The position numbers and the translations under genes were made by a program. From IMG/VR virus record IMGVR_UViG_3300028666_000013, positions 1 to 40,812 of that record: a DNA stretch of 40,812 nucleotides. One strand, given 5' to 3'. The DNA comes from a virus. Numbering within the stretch: position 1 is the first letter of the stretch; each line of letters starts with the position of its first letter. This document shows, piece by piece, positions 1 to 40,812 of this stretch. The notes under the pieces were generated by a model. It saw nothing but the letters and a program-made list of their open reading frames with translations, had not been told where the DNA came from and ran no database searches.

Positions 1-127
1 ACGCCTCGTCGACCAGCGACTTGAGGGCCACGGCCTGCGTGCGGGGCTCGGCGGGACTGGGCGTGATCGAGGCGTCCAGGCCCAGCGGCCAGGCGAGGAT
101 CTTGTGCGAGCCGTTGTCCTGCTTTTC
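1..127. repeat. Terminal direct repeat (contig closure overlap), left copy
   Basis: These 127 bases are identical to the last 127 bases of the window (40686-40812). An exact overlap of this size fits the k-mer overlap left by an assembler on a circular or circularly permuted molecule. The prohead protease reading frame continues without a break when the two copies are merged, so the true unit is about 40,685 bp. A real short terminal redundancy of a linear genome is less likely but not excluded. Confidence 0.9.
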
Positions 128-514
128 GCGGCGGATCAAATGCGAGACCGTCCCGCTCGACCAGCCCATCTTGCCTTCCTTCACCATCGCCCAGAGTCGC
201 CGCTCATACTTGTCGCGGAGGTCGAGCTGGGCCTGGGCCCAGATGCCCGCGTCGTCGGCCTTGAGGTTCGCCGGCGTGAGGCCGATCTTCTTGTTGCCGA
301 TGGTCGGGTCGAGCCCATGGTGATAGAGCAGCCTCGACTTGGCACTCGCGGAATCGAGGTCGAAATCGGTATCGGGCGTGAAGTAATCGCGGAGCGACGA
401 GGCGTCTGTCTGATCGGGCGACCCGAACAGGACCAGGTAGCCGCCGACCTGGCCCTTGTCGTCGAGGGCCTTGCAGGCGCCCCCGAACCAGACGAGTGTT
501 TCGATGGGTTCCAT
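1..514 (-). CDS. Prohead protease, N-terminal part (continues at 40685 across the contig ends)
   Basis: This is the first 171 codons of a 273-residue protein whose remainder lies at 40378-40685. It is the HK97-type capsid maturation protease, which trims the N-terminal scaffold of the capsid protein inside the procapsid. Visible features are an N-terminal beta-rich core, a histidine pair at residues 65-66 in a YHHGLD context, a serine pair at 119-120 (GWSSGT), and the typical ITPSPAEP segment after the core. The catalytic assignment follows the family and was not tested by alignment. The ATG at 512-514 follows the stop of the Mu F-like gene by one base, so the two are probably translationally coupled. 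It sits between the Mu F-like protein and the capsid protein, the usual order. Confidence 0.85.
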   Translation of the reverse strand, partial: MEPIETLVWFGGACKALDDKGQVGGYLVLFGSPDQTDASSLRDYFTPDTDFDLDSASAKSRLLYHHGLDPTIGNKKIGLTPANLKADDAGIWAQAQLDLRDKYERRLWAMVKEGKMGWSSGTVSHLIRREKQDNGSHKILAWPLGLDASITPSPAEPRTQAVALKSLVDEA

Positions 515-515
515 G

Positions 516-1412
516 TCAGGAGGCTCTTGCTTTCTGCTTCGGGGCGGAGGAGGGCACGAAGGCGGGGACGTCGGCCGTATCCGCATCCTCGCCGATCAAC
601 ACATAAGTCAGGCTGCATCGACAATTGGGATGGGCCGGCGGGTATCGGACCGTCGAGTAATCCGGGTCATGGCCCACGGTGCCGAACGAGCCGCCCAGGC
701 CGATCTCGGGCACCTTCGCCGCCAGGTTGACGCAGATCGGGCAGCTATTGGCCGAGAGCATCCACCGTTTCGCGGCGACGACTCCCGAGGCGGAGGCGCT
801 CATCTCGCCGGCGGCATGCACGGCCCTCGCCACCTCGGTCCGGGCGATGGCCTGGGCCCTCGACTTCGAGGCCCTGGTGAAGACTTGCCGGATCGATCGG
901 GCCAGCTCATCGACGGTCTGTCCCTGCCCGATCAAGCCCCGGGCCAGCCGATCACGGACTTCGTCGCGGGCCGAGGCGATCCCCAGGTCCGTCGTGGCGT
1001 TGGTCGATCGGCAGAACTTGAGCGTCTGGTCGGCGATCGCCCGATGGATGTGCGGATCAGTGACTCGCCATTCGTCGGGATCGAGGCCCAGCCGGCCTCG
1101 CAATCCTCGGCCGACCTTATCCCAGTATTGGCCGATGATCGGCGTCATCGCGCTGGCCATCGGGTCGTCATAGTCGGCCATCCGGGGGAAGCGATCGGGG
1201 ATGTCGACACCGGTCCACTTGCGGGCGGTCGCCAGGACTCGCTTGAGCTGTTCTCGGAAAAATCGGCGGAGCTGCCTGCGGATCGGGGCCCCCTCGGGCA
1301 GGCCATATGTGTTTTCCTCGTGGTCCTCGGGCGCATCGCCGGGGATGTGGGCCTTGCACGCCTCGGCCGCGGCGAGGGCGGCCAGGACCAGGTCGAGATC
1401 GAGGGTTTTCAC
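516..1412 (-). CDS. Phage head morphogenesis protein, Mu F / SPP1 gp7 family
   Basis: This is a 298-residue minor head protein expected to sit in or near the portal vertex and aid procapsid assembly or DNA injection. The C-terminal half carries the family signature. It begins ARTEVARAVHAAGE, then KRWMLSANSCPICVNLA (a CxxC pair), and ends in PPAHPNCRCSLTYVL with the conserved HPNCRC. I chose the GTG at 1410-1412 because it overlaps the portal stop as GTGA; the reading frame is open further upstream, but that part is antisense-like, arginine-rich and lies inside the portal gene. It is translationally coupled to the portal upstream and the protease downstream. The family call is firm; a precise role is not visible. 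Confidence 0.88.
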   Translation of the reverse strand: MKTLDLDLVLAALAAAEACKAHIPGDAPEDHEENTYGLPEGAPIRRQLRRFFREQLKRVLATARKWTGVDIPDRFPRMADYDDPMASAMTPIIGQYWDKVGRGLRGRLGLDPDEWRVTDPHIHRAIADQTLKFCRSTNATTDLGIASARDEVRDRLARGLIGQGQTVDELARSIRQVFTRASKSRAQAIARTEVARAVHAAGEMSASASGVVAAKRWMLSANSCPICVNLAAKVPEIGLGGSFGTVGHDPDYSTVRYPPAHPNCRCSLTYVLIGEDADTADVPAFVPSSAPKQKARAS

Positions 1413-2884
1413 GCCGCCCCCATCCTCTCGCGTGCGAGCTTCAACACTTCCATCGCCTCGGCCCGCAGCGACTTCGCCGCCGGGCCGTCCTGCTCGGCGT
1501 CGTCGGGGTCCGTCAGGCTGCTCGGCGTCGGGACTGCCCCCGGCATCGCCGGGGCCGGCGGGACTCGCGGGCCTTCCTGGGGGGTGCTTCCGTCGGCGAA
1601 CTTGTCGCCGCCGGGCACGGGTTCGTGGCCGGTCGCCGTCAGCGCCTGATTCAGGGTGATGATCCTGTTCTTCTGATAGGCTTCTCCGAAACGCTTGAAC
1701 CGTGCGTCCTCGGACTCGCTCATGCACTGGACGTTGGAGTAATCGAACTCGAACCGCTCGCGCAACGGGTCGCCCAGCAGCGGCATCAGCCGCCGGTTGA
1801 TCGTGGCGGCGATCTCCTTCTGCATGGGGATGATGCCGTCCTCATAGGCGGCCCTCCTGGCCTCGGCATAGTTCGCGAAGGTCCGCTGCTCCGAGCCCAC
1901 GGCCAGGCCGACCACCATCGCCGGCAAGCGCATCGCGGCACAGATCCGGCTCTCGGGGATCTTCATGATCCGGTCCAGGGCCAGCTCCTCGGGGCTCATG
2001 CCGATCTTGTCGACCTTGACCCCCCGGCTGTTGACCAGGACCTTGCCGCGCCCTTCGCCGAGGAAGCGCTCCTGGAACGACTTGGCCATCTCGTCGCGGT
2101 CGACCTTGTCCCCGAACGTGTCCTCGGGATTGGCCGGCGAGATCGCATAACCGATCACCCCCATATTCCGCATGATGGCGGCGGTGAATCCCGCCGCGCT
2201 GTTGTCCGTGCAGACCTCGCGCAGCAGCGACTTGAGCGCGGCCAGGCCGAGGCGGTCGTAATAGGGGTCGACGCCGTCTCGGAAATGGATGACCTGGTCC
2301 GGGTCGAGGTGGATGATCCGGCCGTCGACCTGGTAATCCCACCAGCCCAGATATTGATCTCCGGTCGTGTCCCAGCGGGGCCAGACCCGATAGTGGGGCA
2401 TCCACCAGAGCTGGATCGGGTCGCCCGGATCATAAGCCGGACCCTTCGCGACCATCAGGTAAGCATTGCCGTCGGTCCGGTAGGAGAGCACCAGCCCCTT
2501 GGCGATCGTGTGCCAGGTCTGATAGGGGTTCGGATTGCGCAGGAGCCGGATCAGGGGGTGATCGGGGACGGGATCCTCGTCGCCGGCGTCATTCCGCCGC
2601 ATGACCCGCATCTCGGGCTCGGGGAAGTTGTCGGCATACCAGGCCAGGCAGCAGGCGACGGCCGAGTTGCGCCAGAGGTCGCCGGCCTCGGCCTGATAGT
2701 CGTACTTCGAGCCGGGCTGCCAGGGCTGCCATATGGGCGAGCCATAATGGCCGCCGGCATTGCCATACCCCTGGCCGCCGTAGGCGCTGAAGACCGGTGC
2801 CTGGAGGGCCTTGGCGCCATCGCGTTCGAGCCGGCCGAGGAAGGCCAGCGTCTCCAGGTGATTCTCGCGGCGGAGGCTGCTCAT
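1409..2884 (-). CDS. Portal protein, HK97 gp3-like family
   Basis: This 491-residue protein forms the dodecameric ring at the unique capsid vertex, through which DNA enters and exits. Family-typical stretches include an N-terminal region with WRNSAVACCLAWYADNFPE, then HPLIRLLRNPNPYQTWHTI, the SYRTDGNAYLM strand, HFRDGVDPYYDRLGLAALKS and a FANYAEARRAAYEDGIIPMQ helix. A proline-rich, low-complexity C-terminus (about residues 425-470) follows. The length is normal for the family. Its ATG overlaps the terminase stop by four bases (ATGA) and its stop overlaps the Mu F-like start (GTGA), so terminase, portal and Mu F-like proteins are made from one coupled message. Confidence 0.92.
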   Translation of the reverse strand: MSSLRRENHLETLAFLGRLERDGAKALQAPVFSAYGGQGYGNAGGHYGSPIWQPWQPGSKYDYQAEAGDLWRNSAVACCLAWYADNFPEPEMRVMRRNDAGDEDPVPDHPLIRLLRNPNPYQTWHTIAKGLVLSYRTDGNAYLMVAKGPAYDPGDPIQLWWMPHYRVWPRWDTTGDQYLGWWDYQVDGRIIHLDPDQVIHFRDGVDPYYDRLGLAALKSLLREVCTDNSAAGFTAAIMRNMGVIGYAISPANPEDTFGDKVDRDEMAKSFQERFLGEGRGKVLVNSRGVKVDKIGMSPEELALDRIMKIPESRICAAMRLPAMVVGLAVGSEQRTFANYAEARRAAYEDGIIPMQKEIAATINRRLMPLLGDPLRERFEFDYSNVQCMSESEDARFKRFGEAYQKNRIITLNQALTATGHEPVPGGDKFADGSTPQEGPRVPPAPAMPGAVPTPSSLTDPDDAEQDGPAAKSLRAEAMEVLKLARERMGAA

Positions 2885-4095
2885 GCCCAGGAAACCTCGA
2901 TCTTATTACTGTGGCTCGATCCCCAGCACGCCAGGGCGAGGGCGATCACGGTGTCGTCGTGCATGCCGTCGGGGGCCTGCATCCGGACCTTCCTGGACGG
3001 GAGGATCTCGTATTCGAAGGCGAGCAACTCGGCGGTCTGCTCGGGGATGTCCATGAGCCTCAGCCGTCCCTGCTCGAGCTGCATGGCCAGGTTGTCGATC
3101 AGCGCTTCCTTGGTCGCATTGGTGAACTGGAACGGGATGATCCGGCCCATGCTCTTCTTGCGGAGCGACTCGTAAATCGGATCGCCGATGCCGGTGGTGT
3201 CCAGGACGACAGGGGCCTTGAAGTAGGCCAGCGACGTCGCGGCGATGATCTCGACCTGTCGAGTCCAGGAGATTTGCTGGTAGCGCTCGAACGAGGCCTG
3301 TCGGCCCTTGGCGTCGAGGAGGGAGTTGACCGAGAAGTCGAGCGTCCGGGCCAGGTCCGACCCCTGCGTGTATCGTTCGCCCGCCTTCGGCGGATCGGCC
3401 TTGATCCGCTTCTGATCCACGGCCTCGAGCACGCGACGGAAGACACCGCCTCCGTCGTCGTGGAACTCGGCCAGGATCTCCTGGGTGAAGACTCGCTCGG
3501 GCAGGCTGCGGCGAAGGTCTTCGATCTCATCGGGGTGGATGTAGGGGTTGCTCGAGGTGGGCATTTTCCAGCAAGCCCAGTCGGGCTCGAGCCGGTCCTC
3601 GCCCTTCGTGAACAGCTCCCAGAAATAATCCTTGCCCTTGGGTGTCGAGAGGAAATAGGCATCGCCCCGGTAGTCCGAGAGCGTGGGCCGGATCGCTTGC
3701 GTCCAGCACTTGCCCAGGTTCTTGACCTTGGCGGCTTCGTCGATCACCACTCGCTTATATTTGCGGCTCCGGCCGGCATCCTCGTCCTGGAGCGACCAGA
3801 ACTCGATCACGCCGCCGGTGATCAGCTCGATCCGCCATTCGGACTTGTTGGTCCGGCTGATGATCGGCTTGAGGATCCGATTCAGGTCCACCCAGGGACC
3901 ATAGAGATACTTGTAGCTGGGTGCGAACCAGCCGACGGGCGCGCCGTCGATCCCGGGAGGGGCCGCCGCGTTCACGCCAAGGACCGTCTTGCCCCAGCGA
4001 CGGCCGCAATCGACGACGTTAAATCGCTGCTTCTCCCGGAGGATCTTCGCCTGGCCCGGGTGAGGCCTCGGCAGGGTCACTTGGAGGGTCGGCAT
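2881..4095 (-). CDS. terL: Terminase large subunit (packaging ATPase/nuclease)
   Basis: This 404-residue motor protein cuts concatemeric DNA and pumps it through the portal. The ATPase half shows Walker A GRRWGKT at residues 31-37 and Walker B RVVIDEA with Asp119-Glu120, followed by the coupling motif around LSTPKG. The RNase H-like nuclease half shows an acidic residue in GSDLARTLDFS, Asp299 in VVLDTTGIGD, and the terminal DGMHDDT cluster (residues 376-382). All expected motifs are intact and the length is at the short end of normal. The start overlaps the small subunit by 77 bp. It was kept because MPTLQVTLPRPHPGQ fits the usual start of the family. Confidence 0.95.
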   Translation of the reverse strand: MPTLQVTLPRPHPGQAKILREKQRFNVVDCGRRWGKTVLGVNAAAPPGIDGAPVGWFAPSYKYLYGPWVDLNRILKPIISRTNKSEWRIELITGGVIEFWSLQDEDAGRSRKYKRVVIDEAAKVKNLGKCWTQAIRPTLSDYRGDAYFLSTPKGKDYFWELFTKGEDRLEPDWACWKMPTSSNPYIHPDEIEDLRRSLPERVFTQEILAEFHDDGGGVFRRVLEAVDQKRIKADPPKAGERYTQGSDLARTLDFSVNSLLDAKGRQASFERYQQISWTRQVEIIAATSLAYFKAPVVLDTTGIGDPIYESLRKKSMGRIIPFQFTNATKEALIDNLAMQLEQGRLRLMDIPEQTAELLAFEYEILPSRKVRMQAPDGMHDDTVIALALACWGSSHSNKIEVSWA

Positions 4096-4582
4096 ACACG
4101 ACCTGGATCTTCAGGGGGCCATCCTCGCCGTTGCTCAAGGAGAGGGCCTGGATGGCCTTGCCGATCAAGCGATCATGGGCTTCCTGGATCGCCCTGATGT
4201 CGGGCTTCCACGGCTTCTGCTGGACGAGGACGAGCTCGTTGGCGGGAAGATGAGGATAGAGCGATCGCTCCATGGGGACCGGCTTGCCCTTGGGGTCGAG
4301 CCAGACGGCTTCCGGATCGGGATTCTGGAGCGGATCGGCTTCCGGATCGGGTTCGGGTTCGGGCATGTCCTTGATCCGAAGGAAATCCTTGAAGGTGACT
4401 GTGCCAGCCGGCTCCCACGTCTCCTCGAACCCTCGACCGAGGGCGATGTCGATCAAGGCCTCAGTGATATCGGGGAGCACGCCGGCCAGGCGATCCCCGG
4501 CCTTGGCGATAGGCTCGGCGTGCCGGACGGCATTCGATGGCCGCCCCGCCCCGGGCCGCTCTCCCCCGTGCTGTGCGGCCAT
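4019..4582 (-). CDS. terS: Probable terminase small subunit
   Basis: The 187-residue protein lies directly upstream of the large subunit, where the DNA-recognition subunit normally is. Its N-terminus carries GGERPGAGRP (residues 6-15), a motif common at the start of small terminase-like proteins. A helix-rich segment (residues 22-50) follows, then an acidic proline-rich stretch and a helical region near WKPDIRAIQEAHDRLIGKAI. The last 77 bp overlap the large subunit in another frame, and the C-terminal 30 residues are proline-rich and disordered-looking. The call rests mainly on position plus the GAGRP motif. It starts at the ATG at 4580-4582, three bases after the stop of the preceding small membrane gene. 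Confidence 0.72.
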   Translation of the reverse strand: MAAQHGGERPGAGRPSNAVRHAEPIAKAGDRLAGVLPDITEALIDIALGRGFEETWEPAGTVTFKDFLRIKDMPEPEPDPEADPLQNPDPEAVWLDPKGKPVPMERSLYPHLPANELVLVQQKPWKPDIRAIQEAHDRLIGKAIQALSLSNGEDGPLKIQVVYADPPSDPAEASPGPGEDPPGEAAI

Positions 4583-4585
4583 CGC

Positions 4586-4783
4586 TTACCTCGGGACTTG
4601 CGAATGCGAACGTCGCTCCCGCCGGTCGCGCGCGAGCGAGCAATAGATCGAGACCACGATCGCCAGGGCGCCCAGGAGCCTGCCGGCCAGGTCGACCGAC
4701 AACGTGAGGCAGCCGAAGCCCAGGCCCAGCGTGAGCTGGTGAGACCAGTGGTATTCGGCCTGTTCGAAGAAGCTGACGCTCAC
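4586..4783 (-). CDS. Small membrane protein at the head of the late operon
   Basis: A 65-residue protein read from GTG at 4781-4783, preceded by a GAGGA ribosome site eight bases upstream. It starts VSVSFFEQAEYHW and has one or two hydrophobic stretches (about residues 17-47, rich in L, G, A, V, ending AIVVSIYCS), followed by a strongly basic tail (RDRRERRSH). Its stop is four bases before the terminase small subunit start. The size and layout would suit a holin-like protein, but nothing in the sequence proves that. An upstream in-frame ATG at 4849 is rejected because it would place a strong hairpin (4808-4845) inside the gene. Confidence 0.5.
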   Translation of the reverse strand: MSVSFFEQAEYHWSHQLTLGLGFGCLTLSVDLAGRLLGALAIVVSIYCSLARDRRERRSHSQVPR

Positions 4784-4807
4784 CGGATCAATCCTCGCGC
4801 AAAGACA

Positions 4808-4845
4808 CCGCCCGGCCCCTCGCTTCGTCGGGAGGGGCCGGGCGG
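4808..4845. terminator. Strong GC-rich hairpin before the late operon
   Basis: A 13-bp perfect stem (4808-4820 with 4833-4845; core CCCGGCCCCT / AGGGGCCGGG) with a 12-base loop. On the minus strand it lies 25 bp before the first late gene and is followed only by a weak TGTCTTT, so it is not a textbook rho-independent terminator. It could be an attenuator or antitermination point that holds back late transcription, or a terminator for the regulatory genes upstream. Structure seen; role inferred. Confidence 0.5.
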
Positions 4846-5034
4846 GCAAACCCGCCGTTTCGTCACCAGCAGGGTCGTTTAGGGGTAACCATCACTCACG
4901 GAGAGGCAGTCATGTCATCCCTGGGAGTCGCAGGGCGGTCAAATTCCAACCCAAGGACATGTCCTAACCGCAATCAGGACCGGGGATTGCAAGCAACCGA
5001 CGCGGTCAGATCGAGGCCATCCTCGCCGCCACGG

Positions 5035-5054
5035 ATTATTCCGCACGGAATAAT
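5035..5054. promoter_or_regulatory. parS-like palindrome, copy outside parB
   Basis: ATTATTCCG-CA-CGGAATAAT, identical over 20 bases to two copies inside parB (23152 and 23410) and one mismatch from the third (23347). The inverted arms extend to 10 bp here (a flanking G and C pair). It lies between the regulatory genes and the late operon, 18 kb from parB. The same site in non-coding DNA argues that the repeat works as DNA, not only as a peptide. Likely a ParB binding site; a repressor operator is the alternative. Confidence 0.6.
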
Positions 5055-5304
5055 CTTCGTGCCAAAACAATCTTAACAAGGTCGAATATCGCTCAATAAG
5101 GCATCTTTTGGCGAATCGCGAAAATCCGGGAAATCGCCAGGCGACGGCGAGGTTTGTCAACCGATACAATCCAAGGTGCACGGGTGTGATAAGTCCAGGC
5201 CCCTCCGGCATGTCGGTCACGAGCCGGACCAGTGCGACCGGTCAACGCCGTGGCCTGGGCAGTCGTCCATCGCATCCGGACCGATTCGCGGCCACCGACC
5301 CGCA

Positions 5305-5592
5305 TCAGGCTTCCAAGACCTCTCCCTCGGCCTGGACAGCCTTGGGAGAGGTTTTCTTCTTACTACCCCGGACCAGCTTGAGTCCGAGGACCACGCAGAG
5401 CCTATCGGCCGAGTCGAGCGAGAGCGATCGCTCGCGGCTGAGGAACCTCCGGAGGCTGGCCTGGTCGATCCCGGCGGAGACGGCCAGGGCGTTCACGTTG
5501 CAGTTCGCCAGCGAGTCGGCGACCGCCTGCAGCAGTTCGCGAGTCAGGGGCTGTTCGCCACCGGTTTGTTTTCGCGGTCGAGGTCGAGGCAT
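5305..5592 (-). CDS. Small XRE-like helix-turn-helix regulator
   Basis: A 95-residue protein with a basic N-terminus (MPRPRPRKQ) followed by one lambda-repressor-like helix-turn-helix over about residues 17-73. The recognisable part is ALAVSAGIDQASLRRFLSRE, then SLSLDSADRLCVVLGLKLV. It is close in layout to the short planctomycete regulators in which the helix-turn-helix fills most of the protein. The C-terminus is lysine-rich (RGSKKKTSPK). It is the last gene of the leftward regulatory cluster, immediately before the late-operon leader, and overlaps the preceding gene by 49 bp. It could control the late promoter; that is inference from position. Confidence 0.75.
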   Translation of the reverse strand: MPRPRPRKQTGGEQPLTRELLQAVADSLANCNVNALAVSAGIDQASLRRFLSRERSLSLDSADRLCVVLGLKLVRGSKKKTSPKAVQAEGEVLEA

Positions 5593-5840
5593 TGTCCAGG
5601 GGCGTCTTTCGTCGTCAGGTTCGAGGTGATCAAGAACTCGTCAAATTCCGATAGGATGCCCGAGACCCGCGAATGGGGCAGGTCGAACACGTCGGCCAGG
5701 AACCGGTGCGAGCATCCGACCCGGTGGGCATAATACATCACCAGGGCCCGGCGGAATTTCCAGCGCTGGCTGACCGTCGGCTCCCGGTCCGGGTACCGGA
5801 GCCGGATCAGCTCCGGCTCCGGCGGGAGGCGGAGCTTCAC
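5544..5840 (-). CDS. Small protein with a probable helix-turn-helix
   Basis: A 98-residue protein read from the GTG at 5838-5840, chosen because it overlaps the preceding stop as GTGA; an ATG 27 bp upstream would give 107 residues. The middle segment, from MYYAHRVGCSHRFLADVFDL to PHSRVSGILSEFDEFL, has the helix-turn-helix spacing of sigma-like or DnaA-like recognition helices (an FLADVFDLPHSRVSGIL pattern). The start is rich in proline and arginine. No family is recognised. It sits between an unknown gene and the XRE-like regulator in the same leftward run, so a DNA-binding role is plausible. Confidence 0.6.
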   Translation of the reverse strand: MKLRLPPEPELIRLRYPDREPTVSQRWKFRRALVMYYAHRVGCSHRFLADVFDLPHSRVSGILSEFDEFLITSNLTTKDAPGQCLDLDRENKPVANSP

Positions 5841-6202
5841 CAACCCTTGCCGGCCTCGCCCGTCCATCGATCGTCGCTCGCGAAGATGAACGCCCCCAGG
5901 AAGCGGAAGCGGTAGGCCGCATCCTGCACCAGGCCGAGCTGGATCATGAGCAACGCCAGGTTCAGGATCTCGGCGATCGACTCGTCGCCGCGTAATCTCT
6001 GCGGAGAGATCGTGTGGTGTCTGGTGTCGCTCGTCATCTCGAGGGCGAGATGCTCCGAGTGTTCGCCCACAAACCTGGACGAGAACCGGAATTCATCATG
6101 AGCAATGCCGCTCACGGCGACGGAGACCAGGTCGTAAAAGCTGGGCACAAGGGTTTGCTTGTCAGACTTCGATTTCTCGCTGGTGGTCAAGGAGAGGCTC
6201 AT
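5837..6202 (-). CDS. Unknown protein, 121 residues
   Basis: It starts at the ATG at 6200-6202 (MSLSLTTSEKSK), preceded by a GAGAAAGG ribosome-site-like stretch. The frame is open upstream, but that part is low-quality and arginine-rich. The protein is mixed alpha/beta with a hydrophobic helix (EILNLALLMIQLGLV, about residues 77-91) and no signal peptide. I do not recognise the family. It lies in the regulatory cluster between the serine recombinase and two DNA-binding proteins and shares its stop with the next start (GTGA). Confidence 0.55.
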   Translation of the reverse strand: MSLSLTTSEKSKSDKQTLVPSFYDLVSVAVSGIAHDEFRFSSRFVGEHSEHLALEMTSDTRHHTISPQRLRGDESIAEILNLALLMIQLGLVQDAAYRFRFLGAFIFASDDRWTGEAGKGW

Positions 6203-6266
6203 CGGGTCGGGACCTTTCTCTTCTCTTGGGAAAAATCTCAAGGGGACGCCAAAAAGGGGGTCGAAT

Positions 6267-6515
6267 TCAAGCTGGGGACCCCTCGCGCGTACGCGAGGAA
6301 AAAACGATTCGGCTTTCGACCGCGGACTCCAGCAGCCGGGCAAACCGCTTGCGGTCGCGTCGCAGGGCACGCTCCCGGTTGCGGCGGCCGATCCGGGCCT
6401 CCACTTTCGTCTTGAGCAGCGGCTGACCATGGCTGGACAGCGGCTTGCGGCCGGCGGAACACGCCTCGGCCAGGAGCTTGTAGAACGGGCGGTTAGTCGT
6501 GGGCATCAGGTCCAC
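6267..6515 (-). CDS. Small basic protein, unknown
   Basis: An 82-residue, strongly basic protein beginning MDLMPTTNRPFYKLL; Met4 (6506) is an equally possible start. It overlaps the end of the serine recombinase by 23 bp on the same strand. The helical, arginine-rich centre (RIGRRNRERALRRDRKRFARLL) suggests nucleic-acid binding. No family is recognised and the gene could be shorter than drawn. Confidence 0.4.
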   Translation of the reverse strand: MDLMPTTNRPFYKLLAEACSAGRKPLSSHGQPLLKTKVEARIGRRNRERALRRDRKRFARLLESAVESRIVFSSRTREGSPA

Positions 6516-7248
6516 TCCATACTTGGTGTCGACTCAGGAGATCGTGGACTGTCGAACGAGACCATCGCCCCCCCTCTTTCCTGGGCTTCAGGCCTCGGCG
6601 GTCCAGCTCGGCGCAGATCGCCCGCAAGGTCCGCCCCTGGTCCGCCAGCTCCCTCATCAAGGCCAGCACCTCGAGCTCGGCGGGATTGGGCACGACGGCG
6701 ATGGGCCGGCCGTCCTTGGATCGCCTTGGATCGCCCGGATCGACCGTGGTGCCATAGGCAGCGTGCCCGCAGACCTCGCCATTCGATCGTTTGGCCGCGA
6801 ACGCGTCATTGGTCCGCTCGACGATCGTTTCCCGCTCCCACTGCGCCAGCATGATGATCAGGTTCATCACCATGCGGCCGTTGGCGGTCCGGGTGTCGAT
6901 CGAGTCGGACACGGAGAGCAACTGGGCCCTCGGGCGATCGCCGCCGAAATGGGACTCCACCAGGCGGCCCAGGTCCACCAGCGATCGGGTCAACCGGTCG
7001 AGCTTGGCGACGACCAGGCCGCCGGCTTTCCCGGCGTCGATCAGTTTGAAGATCGAATTCAGCCCGGGCCGGTCGAGCGTCTTGGCCGAGGCGCCAGGGT
7101 CCTCGATCGTGGTGAGCAGCTCCAGCTCATGGAGCCGGCAGAATTGCTCGATCTTGTCGCGCTGGGCCCTCAGGCTCACCCCGTCGCGGGCTTGTTCGGC
7201 GGTGCTGACTCTCGCATACCCGAAGACTTTAAGGGGTTCGTGTGCCAT
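6493..7248 (-). CDS. Serine recombinase (resolvase/invertase type)
   Basis: A 251-residue site-specific recombinase. The resolvase domain begins GYARVSTAEQ, with the expected nucleophile Ser15 next to Arg13, followed by GLVVAKLDRLTRSLVDLG and a long E-helix region (MVMNLIIMLAQWERETIVERT). The C-terminal part (RTLRAICAELDRRGLKPR, then WSRSTVHDLLSR) is a short recombinase-type DNA-binding domain. It is larger than a minimal resolvase and much smaller than large serine integrases. In a genome that also has ParAB and a tyrosine integrase, resolving multimers of a circular plasmid form is the most attractive role; inversion or integration are alternatives. No crossover site was found by eye. Confidence 0.9.
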   Translation of the reverse strand: MAHEPLKVFGYARVSTAEQARDGVSLRAQRDKIEQFCRLHELELLTTIEDPGASAKTLDRPGLNSIFKLIDAGKAGGLVVAKLDRLTRSLVDLGRLVESHFGGDRPRAQLLSVSDSIDTRTANGRMVMNLIIMLAQWERETIVERTNDAFAAKRSNGEVCGHAAYGTTVDPGDPRRSKDGRPIAVVPNPAELEVLALMRELADQGRTLRAICAELDRRGLKPRKEGGRWSRSTVHDLLSRHQVWSGPDAHD

Positions 7249-7314
7249 CGCTCCATTTGCCTTGTTTCACGCTGCCAATTGCGGTTTTGCTGATCTCTGA
7301 CATGTGGACAGTTG

Positions 7315-7962
7315 TCATGAATCGATGCTGTCGGATGTCATAACTTTCAGGGGCTTGCCCTTGTCCGGCTCCGGTCGGGGCCGGACAGGCCCCGAGCCCG
7401 GGGCATGGAGCCACCCCTGGTACGCCTCGGACCAGAGGACCGCGGCGGGGTCGATCGGCGCCCCGGCCGGGAAGTCCTCCCGAGCGGCGACCTGGCCGAT
7501 CGCCACCGAGGTCAATCCGGGGAAGAGCCGGTGATATACCTCGACGTCGGCCCTGGCGGGAAGCTCGTCGGGGTAGAGCCGCCGGCCGGATTGCTCGGGG
7601 TGGAAGTCGGCCAGGTCGGGCCGTTTGTCACCCGACTCCGACTCCGACTCCCAATCCGACACGGAATGAAAGGCCAGGTAGGCCCGGCATTCTTCGGGGG
7701 TGTCGAGCCGGATCGGGAATCGCCCCGTCAGCTCGCCGACGGAGACGCCCAGTGCCCGCGCGAGCCGGGCCAGGGTCGAGTCGCGGAGCAGCCCCGACCG
7801 GCCTCGTTCGACGTTGAACACGCAGGCCAGCGAAAGCCCGGACGCCCGGGCCAGGTCGCGCTGGCTCCAGCCCCGCTCCCGACGGAGGATCTTGAGGCGT
7901 GGCCCCACCACGAGGCAATGCGTCTCTTTCGGTTCACTTTCGGATCTTATTCCGGTCTCCAT
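7315..7962 (-). CDS. XRE-family repressor-like regulator
   Basis: A 215-residue regulator. Residues about 20-78 form a lambda-repressor-type helix-turn-helix (GPRLKILRRERGWSQRDLAR, then ASGLSLACVFNVERGRSG and LARLARALGVSVGEL). The remaining 130 residues show no recognisable repressor cleavage domain, only an acidic serine-rich linker (SDWESESESGDK) and an unknown domain. It is transcribed away from a HEXXH peptidase gene (8325), with an AT-rich palindrome (8002-8018) between them. This is the best candidate for the lysogeny repressor of the element. Confidence 0.8.
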   Translation of the reverse strand: METGIRSESEPKETHCLVVGPRLKILRRERGWSQRDLARASGLSLACVFNVERGRSGLLRDSTLARLARALGVSVGELTGRFPIRLDTPEECRAYLAFHSVSDWESESESGDKRPDLADFHPEQSGRRLYPDELPARADVEVYHRLFPGLTSVAIGQVAAREDFPAGAPIDPAAVLWSEAYQGWLHAPGSGPVRPRPEPDKGKPLKVMTSDSIDS

Positions 7963-8001
7963 GTTCTCACCATCAACCCTGGCGTCTTATCATCTCCCCT
8001 G

Positions 8002-8018
8002 AATAAATGATCTTTATT
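8002..8018. promoter_or_regulatory. AT-rich palindrome, candidate repressor operator
   Basis: AATAAA-TGATC-TTTATT, perfect 6-bp arms with a 5-bp spacer, in otherwise GC-rich DNA, 40 bp before the start of the XRE regulator. The position suits autoregulation and divergent control. Only one copy was noticed, so the assignment is tentative. Confidence 0.4.
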
Positions 8019-8257
8019 TTGGGACGCGCCAAACCGTGTTTTCGGAAAATATGCGCGAGATATCGCTAGCGCCCGGCCGGACCCGGCCGTAAGATAGGTC
8101 AGGCTCGGCGGCGAGTCGCGGGCTGGGGTGTTAGCCGCCGATGGCCCACCGGGATGAGGTTTTGAGCATTTTTTCCAGTCCCGGCCCGGGTGCTTAACCC
8201 CACCTTCGCAGGCTGACCTGGCCTCGAGTCGGGTTGGCCGGCGTGATGCTTATCCCC

Positions 8258-8289
8258 CAGCAGGGCCGCTCTCCAGGGCGGCCCTGCTG
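8258..8289. terminator. Perfect 12-bp GC hairpin upstream of the peptidase gene
   Basis: CAGCAGGGCCGC (8258-8269) pairs with GCGGCCCTGCTG (8278-8289) around an 8-base loop. It ends 35 bp before the peptidase start. There is no T-run after it. It may terminate leaky transcription or form a structured leader of the peptidase message. Confidence 0.5.
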
Positions 8290-8324
8290 TCTCCCGGCCG
8301 GCGATTCAAGCACGAGCGACCGTC

Positions 8325-8723
8325 ATGCGCATCATCCACAGTCGAGGCCAGCGGCCGGACGCCGTGCGCGTGATCCGCGAGACGGCCAGGGCCCTGGCCA
8401 GGGTCAGTCCGGAGACGGCGAAGCTCCGGATCCGGATCGCCCCGGCTCCGTGCGTGACCAACGGCCGAGGCTTCGGCTGGGGAGCCTTCGACGATCCGCC
8501 GGGTGAGGTCTTGCGGCCGACCATCTACATCGCCGGCGAGAAACCCGACGACATCGGCGACGAGGACTGGCTGTCCGACATGCTGCCGCACGTCCTGGCC
8601 CACGAGTGGGCCCACTACGAGCAGTGGCGTGACGGCAAGCCGGTCCGGGAGCGCGGCGTCGAGGCTCGGGCCCGGGAGCTGCTGCGGCTAATCGGCTGCT
8701 CCCACGATAATCGAGTGTCGTGA
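8325..8723 (+). CDS. Small HEXXH zinc metallopeptidase
   Basis: A 132-residue protein with a clear zincin helix: HEWAH at residues 93-97 within LPHVLAHEWAHYEQW, and Glu113 (GVEARA) as a likely third ligand. The N-terminal part (about 1-70) is a basic helix plus beta strands. There is no signal peptide, so it should act in the cytoplasm. Its position, divergent from the XRE repressor, recalls ImmR/ImmA-type pairs in which a HEXXH protease inactivates the repressor. The sequence itself does not show an IrrE/ImmA family signature beyond the motif, and a SprT-like or lysis-related role cannot be excluded. Confidence 0.75.
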   Translation: MRIIHSRGQRPDAVRVIRETARALARVSPETAKLRIRIAPAPCVTNGRGFGWGAFDDPPGEVLRPTIYIAGEKPDDIGDEDWLSDMLPHVLAHEWAHYEQWRDGKPVRERGVEARARELLRLIGCSHDNRVS

Positions 8724-8762
8724 AGTCAGAGCGGTACGGGCTGCTCCTGCCCAGAGACACGT

Positions 8763-9047
8763 ATGATCGAGGACCTGGAATACGCCCTCCACTGCATGAT
8801 GTACGCGGTGGGAATCCTCATCATGGTGGTCGCCTGCCTGGCGATCGCGATCGTGATCGGAGTCATGATCGGTTATGCGAGATACCTCTGGCAGGCGAGG
8901 GAAGTGCTCGCCAGGGTCGGGAGGCGCCGCGCGGCCAGGGTCCGGGCTCGTCACTTCGGCTTGGAAGATGATGACGGCTCTGCACCCCTTTATCTTAGCC
9001 GCCCTGGCTCGCCTTCCCGTCTTTCTTCCTCAGCAGGAGGAACATGA
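8763..9047 (+). CDS. Small membrane protein
   Basis: A 94-residue protein with a long hydrophobic segment (about residues 8-42, including GILIMVVACLAIAIVIGVMIGYA) that could form one or two membrane helices, then a basic region (RVGRRRAARVRAR) and a polar tail. It follows the HEXXH peptidase by 39 bp on the same strand. Its 3' end overlaps the convergent membrane gene by 53 bp, and the last 20 residues look like read-through of that overlap. Its size and topology would allow a holin-like role, but nothing specific supports it. The ribosome site is weak. Confidence 0.5.
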   Translation: MIEDLEYALHCMMYAVGILIMVVACLAIAIVIGVMIGYARYLWQAREVLARVGRRRAARVRARHFGLEDDDGSAPLYLSRPGSPSRLSSSAGGT

Positions 9048-9555
9048 GGTTCATCTGCCGGCATGTGCACGACCAGGCCCAGACCCCGAGGAAGGCAAGG
9101 ACGGGTCCCACGAGGGAGAGATAGGTCGCTCCCTGATACTGGGCCGTGCGGATGACCATCACGATCAGGCATGCCGCGATGAAGCGGAGCTGGGTCCAGA
9201 ATGCCGCCGCCTGATACTCGATCAGGGTCGGATAGTAACCCTCATTCTTGAGGTACGCGATGATCGGCTTGTCGATCAGCGCCAGCAAGACCGATTGGGC
9301 CACGGCCATCAAGCCCGCGAGCATCGCCGTGGCGCTCACGGCCGTCGGCAGCACATCCACAGCGAGCTTGTCGGCCCCCTTGGCGGGGAACCAGGCCCAG
9401 GCGACGAGGGCCGCCGCCAGACCATACAGGAGAGGGCGAACCCTCCCGTCGAGGTACTTGCCCAGGAGGGCGGCCGCCGAACTCCGGAGCCGAGGGTACC
9501 ACCCGAGCGGAGGGAGCGGGGACAAGTTTGGCGACGGGGCCTCATCGGTCATCAT
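8995..9555 (-). CDS. Four-helix membrane protein, RexB-like partner
   Basis: A 186-residue integral membrane protein. Four hydrophobic segments are visible: about residues 42-58 (LLYGLAAALVAWAWF), 71-95 (ending AQSVLLALI), 118-137 (FIAACLIVMVI), and 143-172 (SLVGPVLAFLGVWAWS). The tail is basic. The start (ATG at 9555 or 9552) lies inside the end of the preceding gene (overlap 14 or 11 bp), so the two are translated together. A RexA-like soluble protein followed by a four-helix membrane protein matches the layout of the lambda rexA-rexB superinfection-exclusion pair. I see layout and topology, not clear residue-level similarity to RexB. Confidence 0.65.
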   Translation of the reverse strand: MMTDEAPSPNLSPLPPLGWYPRLRSSAAALLGKYLDGRVRPLLYGLAAALVAWAWFPAKGADKLAVDVLPTAVSATAMLAGLMAVAQSVLLALIDKPIIAYLKNEGYYPTLIEYQAAAFWTQLRFIAACLIVMVIRTAQYQGATYLSLVGPVLAFLGVWAWSCTCRQMNLMFLLLRKKDGKASQGG

Positions 9556-10420
9556 TCTCGCGGGCTTCAGGGTCAACCTCCTGCAAAAAGCCGGCAAGCT
9601 GCCTCTGGCAATGGTCCCGATCCCATTCTCTCCCGGACGCCTTCAGTTCAACAAGATACTCGACCCGCGCGCCCAGCATGTCGAGAATGACGGCCTTGCT
9701 CCCCTCCTTCTCGACGCCGCTCACCTTCAGCGAGGTCACGTCCGTGCTCCCCATCATGAACAGCCGCTTGACGTAGGACTTGACCTTGTCGGCCATGAGC
9801 TCGCCCTTCCCATTCCCGATCGAGAGTTGCATCCCGATCGTCGCGGCGTCGACGTCCTCCATCGCCTCCAGGGCCCTCTCGATCGGGAGCCCGGCGTTTC
9901 CCAACGCCGCCCTGGCCTGCCTGGCAGGCCTGCGGATCTTGAATTCCAGCGACCGGAAGACGCTCGTCTTCTCCAGCCGTTCGATCATGTCCCTCCTGAG
10001 GAGCGGCTCGACCTCGACGTGATACGGGAATCTCAGCTCGTCAAGGAAGTGCGAAATGACCTGGGCCCTCGGCCCGCTCGCCGAACTCTGGACCACCGCG
10101 ACCTGCCGGGACGGATCATAGGCGAAGCAGATCGGCTCCCCGAGGTGGGTATCCTCCGCGAGCGGCAGCCGCTTGACTCCATCGCCGTCGATCACGGACG
10201 GGAGTTCCGTCGAGCGTAGCTTGAAGATCGTCGCCGTGAACGCCGGCTTGCCCCCGGCCCGGCGATTGTGCGCATCATCGATCGCGTAATCGCCGTCGTT
10301 CGATTTGAAGCGGATCAACTTCTTCCGGTTCGCGAACGCGCGAAGAAGCCCATCGATGTCCTCGGCGCAGCCTCCCTCGGGGATGATCGAATAAGCATGA
10401 ACTTTGCAATTCTTCGCCAT
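9542..10420 (-). CDS. RexA-like / DUF6731-like soluble protein
   Basis: A 292-residue cytoplasmic protein read from Met at 10418-10420 (MAKNCKVHAYSI), which has a GGGAG ribosome site 11 bases upstream; an ATG at 10459 would add 13 residues but overlaps the previous gene. The first half resembles the RexA and DUF6731 fold. It has a start like xHxYSIIP, a helix with DIDGLLRAF, an FKLRSTELPS strand, HLGEPICFAYDPSRQVAVVQ, then SGPRAQVISHFLDEL and VEVEPLLRRD. Lambda RexA, from memory, has GPTTSDLTDFL followed by VQIEPLMRG at the same place. The C-terminal half is helical and charged. With the coupled membrane gene it forms a probable phage-exclusion pair. Confidence 0.65.
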   Translation of the reverse strand: MAKNCKVHAYSIIPEGGCAEDIDGLLRAFANRKKLIRFKSNDGDYAIDDAHNRRAGGKPAFTATIFKLRSTELPSVIDGDGVKRLPLAEDTHLGEPICFAYDPSRQVAVVQSSASGPRAQVISHFLDELRFPYHVEVEPLLRRDMIERLEKTSVFRSLEFKIRRPARQARAALGNAGLPIERALEAMEDVDAATIGMQLSIGNGKGELMADKVKSYVKRLFMMGSTDVTSLKVSGVEKEGSKAVILDMLGARVEYLVELKASGREWDRDHCQRQLAGFLQEVDPEARENDDR

Positions 10421-10442
10421 CGCGTGCCTGACTCCCTGATTT

Positions 10443-10583
10443 TCATCCTTCCTCTTCATCCTCGCACGTCTCGCTCAACCCTCGGATCGCCCGCCCCAGC
10501 CACGTATCGTCGGGCGTGGCGTAGATGATGAGGCCCACGACGGCGAGGACCAGCAGCAGCAGGCCGGATGTGGCGTCGGGCAT
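10443..10583 (-). CDS. Very small single-span membrane peptide
   Basis: A 46-residue peptide from ATG at 10581-10583: MPDATSG, then one hydrophobic helix (LLLLVLAVVGLIIYA), then a polar acidic tail (ETCEDEEEG). It starts six bases after the stop of the 85-residue gene upstream and ends 22 bp before the RexA-like gene, so it is part of the same minus-strand run. The first ten codons are repeated 398 bp away as part of a 36-bp direct repeat. Function unknown. Confidence 0.5.
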   Translation of the reverse strand: MPDATSGLLLLVLAVVGLIIYATPDDTWLGRAIRGLSETCEDEEEG

Positions 10584-10588
10584 GGTGG
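10553..10588. repeat. 36-bp direct repeat, copy 1
   Basis: Identical to 10951-10986 over 36 bases. This copy covers the start codon and first residues of the 46-residue membrane peptide. The second copy is a start fragment with no gene behind it, so a duplication or insertion moved the 85-residue gene between them. Confidence 0.85.
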
Positions 10589-10846
10589 CTATTCGGCAGC
10601 CCGGACGATGGAGAGCGTGCGGGTCGAGCGGAAGTCGCCCAGGAAACGTGCCGCATCCGCCCCGCTCAGGCGATAGGAGAGGCCCCAGCGGAGGCGCACG
10701 ATGCACCACGGAGGCCCGTCGAGGCCCGTCGCCGGGCCGAACTCCACGGCGCCGACGTCCTCCAGATTGAAACCCACCTCGGCGGCCGTGGCGCTCGGGT
10801 GTTCCGGGATCTGATCGTCCGCCGTCCGGTAGGATGCCCAGGACAT
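10589..10846 (-). CDS. Unknown small protein, 85 residues
   Basis: Starts MSWASYRTADDQI at the ATG at 10844-10846. The sequence looks like a compact alpha/beta protein (VGAVEFGPATGL, WCIVRLRWGLSYRLSG, ADAARFLGDF). I do not recognise the family. It is the first gene of the minus-strand run that ends with the RexA/RexB-like pair and is bracketed by the 36-bp direct repeats, as if it were a separate insertion. Confidence 0.5.
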   Translation of the reverse strand: MSWASYRTADDQIPEHPSATAAEVGFNLEDVGAVEFGPATGLDGPPWCIVRLRWGLSYRLSGADAARFLGDFRSTRTLSIVRAAE

Positions 10847-10950
10847 CGCCGCCTCATTTGCCCCGCTGGGGCTGATATTCCGAGGTCAACTGATCGTGCG
10901 AAGGCGGCCTCCATCGTAACACGACGGTGATCGAAACGAAGCTGGCGGCC

Positions 10951-10986
10951 GCAGCAGCAGGCCGGATGTGGCGTCGGGCATGGTGG
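10951..10986. repeat. 36-bp direct repeat, copy 2
   Basis: Second copy of the repeat at 10553-10588. On the minus strand it encodes the same MPDATSGLLL start, then loses similarity, so it is a truncated gene start in an otherwise empty 190-bp gap (10847-11038). Confidence 0.85.
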
Positions 10987-11038
10987 TCTCACTTGCCCGT
11001 CAAGGCCTTGATACGCCCGGCTGATAGCAAGCCTCAAA

Positions 11039-11929
11039 TTATGGATTGGCTGCCTTCTTGCGATCCAGATCCCGCCGGATTTCTTCGGCCTTCTCATGCA
11101 CCTGTTCAGCATTCAGGCCTTCGAGCGGCTCGAATAACACCGTCTTCTTCGGCGACTCGGCTTTCTTACCGCTGAATGCGGATTTCATCATCTCGGGCAT
11201 TGCTTTCAGCATGGTAACCGTGATGCAGTCGGCCTGAAATTGCTTCTTTCCCTCTTCATCCAAGGAATCGTTGATCGCCTTGATCGAGGCATCCAGCACG
11301 GCGTCGGATGACGTGTCAATTTGAGGCGCCTCAATCTTCGCTTTCGCTTGAGCCTCTGCCTGTCTCGCCTTGACCTGCGCCTCCTTGGCCGCCTTCCTAG
11401 CGGCGTCGACGGCCACGCCGCCAACCACCAAATTCATGAACAAGAGAACCGCAAATGCAAAGGCATTGAGCGAGACGCCAGCGATTGGCCACCCCACACC
11501 ACTCTTCTTGCCGGTGAGGGCGACAAGAACACCGACAATCGCGAGCAATCCACCGACGAAAATCAGGGGCAACGCCAGCAGATTGACAAGCGGTATCCAG
11601 CAAATCAAGGCCGCCAGTATCCCAAAGATCACCCCCGCGACACCCAGCCCATTAACCCCCTTGGACTGGGGCGGATTATTCATGACCACCTGGACATTGG
11701 CGGTGGCCGGGACCGGGGCGAATGACACCGTTTCGATGCGTGCTGGCGTGACGGGAAGAGGGGAAGGGGCGGGTGCCGACGGGGGAGAGGGCCTCATCTC
11801 GGGCGACGGGGAAGGCGTCGGCACCCTCGTCTCGGCCCCGCATTGATTGCATTTTCCCTTCTTGCCAGCCAACTCGTCCTTCACCGCGAATTGCTTACCG
11901 CACGACTTGCAAGCGAACTGGATCGGCAT
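11039..11929 (-). CDS. Zinc-ribbon membrane protein of planctomycete type
   Basis: A 296-residue protein read from ATG at 11927-11929. The N-terminus is a zinc ribbon (FACKSCGKQF, then GKKGKCNQCG; two CxxC pairs within residues 7-33), a module common at the start of planctomycete proteins. A proline/serine-rich linker (about 37-70) follows, then three hydrophobic segments (about 95-165 and 172-200), then an Ala/Lys/Gln-rich coiled-coil-like stretch and a helical C-terminal domain (SDAVLDASIKAINDSLDEEG). It looks host-derived: a membrane-anchored protein carried as an accessory gene. Function unknown. It is preceded by a small ribbon-helix-helix gene on the same strand, 10 bp away. Confidence 0.7.
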   Translation of the reverse strand: MPIQFACKSCGKQFAVKDELAGKKGKCNQCGAETRVPTPSPSPEMRPSPPSAPAPSPLPVTPARIETVSFAPVPATANVQVVMNNPPQSKGVNGLGVAGVIFGILAALICWIPLVNLLALPLIFVGGLLAIVGVLVALTGKKSGVGWPIAGVSLNAFAFAVLLFMNLVVGGVAVDAARKAAKEAQVKARQAEAQAKAKIEAPQIDTSSDAVLDASIKAINDSLDEEGKKQFQADCITVTMLKAMPEMMKSAFSGKKAESPKKTVLFEPLEGLNAEQVHEKAEEIRRDLDRKKAANP

Positions 11930-11939
11930 CGTCAGTGCC

Positions 11940-12161
11940 TCATCGTTTGGGCGGGGGCTCAAATCCGATGATATCGGCATATTTGGCAAGAGCACGATCG
12001 ATCACATCGGCCTTCCCACATCTTTCCTTCTCGGAAAGTCGTTCAAGCCAATCGAGATAATCGCGAGACATCCTAACGCCGTAAACGGCGGGAGGAAGTT
12101 CACCGGGCTTGGAAGCCAGCTTCTTCTTCCGTCCCATGTCCTTCGCCATGCCTGCTGCCAT
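11940..12161 (-). CDS. Ribbon-helix-helix (CopG-like) regulator
   Basis: A 73-residue protein starting at ATG 12159-12161, with a GGGAG ribosome site nine bases upstream; three further in-frame ATGs lie close by. After a basic N-terminus (MGRKKKLASKPG), the segment VYGVRMSRDYLDWLERLSEK followed by KADVIDRALAKYADIIGF matches the strand-helix-helix order of small CopG/Arc-type repressors. A large inverted repeat (12192-12227) lies just upstream and a related half-site lies near the divergent gene, so it probably represses itself and perhaps gene 12428. It could also be an antitoxin-like protein, but no toxin is visible. Confidence 0.7.
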   Translation of the reverse strand: MAAGMAKDMGRKKKLASKPGELPPAVYGVRMSRDYLDWLERLSEKERCGKADVIDRALAKYADIIGFEPPPKR

Positions 12162-12191
12162 CGCTTCGAACTCCCAGGGTATAGGGAGCCA

Positions 12192-12227
12192 CATTGTCCT
12201 ACATAACGTATCGCCTGTAGGACAATG
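12192..12227. promoter_or_regulatory. Inverted-repeat operator upstream of the ribbon-helix-helix gene
   Basis: Perfect 12-bp arms, CATTGTCCTACA (12192-12203) and TGTAGGACAATG (12216-12227), 12-bp spacer, 31 bp before the start of the regulator. A third related copy, TGTAGCACAAT (12311-12321), has one mismatch. The layout suits cooperative binding of a dimeric repressor. Confidence 0.65.
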
Positions 12228-12310
12228 CAGCAAACATTTCCAGATCCGATAGTCAAATCTTACCCTCCCCTTCAAATAATTCCAGTGGCCTATTGATTTT
12301 TATTGTTTTC

Positions 12311-12321
12311 TGTAGCACAAT
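12311..12321 (+). promoter_or_regulatory. Third TGTAGNACAAT half-site
   Basis: TGTAGCACAAT differs by one base from the arms of the inverted repeat at 12192-12227. It lies in the AT-rich stretch (about 12280-12330) that probably holds the promoter of the rightward gene at 12428, so the same repressor may control both directions. Confidence 0.45.
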
Positions 12322-12427
12322 ATACGTGTCGGGTCGAAACGGTCGGCCCGGCGCATGAAAAAGGCCCGCCAGTGTCGTTAGCACTGACGAGCCGGAAGTC
12401 CCGCCCCATGTCGGTAAGGAGGAACTG

Positions 12428-12964
12428 ATGTTGACTCTACCCTACGCATCGCACGTCGTCCAGATCGTCGGCCTTCCCGAGAGGATCGAGCATGTTGATG
12501 CGATCGAATCCGCCCTCGCTTTCGATGTCCCCTATGTCCACGAGCGGGACGAGGCCTTGTCCCGCGACCCCTCGCCCGAAGACGAGGCTTACGACACGGG
12601 GTATCGCCTGGCCCGCGACGGCGAAGATCCCCGGATGCCCTGGTCCCCCGGCCGCACCGAGGCGATGGCCTTGCGGTTCACGCTGGGCGTCCGGCATGGC
12701 AAGCGGGCCCGGCAACTGGCCGGTGCCCGCGAGCTGGGCCGGACGCTGGCAGCCTCGATGGATCGCATCGAGGCGCCGGCCGGGCTGGACGAGGCCGAGG
12801 CCGAGGCGTTCGCGGCGGGGGTCCGGGAGGGGATCGAGGAGGCCAGGGAGGATGCCAAGTTCGAGGCGTGGGTCGACTACGAGGAGACGTTGCGGCTGGA
12901 GGATCACTTCGACGGCCTGAACCAGGTGCGTGACGAGGACGTGATGATCGGTTGCGAGCGGTGA
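12428..12964 (+). CDS. Unknown acidic protein, first gene of the rightward early block
   Basis: A 178-residue, strongly acidic protein with a perfect AGGAGG ribosome site six bases before the ATG. The C-terminal two thirds are helical (RELGRTLAASMDRIEA, then AFAAGVREGIEEAREDAKFE). No family recognised. It opens the rightward operon that runs through small unknown genes to the Rad52-like annealing protein. It lies downstream of an AT-rich region with a half-site for the divergent ribbon-helix-helix regulator, so it may be an early gene under that control. Confidence 0.65.
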   Translation: MLTLPYASHVVQIVGLPERIEHVDAIESALAFDVPYVHERDEALSRDPSPEDEAYDTGYRLARDGEDPRMPWSPGRTEAMALRFTLGVRHGKRARQLAGARELGRTLAASMDRIEAPAGLDEAEAEAFAAGVREGIEEAREDAKFEAWVDYEETLRLEDHFDGLNQVRDEDVMIGCER

Positions 12965-13034
12965 TTGATCGGACGGAAATCAGGGCCGCTCGCCAGTCAT
13001 TTGCGGGCGGCCCGGACCCAAAGGAGCGTTTCTC

Positions 13035-13415
13035 TTGCCTGACTCACCCGTCTTTGCCGTGATCGACCCCGCCAGCTCGCGAGCCAGGTTCTGGCTGCAC
13101 GCGCTGCTCGGCTACTCGATCCCGATCCAGCCCGGGCCGCCCGAGGAAACCCGGTTCACCGACGGCGCGGTCCGCTGGACTTACCTGGCCGACCTGACCC
13201 GGCTCGATCCGGTCGCCTACTCGCGGCTTGTCCACCACCTCGCCGCGAGCTGGGATGCGACGTTCGCCGAGGTCAACGCCGAACTGCTGACGATCGGCCT
13301 TCCCATCGCCGATGGCCCCGACCTGATCGCCACCACCGACCCCGATACCGCCCTGGCCGCGTTCCGCTTGCTCGCCGCCAACCATTCACCCGGAGATCCC
13401 CGCGATGGACGATAG
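13035..13415 (+). CDS. Unknown protein, 126 residues
   Basis: Read from TTG at 13035, with AAGGAG eight bases upstream. The protein starts MPDSPVFAVIDPASSRARFW and appears alpha/beta, with a conserved-looking WTYLADLTRLDPVAY segment. No family recognised. It overlaps the next start by 11 bp, as usual in this operon. Confidence 0.6.
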   Translation: MPDSPVFAVIDPASSRARFWLHALLGYSIPIQPGPPEETRFTDGAVRWTYLADLTRLDPVAYSRLVHHLAASWDATFAEVNAELLTIGLPIADGPDLIATTDPDTALAAFRLLAANHSPGDPRDGR

Positions 13416-13734
13416 CCTGCGAATCGACGCCGGGCCGATCGAGCCCAGGACCACCTTCCGGCTGATCTATTTCAACGGAGTCTGGTCGGTCTCACGCAAC
13501 GGCGGCAAGGCCCTGTTCCGCTCCCGGTGCCAGGCCCGGGCGCTCAACCAGGTCCGGCACCTGGCCCGGGAGCATGCCGAACAGACCGGGCTCGAGGTCG
13601 AGGTCCGGCGGATGACGTCGCCCGACCCGATCCGCGACGAGGACGGCTACCGGATCGCCGTCGAGGTGATCGCCCCCACGCCCAGCCCCACCCCCACCCC
13701 CGATCGCGAAGGGGCCGCGTCATGGACACATTAA
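13405..13734 (+). CDS. Unknown protein, 109 residues
   Basis: Starts MDDSLRIDAGPIEP. The middle contains a small strand-helix unit (FRLIYFNGVWSVSRNGGKAL, then RSRCQARALNQVRHLAREH), and the end is a Pro/Thr/Ser repeat (APTPSPTPTPD). It overlaps its neighbours by 11 and 13 bp. Function unknown. Confidence 0.55.
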   Translation: MDDSLRIDAGPIEPRTTFRLIYFNGVWSVSRNGGKALFRSRCQARALNQVRHLAREHAEQTGLEVEVRRMTSPDPIRDEDGYRIAVEVIAPTPSPTPTPDREGAASWTH

Positions 13735-13994
13735 CCGACGAGGACCGGGTCCACGCGCTCGACTTCGTCGTCCGCGTGCTGGGCTGCCCCTTCGGCACGG
13801 CCGTGGAGGTCCTGGCCCGCTGCCAGGGCGACGAGATCTGGCCGGCCTGCTCCGACCTGGAGACCTTCGAGATGCTGGCCTGGAAGCACTTCGGCCGGCT
13901 CCGGCTCGACCGGATCGGGGCCGGATTCGAAGACCCGAGCTGGTCGCTGCGGGTCGGCCCCCACCCGGCCCGCGCGGGGAGGGCATGGGCGTGA
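13722..13994 (+). CDS. Unknown small protein, 90 residues
   Basis: ATG at 13722 (MDTLTDEDRVHALDFV), inside the end of the previous gene. Helical, with a Cys/Trp-containing middle (LARCQGDEIWPACSDLETFE). It looks like a small folded domain; no family recognised. It overlaps the next start by 10 bp, so it is read as part of the same operon. Confidence 0.5.
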   Translation: MDTLTDEDRVHALDFVVRVLGCPFGTAVEVLARCQGDEIWPACSDLETFEMLAWKHFGRLRLDRIGAGFEDPSWSLRVGPHPARAGRAWA

Positions 13995-14266
13995 CATCCG
14001 GGACGATTTGCAAGTGGAACGTCTTCACGCTCGCGCCTGGCGAGAGGTTCGTGCTGAATCCGGGCCCTCGCGCGACGACCTACCGGATCGTCGCGGCCTC
14101 TCCCCCCGAGGGCGGGGGAGAGGCGCCCCTCCGTGCCCAAGATCCTTCGGGAGTCACGCTCGCGCTGGCCTCGATCCTCCAGCTCAACGAGGGGTCGTCC
14201 TTCGTCTACTGGGTCGACGACGCGGGCCGGCCCATCACCATCGCGCATCGGAGCAACAAGCCATGA
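13985..14266 (+). CDS. Unknown small protein upstream of the annealing protein
   Basis: A 93-residue protein starting MGVTSGTICKWNVFTLAPGE, beta-rich (FVLNPG, TYRIVAASP, SSFVYWVDDAGRPITIAH). Its stop overlaps the start of the Rad52-like gene as ATGA, so the two are coupled. It may work with recombination, but only position suggests that. Confidence 0.55.
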   Translation: MGVTSGTICKWNVFTLAPGERFVLNPGPRATTYRIVAASPPEGGGEAPLRAQDPSGVTLALASILQLNEGSSFVYWVDDAGRPITIAHRSNKP

Positions 14267-14997
14267 CCCAGTTTCCCGATCTCTTCGCCGCCCTGGCCGC
14301 GCCTTTCGACAACCAGGAAACGCGCACCCGATCCCAGGGGGGCAAGCAAGTCCAGTACATCACCTCCAGGGTCGCGATGAATCGCCTCGATTCCGTCCTT
14401 GGCCCAGAGAACTGGTGGGATGAATATGTCCCCGGCGAGCATTCGGTCCTCTGCCGCCTGACGGTGCGATTGCCGGACGGCTCGACCCTGACCAAGGCGG
14501 ACGCGGGCGGCTATGCCGGGATGCCCGACGCCGGCGACGACGACAAGAGCGGCTTTTCGGACGCCTTCAAGCGGGCCGCCGTCAAGTTCGGAGTTGGACG
14601 CTACCTCTATCGCGACGGGGTGCCTCGATTTGCCCGGGATGAACCGGTCGCCGCGCCGATCCCGGCCGCGAAGGCGCCGTCGTCTCCCGACTCCCTCCCT
14701 TCCCAGGCACGGCCGCCCTACACCGACCAGCAGCGCCAGTATGGTCAGGGCAAGCCCATCGGCCAGGGCCAGGGCCAGGGCAAGGCCCCCCAGAGCGGCC
14801 GGGCGCTCTTCGCCTTCTGCAAGGAGCAGGAGCAGCGGCATGAGGTCGGCCTCTTGAAGTACCTGAACTCATGGGCCAAGCTCCAGGACTTCCCTGGCCG
14901 CATGATCGATTGGGATGCGGCCCAGGTGGACCAGGCTTACGCGGAAGCCGTCCGCAAGCTCCAGACGCGAGAGGTCGAGCAGGTGCTGGCATCATGA
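14263..14997 (+). CDS. Rad52/Rad22-family single-strand DNA annealing protein
   Basis: A 244-residue protein whose first 125 residues match the Rad52-type annealing domain of phages: [50 protein letters not shown], and [20 protein letters not shown] with the conserved [18 protein letters not shown] end. A Pro/Ser/Gln linker with GQGQGQGK follows, then a helical tail. It would anneal complementary single strands during recombination or repair of phage DNA. No dedicated exonuclease or SSB partner is visible in the window, so host enzymes are probably used. It starts and ends in four-base ATGA overlaps. Confidence 0.88.
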
Positions 14998-15743
14998 TAC
15001 CCATCGACGAGGGCATGGCGATCCTGGCCTGCGACCCCGATTCCGGACTCATCGCCGCCGATTGGTTCGAGGAGGTCGGCCTGCAATTCGAGTCCGAAGC
15101 ACTTCGGGCTTGCACGACGGATCTCTTGAACGACCTTTGGGGCTGGGGCTCGGGCTTGGGCTCGGGCTGGGGCTTGGGCTTGGGCTCGGGCTGGGGCTCG
15201 GGCTCGGGCTTGGGCTTGGGCTGGGGCTCGGGCTGGGGCTCGGGCTCGGGCTCGGGCTCGGGCTTGGGCTCGGGCTTGGGCTTGGGCTTGGGCTCGGGCT
15301 CGGGCTTGGGCTTGGGCTGGGGCTCGGGCTCGGGCTGGGGCTCGGGCTCGGGCTTGGGCTCGGGCTTGGGCTTGGGCTGGGGCTCGGGCTTGGGCTGGGG
15401 AAAGAGATTGCTGATTTTCTTTCAGATGATCAGGAGTAGTTTTTCCATGCTAGGCACGGCGAAGGCGGGCGAGTGTTACCTGATCTTCGGGCAATTTGGC
15501 CTCGCGTTCGCGGCCCGGTTCGTGCGGCGGACCGGGCTCAATTCGGGCGAATTTTCCGAGGTCTGGAATATCCACGACACCCACGCGGGGAACAACTGGG
15601 GGCGGCTGGCCGACGGGATGGACCGGGACGTGGCCGACTTCCGCCGGTTCGGCGACTCGGCCGAGCTGCTCGTGATCGCGATCCGGGTTTGGAAGGGCGA
15701 GCTGCCGGCCGAGAGCGGACAGGCGAGGGGACGTCAGCGATGA
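14994..15743 (+). CDS. Repeat-companion-like protein with 44 Gly-X dipeptides
   Basis: A 249-residue protein. Residues 1-40 ([20 protein letters not shown]) resemble the planctomycete repeat-companion domain (TIGR02996, whose core reads like ADWLEE). Residues 49-136 are 44 dipeptides of X-Gly where X is only Trp, Ser or Leu. The rest (about 137-249) is a folded domain with [20 protein letters not shown] and [20 protein letters not shown], ending [11 protein letters not shown]. The DNA repeat is an imperfect hexamer, T-G/C/T-G-GGC. The start overlaps the annealing gene stop (ATGA) and the stop overlaps a convergent gene by 10 bp. Function unknown; it may vary in length between strains. Confidence 0.7.
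15138..15401 (+). repeat. Hexanucleotide minisatellite (TNG-GGC) x44
   Basis: 264 bp made of 44 imperfect copies of T(G/C/T)G-GGC. The codon's middle base changes freely among G, C and T but is never A, which would give a TAG stop. Longer blocks of several hexamers recur within it, pointing to slippage or unequal recombination. Confidence 0.95.
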
Positions 15744-16273
15744 TCCGCCACGATCTTCCGGGCCTGTTCGACCAGCGAGTCTTTGAGGATCTGCCTCAGC
15801 AGCTCGTTCAGCGACGCGGTCATATCCCGGCCGGCCAGCGCGGCGACGCGGATCGCCAGGGCCCGCACGTCGGGCTCGATCGTCTCGGGCGATCGTGGCA
15901 TCGGGATCGGGCATGGCGATGGGGCAGTGGCAGGCGCAGGCGCAGGCGCCTCCATCGTCCTCGAGATCTCCTCATCCTGCATCAGCGCCTGGAAGTACTT
16001 CCCTTTCGCCTTGAGATCTTCCAGGTACTCGGCCCTGTTCAGGACCCTGACCAGCTCGATCTTGACCGCGTTCCCGCCGCGGTTGATTTCATCGGCCACT
16101 TTTTCCACGCTCCGGCGCCGGCTGGCCCTCACCATGCTCTTGCGCTGGCCATCCCGGTAGGTCACGTGGTACTCGTAGGCAAAGCGATAATCGGGCCTGT
16201 CCTCGCGCCAGCTCCGGCCTCGGCCAGTCCTCCCGGGCGGCTCGACGCGGGATTCCGAGAGCTGAGGTGTCAT
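15734..16273 (-). CDS. Unknown protein, 179 residues, convergent to the repeat gene
   Basis: Read from ATG 16271-16273, which has a GGGGAGAG ribosome site seven bases upstream. After an arginine-rich N-terminus the segment DYRFAYEYHVTYRDGQRKSM looks like a small beta unit, followed by helices (VEKVADEINRGG), an Ala/Pro linker (APAPAPATAPSP), and a C-terminal helix pair (SLNELLRQILKDSLVEQARK). No family recognised. It lies alone on the minus strand within the rightward block and overlaps the repeat gene by 10 bp. Confidence 0.55.
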   Translation of the reverse strand: MTPQLSESRVEPPGRTGRGRSWREDRPDYRFAYEYHVTYRDGQRKSMVRASRRRSVEKVADEINRGGNAVKIELVRVLNRAEYLEDLKAKGKYFQALMQDEEISRTMEAPAPAPATAPSPCPIPMPRSPETIEPDVRALAIRVAALAGRDMTASLNELLRQILKDSLVEQARKIVADHR

Positions 16274-16621
16274 CAAGATCTCTCCCCGATCGGTGTTTTC
16301 CGGAGCGCGCCCCATGCGCTCGCATCGACCAAGCTTACTACCGGCGCCGGCGTGATGCCAAGAGGACTCCCCCGAATCACGGCAAAGGCCCGGGTGGACA
16401 CGGCTTGCCACCTTATTAGGCGAAATCCATCGTCATCACCCATGCCTCCCTTGGCGCGACCGCGATTCGCGGTTAACAATCGTGATGGGGTGCGCGCCGC
16501 GCATCCCGCTTCGGGCCGCCCCAGCAGGTTGGCCACCACGTCATCGCCCGTCTCTTGACCTGATTTTCCCTGGCCTCGCTCGACTGACCGACTAACCGTC
16601 GAAAGCAAAAATGAGGTTCTC
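16274..16621. other. Divergent intergenic region
   Basis: A 348-bp gap between a leftward gene (start 16273) and a rightward gene (start 16622). It must hold two promoters; none is recognisable by eye. It contains a perfect 15-bp palindrome (16459-16473) and a short CCGGCGCCGG palindrome (16341-16350). No coding frame is convincing. Confidence 0.5.
16459..16473. promoter_or_regulatory. Perfect 15-bp palindrome, candidate operator
   Basis: ACCGCGA-T-TCGCGGT, perfect arms around a single central base, in the divergent region between genes starting at 16273 and 16622. The position fits an operator; the binding protein is unknown. Confidence 0.4.
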
Positions 16622-17476
16622 ATGAGTGGGAATCGCGAGAGGAAGCCGCCTCCTGGGAATCCCCCTTCGAAACGCATTAGCGTGTCCCCGCCCAAATCAA
16701 CCTCTTCGATGCTGGTTATTTTGGGATTGGATACGGAAAAACGCGCGGCGATTCTCAGCGATACCCAGATTGACTGGGAGGCAATTCACTGGGGCGACAT
16801 ACCAAATATGCCTTCTTCGCGGATAAGGGAATCCATCGCATTGGTTGAGAGACTAAGCGACCGGATTATCAACCACGACGACCGAGAGAGTCATCTGAGA
16901 AATCACGCCTCCATCATTCGTGAATTGAGAGGGTTTCTAGGCCATGCTATCGCCCATGAACGGGCGTCATTCGATTCGCGTTTTGGCGAACGAACCGAAT
17001 ATATACAAGACGAGATTTATTGGGATGTTGCCGAAAGAGATCCAAACTTTGAATTTTATGATCTCGCGGACTTTCGTCATGGGGACCGCATCCTTGCCTA
17101 TTTCGATCGCAACCATCTTGTTCACGAGGAAGAACCGTCGATCGCAATCCCTCATTTCCATTACATCAAGGAAATCGACTTGCTCGATCAGACCAAGATC
17201 GAATTCCTTCTCAGCGAACATCCCAAGTGGATCGTCGATCTTGCCCGTGAACAGGCGCGCTACAGGTACGATCGGGCGCAAGAAAAGAACGCCTTCACGG
17301 ACGTCTTTGATCACAGCATCGTCTTTTACATCGAATCCGTCGCAGGGATGAAAGGAGTTGCGCCGCTGGCCTATTTGAGAGACATGCTCCTTACGCGACT
17401 TCGTGAAGATTACCAGGCCTGCTTGGACAGTCGGCCGGAATCGACAACTCCCGATCCATTAACACCGGGTTGGTAA
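16622..17476 (+). CDS. Low-GC orphan protein, 284 residues
   Basis: ATG at 16622 with GAGG just upstream. The protein begins with a Pro/Lys-rich segment (about 1-28), then a helical body with many charged and aromatic residues (SRIRESIALVERLSDRIINH, SIIRELRGFLGHAIAHERAS, KIEFLLSEHPKWIVDLAREQ). By eye the gene is close to half A+T and uses codons such as AAT, GAA and TTT far more often than its neighbours, which are strongly GC3. That points to recent transfer. No family recognised. A single accessory gene between divergent and terminal regions is a typical place for a moron or defence gene, but I see no motif to support a function. Confidence 0.65.
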   Translation: MSGNRERKPPPGNPPSKRISVSPPKSTSSMLVILGLDTEKRAAILSDTQIDWEAIHWGDIPNMPSSRIRESIALVERLSDRIINHDDRESHLRNHASIIRELRGFLGHAIAHERASFDSRFGERTEYIQDEIYWDVAERDPNFEFYDLADFRHGDRILAYFDRNHLVHEEEPSIAIPHFHYIKEIDLLDQTKIEFLLSEHPKWIVDLAREQARYRYDRAQEKNAFTDVFDHSIVFYIESVAGMKGVAPLAYLRDMLLTRLREDYQACLDSRPESTTPDPLTPGW

Positions 17477-17571
17477 GCAGTCCTCGCCCGGCCGGTGAAT
17501 TGAGCGGCCAGGGCCCATATAGTCACCGTCAAGCATCCATCCGTCCGTCCCGTATCGCCTGGCCTGCGGAT

Positions 17572-17587
17572 TCACCGTGACAAGTAC
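17572..17587 (+). repeat. 16-bp repeat upstream of the winged-helix gene, copy 1
   Basis: TCACCGTGACAAGTAC, identical to 18741-18756. A shorter related copy, TCACCGTCAAG, lies at about 17523. Both full copies are followed, 8 to 25 bp later, by a block GGCC(T/C)CTCGTGACGA. In this copy that block contains the gene's GTG start. Could be iterons or a duplicated leader. Confidence 0.6.
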
Positions 17588-17618
17588 GTCCGCTCGCCGC
17601 GACTGAACAGGGCCTCTC

Positions 17619-18749
17619 GTGACGACAGCAACCTATTTCCCGTCCATGGGCCCATCCGGCCCATCCGTCGAAGGTACGCGCCGACGTCGCGGGCCTCGAC
17701 CACCACGACCGCCGTCGCCGATCCCCGACCGGCGCACCCTGGAGCTGGTCGCCTATCTCAAGTCGATCCGGGTCCGCCAGTCCGTGCGCGACGCGGCCGA
17801 GATCCTGGCCAACGCCTGCCGTCGCTATGGCTCGACGGGCACCTACGACACCCAGACGTACCTGGCGAATGAGGGCCAGCTGGGGGTGAGCACGTTCCGC
17901 ACGGCGATCCGATACCTCGAATCGATCGGCCAGATGAGCCGCGAAGCCGTCTTCGTGGGCGGCGAGCACCGGACCCTCTACCGCTGCCATTGGCTGGAAG
18001 ACCCCCCAAACCCCCCAGGCCGCATCGGCGCCAGGGCGCCGATTCCTGGCGGTAGGGCGCCGAAATCGGCGCCAGATAAGAAAGAAGAGGAATTCACAGA
18101 GGAAGAAACAAAGACGACGACCTCGCGCACGCCCACGCAAGACCCGGAACCTGGAACCGATGTCCAGGTCGAGGTCGTCGTCCAGGCTTCGCTGGAGGAG
18201 CAGAGGGGAGAGGCCCATATCGCGACCGCCCCGGACCCCGAAGTGCCCCCCGAGCCTGCCGTCGCCGCGGCCCTGGCGGCGATCCCCAACCCCGAAGTCC
18301 GGTCGGCCCTGGAGTCCCGCTCGCGCACCTGGACTGGCGTCTACCGCGCCGAGTGGGTCGCCCGGGCCATCGCCGAGGTCGGCGCCAGGGCCGCTCGCTC
18401 CCGAGTCCATGACCCGGGCGGTTATGGCGACTCGATCCTGGCGAACTGGTCGGCCGAGGGAAAATCGATCATGCGCGTCGCCAAGCCACCTCCCCGCCCC
18501 GCCCAGGAGGTGCGGGCCGCCAGCCAGGCCGAGGGCGAAGCCCGGGCCGAAAAGCGACGCCAGGAGGCCCGGATCGACGCCGAAAGGGCCGCCATCGGCG
18601 CCCGATGGGACGCACTTCCCGCCGATAGCCGCAGGCCGATCGAGGCTCGGGCCCTGGCCGATTGCCCGCTGGCCGCCAGCAAGCCGCAATTGCTGCGATC
18701 GCTCTGCATGGCCATCCTGGCCGAAACAGAGCCGGCCGGGTCACCGTGA
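17619..18749 (+). CDS. Winged-helix DNA-binding protein, possible replication initiator
   Basis: A 376-residue protein from GTG 17619. Residues about 35-115 form a probable winged helix (YLKSIRVRQSVRDAAEILAN, then QTYLANEGQLGVSTFRTAIR and YLESIGQMSREAVFV). This resembles the DNA-binding part of phage or plasmid replication proteins that test a growing helix-turn-helix against a short hairpin. A proline/glutamate-rich linker (about 125-205) leads to a helical C-terminal domain (AAALAAIPNPEVRSALESRS, AEWVARAIAEVGARAARSRV, YGDSILANW). No polymerase or helicase gene is visible in the window, so an initiator is expected somewhere, and this is the best candidate by position and repeats. The call is tentative; a transcription factor is the alternative. 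Confidence 0.5.
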   Translation: MTTATYFPSMGPSGPSVEGTRRRRGPRPPRPPSPIPDRRTLELVAYLKSIRVRQSVRDAAEILANACRRYGSTGTYDTQTYLANEGQLGVSTFRTAIRYLESIGQMSREAVFVGGEHRTLYRCHWLEDPPNPPGRIGARAPIPGGRAPKSAPDKKEEEFTEEETKTTTSRTPTQDPEPGTDVQVEVVVQASLEEQRGEAHIATAPDPEVPPEPAVAAALAAIPNPEVRSALESRSRTWTGVYRAEWVARAIAEVGARAARSRVHDPGGYGDSILANWSAEGKSIMRVAKPPPRPAQEVRAASQAEGEARAEKRRQEARIDAERAAIGARWDALPADSRRPIEARALADCPLAASKPQLLRSLCMAILAETEPAGSP

Positions 18750-18756
18750 CAAGTAC
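18741..18756 (+). repeat. 16-bp repeat at the end of the winged-helix gene, copy 2
   Basis: TCACCGTGACAAGTAC; its first nine bases are the final codons and stop of the gene. The following CCTCGTGACGA reproduces the start of the gene, but the frame closes after five codons (GTG ACG AAC TCT CAC TAA). The leader and start appear duplicated at the 3' end. Confidence 0.6.
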
Positions 18757-18906
18757 CCCGGCCGGCCCCTCGTGACGAACTCTCACTAACCAACAATTGT
18801 ACAGGAGGACGGGCCCCATGTCAAGAGCAGAAAGTGAGAATTGGGCAGGAGTTACGTCGATTTTCGGGCTGATTTTGATCCCGATTTCGGCGTCATCTCC
18901 CGCGAA

Positions 18907-18950
<44 letters not shown>

Positions 18951-19109
18951 GTCAAGGTTTCGCCAGCTTTCCCAATTTGAACCGTGGCGAACATTGCGCC
19001 GATTTCATCTTTGGATGGGTCGGGTGTGTCCTGGCGCTGGCATACTGGCTTGTCGGGCGACGTGTCCCGATGGTTTCCCAGTCACCGCCCGTGGACCAGG
19101 AGCAAGCCC

Positions 19110-20042
19110 ATGCCGGCCATCCCTTACCCGCGATTCGTCGCCGAGGTCGAGGAGCTTTATCTGAGCGAGACGTCGCGAGGCACCTATCGCAAGATGCGCC
19201 AGACTCTCCGCGAGTTCGGCCAGGTCGAGGGCCTACGCAAGACCTCGGACCTGGACGACCTGGCCATCGTGCGATGGAAACGCGCCCATCCGGGCCGGAG
19301 TTGCTGGACCGTCAGGTCGCTCCTGATCAACTTCCGGCGGGCCTGCAACCTGGCGATCGCCAAGGGTTATCTCCGGCGATCCCCGTTCGGCATCCGGTCG
19401 CTGAACGACTGGGCTCAGCTCGAAGATCCGGGTTGCGTCCGGCACCATTCGCTGGAGGCGATCGGGGCCGTCCTGGGTCACCTGCGGGCGCTCTCGGCCA
19501 CGTCATGGGAGGATCATCGGCTCCTGACGCTGGCCTCGACGATCGCCTTCACGGGGGTCCGGGCCGGCGAGGCGTTCCATGCGAAGGTCGAGGACTTCGA
19601 CCTGGTGAACGGCGTGTTCACCATCTCGTCACGGCGGAAGCTGAAGACCCGGGCCTCGGCGCAGCCGGTCCCGATCCCGGCCGCCCTGGGCGAGCTGCTC
19701 TCCGGTTGGTTTGCCGTGGTCCATTGCGAATGGGCGTTCCCGGGCGTGCGGCGGATTGGCCCCTGGACCGGCGGGTTGCCCGGCCGCAAGCCGCTCGACC
19801 GGCTCAAGGCTCGGGCCAAGGAGCTGGGAATCGAGGGCTTCACCTTTCAAAGCCTGCGCCATTCCTGGGCGACTCACGCCGAAGGGGCGTGGGGCCTGAC
19901 CGATCCGCAGATCCAGAGGGCCTTGCGGCACACCACGATCCGCACCAGCAAGGCCCATTATCGCCATGCCGACCTGGCCAATCTCCGGGAGATCGGCGGC
20001 AAGGTCTCGATCCCCGTGCATCCCGGCGCCGATCCTCGCTGA
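19110..20042 (+). CDS. int: Tyrosine recombinase (integrase)
   Basis: A 310-residue site-specific recombinase. ATG at 19110 was chosen for its AGGAG site; an earlier in-frame ATG (18984) lies within the attP-side region. The N-terminal core-binding domain (about 1-105) contains SRGTYRKMRQTLREFG. The catalytic domain has Arg151 (TGVRAGE), Lys177 or 179 (RRKLK), Arg250 (QSLRHS, with Gln247 where His is usual), His274 (ALRHTT) and the nucleophile Tyr284 (AHYRH). With the tRNA-like site just upstream it should insert the element into a host tRNA-Arg gene, or act on multimers. The Gln at box II is a known tolerated variant but worth noting. Confidence 0.92.
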   Translation: MPAIPYPRFVAEVEELYLSETSRGTYRKMRQTLREFGQVEGLRKTSDLDDLAIVRWKRAHPGRSCWTVRSLLINFRRACNLAIAKGYLRRSPFGIRSLNDWAQLEDPGCVRHHSLEAIGAVLGHLRALSATSWEDHRLLTLASTIAFTGVRAGEAFHAKVEDFDLVNGVFTISSRRKLKTRASAQPVPIPAALGELLSGWFAVVHCEWAFPGVRRIGPWTGGLPGRKPLDRLKARAKELGIEGFTFQSLRHSWATHAEGAWGLTDPQIQRALRHTTIRTSKAHYRHADLANLREIGGKVSIPVHPGADPR

Positions 20043-20062
20043 GGTGCTTCGCCTGGCCGGCC

Positions 20063-20200
20063 TTGCTCCCTCTCGCCGGCCTGTGGCCGGACGAGCTGAA
20101 GGGGTTCGGCATCGCCGCCTGCGTCATTCCCCCCGCCCTGGGAGCGGGCTGGTGGGCCTACGTCAAGCTGACGAATGACGAGAGAGGGGGTGGCCGGTGA
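20063..20200 (+). CDS. Possible small single-span membrane peptide
   Basis: 45 residues from TTG 20063, with one hydrophobic stretch (GIAACVIPPALGAGWWAYV) and a polar end. It is included because its stop overlaps the next start as GTGA and the same frame is open. No ribosome site is obvious, so it may not be translated. Confidence 0.35.
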   Translation: MLPLAGLWPDELKGFGIAACVIPPALGAGWWAYVKLTNDERGGGR

Positions 20201-20460
20201 ACCACCGTCCCACTCTCCTGCGGGCCAGGATCTATCAGGAACTGGCCTCGAAGCCGGGCCGGGCCATGACGGCCAGCCAGATCCGCGAGTACACCGTGCG
20301 ACCCAGGCCCGGCCAGGACATCCAGGATGTGCTCCTGGTCATGGTCTCCGACGGCCTGCTTCGCCGCGTCATGGTGCCCCGGATGAACGGACACCAGTCG
20401 CTGCCGGCGTACGCGCTGGCGACGGCGTCGACACCGCAAACGATCGGAGGTGGCCGATGA
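20197..20460 (+). CDS. Small winged-helix-like protein
   Basis: An 87-residue protein from GTG 20197. The layout RARIYQELASKPGRAMTASQ, then IREYTVRPRPGQDIQDVLL and MVSDGLLRRVMV, is that of a small winged helix with recognition helix and wing. It starts in a GTGA overlap and its stop overlaps the next ATG, so it is part of the coupled chain leading to ParA. A regulatory role for the partition operon is possible but not shown. Confidence 0.55.
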   Translation: MNHRPTLLRARIYQELASKPGRAMTASQIREYTVRPRPGQDIQDVLLVMVSDGLLRRVMVPRMNGHQSLPAYALATASTPQTIGGGR

Positions 20461-20747
20461 AGACGGGCCAATTCTTCTCCCGGCTGGCCCCCGTGGCCCT
20501 GCCCGTGGCACTCTCGTTCGCCGCGCTGGCGATCATCGTCAATCGCACCGCGCCCCTGGCCGACCCCAAGATCGAGGCCGCGGCGAAGGAGGCCCGCGAG
20601 GCGGCGATCGAGCAGGCGTCGGCGCCCCGGTCGATCCAGATCACCACGGGCTCGGTCGAGCATCGGCTCCGCGCGATGGAAGCCCAGCTCGTCGAGCTGC
20701 GCAACCGCCTGGATCGGCTCGAAGCCGGGAAGGGGGGTGCCCGGTGA
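20457..20747 (+). CDS. Membrane-anchored coiled-coil protein
   Basis: A 96-residue protein with an N-terminal membrane helix (about residues 11-28, VALPVALSFAALAIIV) and two amphipathic helices (PKIEAAAKEAREAAIEQ; SVEHRLRAMEAQLVELRNRL, a leucine-heptad coiled coil). Coupled to neighbours by ATGA and GTGA overlaps. Function unknown; the layout suits a small envelope-attached spacer protein. Confidence 0.55.
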   Translation: MKTGQFFSRLAPVALPVALSFAALAIIVNRTAPLADPKIEAAAKEAREAAIEQASAPRSIQITTGSVEHRLRAMEAQLVELRNRLDRLEAGKGGAR

Positions 20748-21289
20748 AAATCCTTGTCTACAGGCCCGAGATCACGGTCTATCACCGCGATTTCGATGGC
20801 CTCTGGGTCTCGACTCACGGCACGAACACGGCCACGCTCTTCTATCCGATGAAGGACGAGCACGGCTCGTTGACGCCGACCGGATTCAGGCGTCACGTCG
20901 CGTTGGGAGAGGAGCCTTTTTTCACGATCATCGCGCCCGATGGTTCCTATCTCGGCGACGGCAACCGTGCCTCGCTGATCGCCCGCAAGGGGACGCCTAG
21001 CTATCTGTACACCCCCGACGGCAAGGTCCATGATCCGATCAACGCCCTTGTCCTGGCCAAGCGAAACGAGGGAGGGCTGGCGCTGGTCAGGCCAGATCGG
21101 CCCGAGCCGGTACCCGCGCCCTGTCAGCCTGAATCCGGACCCGAGCCGCGAGAATGGGCGGAAAAACCATTCGGGCCGTCCACCTGGACGGATGGCCCGA
21201 TCCCCGGCCAGCTTGCCTTCGGATTCTTCGACGACGAGCCGATCGAAGCATCCCGGAGCAAGCCGAAGCGGAAGGCGGTGAGATCATGA
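20744..21289 (+). CDS. Unknown protein, 181 residues
   Basis: GTG at 20744 (MKILVYRPEITVYHRDFDG). A beta-rich first half with a repeating Y/F-x-D-G theme (FTIIAPDGSYLGDG; YLYTPDGKVHDP), then a proline-rich linker and a C-terminal segment with basic end (SRSKPKRK). The short phrase PGQLAFGFFDDE recalls LVFGFVSDSGIE at the end of ParB. No family recognised. Coupled to its neighbours by start/stop overlaps. Confidence 0.5.
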   Translation: MKILVYRPEITVYHRDFDGLWVSTHGTNTATLFYPMKDEHGSLTPTGFRRHVALGEEPFFTIIAPDGSYLGDGNRASLIARKGTPSYLYTPDGKVHDPINALVLAKRNEGGLALVRPDRPEPVPAPCQPESGPEPREWAEKPFGPSTWTDGPIPGQLAFGFFDDEPIEASRSKPKRKAVRS

Positions 21290-21534
21290 CCCGACCTCGC
21301 GTCAAGCTCGACCTCCTGTGGCTGACCGTCGGCACGCGGTTCACCCTGGACGATGTCCCCGGCGCCGAGGTCTACACGGTCGCCGAGGCCGGCCGCAAGG
21401 CGCTCGACGGCTCGACCTTGCTGCCTCCGCTGTTCCGCGACGGGGCCGGCCTGATCGTCAAGGCGGCCGCCGTGAAGTCTCGCAATGGCGGGTCCTATTT
21501 CGCCTTCGGGCTGGAGGAGGAGCAGGTCCCATGA
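21286..21534 (+). CDS. Unknown small protein upstream of parA
   Basis: An 82-residue beta-rich protein from ATG 21286 (MTRPRVKLDLLWLTVGTRFT). It contains VYTVAEAGRKAL and SYFAFGLEEEQ. The ParA start ATG overlaps its last codons. It may be a small regulator of the partition operon, on position only. Confidence 0.5.
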   Translation: MTRPRVKLDLLWLTVGTRFTLDDVPGAEVYTVAEAGRKALDGSTLLPPLFRDGAGLIVKAAAVKSRNGGSYFAFGLEEEQVP

Positions 21535-22337
21535 AGACGATCGCCTTCCTGAATCAGAAGGGCGGCGTCGGCAAGACGTCGACCTGCCACCACCTGGCCG
21601 GCGCGTTCGCCGGCCGGGGGCTCCGGGTGCTGCTGGTGGACAACGACCCGCAGAGCTCGCTCACCCAGGGGCTGTTCGGGCCCGACGAGGCCAGGGACCT
21701 GGACCCTGCCTCGACGATCGCCGCCGTCCACCAGGGGGGCGACCCCCACCCGGGCGCGTTGATCCGGCCGACGTCGATCGCCGGCGTCGACCTGGTGCCG
21801 GGCTCGAGGGCCTGCGCCCGCTGGAACGTGCCGTGTCCCTCCGAGGTCGATCCCGATCGCCAGTTCGCCCTCGACGGGTTCCTGGGATCGATCGAGGGTT
21901 ACGACCTGGCGCTGGTCGATTGCCCGCCGAATCTCCACCTGGCCTCGTGGACGGCGCTGGTGGCGGCCGACCACCTCATCGTGCCGCTGCAACCGGAGGA
22001 CTATGCCAGCCAGGGGCTGGCCGACGTGCTGGAGTCGGTCGCCCTGGTGGTCGAGGGCCCGAACCCCCGGCTGACGGTGCTGGGCTACCTGCTCACGCGC
22101 GTCGTGGCCCGCAAGACCGTGCACCGGTTCTACGAGGATCGGCTCAGGCGCCTCTATGGCCGGGAGGTCTTCGAGACGCGCGTGCCCGACGCGGTGGCCT
22201 ATGTCGAGGCGATCATGGCACGGAAGCCGGTCCAACACTACGCGCCGCGATCGGCGGCGGCCGTGGCGATGCGTGCCCTCTCCGTCGAGGTCCTTCGGCA
22301 GGCCGGGATCTCCTCACCTATGATGGAGGTCCTCTGA
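21531..22337 (+). CDS. parA: ParA partition ATPase
   Basis: A 268-residue Walker-type partition ATPase (Soj/ParA). The deviant Walker A box is KGGVGKT (residues 10-16; Lys10 and Lys15), followed by LLVDNDPQSSLT and the Walker B stretch DLALVDCPPN. There is no N-terminal helix-turn-helix, so it resembles the short chromosomal-type ParA that does not repress its own operon. It would form a dynamic gradient that positions ParB-bound plasmid copies. It is followed by parB after three bases. Its presence argues that the phage genome is kept as a plasmid, at least part of the time. Confidence 0.95.
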   Translation: MKTIAFLNQKGGVGKTSTCHHLAGAFAGRGLRVLLVDNDPQSSLTQGLFGPDEARDLDPASTIAAVHQGGDPHPGALIRPTSIAGVDLVPGSRACARWNVPCPSEVDPDRQFALDGFLGSIEGYDLALVDCPPNLHLASWTALVAADHLIVPLQPEDYASQGLADVLESVALVVEGPNPRLTVLGYLLTRVVARKTVHRFYEDRLRRLYGREVFETRVPDAVAYVEAIMARKPVQHYAPRSAAAVAMRALSVEVLRQAGISSPMMEVL

Positions 22338-22340
22338 GCC

Positions 22341-23885
22341 ATGGCCTCGAAACTCCAGTCGATGCGCAACAAGTACCAGGCGAACGTCGACCAGTCGATG
22401 GGCTCGACCCGCTTGCAGGCCAAGGCCGGCAAGCCCGATGCCCCCGCCGCCACGACCACGACCACGACCACGGTCCCGTCGATCGCTCGACATGCCGGCC
22501 TTGGCAGGCTGGCGGACGCGGCGGTCATCCCTCTCGCTCGGCTCTCGCCCGACCCGGACCAGCCCCGCCAGGAGTTCGACGCCGAGGCCATCGATAGGCT
22601 GGCCGTGAGCCTGAAGGAGTATGGCCAGCTCATGCCGATCCGGGTCCGCTATGCCGAGGACATCGATCGGTACATCATCGTCTGCGGCGAGCGGCGGTAC
22701 CGGGCGGCCCGGCGAGCCGGGCTGCTCAACCTGGCGGCGATCGTCTACGACCGGCCGCTGTCGGCCGAGGAGATCCTCACCGTCCAGCTCATCGAGAATT
22801 GCTGCCGGGAGGACTTGTCCCCGCTGGATCAGGCCAAGGCGATCCGGGCCCTGATCGAGCGCCGGGGGCTGACGCAGGCCCAGGTGGGCAAGGAGCTGGG
22901 GGTCACCCAGGGGACGGTGAGCAAGTCTCTGGCCCTGCTCGAGCTCCCCCCTCCGGTCCAGGCCCGGGTGATCGCGGGCGAGCTCTCCCCCTCGGTCGCC
23001 CGCGAGCTGCTTCGGGTCGAGGACCCGAAGCAGCTCGAATCAGGCGTGGAGATGGCCGTCCACTATCGCTGGAATCAGTCACAGGCGTCGACCTGGGCGA
23101 GGGCCAGGGGGGCCGTGATCGACGTCGAGTTCGAGGATGCACCCGCCTCGGATTATTCCGCACGGAATAATCCCGGGCCCTCGGAGGAGCGGGCATGCCG
23201 GATTTGCGGGTGCACCGATGCGGATTGCTCGCAATGCATCGATAAGACGGGCGAGCCCTGCTCCTGGGTCGGCCAGAATCTGTGCTCTCGATGCGCCGAC
23301 GAGATGGAGGAAGCCGAGGACGCGCCGGCCCAAGACCTGAATCGAATTTATTCCGCACGGAATAATCCGGGTGAAAATGGAGAGGTTGGGACGGTCGCAC
23401 CGAGTGGAAATTATTCCGCACGGAATAATCCCGACCCGGTCATTGGGCCGCCAACCGCCAAATTCCTGGTCCGAAATGCCAAGGGTGCCTCGCTTTATTG
23501 CCTGACGGCGCCATCGCTCGACGTCGCCGAGACATGGGCGAGGAATAACCACCCGGCCGATTGGGGAGGCTCCGTCGGCCCGATCACCGAGGCCGAGTGG
23601 GCGGACCTGCCGAGCTGGATCACGACCAGGCCGGCCTCCGGTCCGCCTTCGCCCATTCACGGCAACGCCGAGACTCCGGGCGTGCCCGCGCTGATCGCTC
23701 CCACCAAGGTGATCCCACCGCCGTCGGAATCCACCGGCAGGAAACCCGAGCAGCTCGTCTTCGGTTTCGTGTCCGACTCGGGCATCGAGATCGTGGCCAA
23801 CTGGGCGCCTGGCAAGAGCCGGGACGAGATCCTCCAGGCGGTCTGGGAGTTCAAGGTCAGGATGGAAAGGAAGTACCTCCTATGA
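22341..23885 (+). CDS. parB: ParB partition protein with in-frame centromere-like sites and a cysteine cluster
   Basis: A 514-residue ParB. The N-terminal CTP-binding domain (about 61-165) shows LSPDPDQPRQEF, GERRYRAA (115-122) and ENCCREDLSPLDQA (151-164). The helix-turn-helix is at 176-197 (LTQAQVGKELGVTQGTVSK). The C-terminal 250 residues are unusual. They hold three YSARNNP heptapeptides (Tyr272, Tyr337, Tyr358) encoded by a 20-bp palindrome, and a cysteine cluster (286-318; CRICGC, CSQC, PCSW, LCSRC) that probably binds zinc. The end (LVFGFVSDSG) recalls a neighbouring gene. It is longer than standard ParB by about 200 residues. It is coupled to parA and to the following gene (ATGA). Confidence 0.93.
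   Translation: MASKLQSMRNKYQANVDQSMGSTRLQAKAGKPDAPAATTTTTTTVPSIARHAGLGRLADAAVIPLARLSPDPDQPRQEFDAEAIDRLAVSLKEYGQLMPIRVRYAEDIDRYIIVCGERRYRAARRAGLLNLAAIVYDRPLSAEEILTVQLIENCCREDLSPLDQAKAIRALIERRGLTQAQVGKELGVTQGTVSKSLALLELPPPVQARVIAGELSPSVARELLRVEDPKQLESGVEMAVHYRWNQSQASTWARARGAVIDVEFEDAPASDYSARNNPGPSEERACRICGCTDADCSQCIDKTGEPCSWVGQNLCSRCADEMEEAEDAPAQDLNRIYSARNNPGENGEVGTVAPSGNYSARNNPDPVIGPPTAKFLVRNAKGASLYCLTAPSLDVAETWARNNHPADWGGSVGPITEAEWADLPSWITTRPASGPPSPIHGNAETPGVPALIAPTKVIPPPSESTGRKPEQLVFGFVSDSGIEIVANWAPGKSRDEILQAVWEFKVRMERKYLL
23152..23171. promoter_or_regulatory. parS-like palindrome 1 (inside parB)
   Basis: ATTATTCCG-CA-CGGAATAAT; with flanking GG/CC the arms reach 11 bp. It encodes Tyr-Ser-Ala-Arg-Asn-Asn at residues 272-277. 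Confidence 0.7.
23347..23366. promoter_or_regulatory. parS-like palindrome 2 (inside parB)
   Basis: TTTATTCCG-CA-CGGAATAAT, one mismatch from the consensus at the first base, leaving 8-bp arms. It is 195 bp from copy 1 and encodes the same peptide in the same frame (Tyr337). Confidence 0.65.
23410..23429. promoter_or_regulatory. parS-like palindrome 3 (inside parB)
   Basis: Exact 20-bp consensus, 63 bp (six helical turns) after copy 2, again in frame (Tyr358). The close pair could be bound side by side on one DNA face. Confidence 0.7.
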
Positions 23886-24310
23886 AAGCGCTGATCCTGA
23901 GCACAGAGGCCAGGGAGGATCTCCGGCGCGTGAAGGAGCACGCCGAGCGGAATCCGTTCACCCTGGAGGCGCTCCAGGCCCTGATGGCCGACGGGCGATC
24001 GCCGGCCGGCCCCGAGTTCCGCTGCACGGTGCCGATCGGCTATCGGGTGGCGTTCACGATCGAGTGCCACCTGGCCGGCTGGGCCCGGCATCTCTCGATC
24101 TCCCTGGCGCCCGCCTTCGGATCGAAGATATGCCGGTTCCCCGACTCGGCGGCGATCGCCCTGATCGGCCGGGAGCTGGGGATGCGCCTGGACATCTTCG
24201 ACCCCGAAACGACCACCTATCACGAGGGGCATCCCAGCCACGCGGTCAACGTGATCGAGCTCGTCAGGGTCGAGGCCAAGGCCAACATCAACGTCAACGC
24301 CCGGCCGTAA
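23882..24310 (+). CDS. Unknown protein downstream of parB, 142 residues
   Basis: ATG at 23882 overlapping the parB stop (MKALILSTEAREDLRRVKEH). Alpha/beta protein with an HEGHPSHAVNVIELVRVEAK end and a GYRVAFTIE strand. No family recognised. Its coupling to parB suggests a partner in maintenance, but this is position only. It ends the rightward block, 78 bp before the convergent glycosyltransferase. Confidence 0.6.
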   Translation: MKALILSTEAREDLRRVKEHAERNPFTLEALQALMADGRSPAGPEFRCTVPIGYRVAFTIECHLAGWARHLSISLAPAFGSKICRFPDSAAIALIGRELGMRLDIFDPETTTYHEGHPSHAVNVIELVRVEAKANINVNARP

Positions 24311-24326
24311 GCCGGCCGCGAGACCG

Positions 24327-24379
24327 CCCGGGGCGTGGAGCCAGGATCGCTCGGACCCGACGGATCGGGACGCCCCGGG
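24327..24379. terminator. Inverted repeat between convergent operons, likely bidirectional terminator
   Basis: CCCGGGGCGT (24327-24336) and ACGCCCCGGG (24370-24379), perfect 10-bp arms, 33-bp spacer, exactly between the rightward block (end 24310) and the leftward late operon (end 24388). There is no T-run. The position strongly suggests a shared terminator. Confidence 0.55.
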
Positions 24380-24387
24380 AATCGCTT

Positions 24388-25794
24388 TCAACGGGCCGCC
24401 TGGCAGTCCAGGCAATCGCGCAGGGTGACCTTGCCGGGCTCCTTGCCTCGTCCGGCCCGGCATTCCGAGAGCTCGCCGCAGCGGCATCCTTCGGGCTGGA
24501 GTGAGACGGACAGTATCGCTCCCCGATCGGGGCATGCATTGACCTTATCGCGGACCGACGGATCGACCGATGGCCGGGGCCGGGGTCCGGCCTTCGAGGG
24601 CACCAGGCTGGCGAGCATCTCGCCCCACTCGCGGCCGAAGCGATCCGGGGATAACCTCTCGCGAGCGAATCTCCGGGCACGCTCGACCCGGCCTCTCGTC
24701 CCCTCGACGTCGGCCAGGTCCGCCAGGATCGCCCCGGCGATCTCCCGGCCGTCGGCGCCTTGGGGTACCGTGCGCGTCAGCCCTGGCTCGAGCCTGGCCA
24801 GCCCGACCGGCGTGGAGACGACCGGGACGCCGACGGCCAGGCCCTCGGCCAGGGCGAGGCCGAACGATTCGTAAGCGCTGGGCACGACCAGGGCGTCGAA
24901 CGCGGCCAGGACGTCGCCGGCGGCCAGGTCGGCATCGATCAGCCGGACACGGCCCAAACCGGAGACATCGAGCCGCTCGCGCTCATGACCCGAGCCCACG
25001 ATGACGACGTGCCAGGGCTCGGGGAGGTGTCGCGCCGCGTCGATCATGAGATCGGGCCGCTTCTCCGGCGAAAGCCGCCCCAGGAAGCCGGCCACCGGGG
25101 CATCGATCGGGACGCCCCAGGCCGCCCTCATCGAAGCCTTGTCGCGGCGGATCTCCAGCCGAACTGCATCCACCGCATTCCAGATGATCTCGACCCGCAC
25201 CTTCGCCCGGGTCGTCTCCGGGACGGCTTCGCGTGCCAGCTCGGAGACTCCGACGATGGCCGTGATGCCCTCGTGATCCTCGTAGGCGGTCGCTCCCCAG
25301 CCTGAATCCGCCGAGGCGTGACAGGCCATCACGACCGCGGGAGCCGGGCTGATCCCGGCCAGGATCGACGGGAGGCCCTGGCCGATCCAGCCGATGAGGA
25401 TGTCGCACTTCCGGGCCAAGGCCTTCGCCGCCCCCGGCTCGCCCGAGACGGGCATGATCGCCTCATGCGCGGCCCTCATAGCGGGATCGATCGGCGCGCC
25501 CAGGGCCGCGACGGCGCAGCCCATCCATGCGAAGCGGGATGGGTCGAGCGATCGGGCCAGGGTGAGCTGCCAGGCCTCGGCCCCGCCCGGACCCAGGCAG
25601 GGGCAGAGCAAGCCGAGGCGAATCCTGTCTCCCGCGGGCGCGACCGAGGGGAAGGGCGGCGGGATCGGCATGCCTGCGAACTCGGCCTCGGCCCGGCGCA
25701 GTCGCTCGGTCCAGTAGCGGGCCCCTCGATGCGAGGGCAGGGCTTCGCGGGCCGCGAGTTCATAATAACGTGGGTTGATTTGATCGATTGTCAT
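24388..25794 (-). CDS. GT4-type glycosyltransferase with C-terminal cysteine cluster
   Basis: A 468-residue GT-B glycosyltransferase. The N-terminal Rossmann half holds RLGLLCPCLGPGGAEAW (the G-G-A loop). The C-terminal half shows GFLGRLSPEKRPDLMIDAAR and the donor-site AYESFGLALAEG (E-x7-E, with both glutamates). The last 45 residues form a cysteine cluster (CPDRG, GCRCGELSECRAG, LRDCLDC) that probably binds zinc. The ATG overlaps the preceding tail gene stop, so it is made with the tail genes. It may decorate virion proteins or alter host surface sugars during lysogeny. It is the last gene of the late operon. Confidence 0.85.
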   Translation of the reverse strand: MTIDQINPRYYELAAREALPSHRGARYWTERLRRAEAEFAGMPIPPPFPSVAPAGDRIRLGLLCPCLGPGGAEAWQLTLARSLDPSRFAWMGCAVAALGAPIDPAMRAAHEAIMPVSGEPGAAKALARKCDILIGWIGQGLPSILAGISPAPAVVMACHASADSGWGATAYEDHEGITAIVGVSELAREAVPETTRAKVRVEIIWNAVDAVRLEIRRDKASMRAAWGVPIDAPVAGFLGRLSPEKRPDLMIDAARHLPEPWHVVIVGSGHERERLDVSGLGRVRLIDADLAAGDVLAAFDALVVPSAYESFGLALAEGLAVGVPVVSTPVGLARLEPGLTRTVPQGADGREIAGAILADLADVEGTRGRVERARRFARERLSPDRFGREWGEMLASLVPSKAGPRPRPSVDPSVRDKVNACPDRGAILSVSLQPEGCRCGELSECRAGRGKEPGKVTLRDCLDCQAAR

Positions 25795-27215
25795 TGGGTG
25801 ATGGTGAACGCGGCCAGGTCGCCCCCGCCGGCGAAGCTGTAGTCGACCGGCGCGGTGAGATCGCACACCGGGACGGTGTTGAAATAAAACCCGCAGGGTG
25901 ACACGGGGCCGGAGCATGCGATCCCGGGCCAGGACGTGAATTGCACGGCCCAGTCGCCGCCGGTCCCGCCCAAGGTGACTGTCGAGAGGTCCGCGCAAAG
26001 GGCCGGCGGCGAACCGAAGCTGTCATAGATCGGGTTCGAGAGGCACCCGCTGTCGTAGTAAGACCCATTCCAGGTGATGGTGATCGGGACCCCGGAGAGG
26101 CTCCCGAAGCTGATGCCGAAGCCATCGTAAAACGTGATGTAGAGGACCTTGGGGAAGACTCCCCGATGGTTCGGCCCTTCGCCGTAGGCCTCGCAGCCGA
26201 GGTCGCACACCCCGGAGTGCCCCCAGTAATCCGTCGCGAAGTTGTATTGATCGATGTTGATGGTTGTGTCGTCGTCGCAATTCAGGGTGACGGCCTGGCA
26301 ATTCGAGAGGTATCCATCGAGGGCAGGATCGTCATAAGGCGGGTAGGGCGGCCCTGCATAGACCTCGGCATTGATCGGGAAGTAAGGGACCAACGTATCG
26401 AACCAGCAGGGCCTGATCGCTTTCCACTGGAAGACCGTCGGATTTCCCGGGGTGGTGGACGTCGGCGGCTGGCCCCCCACGAGCCAGGCCACGGAATCGG
26501 GGTCGGTCATGTTGACCGTCAGCTTGCAATGCTCGTAGACCAGGCAATAGTCATGAGTGCAGTTATACGCCGTGTCGACGTCGAACGGGATGATCCCCGA
26601 GCTGGCCCCGTCGTAGCTCAGGATGAAGTACTCGCCCAGCCCGGCCGAGTAGACGTCGGGCAATGTGTAGTTGCCCGATGAGTCCGTGGTCCCGCTGGCC
26701 AGGATGCCCCCGGTCGCACTGTAGACCGTGATGGTGGCCCCGGCGATCGCCGAACCATTGCAATCCTGGAAGTGGACGGTGAGGGGGCAGGCCGTCGGAT
26801 GGCTGCCGCTGGGCTTCGACTTCCACTCGAAGTAGTACCAGGCTCCGCCGGCGACGGGAGTCAGCTCGACGACCTGCCCGTCGAGGCCGGGCGTGAGGTT
26901 CAGGTCGTAGGCGGCGGCACTGTTGCGCACCGGGTCGGGACCGCGACGGCCGCCCGGCAGGACTTCCCAGAGCGCGGGCGTCGGCACGCCGTAGACCTCG
27001 ACGAAGGAATAGCCGGGATAGCCGCCCGTCAACCTGGCGTGGAACCGCCCGGGCCGGGGACGTCGATCGAGCTTGCCCGACGGGGTCTCGACCTGCATGA
27101 TCCCGGGACCGGCCCGGCTCCGGGAAGCGCCCTCGGCGGCGGACCGGACGAAGTCCACCAGCTTGCTCGGGAGCGATTTGCCGGGCCTGGCCGGCGAGTG
27201 CGAGCGACCGAACAT
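25791..27215 (-). CDS. Distal tail protein with an Ig-like/CNA-B-like domain
   Basis: A 474-residue protein. Residues 1-45 are basic (MFGRSHSPARPGKS), then a beta-rich body. About residues 145-210 (CPLTVHFQDCNGSAIAGATI, TDSSGNYTLPDVYSAG) match the carboxypeptidase-regulatory/CNA-B fold, common in adhesins. The C-terminal half is rich in Tyr, Asp and Cys (many cysteines, e.g. CDLGCEAYG, CSGPVSPCG) and looks like a receptor-contact domain, perhaps disulphide-bonded. Position after tape measure and two small tail genes, before the glycosyltransferase, suits a tail tip or receptor-binding protein. Family not recognised. Confidence 0.65.
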   Translation of the reverse strand: MFGRSHSPARPGKSLPSKLVDFVRSAAEGASRSRAGPGIMQVETPSGKLDRRPRPGRFHARLTGGYPGYSFVEVYGVPTPALWEVLPGGRRGPDPVRNSAAAYDLNLTPGLDGQVVELTPVAGGAWYYFEWKSKPSGSHPTACPLTVHFQDCNGSAIAGATITVYSATGGILASGTTDSSGNYTLPDVYSAGLGEYFILSYDGASSGIIPFDVDTAYNCTHDYCLVYEHCKLTVNMTDPDSVAWLVGGQPPTSTTPGNPTVFQWKAIRPCWFDTLVPYFPINAEVYAGPPYPPYDDPALDGYLSNCQAVTLNCDDDTTINIDQYNFATDYWGHSGVCDLGCEAYGEGPNHRGVFPKVLYITFYDGFGISFGSLSGVPITITWNGSYYDSGCLSNPIYDSFGSPPALCADLSTVTLGGTGGDWAVQFTSWPGIACSGPVSPCGFYFNTVPVCDLTAPVDYSFAGGGDLAAFTITQ

Positions 27216-27227
27216 GACGACTCCCGA

Positions 27228-27641
27228 TCAGCACTTGGCGAACTGGGCGCGGACCTGGCCCGAGTACCATTCGCGATAGACCTCGACGCGCGTGCCGACC
27301 GTCAATGTCGAGGTCCCGTTGTCCTCGAAAAACGCATCACCGCCGAGCGATCCGGTCCAGCCGGCGAGGTCGGCATAGGTCCCGGGCGTGCCGGGGACCG
27401 GGTAGATCGCCTGCCAGGAATAGGAGCCGGACTGGGTCGAGGTGCCGACGGCCGTGATCCGGATCAGCCACTTCCTCCTCGAGGTCGAGTAGGTCAGTCC
27501 CGAGCCCGCCGCCTGGATCTGAGAGAGAGCCCCGCCTGGCCGCGAGCGGGATTGCCGCTCGACGGCTTCGGCCGGGCGGTTGATCGACCCGGCCTGGAGC
27601 TTGCGGCCGGGCCGTGCCTTGGGTGCTGTGTAACCGAACAT
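27228..27641 (-). CDS. Small tail-tip-associated protein, unknown
   Basis: 137 residues, starting MFGYTAPKARPGRKLQAG. The start shares MFG-x5-ARPG with the next gene (27215), so the two may use the same docking peptide. The rest is beta-rich (KWLIRITAVGTS, SYSWQAIYPVPGTPGTYADL). Probably a virion protein by position; no family recognised. Confidence 0.6.
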   Translation of the reverse strand: MFGYTAPKARPGRKLQAGSINRPAEAVERQSRSRPGGALSQIQAAGSGLTYSTSRRKWLIRITAVGTSTQSGSYSWQAIYPVPGTPGTYADLAGWTGSLGGDAFFEDNGTSTLTVGTRVEVYREWYSGQVRAQFAKC

Positions 27642-27662
27642 GGGCGATTAGCTCACCTCGAC

Positions 27663-28562
27663 TCATCGGGGTAAGGTGGTGAAGTCGAAGGACGGGAAGG
27701 GAGGGTCGCCGGTGCCGTCGGCCTTGCTGTTCACGGCGACCCAGGCACCGGTCCGGTCCTGGACCTGGTTCCAGCCCGCGACCGTCCGCCCGAGGAACGT
27801 ATAATTGATATCCATGACCGGGTTGCCGAGGCAGTCGAAATAGGGTTCGGAGGCCTCGGCGGCGATCAGGAGCAGGGTGCCACCGGTTGGGTCCGAGCCG
27901 CCTCCGTCGCCGTCGAACGTCTTGTCGCCGAACTGCATCGTCGTGCTGTTGACGCAGCCCAGCGAGTCGCAGATCGCGCCGAGATTCATCAGGGCGTGGA
28001 ACTTGCGGGTGACCTGGATCTCGACGTTGGCGCGGAGGAAGCCGATCGAGGCCTCGTCCAGCGGCGTCGTCGAAGGGAACGTGCCGAGCCAGTAGCTCCC
28101 GCCCGGTGGCTGATAGACCTCGGCCGAGGGCTTGATCTTGGTGACGGTCCAGGCCTCGCCCGAAGCGTCCCTCTGGCCCGATGGGTCGCCGTCGTCGAAT
28201 TGCCAGGGGACAGGAGAGAAGTTGGCCGGGACGACCGCATAGCCGTTGGGATTGGCCAGGTTGCCGGCCGAGTCCACCGCGGAGCCGATGTATTCGAACG
28301 CCCCCGTCGAGACGCAGACCAACCTGGGGTTATCGGTCAGGGCATAGGGGGCAGAGCGCGTGAACGTCAGGCCGTCGGGGTTGAGCGTGCACGTCCCCCG
28401 GAGCGCCTTCACCAGCGACCAGCGATCGTCCCAGGCGCATTTGATCGGGATCGAGACCTGCGGTCCTTCGGCGGGCGAGGCTTCCGTGGCGGCGATCCGT
28501 CCGCCAGGCATGCGATGGGCGCACTCGACGCCACCGATATAGAACGTGGGACTTCCCGGCAT
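27663..28562 (-). CDS. Probable distal tail protein, 299 residues
   Basis: Starts MPGSPTFYIGGVECAHRMPG. Beta-rich with a conserved-looking FNDGDPS-like patch (WQFDDGDPSG) and several cysteines. It follows the tape measure gene, where the distal tail (Dit-like) protein is expected, and has a suitable size, but I see no diagnostic motif. Alternative: a baseplate or adhesion protein. Confidence 0.6.
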   Translation of the reverse strand: MPGSPTFYIGGVECAHRMPGGRIAATEASPAEGPQVSIPIKCAWDDRWSLVKALRGTCTLNPDGLTFTRSAPYALTDNPRLVCVSTGAFEYIGSAVDSAGNLANPNGYAVVPANFSPVPWQFDDGDPSGQRDASGEAWTVTKIKPSAEVYQPPGGSYWLGTFPSTTPLDEASIGFLRANVEIQVTRKFHALMNLGAICDSLGCVNSTTMQFGDKTFDGDGGGSDPTGGTLLLIAAEASEPYFDCLGNPVMDINYTFLGRTVAGWNQVQDRTGAWVAVNSKADGTGDPPFPSFDFTTLPR

Positions 28563-28588
28563 GGCTTGGCATTACCTTTTCAACTGCA

Positions 28589-30496
28589 TCATGGCATTCC
28601 CGCGGCTTCCCAGATCGGTCCCTCGACGCCTCCTCCGAACATCCCCAGGATGGGCTTGAGCTTGTCGGGCAATTTCTCGACGGCGGCGGCGGTCCGCTCG
28701 GCCGCCCTGGCGGCCCGCTCCTGCGCGTTTCCCTTGCCGCCCACGGCTTCCTGGAGCGACCGGGCGAATGCCCCGACGTCGGAGACCGCGCCCTTTTTCT
28801 TGCCGGAGAGAACGCCTTCGTCGATGACCTTGTCCTCTTTGGGGCCGTTGCCGCCGACCTTCGCCTTGCCCTGGGCATCGAGTTGCTTCTTGCGCCGTTC
28901 GTCTTCGCGGCCCTTGATCCGGTCCTCGATCGCCTCGAGCTGGTTGTCGACGGAGCTGAGCCCCTTGAATTCGGGCAGGCGAAACTGGCCGTCGCCCTTG
29001 AACTGCATGCCGTCGAGGATCGGCTTGAGCTTGAACTCGATCGGCTGCTTGCTGCCGTTGCGGATGTGATCCCAGAGCCCCCGGACGATCGCCAGGACGT
29101 TGTCCTTGAGGTTGTTCGCGGCGGTCAGGATCATCTGGAACGCTTCGACGAACGAATCGCGGAGGTATCCGGCCACGGCGCCGACGACCTGGCCGCCGTA
29201 GCTGAGGTACTCCCAGGCGTTGAGCATCGCGCCACCGACCCTCGTCATGGCGTGCTGGATGATGTCGCCGAGATTGCGGAAGGCGAAGCTGACCGCCTCC
29301 ACCGTGCCCGAGAAATCCAGGCCCCAGCCGGTGACTTCCGCACTGGCATTCGCGAAGATATCGCCCAGGCCGGTACCCAGGTCGCCCAGCAGGGAGAGCC
29401 CCGTGTTCATGGCGGGCAGGAACGTCGAGCCGATCCGGTCGCCCAGGATCTGGAGCTGATTCTGCATCACGGCCAGCTGGGCATTGGTCGTATTGGCGGT
29501 CTGCGAATAGCTCTTGTTGATCTGATCGAGGCTCAGGAATTCGTGGTTGGCCAGCCCGATGTAGCGGCCCAGGGTATCCGCCTGCTTGGCCAGCTTCATC
29601 AGCTCGGCACCATGGGTGTCCCCCTTGATCCCGATCTCGGCGAACGCCTTGAGCTGCCCGGCGGCGCCCATCTTGTTGACGGCGGCCAGGAAGTTCTGGA
29701 TCGCCTCGATCGGCCGGGTCTCCACCAGCTTCGAGAACTTGACGATGTCCATGCCCAGGGTCCGGGCCATCGCCTTGCGCCCTTCGACCTGGTTCAAGCT
29801 GGCGATGAAGTCGAGCAGGGCCGAGGCGGCCAGCTCGCTCTGCGTGCCGGTGTCGAGCAGGGCGGCCGACAGTGCGGTCGCCTGCTGGGCGGAAATCCGG
29901 GCGGCCGAGGCGGACCCGCTGATTCGCTGGGTGACGTTGAGGATGCCCGAGGCGCTGGAGACGCCGCTGTCGGCCAGCTTATCGATCGCCGATCCGAGTT
30001 GCAGGGTGCCCTGGACGCCGAGGCGAAAGACCGTGTTGAGCTTGCCGATCTGATCGGCGATCTCGACGGCCGGGAGATCGTCCATCGCGCTGCTGACCTT
30101 GGCGATCCCTTCGGTGTACTTGACGAGCTCGTCGGTGGCGATGCCCAGCTTGGCCCCGGACGTGGCGATCTCGAGCAGCGCGTCGAGTCGGACCCCCTTG
30201 ACGGTGACAGAGAGCTCGAGAAGGTCACGCTTCATCCGGGCCAGGGCGTCCCCTTCCAGATCGGTCGCCTTGGCCAGCGCAACCATCTTCGACTCCAGGC
30301 TGACCGCGTCCCGGATGATGGCTCCGATCCCCAGGCCGACCCCGGCCAGGCCGAGGGCGGCGCCCAGGCCCCCTCCGAACTGGAATTTCATGCCGGCCAG
30401 CGCGCCGAGCTTGCCCCGGATGGCGGCCAGGGTCCTTTCGAGGCCGTCATCCCTGGCGCCGATCTGTACGAATAATTCCGCGAGCTTGAATGCCAA
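28589..30496 (-). CDS. Tail tape measure protein
   Basis: A 635-residue tape measure (TP901/PhageMin_Tail type) that sets tail length and helps DNA entry. It starts at a TTG (30494-30496; MAFKLAELFVQIGARDDGLE) with GAAAGAG upstream. An amphipathic N-terminal region with hydrophobic segment (GAALGLAGVGLGIGAIIRDA, about 45-64) is followed by SLESKMVALAKATDLEGDAL, a helical phage-type minimal tail domain (LLDFIASLNQVEGRKAMART, LKAFAEIGIKGDTHGAELMK), coiled-coil stretches and a disordered basic C-terminus. At about 1.5 Angstrom per residue the tail would be near 95 nm. Located directly after the frameshifted chaperone gene, as expected. Confidence 0.9.
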   Translation of the reverse strand: MAFKLAELFVQIGARDDGLERTLAAIRGKLGALAGMKFQFGGGLGAALGLAGVGLGIGAIIRDAVSLESKMVALAKATDLEGDALARMKRDLLELSVTVKGVRLDALLEIATSGAKLGIATDELVKYTEGIAKVSSAMDDLPAVEIADQIGKLNTVFRLGVQGTLQLGSAIDKLADSGVSSASGILNVTQRISGSASAARISAQQATALSAALLDTGTQSELAASALLDFIASLNQVEGRKAMARTLGMDIVKFSKLVETRPIEAIQNFLAAVNKMGAAGQLKAFAEIGIKGDTHGAELMKLAKQADTLGRYIGLANHEFLSLDQINKSYSQTANTTNAQLAVMQNQLQILGDRIGSTFLPAMNTGLSLLGDLGTGLGDIFANASAEVTGWGLDFSGTVEAVSFAFRNLGDIIQHAMTRVGGAMLNAWEYLSYGGQVVGAVAGYLRDSFVEAFQMILTAANNLKDNVLAIVRGLWDHIRNGSKQPIEFKLKPILDGMQFKGDGQFRLPEFKGLSSVDNQLEAIEDRIKGREDERRKKQLDAQGKAKVGGNGPKEDKVIDEGVLSGKKKGAVSDVGAFARSLQEAVGGKGNAQERAARAAERTAAAVEKLPDKLKPILGMFGGGVEGPIWEAAGMP

Positions 30497-30525
30497 GGGT
30501 TGTCTCTTTCTTCATTGACCCCACT

Positions 30526-31163
30526 TCACTGGTACCAGGCGCGATCCTCGGCCTCGATCCGGGCCATTTCTTCCGAGAAGTCCTCGAACGTTTCGAGCAC
30601 CCGCGCAGTCTCATCGGGGGCCTTGGCCGATCCGTAGCAGGCAATCTGCTCGATCGTCATCCGGCCGACCTCATCGGGTGTCCAGCCGGCCATCAGGGCG
30701 GCGTGGTAGAGTCCCCAGAAGTCGAGGCTTTTGGGTCGTCCTGGCCCTCATCGCCCGTCACGGCCCGCAGGGCCAGATATCGAATCAGCCGCTCGACGTG
30801 GGCCGCGTTCATCGAGCGGACGACGTCGCGGGCATGGTCGCGGGCATCTTCGATTCTCTTCGGGTCGCGAGCAGACTCTGGCACGATGCGCAGGGAAAGC
30901 CTCACGACCTCGCTGAATCCCTCGAACGATTCGATCAGTTCATTGCAATGGGCCGATCCGATTCTAGGCTTCGGCACGGAAGCCTGCTTGATCGCCTGGC
31001 CGAGCAGGGTCTCCTCCTGGGCGCGGGTGAATCGACCACGACCTATCTGTTCGGCGACGACCTCGAAGGGATCGCGGACCTGGCCGTCGCACCATGCCTG
31101 GAGCAACCCGAGGTCATCGAGCGTGAGCTTGGAGAATGTCAGCGATTTCTTGCCAATTGTCAT
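30526..31163 (-). CDS. Tail chaperone frameshift product (GT-type fusion)
   Basis: Product of a -1 shift at the C-CCA-AAA heptamer (30729-30735). The first 145 residues are those of the G-type protein, followed by 67 residues in the -1 frame (SLDFWGLYHAALMAGWTPDE, VGRMTIEQIACYGS, then EDFSEEMARIEAEDRAWYQ), ending in TGA at 30526-30528. The WTPDEVGRMTIEQI core matches the T part of tail chaperones. Predicted length 212 residues. It should coat or recruit the tape measure during tail assembly. Frame and signal are visible; the shift itself is predicted. Confidence 0.8.
30693..31163 (-). CDS. Tail assembly chaperone (G-type)
   Basis: A 156-residue protein from ATG 31161-31163 (MTIGKKSLTFSKLTLDDLGL); a TTG at 31205 is possible but less typical. 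Helical body (GRGRFTRAQEETLLGQAIKQ; RIEDARDHARDVVRSMNAAH). It stops at TGA 30693-30695 if no frameshift occurs. It lies between the tail tube protein and the tape measure, as the lambda G gene does. Most ribosomes would make this short form and a minority the GT fusion. Confidence 0.8.
   Translation of the reverse strand: MTIGKKSLTFSKLTLDDLGLLQAWCDGQVRDPFEVVAEQIGRGRFTRAQEETLLGQAIKQASVPKPRIGSAHCNELIESFEGFSEVVRLSLRIVPESARDPKRIEDARDHARDVVRSMNAAHVERLIRYLALRAVTGDEGQDDPKASTSGDSTTPP
30729..30735 (-). promoter_or_regulatory. Programmed -1 frameshift slippery site C-CCA-AAA
   Basis: On the minus strand the zero frame reads GAC CCA AAA GCC. The heptamer C-CCA-AAA has the X-XXY-YYZ form. Slipping back one base joins the G-type frame to a 67-codon open frame that matches tail chaperone T extensions. 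Located 36 bases before the G stop. Confidence 0.8.
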
Positions 31164-31282
31164 CGTCAGGGGTTGGCCCGTGAGGGCCGCTATGGAACTA
31201 TCCAATGATCACCGGAAGTCGATTTGAGCCGATCTTCGGCGGGTCTATCGGGCGGCTCGCTCCCCCCGAATCAGGATCAGGA

Positions 31283-31687
31283 TCAGGCGTTGGGCGTCCA
31301 GACGCCATTAGAGAGCAGGGTGGCCGTGAAGTTCAGGACCTTCATGGGGTCAATGGTGCCCTTGAAGTCGGTGATGTCGACGAGCCCGTGGCCGTAGGTC
31401 GACGAGCCGTTGTATTTGAGGGCGCAACTCACCGCGCCGGGGTTGGAATACATCGTCGCCACGACGACGCTGGGCACGGTGGTCAGGTCGATCTTGCCCT
31501 CGACTTCCAGGGTCGTCTGGGTGGCGACGGCGAGCTGGGTCTTGTGGACGATCTGCGTGCCGGTGTCGTAATTGGTCGAATCGGTCGCGTCGTCGTAGTC
31601 TTTCTTGACCGAGGGCGAGACCGTGTTGAAACCGATCGAGGTCCCCGCGACGGTCAGCGAGCCGCCGCCGCCAGTGCTCTTTGCCAT
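31283..31687 (-). CDS. Probable major tail tube protein
   Basis: A 134-residue beta-rich protein (MAKSTGGGGSLTVAGTSIGF; LAVATQTTLEVEGKIDLTTV; HGLVDITDFKGTIDPMKVLN). Such small tail tube proteins form the hexamer rings of long non-contractile tails. It is placed directly before the tail chaperones, as in lambda-like tails. No firm family match by eye, and the 172-residue protein upstream (31746) is the alternative candidate. Confidence 0.65.
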   Translation of the reverse strand: MAKSTGGGGSLTVAGTSIGFNTVSPSVKKDYDDATDSTNYDTGTQIVHKTQLAVATQTTLEVEGKIDLTTVPSVVVATMYSNPGAVSCALKYNGSSTYGHGLVDITDFKGTIDPMKVLNFTATLLSNGVWTPNA

Positions 31688-31745
31688 GTGGGATCAGCCT
31701 TAAATTCAAGGATCGCGGGAGGAAAGGATCGCGGGAGGAGTAGGG

Positions 31746-32264
31746 TCAGACCGACCGGGTGCCTGCCAGGAGGGTGACGGTCATGGCATTCGCCCCGGGA
31801 TCGAGCTTGAGCATCTTGTGGGTGGAGTCGACGGCCGGGATGGTCGTGCCCGGGAAGCTGAAGATCACGAAGCCGTCGTTGTTGGCCGAACCGGGGTAGA
31901 CCTTGATGGTCCCCCCCGAGCTGATGCAGCCGTCCCATTCGTTCGACCCGGCGTTGCCGACGGTCAGGTAGGCCCCGTCGGCCGCGACCACCTTGATCGC
32001 CAGGTAGGCGGTGTGGGCATTCGTGACCGAGTTGTTGAACGCATCGGTCAGGGCCGACATGTCGATCGATTGCGGGGTCGAGGCGACGAAGGTGAGATTC
32101 TCGTATCCCAGCCCGTCGATCTTATCGGAGGTCGTCCCGTTCGTGAAATTGCACTGGAATCGGACGGGTGGGAGCGCCACCGTGGTCCCGGCGAAAGGAC
32201 CGGTGGCGGGCGTCTGGTTGAACTGGGCCTGGACGTTGGAGAGGCCCCCTACGGTCACGGACAT
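31746..32264 (-). CDS. Tail structural protein, 172 residues
   Basis: ATG at 32262-32264 with GAAAGGG upstream (MSVTVGGLSNVQAQFNQTPA). Beta-rich with a conserved-looking FQCNFTNGTTSDKIDGLGY and a GAYLTVGNAGSNEWDG segment. It lies between the tail terminator and the tail tube protein, so it is a virion protein, either a second tube-like protein or a tail decoration. Role not decided. Confidence 0.6.
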   Translation of the reverse strand: MSVTVGGLSNVQAQFNQTPATGPFAGTTVALPPVRFQCNFTNGTTSDKIDGLGYENLTFVASTPQSIDMSALTDAFNNSVTNAHTAYLAIKVVAADGAYLTVGNAGSNEWDGCISSGGTIKVYPGSANNDGFVIFSFPGTTIPAVDSTHKMLKLDPGANAMTVTLLAGTRSV

Positions 32265-32341
32265 GGAGCGCCCTTTCGCGTGGCGCTGGCGGGTCGTCCG
32301 GGAGTGAAGGGGCTGGTTCCTCGCCCCGCGAGAGCTGACAA

Positions 32342-32920
32342 CTAAAGGGTCTTGGCCACGATCGAGGCGAACATCAGGTGCGAGATCCAGCAGCCGCCGC
32401 CGTCGATCGAGGTGTCTCGGTCGAAGATCGGCGAGCCCCGGGCCGTCCTGCGGAGCATGAGCAGCTCGCCCTCGTCCAGCGCGTAGACGGGGTCGGTCAG
32501 CGCCGCCGAGACCTGCCTGGAGAGCGCCCGGCACTGATCCGAGGTCGAGTGGACGCAGAGCACCGCCAGCGTGCCGAGGTCGTCGAACGGTGCATGCCCC
32601 GACCCGTCCTCCTGGTAATCGGGCTGCTCGTCGAGGTCGCCGATCCGCACGTAAGGCGGCAAGGTCCCCTTGACCGCGAGCCCCGTGCCGGCCCAGGTGA
32701 TCGTCCCCGGCGCGACCAGGGAGGCCTGGAGGATGGCCTGGACCGCCTCCAGGAGGTCGCCGGCCCGGGGGATCGAGGCGACCGCCGGCCCGGCCACGGG
32801 CGTGGCCCAGAGCGGCGAGAGCAGCGATAGGGGGAGCGTGGCGCCGTAATAAGGGTTGCTGGCGACGGGGCCGAATAGCGACGGGGCCAGGTAAGTGGCC
32901 GGCACGATGAGGGTTGGCAT
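32342..32920 (-). CDS. Probable tail terminator/completion protein
   Basis: 192 residues. The middle part (LLEAVQAILQASLVAPGTIT, YVRIGDLDEQ, FDDLGTLAVLCVHSTSDQCRAL) follows the order of gpU-like or DUF3168 tail terminators: an N-terminal helix, strand, acidic loop, strand and helix. Position after the neck protein region and before the tube protein agrees. The N-terminal 45 residues are unusual and hydrophobic (LIVPATYLAPSLFGPVAS). Confidence 0.6.
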   Translation of the reverse strand: MPTLIVPATYLAPSLFGPVASNPYYGATLPLSLLSPLWATPVAGPAVASIPRAGDLLEAVQAILQASLVAPGTITWAGTGLAVKGTLPPYVRIGDLDEQPDYQEDGSGHAPFDDLGTLAVLCVHSTSDQCRALSRQVSAALTDPVYALDEGELLMLRRTARGSPIFDRDTSIDGGGCWISHLMFASIVAKTL

Positions 32921-32922
32921 GA

Positions 32923-34299
32923 TCAGCAGACCAGGAAGGTATCGGCGGCGGACGGGGGTCCGCCCATGGCCGTGGCCAGGGTAATCGTGTGGGTCGTGCC
33001 GCCGACCACGTGGGTCGCGATCGAGCGTCGGACGCCGGCCTTCGAGCCTGTCTGGAAGATCAGGGTCTGGCCATTCAGGTCGCCGGTCACCAACCCCGTG
33101 GGTAGCCCGGTCGCCGCGAACGTGGTCGTGGTCGGGGCCGGGCTGTTGGAGACGGTCCCGCCGTCGAGCGTCATGCCGGAGAGGTTCGCGACGCCGGCGA
33201 CGACTCCACCGGCATAGGTGGACCGGGTCTGGATATCGGCGGAAATCGAGGTCGTCGCCGGCGCCCCGATCCGGTTGAACACGTTCGCGACCGCGGTTCC
33301 CAGCCCGGCGCCTACCGAGGTCTGCACGGCGGCGATGTCGGCTAGGGCCGATACGATGTCCGTGTTGTCGGGTGCCGTGTAGCTGCTCGCGAGCAGGGGC
33401 GCGTAAGCCCCCTGGGTGGCAGAAAGATGGACTCCGTCCGTGGCAAGGCAGGCCTTGACGAAAGCGCCGAACGAGCCGGCCGTGTTGAAATCGCTGCTGG
33501 ACAAGAGATCCTGGAAGATCGCCGAGACGATGGCCGCGACCGAGGTGAGCGGCGACACGTCAGGCTGGAATCCGCTCAGGATCGCATTGCCGTGCGCCGT
33601 GACGGTCGGAGTCCCGCTGGCCGTGCCCTGTGCCGCATAAGGGCCGGTGGCCGTGGCGCCTCCGGCCGTCGTCCAGTAGGCGGCGCCGTTGGTCCCGGGA
33701 GGTCCGCCGCTGATCGTCCATCCGGAGCCGTTGTACCAGGCATATTGGGCCGTCCCCAGCGTGGTGGATTTGTAATAAGCCTCTCCGTTGTAGGTCCCGG
33801 ACGTGGACCAGGTATCGGCCGTCGCCGGGGTCGTGACCCCGGTCGAGACCAGTCGGCCCCGGACCAGCAAGGTGGCGAGGGTCGCCGAGAGCGTGGCGAT
33901 GTCGATCGACCCGGCGAAGGGGAGTGCGGGCAGGCCGTTGGTCGCGCCGAACCAGCCGTCGAAGACCGGTTGGGGGAGGACGATCCAGGTCTCCTCAATG
34001 AAGTCGAAGCTGGAGCCATTGACGACGGCGAAGTACATCTCGCCCGTCGTCGCGGTGTCGGCCGTGGTGAGGCCGATCGAGTAAGCACCGATCCCGAGGG
34101 CCGTCCAGGATGACACGGCGCCCGCCGAGAGGGGGGTCGATACGCCATTCAATGTCAACAAATAACCTGATGTAGCCGTGTTACTGGTGACCCGTGAAGG
34201 CAGCGCAACCGCATTCTGCGGCGTCAATCCATCAGTGCCGAAAATCGGGGTGATCTTGACCGTGACGGCCGTGGACTGTCGGAGCAACCTGATACCCAT
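32923..34299 (-). CDS. Phage fibre-like virion protein, 458 residues
   Basis: Starts MGIRLLRQSTAVTVKITPIF with GTDGLTPQNAV, the same opening as a common family of phage fibre or upper-baseplate proteins. It then becomes low-complexity and rich in Ala, Thr, Ser and Gly, with a helical stretch (TDIVSALADIAAVQTSVGAG) and a beta-rich C-terminus (DLNGQTLIFQTGSKAGVRRS). It lies 4 bp after the beta-helix gene. A virion role is likely; receptor contact is inferred. Confidence 0.6.
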   Translation of the reverse strand: MGIRLLRQSTAVTVKITPIFGTDGLTPQNAVALPSRVTSNTATSGYLLTLNGVSTPLSAGAVSSWTALGIGAYSIGLTTADTATTGEMYFAVVNGSSFDFIEETWIVLPQPVFDGWFGATNGLPALPFAGSIDIATLSATLATLLVRGRLVSTGVTTPATADTWSTSGTYNGEAYYKSTTLGTAQYAWYNGSGWTISGGPPGTNGAAYWTTAGGATATGPYAAQGTASGTPTVTAHGNAILSGFQPDVSPLTSVAAIVSAIFQDLLSSSDFNTAGSFGAFVKACLATDGVHLSATQGAYAPLLASSYTAPDNTDIVSALADIAAVQTSVGAGLGTAVANVFNRIGAPATTSISADIQTRSTYAGGVVAGVANLSGMTLDGGTVSNSPAPTTTTFAATGLPTGLVTGDLNGQTLIFQTGSKAGVRRSIATHVVGGTTHTITLATAMGGPPSAADTFLVC

Positions 34300-34303
34300 G
34301 TGC

Positions 34304-36361
34304 TTATGCCGCCTTCCGGATGCGACGCCGCGGGTCGAGGAGGTCGAGGGTGAGGGTCAGCGGCCCGGCCGGGAGGTCGAGGGACGCTACACGGCGCCTG
34401 CGATTGTTGTTGAGGACGGGGATCGAGACGGGATTGACCCAGGCCACGGCCCCATAACCGGGGGTCGCCCCCGGCCACGTCGTTCCGGCAGCGTCCACGA
34501 TGTAGGAGTCGCTCGACCATCCGGTCGCCTTCGTCGCCGAGGCCGTCGGGGCGAAGCCGCCCTGGAGATAGGCCAGGAGGGAGGCGACCGTGTAGCGCCC
34601 GTCGGCCGTCCCGACGACCGCGGAGCGCTGGCTGAACTGGGTGGCCAGGTCGGCCAGCGTGCCGGCCCCGCCGAGCGAGGTGGACCAGCTCAAGGGCGTC
34701 CGAGTCGTATCAACGAATGCGGGATTCGTGCCGTCGAGGTCGCCGTAAACGGAGTTGGGATGGAGGTGCGAGCCGTCGGTCCAGCCCGTCCCGCCATAGG
34801 ATGACGACGCAAGAGTCTGATAAGAAGAACCGCAATTGTATGAGGCGTTGTGGTGTACCCCGGCGGAGTATGGGCTGTCGGTCGCATAGGTCGATCCGGT
34901 CGTCCCGGGCGTGTCGCTGATCCCATACTGCATGTTGACGACAAGGTTCCCGCGAGCCTTGCAGTTCACGCTGGCGGGGCCGCTGGTGTCGCCGAAATAG
35001 ATCGCGTTCCCCCCCGTGCCTGACCCCGTATAAACAACCGTGCAATGATCAACATACGCCGTGCAAGCCACGGAGCCCGCCTTGTACAGCAGAAATGCGA
35101 TCGAGCCGGAAGTCGCCCCGGTCAGGTTCGTGACGCTGCCGAATAGGGTCCATGTCCCGGCCCTGACGATCGCCCCATTGCCCTGGCTCCCATAGTCGTG
35201 GGCGTTGCTGAGGGTCCAGTTATTCTTCACCAGGAACCCGCCGCCGGACGCCGCGTTTAAATCGATGCCGGTGTATGTGTTGTATCCGACATTGCCATAG
35301 ATCGCGGATGTCGTGTCCGTCGCTGCCGCGAAGTAGGACACCAGGATATCCGAATAGGTCGCGTCGGCGGTCAGGGCCGGGGCGAGGACGGCGTTGTTGT
35401 AGACACTATTCCCCCCGGCCGCCACCCCGTTCGCGGAACCGGCCATCGTCAGGTTCGCCGCGCGGACCGAGGCCGATGCCCCGAAGACCACGTTGCCGCT
35501 ATAGGTCACGTTGCCGGGGGCATAGACCGAATGGCAGAAGTCGCCGTTGACCGTCGCGTTGGCCTCGGTATTGTCCTGGATCGCGTGGCCGATGAACACG
35601 GCCGACGGATAGTAGATTGAGTATGTGCCGCGACGTCCCGTGAAATAATTCCGCTTGATCTTGCATGACCAGGACGACCCTGAGACCGACCCGTCGAAGG
35701 TGATCGCCTGGTAGTAATCGCTGATCTTGCAATCCTCGATATCCAGGATGCCGTTCGTCGTGCTCCCCAGATAGGCATACCAATTCAGGCCCTTATAGCC
35801 GGTCGTATTGGTGCCGAGATGGCGGATGTCGCATTGCTTCAGGGTGCACGTCGCGGCCCCGAACACGGCCGATCCGCCAGAAGGGGCATTGTAATCGCCA
35901 TAGTCATATTTGATATAAATCGGAGATGTGTCATCTTGCGAGGTCAGGATCACCTTGTTCGACCCGGTGGCCGTGAAATTGACGGTGCCGCCCGGGATCA
36001 GCAACCCGAACATGGTCGCGCTGGCCATGTCCGGCTGGTGAGTCGAGCCGCTGCCGATCGGATTCGTGCCCGAGGACGCGAACGTGATGGTGCGGACCGC
36101 CGCGTTGTCATAGGAGAGCGTGCCCGCCACGTAGATCGATTTGATGCCGTTGCCGGCGGTGCCGATATCCTGGTTGACCGTGACGGTCTTGCCCGATGGG
36201 ATCACGGCCACGTCGCCATTACCCGGGACGACGCCCCCGGTCCAGGTCGACGTGCTCGACCAGGTGCCGGTCGCGCCTGCGGTGATGGTGCCGGCCCATG
36301 CTGAGGCCAGTGGGGCCAGGAGGAGTATGGAGAGTGCGAATGCTACGGATCGTCGAAACAC
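34304..36361 (-). CDS. Secreted right-handed beta-helix protein
   Basis: 685 residues from GTG 36359-36361. It begins with a textbook signal peptide (MFRRS, hydrophobic core AFALSILLLAPLA, cleavage near SAWA-G at about residue 23). The next segment (TGTWSSTSTWTGGVVPGNGD, then VAVIPSGKTVTV) resembles a G8-type domain. The rest has the repeating short strands of a right-handed beta-helix like pectate lyases (IEDCKISDYYQAITF, IKRNYFTGR, VNCKARGNLVVNMQYGI). A phage virion protein should not be secreted, so it may be exported to the host envelope, or act as a polysaccharide depolymerase. No catalytic residues could be assigned. It sits between neck and fibre-like genes. Confidence 0.75.
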   Translation of the reverse strand: MFRRSVAFALSILLLAPLASAWAGTITAGATGTWSSTSTWTGGVVPGNGDVAVIPSGKTVTVNQDIGTAGNGIKSIYVAGTLSYDNAAVRTITFASSGTNPIGSGSTHQPDMASATMFGLLIPGGTVNFTATGSNKVILTSQDDTSPIYIKYDYGDYNAPSGGSAVFGAATCTLKQCDIRHLGTNTTGYKGLNWYAYLGSTTNGILDIEDCKISDYYQAITFDGSVSGSSWSCKIKRNYFTGRRGTYSIYYPSAVFIGHAIQDNTEANATVNGDFCHSVYAPGNVTYSGNVVFGASASVRAANLTMAGSANGVAAGGNSVYNNAVLAPALTADATYSDILVSYFAAATDTTSAIYGNVGYNTYTGIDLNAASGGGFLVKNNWTLSNAHDYGSQGNGAIVRAGTWTLFGSVTNLTGATSGSIAFLLYKAGSVACTAYVDHCTVVYTGSGTGGNAIYFGDTSGPASVNCKARGNLVVNMQYGISDTPGTTGSTYATDSPYSAGVHHNASYNCGSSYQTLASSSYGGTGWTDGSHLHPNSVYGDLDGTNPAFVDTTRTPLSWSTSLGGAGTLADLATQFSQRSAVVGTADGRYTVASLLAYLQGGFAPTASATKATGWSSDSYIVDAAGTTWPGATPGYGAVAWVNPVSIPVLNNNRRRRVASLDLPAGPLTLTLDLLDPRRRIRKAA

Positions 36362-36397
36362 GGGATCTTGCCCACGGAATAGAGGGGAATTATCGGA

Positions 36398-36784
36398 TTA
36401 CATCGGCGCGGAGAGGATGCGTCGGATCTTGTCGAGGCACATTTTCAGGGCCACCCGGAGCGAGGGCCGGGCCTCGACGTTGGCGCCGCCGAGTTCGAGG
36501 ATGCGGCCATAGAGCAGGTTGGTGCCGACCCGGGCCACCAGGCCGACGACTTCCCAGGCGGCCGAGGCCAGCAGCCGGCCTCGCTGCTTATGCGGGGGCT
36601 CGCCCGGCTTCGAAGGGTGGGCGCCGTAGACGAGCCCTCCGCCCTGGCTCGCTCCGGTCCCGTCGACGTTCAGGAGTGATTTCCACGTATTCCAGACCAG
36701 GACCGCACAGCGATGGAGACGGCGAGTCAGCTCGGCGAGGATGAGGCGGCGGACCCCGTCCCCGTCCCATTTCAGGTTTTGCAT
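36398..36784 (-). CDS. Neck protein, HK97 gp10-like
   Basis: 128 residues. The phrase GEPPHKQRGRLLASAAWEV followed by ARVGTNLLYGRILELGG and ARPSLRVAL is typical of the HK97 gp10 family (head-tail joining or tail completion). The first part is helical (VRRLILAELTRRLHRCAVLV). It is in the expected place after the head closure protein. Start ATG at 36782-36784. Confidence 0.85.
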   Translation of the reverse strand: MQNLKWDGDGVRRLILAELTRRLHRCAVLVWNTWKSLLNVDGTGASQGGGLVYGAHPSKPGEPPHKQRGRLLASAAWEVVGLVARVGTNLLYGRILELGGANVEARPSLRVALKMCLDKIRRILSAPM

Positions 36785-36795
36785 ATCAGGTCAGG

Positions 36796-37161
36796 TCACG
36801 TGTAATGCTTGCCGCCGGCTACCCAGACGACCCCTCGGCCGCTGGCGTCGAAGGGAGGCCCGTCGAGGATGACGGGGTTGGGATAGCCGTCGATCGAGAT
36901 CCGGTCATCCTGGCCGAGCTTCGAGAGGGCCAGGGCACCCGGCGGGTTGTCGGGCCGCAGGAAGATCCGCAGCCTGGCGACGGCGCCTCGACGGCCCTGG
37001 CCCTGGGATTCGGTCAGGGGCTCGGGAGGCTTCTCCTGCTGGACGCAGCAGGGGACGAGTACTCCGATCGCCGACGGGACCGGGACCTCGCCGCCGGCCA
37101 GGTCCTGGGCGAAGCCCAGGGAGTCGATCCTGGCGGTCTTGTTGAAGAACAGGCTATACAT
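36796..37161 (-). CDS. Head closure (stopper) protein
   Basis: 121 residues from ATG 37159-37161 (MYSLFFNKTARIDSLG). Small beta protein with VPVPSAIGVLVPCCVQQEKP and ISIDGYPNPVILDGPPFDAS, compatible with SPP1 gp16-like head closure proteins. Placed between the adaptor and the gp10-like protein, the usual slot. Call made mostly on position and size. Confidence 0.6.
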   Translation of the reverse strand: MYSLFFNKTARIDSLGFAQDLAGGEVPVPSAIGVLVPCCVQQEKPPEPLTESQGQGRRGAVARLRIFLRPDNPPGALALSKLGQDDRISIDGYPNPVILDGPPFDASGRGVVWVAGGKHYT

Positions 37162-37166
37162 CTGTG

Positions 37167-38066
37167 TCAGAACCTCCGGTCGACGTACTTGCTCAGGGTC
37201 CGCCTGGCCGAGCTGGGGATCGTCTGGACGTCGCCGGCGGTGATGGTGGTGTTGCCCAGGTTGAGTTCGGAGATCACGCCCGAGACCTTGCGGCATTCCA
37301 GGATCGCGGCCGCCGACTCGACGCAGGCCTCGGCCAGGTCGGGCGGGGTTGTCACCGTGCCCTGATTGGGGTCGCCCTGGTAGCCGGCCACGTACTGGAC
37401 ACGGACCTTGGTCGCATCGCCCACCACGCCCCACGTCGCCGAAGGGTAGCGGTAGGGGTCGGGCCGGATCTGATAGAGGGTCAGCTTGCCGGTCGAGGCC
37501 TTCACCTCGTATTTGCCCAGCGTCGTGACATAGGCCTGGAGCTTCGCCGGGTTGACCAGGGCGTCGTAGCTTCCCCGGACCGGCCGGATTTCGCCGCAAG
37601 GGCAGCCGCCCATGTTGGGGGCGATCGTGCTCGACCAGCCGGCCGTCCCGTTGATGGCCGAGGCCAGCGCGGCGATCGTCTGATAGGTCGCGAAGTTGAG
37701 CGTGGTCGTGGCGCTCGATGCGCCCGTGGTGAAGCCGAGGATCAGGCCCGTGGGCAGGCTGGCCCCGCCGGAGAAGTCCAGGGAGATCGTGGCCCGCCAG
37801 GGTCCCGGGCCGGCCTGGATCGTGATCACGTCCGAGAGGTCGGTGAGGACGGGGCCGATCGAGACGACGGGATACCCCTTGAGCCGGATCAGCCGGGTGG
37901 TCCCCGGCTCATATTCCTCGTCGCGGGCGGCCAGGGCGAGCGGCCGCTGGCAATAGTTCTCGACCGCCGCCGTGACGACCGCGGGCATGGCCGCCAGGGC
38001 CGTCGCGGGCGCGTCGGGCATGGCCGAAGCAAGGTCGGCGGAGACGACGAGGGTGGTGGAACTCAT
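37167..38066 (-). CDS. Head-tail adaptor, HK97 gp6-like, with an inserted domain
   Basis: 299 residues from ATG 38064-38066. The N-terminal part (AAMPAVVTAAVENYCQRPLA, then RLIRLKGYPVVSIGPV) and the C-terminal part (PPDLAEACVESAAAILECRK, RRTLSKYVDRRF) match gp6-like adaptors, which are usually about 100-200 residues. About 110 residues between them (after VITIQAG through LTLYQ), containing GGCPCGEIRPVRG, look like an inserted domain. The start overlaps the previous stop (ATGA). Confidence 0.75.
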   Translation of the reverse strand: MSSTTLVVSADLASAMPDAPATALAAMPAVVTAAVENYCQRPLALAARDEEYEPGTTRLIRLKGYPVVSIGPVLTDLSDVITIQAGPGPWRATISLDFSGGASLPTGLILGFTTGASSATTTLNFATYQTIAALASAINGTAGWSSTIAPNMGGCPCGEIRPVRGSYDALVNPAKLQAYVTTLGKYEVKASTGKLTLYQIRPDPYRYPSATWGVVGDATKVRVQYVAGYQGDPNQGTVTTPPDLAEACVESAAAILECRKVSGVISELNLGNTTITAGDVQTIPSSARRTLSKYVDRRF

Positions 38067-38317
38067 GGCGCGGGTTCTACCTTTTCTGCCTTCTTCTTGG
38101 GGGCGGCCGGTATGGATTGGTATCCGCCGCAGAAGTCGGTCGGCAGGGTGAGCGGCCAGGTCGCGAGCAGCACCGGGGTCGCATCGCCCGGACTGTGAAA
38201 CTCGCGGCCCATCGATGGCGGCAGTGCCCGACACTCGCGCCTCTGATAGGCACCGAAGGGCGTCCCCTGGTGATGGATGCAATCCGAACAGCTCGGCATG
38301 GTGACTCCGGTAAGCAT
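38063..38317 (-). CDS. Small cysteine-rich protein in the head operon
   Basis: 84 residues from ATG at 38315-38317, which follows the previous stop by one base, as in the Mu F-like/protease junction; ATG 38299 (MPSCSDCIHH) is an alternative. Motif C-x2-C-x2-HH ... YQRRECRALPP ... DFCGGYQ suggests a zinc-binding knuckle. Similar small Cys proteins sit in other phage head operons. Function unknown. Confidence 0.6.
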   Translation of the reverse strand: MLTGVTMPSCSDCIHHQGTPFGAYQRRECRALPPSMGREFHSPGDATPVLLATWPLTLPTDFCGGYQSIPAAPKKKAEKVEPAP

Positions 38318-38318
38318 G

Positions 38319-38891
38319 TCAGGGGACGATCGCATCGACGATGACGGGATTGCCATTGAGCGTCGAGTTGAGGATCACGGTATTGCCGCTCATGTTGGTG
38401 GCATCGAAGGCGACCGTCGGCCGGGTCCCTTCGCGGACGCCGTTGAGGTAGGCGTTGAGCACGGTGTCGCGTGAGAGCCGGCGACTCAGGCCGACCTTGG
38501 TGCCGCTGCCGATCGCCGTCGTCACGCCGGTACCGTTGGCCGGGATCGTGATCGACGTCACCGTCTTGAAGGCCTTCGAGCCGGAGACCGTGGTCGCCGA
38601 CGTGGCGGTGAACGCGGGCAGTGTCTCGGTGATGGCGATCCCGGCATGGTCGGTGCCGGCGACGATCACCTGCACGGCCGTGATGTTGGCCGCGGTGCCG
38701 CCGGACGTCGCGGTGATATTTCGAGGCACGTCGGGGTTGGTGATCGCCGTCGTCACCACCTGCTGGGCTCCGTTATCCGCGACGGCCGCGTGGATCGCCG
38801 TCGTCGAGGAGACGGCGGGGGAGCCGAGGGACATGGAGTAGACGACCGACTCGACGCCGGGCTCGATCGTCCCCCCTTGAATCACACCCAT
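38319..38891 (-). CDS. Capsid decoration/fibre-like protein
   Basis: 190 residues (MGVIQGGTIEPGVESVVY). The middle phrase TNPDVPRNITATSGGTAANI, followed by VQVIVAGTDHAGIAITETLP and GSKAFKTVTSITIPA, is recognisable from a widespread family of phage proteins found next to capsid genes, beta-rich and thought to bind the capsid exterior. It follows the capsid gene after a hairpin region. The exact role is not shown. Confidence 0.65.
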   Translation of the reverse strand: MGVIQGGTIEPGVESVVYSMSLGSPAVSSTTAIHAAVADNGAQQVVTTAITNPDVPRNITATSGGTAANITAVQVIVAGTDHAGIAITETLPAFTATSATTVSGSKAFKTVTSITIPANGTGVTTAIGSGTKVGLSRRLSRDTVLNAYLNGVREGTRPTVAFDATNMSGNTVILNSTLNGNPVIVDAIVP

Positions 38892-38950
38892 AACTATTTG
38901 CTTTCTGTTGGAGCGATCGGCGATCGCCCGGGGCGGAGGAGGGCAGGCGC

Positions 38951-38999
38951 GGGCGGATGTTCGCCCTCGCCTTTTCCCCCAGCCCGGCCGATCGCCGGG
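38951..38999 (-). terminator. Tandem hairpins after the capsid gene
   Basis: CCCGGC-CGATC-GCCGGG (38983-38999) and GGGCG-GATGTT-CGCCC (38951-38966) lie just downstream of the capsid gene stop (39003). No T-run. Such hairpins often stabilise the abundant capsid message or partly terminate it. Confidence 0.45.
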
Positions 39000-39002
39000 A
39001 GA

Positions 39003-40298
39003 TCAAGAAGACCGCATGCCGGTGACGCTGCAGATGGCCGTGGGGCGGAAGATGACGAACGCGACGCGCATGTCGGCCCGGACCCGCTGGATGCCGGCGG
39101 TGAACTCGCTGGCGTGGCTGTTGGTGACCTGGAAGTCGATCCCCTTGCGGTAGTAGAGCTGCGAGTACATCAGGAAGTCGGCCACGATCCCGGTGCCGAA
39201 GGTGCAGTAGGTCGTGACGACGACGGGGATGCCCCACATCCGCTCCGGGCCGACCTGGTCGGGGTTGCCCCAGATATACAGGCCCTGGCTGGTCCGCAAG
39301 AGCCGGACGTCCTGCCAGTTCTGGGGGTGCATGATGATCCCCGACGGGTCGGCGAAGCCGACGCTCATGATCAGGGTCATCGCCTTGAAGAAGGCGTCGG
39401 GCACGGGGTCGGAGCCGAGGGCCTGGGTCTGGATCCCGGAGATGTTCAGGAGGCCCTTGAGGTTCGGCGAGGTGCCGTTGCCCACGACGAGCTGGAGATC
39501 CAGCCTCTGCTTGAGGCCGAGTTCGAGCCGGCCGTTGAGGTAGTCGCGGGCTCCGGGCTGGTCCGCGAGCTGCTCGTCGGTCATCGGCAGGGTGCAGCCG
39601 ATCTTGTTGACCGGGGTCACCTGCTCGGTCAGCGCGAAGGTGCTCTCGGCGTACGTGCCGCCTTCGGCGACCTCCGCGGCCGAATTGGTGTACGTGGTTT
39701 CCAGCATCCACTTGATGCTGTGCTGATCCGTTTGCGCCATCGGGATCAGGTCGACGACCTTGGGCTGCTGCTGGGCGCTCAGGGTCGCCCCGGGGAGCCG
39801 GGTGACGAACGGGTCCCAGCCGGCGGTCGTGCTGAACAGGGTCTTGAGGTTGGCGTCTGGGGCGCTGGCCGAGAAATTGGGCACGGCCCCGTTGCCGCCC
39901 TTGCGTCCGTCCGCCCAGCTCTTGTAGCTGGCGGATTCGCTGAACATGTCGCCGAGGCCCTTGAGCTGGCCCCGGCGGTCGAGATAGGCCCCGTCATTGC
40001 CGACGATCCGGCCCTGGCCATAGCCCTGGCCCTGGCCGCCGTGGAACCCTTCTGGCAAGAGCACCTGGTTCATCAGCTCGAGCGACTTGCGGTGCTCGGC
40101 CTCGCGCCTCTCGTCCTCGCGGAGGGATTCCCACTTCGGTACCAGCGCATTCAGCTCAGTGTCGAGCGCCTTCATCTGGTCGCGCTCGGCGGCCGTGATG
40201 TCGAGCGTCCCGTCGGCCTTCTTCTTGTCGTAGAACTTCAGCAAATCGATCCGCTTGGCCTTGATCTGGCCAGCCATCGTCTCCACCGCGGTCGGCAT
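39003..40298 (-). CDS. Major capsid protein, HK97 fold
   Basis: 431 residues. Residues 1 to about 70 form the coiled-coil scaffold (delta domain; ITAAERDQMKALDTELNALV, EDERREAEHRKSLELMNQ). This is followed by a Gly-rich linker that the prohead protease probably cuts (about 90-140). The mature shell domain shows PKVVDLIPMAQTDQHSIKWM, EGGTYAESTFALTEQVTPVN, LELGLKQRLDLQLVVGNGTS and MHPQNWQDVRLLRTSQGLYI, a typical HK97 A-domain and E-loop order, ending FRPTAICSVTG. It follows the protease gene across the contig ends. Cross-linking residues were not assigned. Confidence 0.92.
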   Translation of the reverse strand: MPTAVETMAGQIKAKRIDLLKFYDKKKADGTLDITAAERDQMKALDTELNALVPKWESLREDERREAEHRKSLELMNQVLLPEGFHGGQGQGYGQGRIVGNDGAYLDRRGQLKGLGDMFSESASYKSWADGRKGGNGAVPNFSASAPDANLKTLFSTTAGWDPFVTRLPGATLSAQQQPKVVDLIPMAQTDQHSIKWMLETTYTNSAAEVAEGGTYAESTFALTEQVTPVNKIGCTLPMTDEQLADQPGARDYLNGRLELGLKQRLDLQLVVGNGTSPNLKGLLNISGIQTQALGSDPVPDAFFKAMTLIMSVGFADPSGIIMHPQNWQDVRLLRTSQGLYIWGNPDQVGPERMWGIPVVVTTYCTFGTGIVADFLMYSQLYYRKGIDFQVTNSHASEFTAGIQRVRADMRVAFVIFRPTAICSVTGMRSS

Positions 40299-40377
40299 GG
40301 AAAGGGTCTCTTTTCAATCGGGGAGGAATTCGGGTCGCGGAGGACCTCGAAAGGAAATCGATCAATCAAACGTTCGT

Positions 40378-40812
40378 TCATTCGTCGAGGTTCATGGTCC
40401 GGATCAGGGTCGCCCCGATCCGGTCGATGAGCCCCAGGTCCTCCGCGTCCGCGTCCTCTTCCTCGGCAGGCTCGTCATCGCCGCCGAGCAGCGCCTTCAT
40501 GCATTTCATCGAGAGCGACTTGCACTCGTCGTAGGCGTCGGAGATCCGCTTCATCCGGTCCGATGCGAGTGATTTTTCATCGCCAAGGTGACCCCAGGTC
40601 GCCTCGTGGAGACGCTCGTGGAGTGTCCTCACGGCGGCCATCGCGGCGGCGGGTTCTGCCGTCGGGCCGAGGTGGGCCGACTTCGACGCCTCGTCGACCA
40701 GCGACTTGAGGGCCACGGCCTGCGTGCGGGGCTCGGCGGGACTGGGCGTGATCGAGGCGTCCAGGCCCAGCGGCCAGGCGAGGATCTTGTGCGAGCCGTT
40801 GTCCTGCTTTTC
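40378..40812 (-). CDS. Prohead protease, C-terminal part (joins 1-514)
   Basis: The continuation of the protease starting at 514. Positions 40686-40812 repeat bases 1-127, so residues 130-273 are encoded here. The end is helical (AAMAAVRTLHERLHEATWGH; ACKSL-like DECKSLSMKCMKALL) and acidic (DDEPAEEEDADAEDLGL). Such tails are common in these proteases and may be trimmed. It stops 80 bp before the capsid gene start. Confidence 0.85.
   Translation of the reverse strand, partial: EKQDNGSHKILAWPLGLDASITPSPAEPRTQAVALKSLVDEASKSAHLGPTAEPAAAMAAVRTLHERLHEATWGHLGDEKSLASDRMKRISDAYDECKSLSMKCMKALLGGDDEPAEEEDADAEDLGLIDRIGATLIRTMNLDE
40686..40812. repeat. Terminal direct repeat, right copy
   Basis: Exact copy of bases 1-127; see the left copy. 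One copy should be dropped when the circle is closed. Confidence 0.9.

Follow-up and report, generated by a model that had tools for sequence, protein, structure and literature searches.

The locus described here raises the question whether two overlapping genes of a virus encode a phage-exclusion pair of the type of lambda RexA and RexB. Although phage exclusion has been studied for decades, there is still debate on what triggers RexA and on how RexB acts on the membrane. The window, i.e. the whole stretch of 40,812 nucleotides that was analyzed, is the IMG/VR record IMGVR_UViG_3300028666_000013. A first-pass annotation had proposed a distant RexAB-type system in a planctomycete-type phage, in which a soluble protein of 292 residues is translationally coupled to a protein with four membrane helices.

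Gene pair and genomic context

The features of the pair and of its surroundings are the following.

8995..9555, minus strand: membrane protein in the RexB position, 186 aa, predicted four helices (partner-family profile, hydropathy)
9542..10420, minus strand: RexA-like soluble protein, 292 aa, DUF6731 (PF20505) (Pfam, PHROG, AlphaFold2 model, family profile)
9542..9555, minus strand: 14-bp overlap of both frames, AATGATGACCGATGA, the stop of the first lying inside the start region of the second
6493..7248, minus strand: serine recombinase near the pair, 251 aa (PF00239, E 1.4e-32; integrase PHROG 95, E 3.3e-54)
7315..7962, minus strand: HTH regulator, 215 aa (HTH_31, E 9e-12; HTH_3, E 6e-11; phage regulator and repressor PHROGs)
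18984-20042: tyrosine integrase
21318-23885: ParA/ParB

The soluble and the membrane ORF are both present as annotated, and the two segments quoted for the former, SGPRAQVISHFLDEL and VEVEPLLRRD, occur in the 292-aa ORF at 9542-10420(-). The codon-position G+C is high at the third position (GC3 0.82 and 0.86 in the soluble and the membrane ORF) versus the second (GC2 0.41 and 0.49), so that both ORFs are read as genes. ORF length was discarded as coding evidence, as shuffled copies of the region yielded up to 380 aa at the same G+C. The 14-bp overlap fits the proposed translational coupling. Hydropathy analysis found no membrane helix in the 292-aa protein. In the 186-aa protein, three helices are clear (76-94, 117-135, 146-164), and a weaker stretch around residues 40-58 corresponds to helix 1 in the alignment with the relatives. 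The membrane protein thus probably has four helices; three of those claimed are clear by hydropathy, and the fourth is a candidate only. Promoter and terminator scans stayed at chance level, with no recognizable promoter upstream of the pair. Neither protein was matched by the PADLOC 2.0.0 models.

A 127-bp direct terminal repeat (1-127 and 40686-40812) indicates that the record is probably complete, circular and about 40.7 kb in size. Besides ParA/ParB, the tyrosine integrase and the serine recombinase, the proteins it encodes include a terminase, a portal protein, a major head protein and a tape-measure protein. The nearest relatives of ParA are plasmid proteins of Planctomyces sp. SH-PL62, Singulisphaera and Isosphaeraceae EP7 (51-58% identity). 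This affinity, together with the presence of ParA/ParB, suggests a temperate planctomycete phage-plasmid (plasmid-prophage) as the likely carrier, and the planctomycete-type phage of the first-pass annotation is supported by the proximity of ParA to Isosphaeraceae plasmids. The pair shares with the HTH regulator and the serine recombinase a regulatory region in which most genes point leftward. The HTH regulator (7315-7962), a candidate immunity repressor by its sequence matches, lies outside the pair proper, on the same strand and about 1 kb downstream, with two rightward ORFs of the opposite strand in between.

Two further leftward ORFs were observed upstream of the RexA-like gene. A 318-aa protein (11039-11995, minus strand) combines an N-terminal zinc-ribbon-like part and central membrane helices with a C-terminal DUF6694 domain (E 3.7e-7). 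A 111-aa ORF (11940-12275, minus strand) overlaps the next gene and faces the rightward early region; weak similarity to Arc-like and phage repressors makes it a candidate regulator.

Relation of the soluble protein to lambda RexA

The 292-aa protein scores 62.3 bits with DUF6731 (PF20505), for which the curated cut-off is 27 (E 6.8e-17), the match covering positions 68-268 of the 295 in the profile; it also matches PHROG 10865 (E 3e-12). Both families are without assigned function. Judged by these matches, the protein is a genuine DUF6731 member. DUF6731 is its sole Pfam match; the RexA family proper, PF15969, is matched by lambda RexA and by a relative from a Salmonella phage, and not by the 292-aa protein. 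As lone query, it recovered no relative in peptide-pattern scans of IMG/VR and GTDB, in tblastn searches of phages and plasmids, or among the PDB sequences.

A BLASTP comparison with lambda RexA was weak (E 0.027, one short segment). The family profile reached further. An hhalign comparison of the DUF6731 family with lambda RexA and its Salmonella phage relative yielded an E value of 7.4e-9, valid for a single comparison, and a probability of 95.8. The alignment spans 249 columns in the same order throughout and is nearly full length. Lambda RexA alone scored 47 against an 11-member DUF6731 alignment, and the two-member RexA profile scored 65 against the final one, while the best of the decoys, 400 unrelated ORFs and 200 reversed ones, scored 25. 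With seven DUF6731 sequences, before relatives were added, the result was marginal (E 2e-4). Of the 225 residues aligned between the 292-aa protein and lambda RexA, 31 are identical (about 14%). VEVEPLLRRD is aligned to lambda VQIEPLMRGT directly where the RexA domains are hinged; the landmarks common to both proteins include EPLLRR/EPLMRG at this hinge, SGPR/FGPT and LAED/LADD. The RexA/DUF6731-like order of segments noticed initially is hence borne out by the Pfam match and by the collinearity of the family profile with RexA. In the copy of the lambda record used (J02459.1, 35825-37940; L083), the coding sequences of rexB, rexA and cI are all named 'rexb'.

Arginine 219 and lysine 221 are required for DNA binding of lambda RexA, which is not strictly needed for exclusion (PMC11077077). 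They are aligned to the non-basic residues S234 and V236 of the 292-aa protein. The relatives from Javan1 and AP45 are basic at both positions.

An AlphaFold2 model was calculated template-free from 12 sequences, none of them RexA (pLDDT 77.6, pTM 0.75). In a Foldseek search of the whole PDB, lambda RexA occupied ranks 1 and 2 (8TWQ, E 5.4e-8, prob 1.00; second entry, E 1.2e-6), followed by E. coli RdgC (2OWL, rank 3, E 1.2e-4, prob 0.99), yeast Iml3 and CENP-N proteins. RdgC, Iml3 and the Iml3 partner Chl4 are published structural relatives of RexA (PMC11077077). The TM-score of the model against RexA is low, about 0.35, and the RexA match consequently rests on local structure and on sequence. 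The probable cause is a differing domain placement, since RexA was crystallized in a closed state and DNA has been proposed to open it. An earlier model from five sequences (pLDDT 50) was too poor for use, yet RexA was already top-ranked. According to model and profiles, the 292-aa protein is a member of the RexA superfamily with a predicted two-domain fold of the RexA/RdgC type. The first-pass annotation had suggested profile and structure comparisons and had named an unrelated fold as the outcome that would speak against a RexA relation; the opposite was obtained, with lambda RexA first in the PDB, its known fold kin next and profile homology over nearly the full length.

Distribution of the DUF6731 family

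DUF6731 was detected in none of 392 genomes taken from the phylum of a Planctomycetota MAG and in 4 of 398 taken from the phylum of Clostridium methylpentosum. More relatives are encoded by Pseudomonas phage AUS531phi, Aeribacillus AP45, Listeria and Streptococcus phages and an Acetoanaerobium phage, others by E. coli phages and one plasmid record. The family was not found in 12 records picked via terminase or tail-protein relatives, several of which are fragments.

Several individual copies deserve mention. Pairs of a RexA-like and a four-helix protein below the Pfam cut-off occur in genome G833 (L104, 975-2376) and in the Acetoanaerobium phage (L107, 2501-4076), indicating that the family extends beyond the current Pfam model of DUF6731. 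Methanocaldococcus jannaschii, included as control genome, has a match under the cut-off, possibly an archaeal relative. The DUF6731 gene of genome G716 (L089, L092) is interrupted by a 408-aa ORF, which by eye looks like a TnpB of the IS200/IS605 type, and its downstream membrane partner is intact. In genome G570 (L090/L093), the gene is broken into two frames. The DUF6731 gene of Escherichia phage vB_EcoS-733R5 (L105, 1983-3371) carries the label 'portal (connector) protein', a misannotation.

Membrane partner and gene order

Fifteen other loci with a DUF6731 or related protein, from phages of six genera and from Bacillota genomes, were compared with the window. All 15 encode a protein of 118-200 aa with three or four helices directly downstream, at a distance of -11 to +46 bp; the value for the window is -14. 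These partners form one family, each being recovered by a profile built from the others. The 186-aa protein matched the leave-one-out profile of the partners from the other loci over 62 columns (E 3.7e-5; the reversed control gave 0.89). Its closest partner is the AUS531phi membrane protein, with 27% identity over the alignment. The best-kept stretch is a helix that leads into a short loop: ALIDKPIIAYLKNEGY in the window, SLIDRPFIKNLNKTGH in AUS531phi and SVSDKPRIARLNENGY in G833. A similar-looking stretch in lambda RexB, GSRTRRLAKIREYGYM, had a profile score no better than decoys. The 186-aa protein did not match Pfam PF15968 (RexB), and a BLASTP comparison with RexB was empty. A homology of the partner family to RexB was not accepted, since the E values of 0.015-0.06 were within the decoy range.

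Among 5426 complete E. coli genomes, 11 contain the pair intact, with both genes in all 11. In AUS531phi (MN585195), the order is cro-like gene, cI-like gene, DUF6731 gene and membrane gene, which is the lambda order. Across the loci positions vary: pairs are found next to cI, next to Q or before the terminase gene, in many phage backgrounds. In Escherichia phage vB_EcoS-733R5, the pair separates Q from the lysis genes and is encoded on the strand opposite to them.

Proposed function and alternative explanations

The window pair is quite probably a distant RexAB-type superinfection-exclusion (abortive-infection) pair of a temperate planctomycete phage, the latter probably a plasmid-prophage. 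Supporting observations are the DUF6731 match, the model with RexA as first hit, the profile alignment with its common landmarks, the partner in 15 of 15 loci, the lambda gene order in AUS531phi, the intact E. coli pairs (11 of 11) and the proven defence by the similarly built P. putida, CarolAnn and Sbash pairs. On the other side stand the TM-score of 0.35, RexB homology at decoy level, the non-basic equivalents of R219 and K221, the distance to the candidate repressor and the lack of a recognizable promoter. The initial claim of a distant RexAB-type system holds for the RexA fold and profile and for the membrane partner in every locus examined; homology of this partner to RexB was not detected, and the repressor is not adjacent.

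Exclusion activity of the window pair would follow by analogy. Phage exclusion is established for the pairs of lambda (RexAB), P. putida (RexABpp), CarolAnn and Sbash; in the current view, their soluble protein activates the membrane protein, which damages the membrane and stops growth (PMC12894663, PMC6426606, PMC6426596). A mechanism modeled on these experimentally studied relatives (lambda RexAB, RexABpp, CarolAnn gp44/gp43, Sbash gp30/gp31) would begin with a soluble protein, probably a dimer, that senses an infection product, either DNA or a phage protein. A conformational change would then enable it to activate the membrane protein, which would permeabilize the inner membrane and halt growth. 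The second phage would fail, while the kin of the resident element would survive. The CarolAnn pair is triggered via a phage protein (PMC6426606). Considering this and the replacement of R219 and K221 by S234 and V236, the trigger of the window pair may differ from that of lambda RexA. A tentative extension, which we regard as somewhat doubtful, is that DUF6731 proteins with four-helix partners form an unrecognized RexAB-type branch in prophages of planctomycetes, Bacillota, Pseudomonas and E. coli, where some sensors, including that of the window, would lack the lambda-type DNA-contact residues and be triggered by a phage protein instead of phage DNA.

Alternatively, the RexA-like protein could act mainly on the lysis-lysogeny switch or the replication of its own phage, with the membrane protein as restraint or anchor and exclusion as a secondary effect. 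In lambda, RexA is able to shift the bistable switch towards lysis without RexB, and its DNA binding is uncorrelated with exclusion (PMC11077077). In the Butters system, the soluble partner suffices for exclusion and is dampened by the membrane protein (PMC7542560); RdgC, whose fold the window protein shares, is moreover a modulator of recombination. Such a role is nevertheless unlikely in view of the non-basic equivalents of R219 and K221 and of the linkage of both genes at all loci, in many backgrounds and positions, which suits portable cargo better than a phage-specific switch component. It is very improbable that the pair belongs to lysis, with a holin-like membrane protein and the soluble protein as regulator. 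The partner is a small multi-helix phage membrane protein, and the E. coli pair is located between the Q antiterminator and the lysis genes; its strand, however, is opposite to theirs, holin and lysozyme are already annotated there, and the AUS531phi pair occupies a lysogenic position after cI. To our knowledge, RexA is not recognized as a lysis factor. There is similarly little to commend an inactive or repurposed relic, or a toxin-antitoxin-like maintenance module of the phage-plasmid. The absence of the family from the 12 terminase and tail-relative records, its rarity in planctomycete genomes (0/392) and the low identity to lambda RexA are in line with a relic, whereas both frames are intact with a strong codon bias and a preserved overlap. 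Where decay has occurred it is visible, as in the split and insertion-broken copies of G570 and G716.

The exclusion reading makes the window pair a new, very divergent RexAB-type pair. The literature searched did not mention DUF6731 or PF20505 and apparently contains no report of the link between DUF6731 and RexA, of the conserved partner family or of the occurrence in planctomycetes. No defence assay on any DUF6731 protein was identified. A broader family of such pairs has already been anticipated (PMC6426596). Tying DUF6731, a family of 'function unknown', to RexA together with a conserved membrane partner makes many more examples available and extends RexAB-type systems to planctomycete elements. 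The intact pairs in sequenced E. coli prophages are open to direct testing in laboratory strains.

Comparison with known systems

RdgC (2OWL) resembles the soluble protein in fold (rank 3), but is a chromosomal recombination modulator without membrane partner. CarolAnn gp44/gp43 and Sbash gp30/gp31, proven defences in actinobacteriophages, likewise combine a soluble with a four-helix membrane protein (PMC6426606, PMC6426596). A serine integrase is located near the CarolAnn pair, comparable to the recombinase in the window. CarolAnn gp44 differs in having no Pfam match; its comparison with DUF6731 was not significant (E 0.17), and one family for both is not demonstrable from this one sequence.

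RexABpp of Pseudomonas putida (PP_5643/PP_5644), published in 2026, is a proven defence. According to the published description, it consists of a soluble RexA-fold and a four-helix membrane protein, as does the window pair; it is prophage-borne with a CI-like repressor a few genes off, and was recognized only through HHpred and structure (PMC12894663). The window pair is known from sequence and model.

Lambda RexA/RexB (PF15969/PF15968) differs in the identity of about 14%, the missing Pfam RexA match of the window protein, the R219 and K221 residues not kept in the window, and a RexB without detectable homology to the 186-aa protein. The lambda genes follow cI and do not overlap, whereas the window genes overlap and do not directly follow the candidate repressor. 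Shared are the RexA fold as best PDB match, the near-complete profile homology, the EPLxR hinge motif and the four-helix membrane protein encoded immediately downstream. The AUS531phi pair belongs to the same Pfam family and has the closest membrane partner; its uncharacterized DUF6731 protein is about 17-21% identical to the 292-aa protein and, unlike that of the window, it is placed after cI as in lambda.
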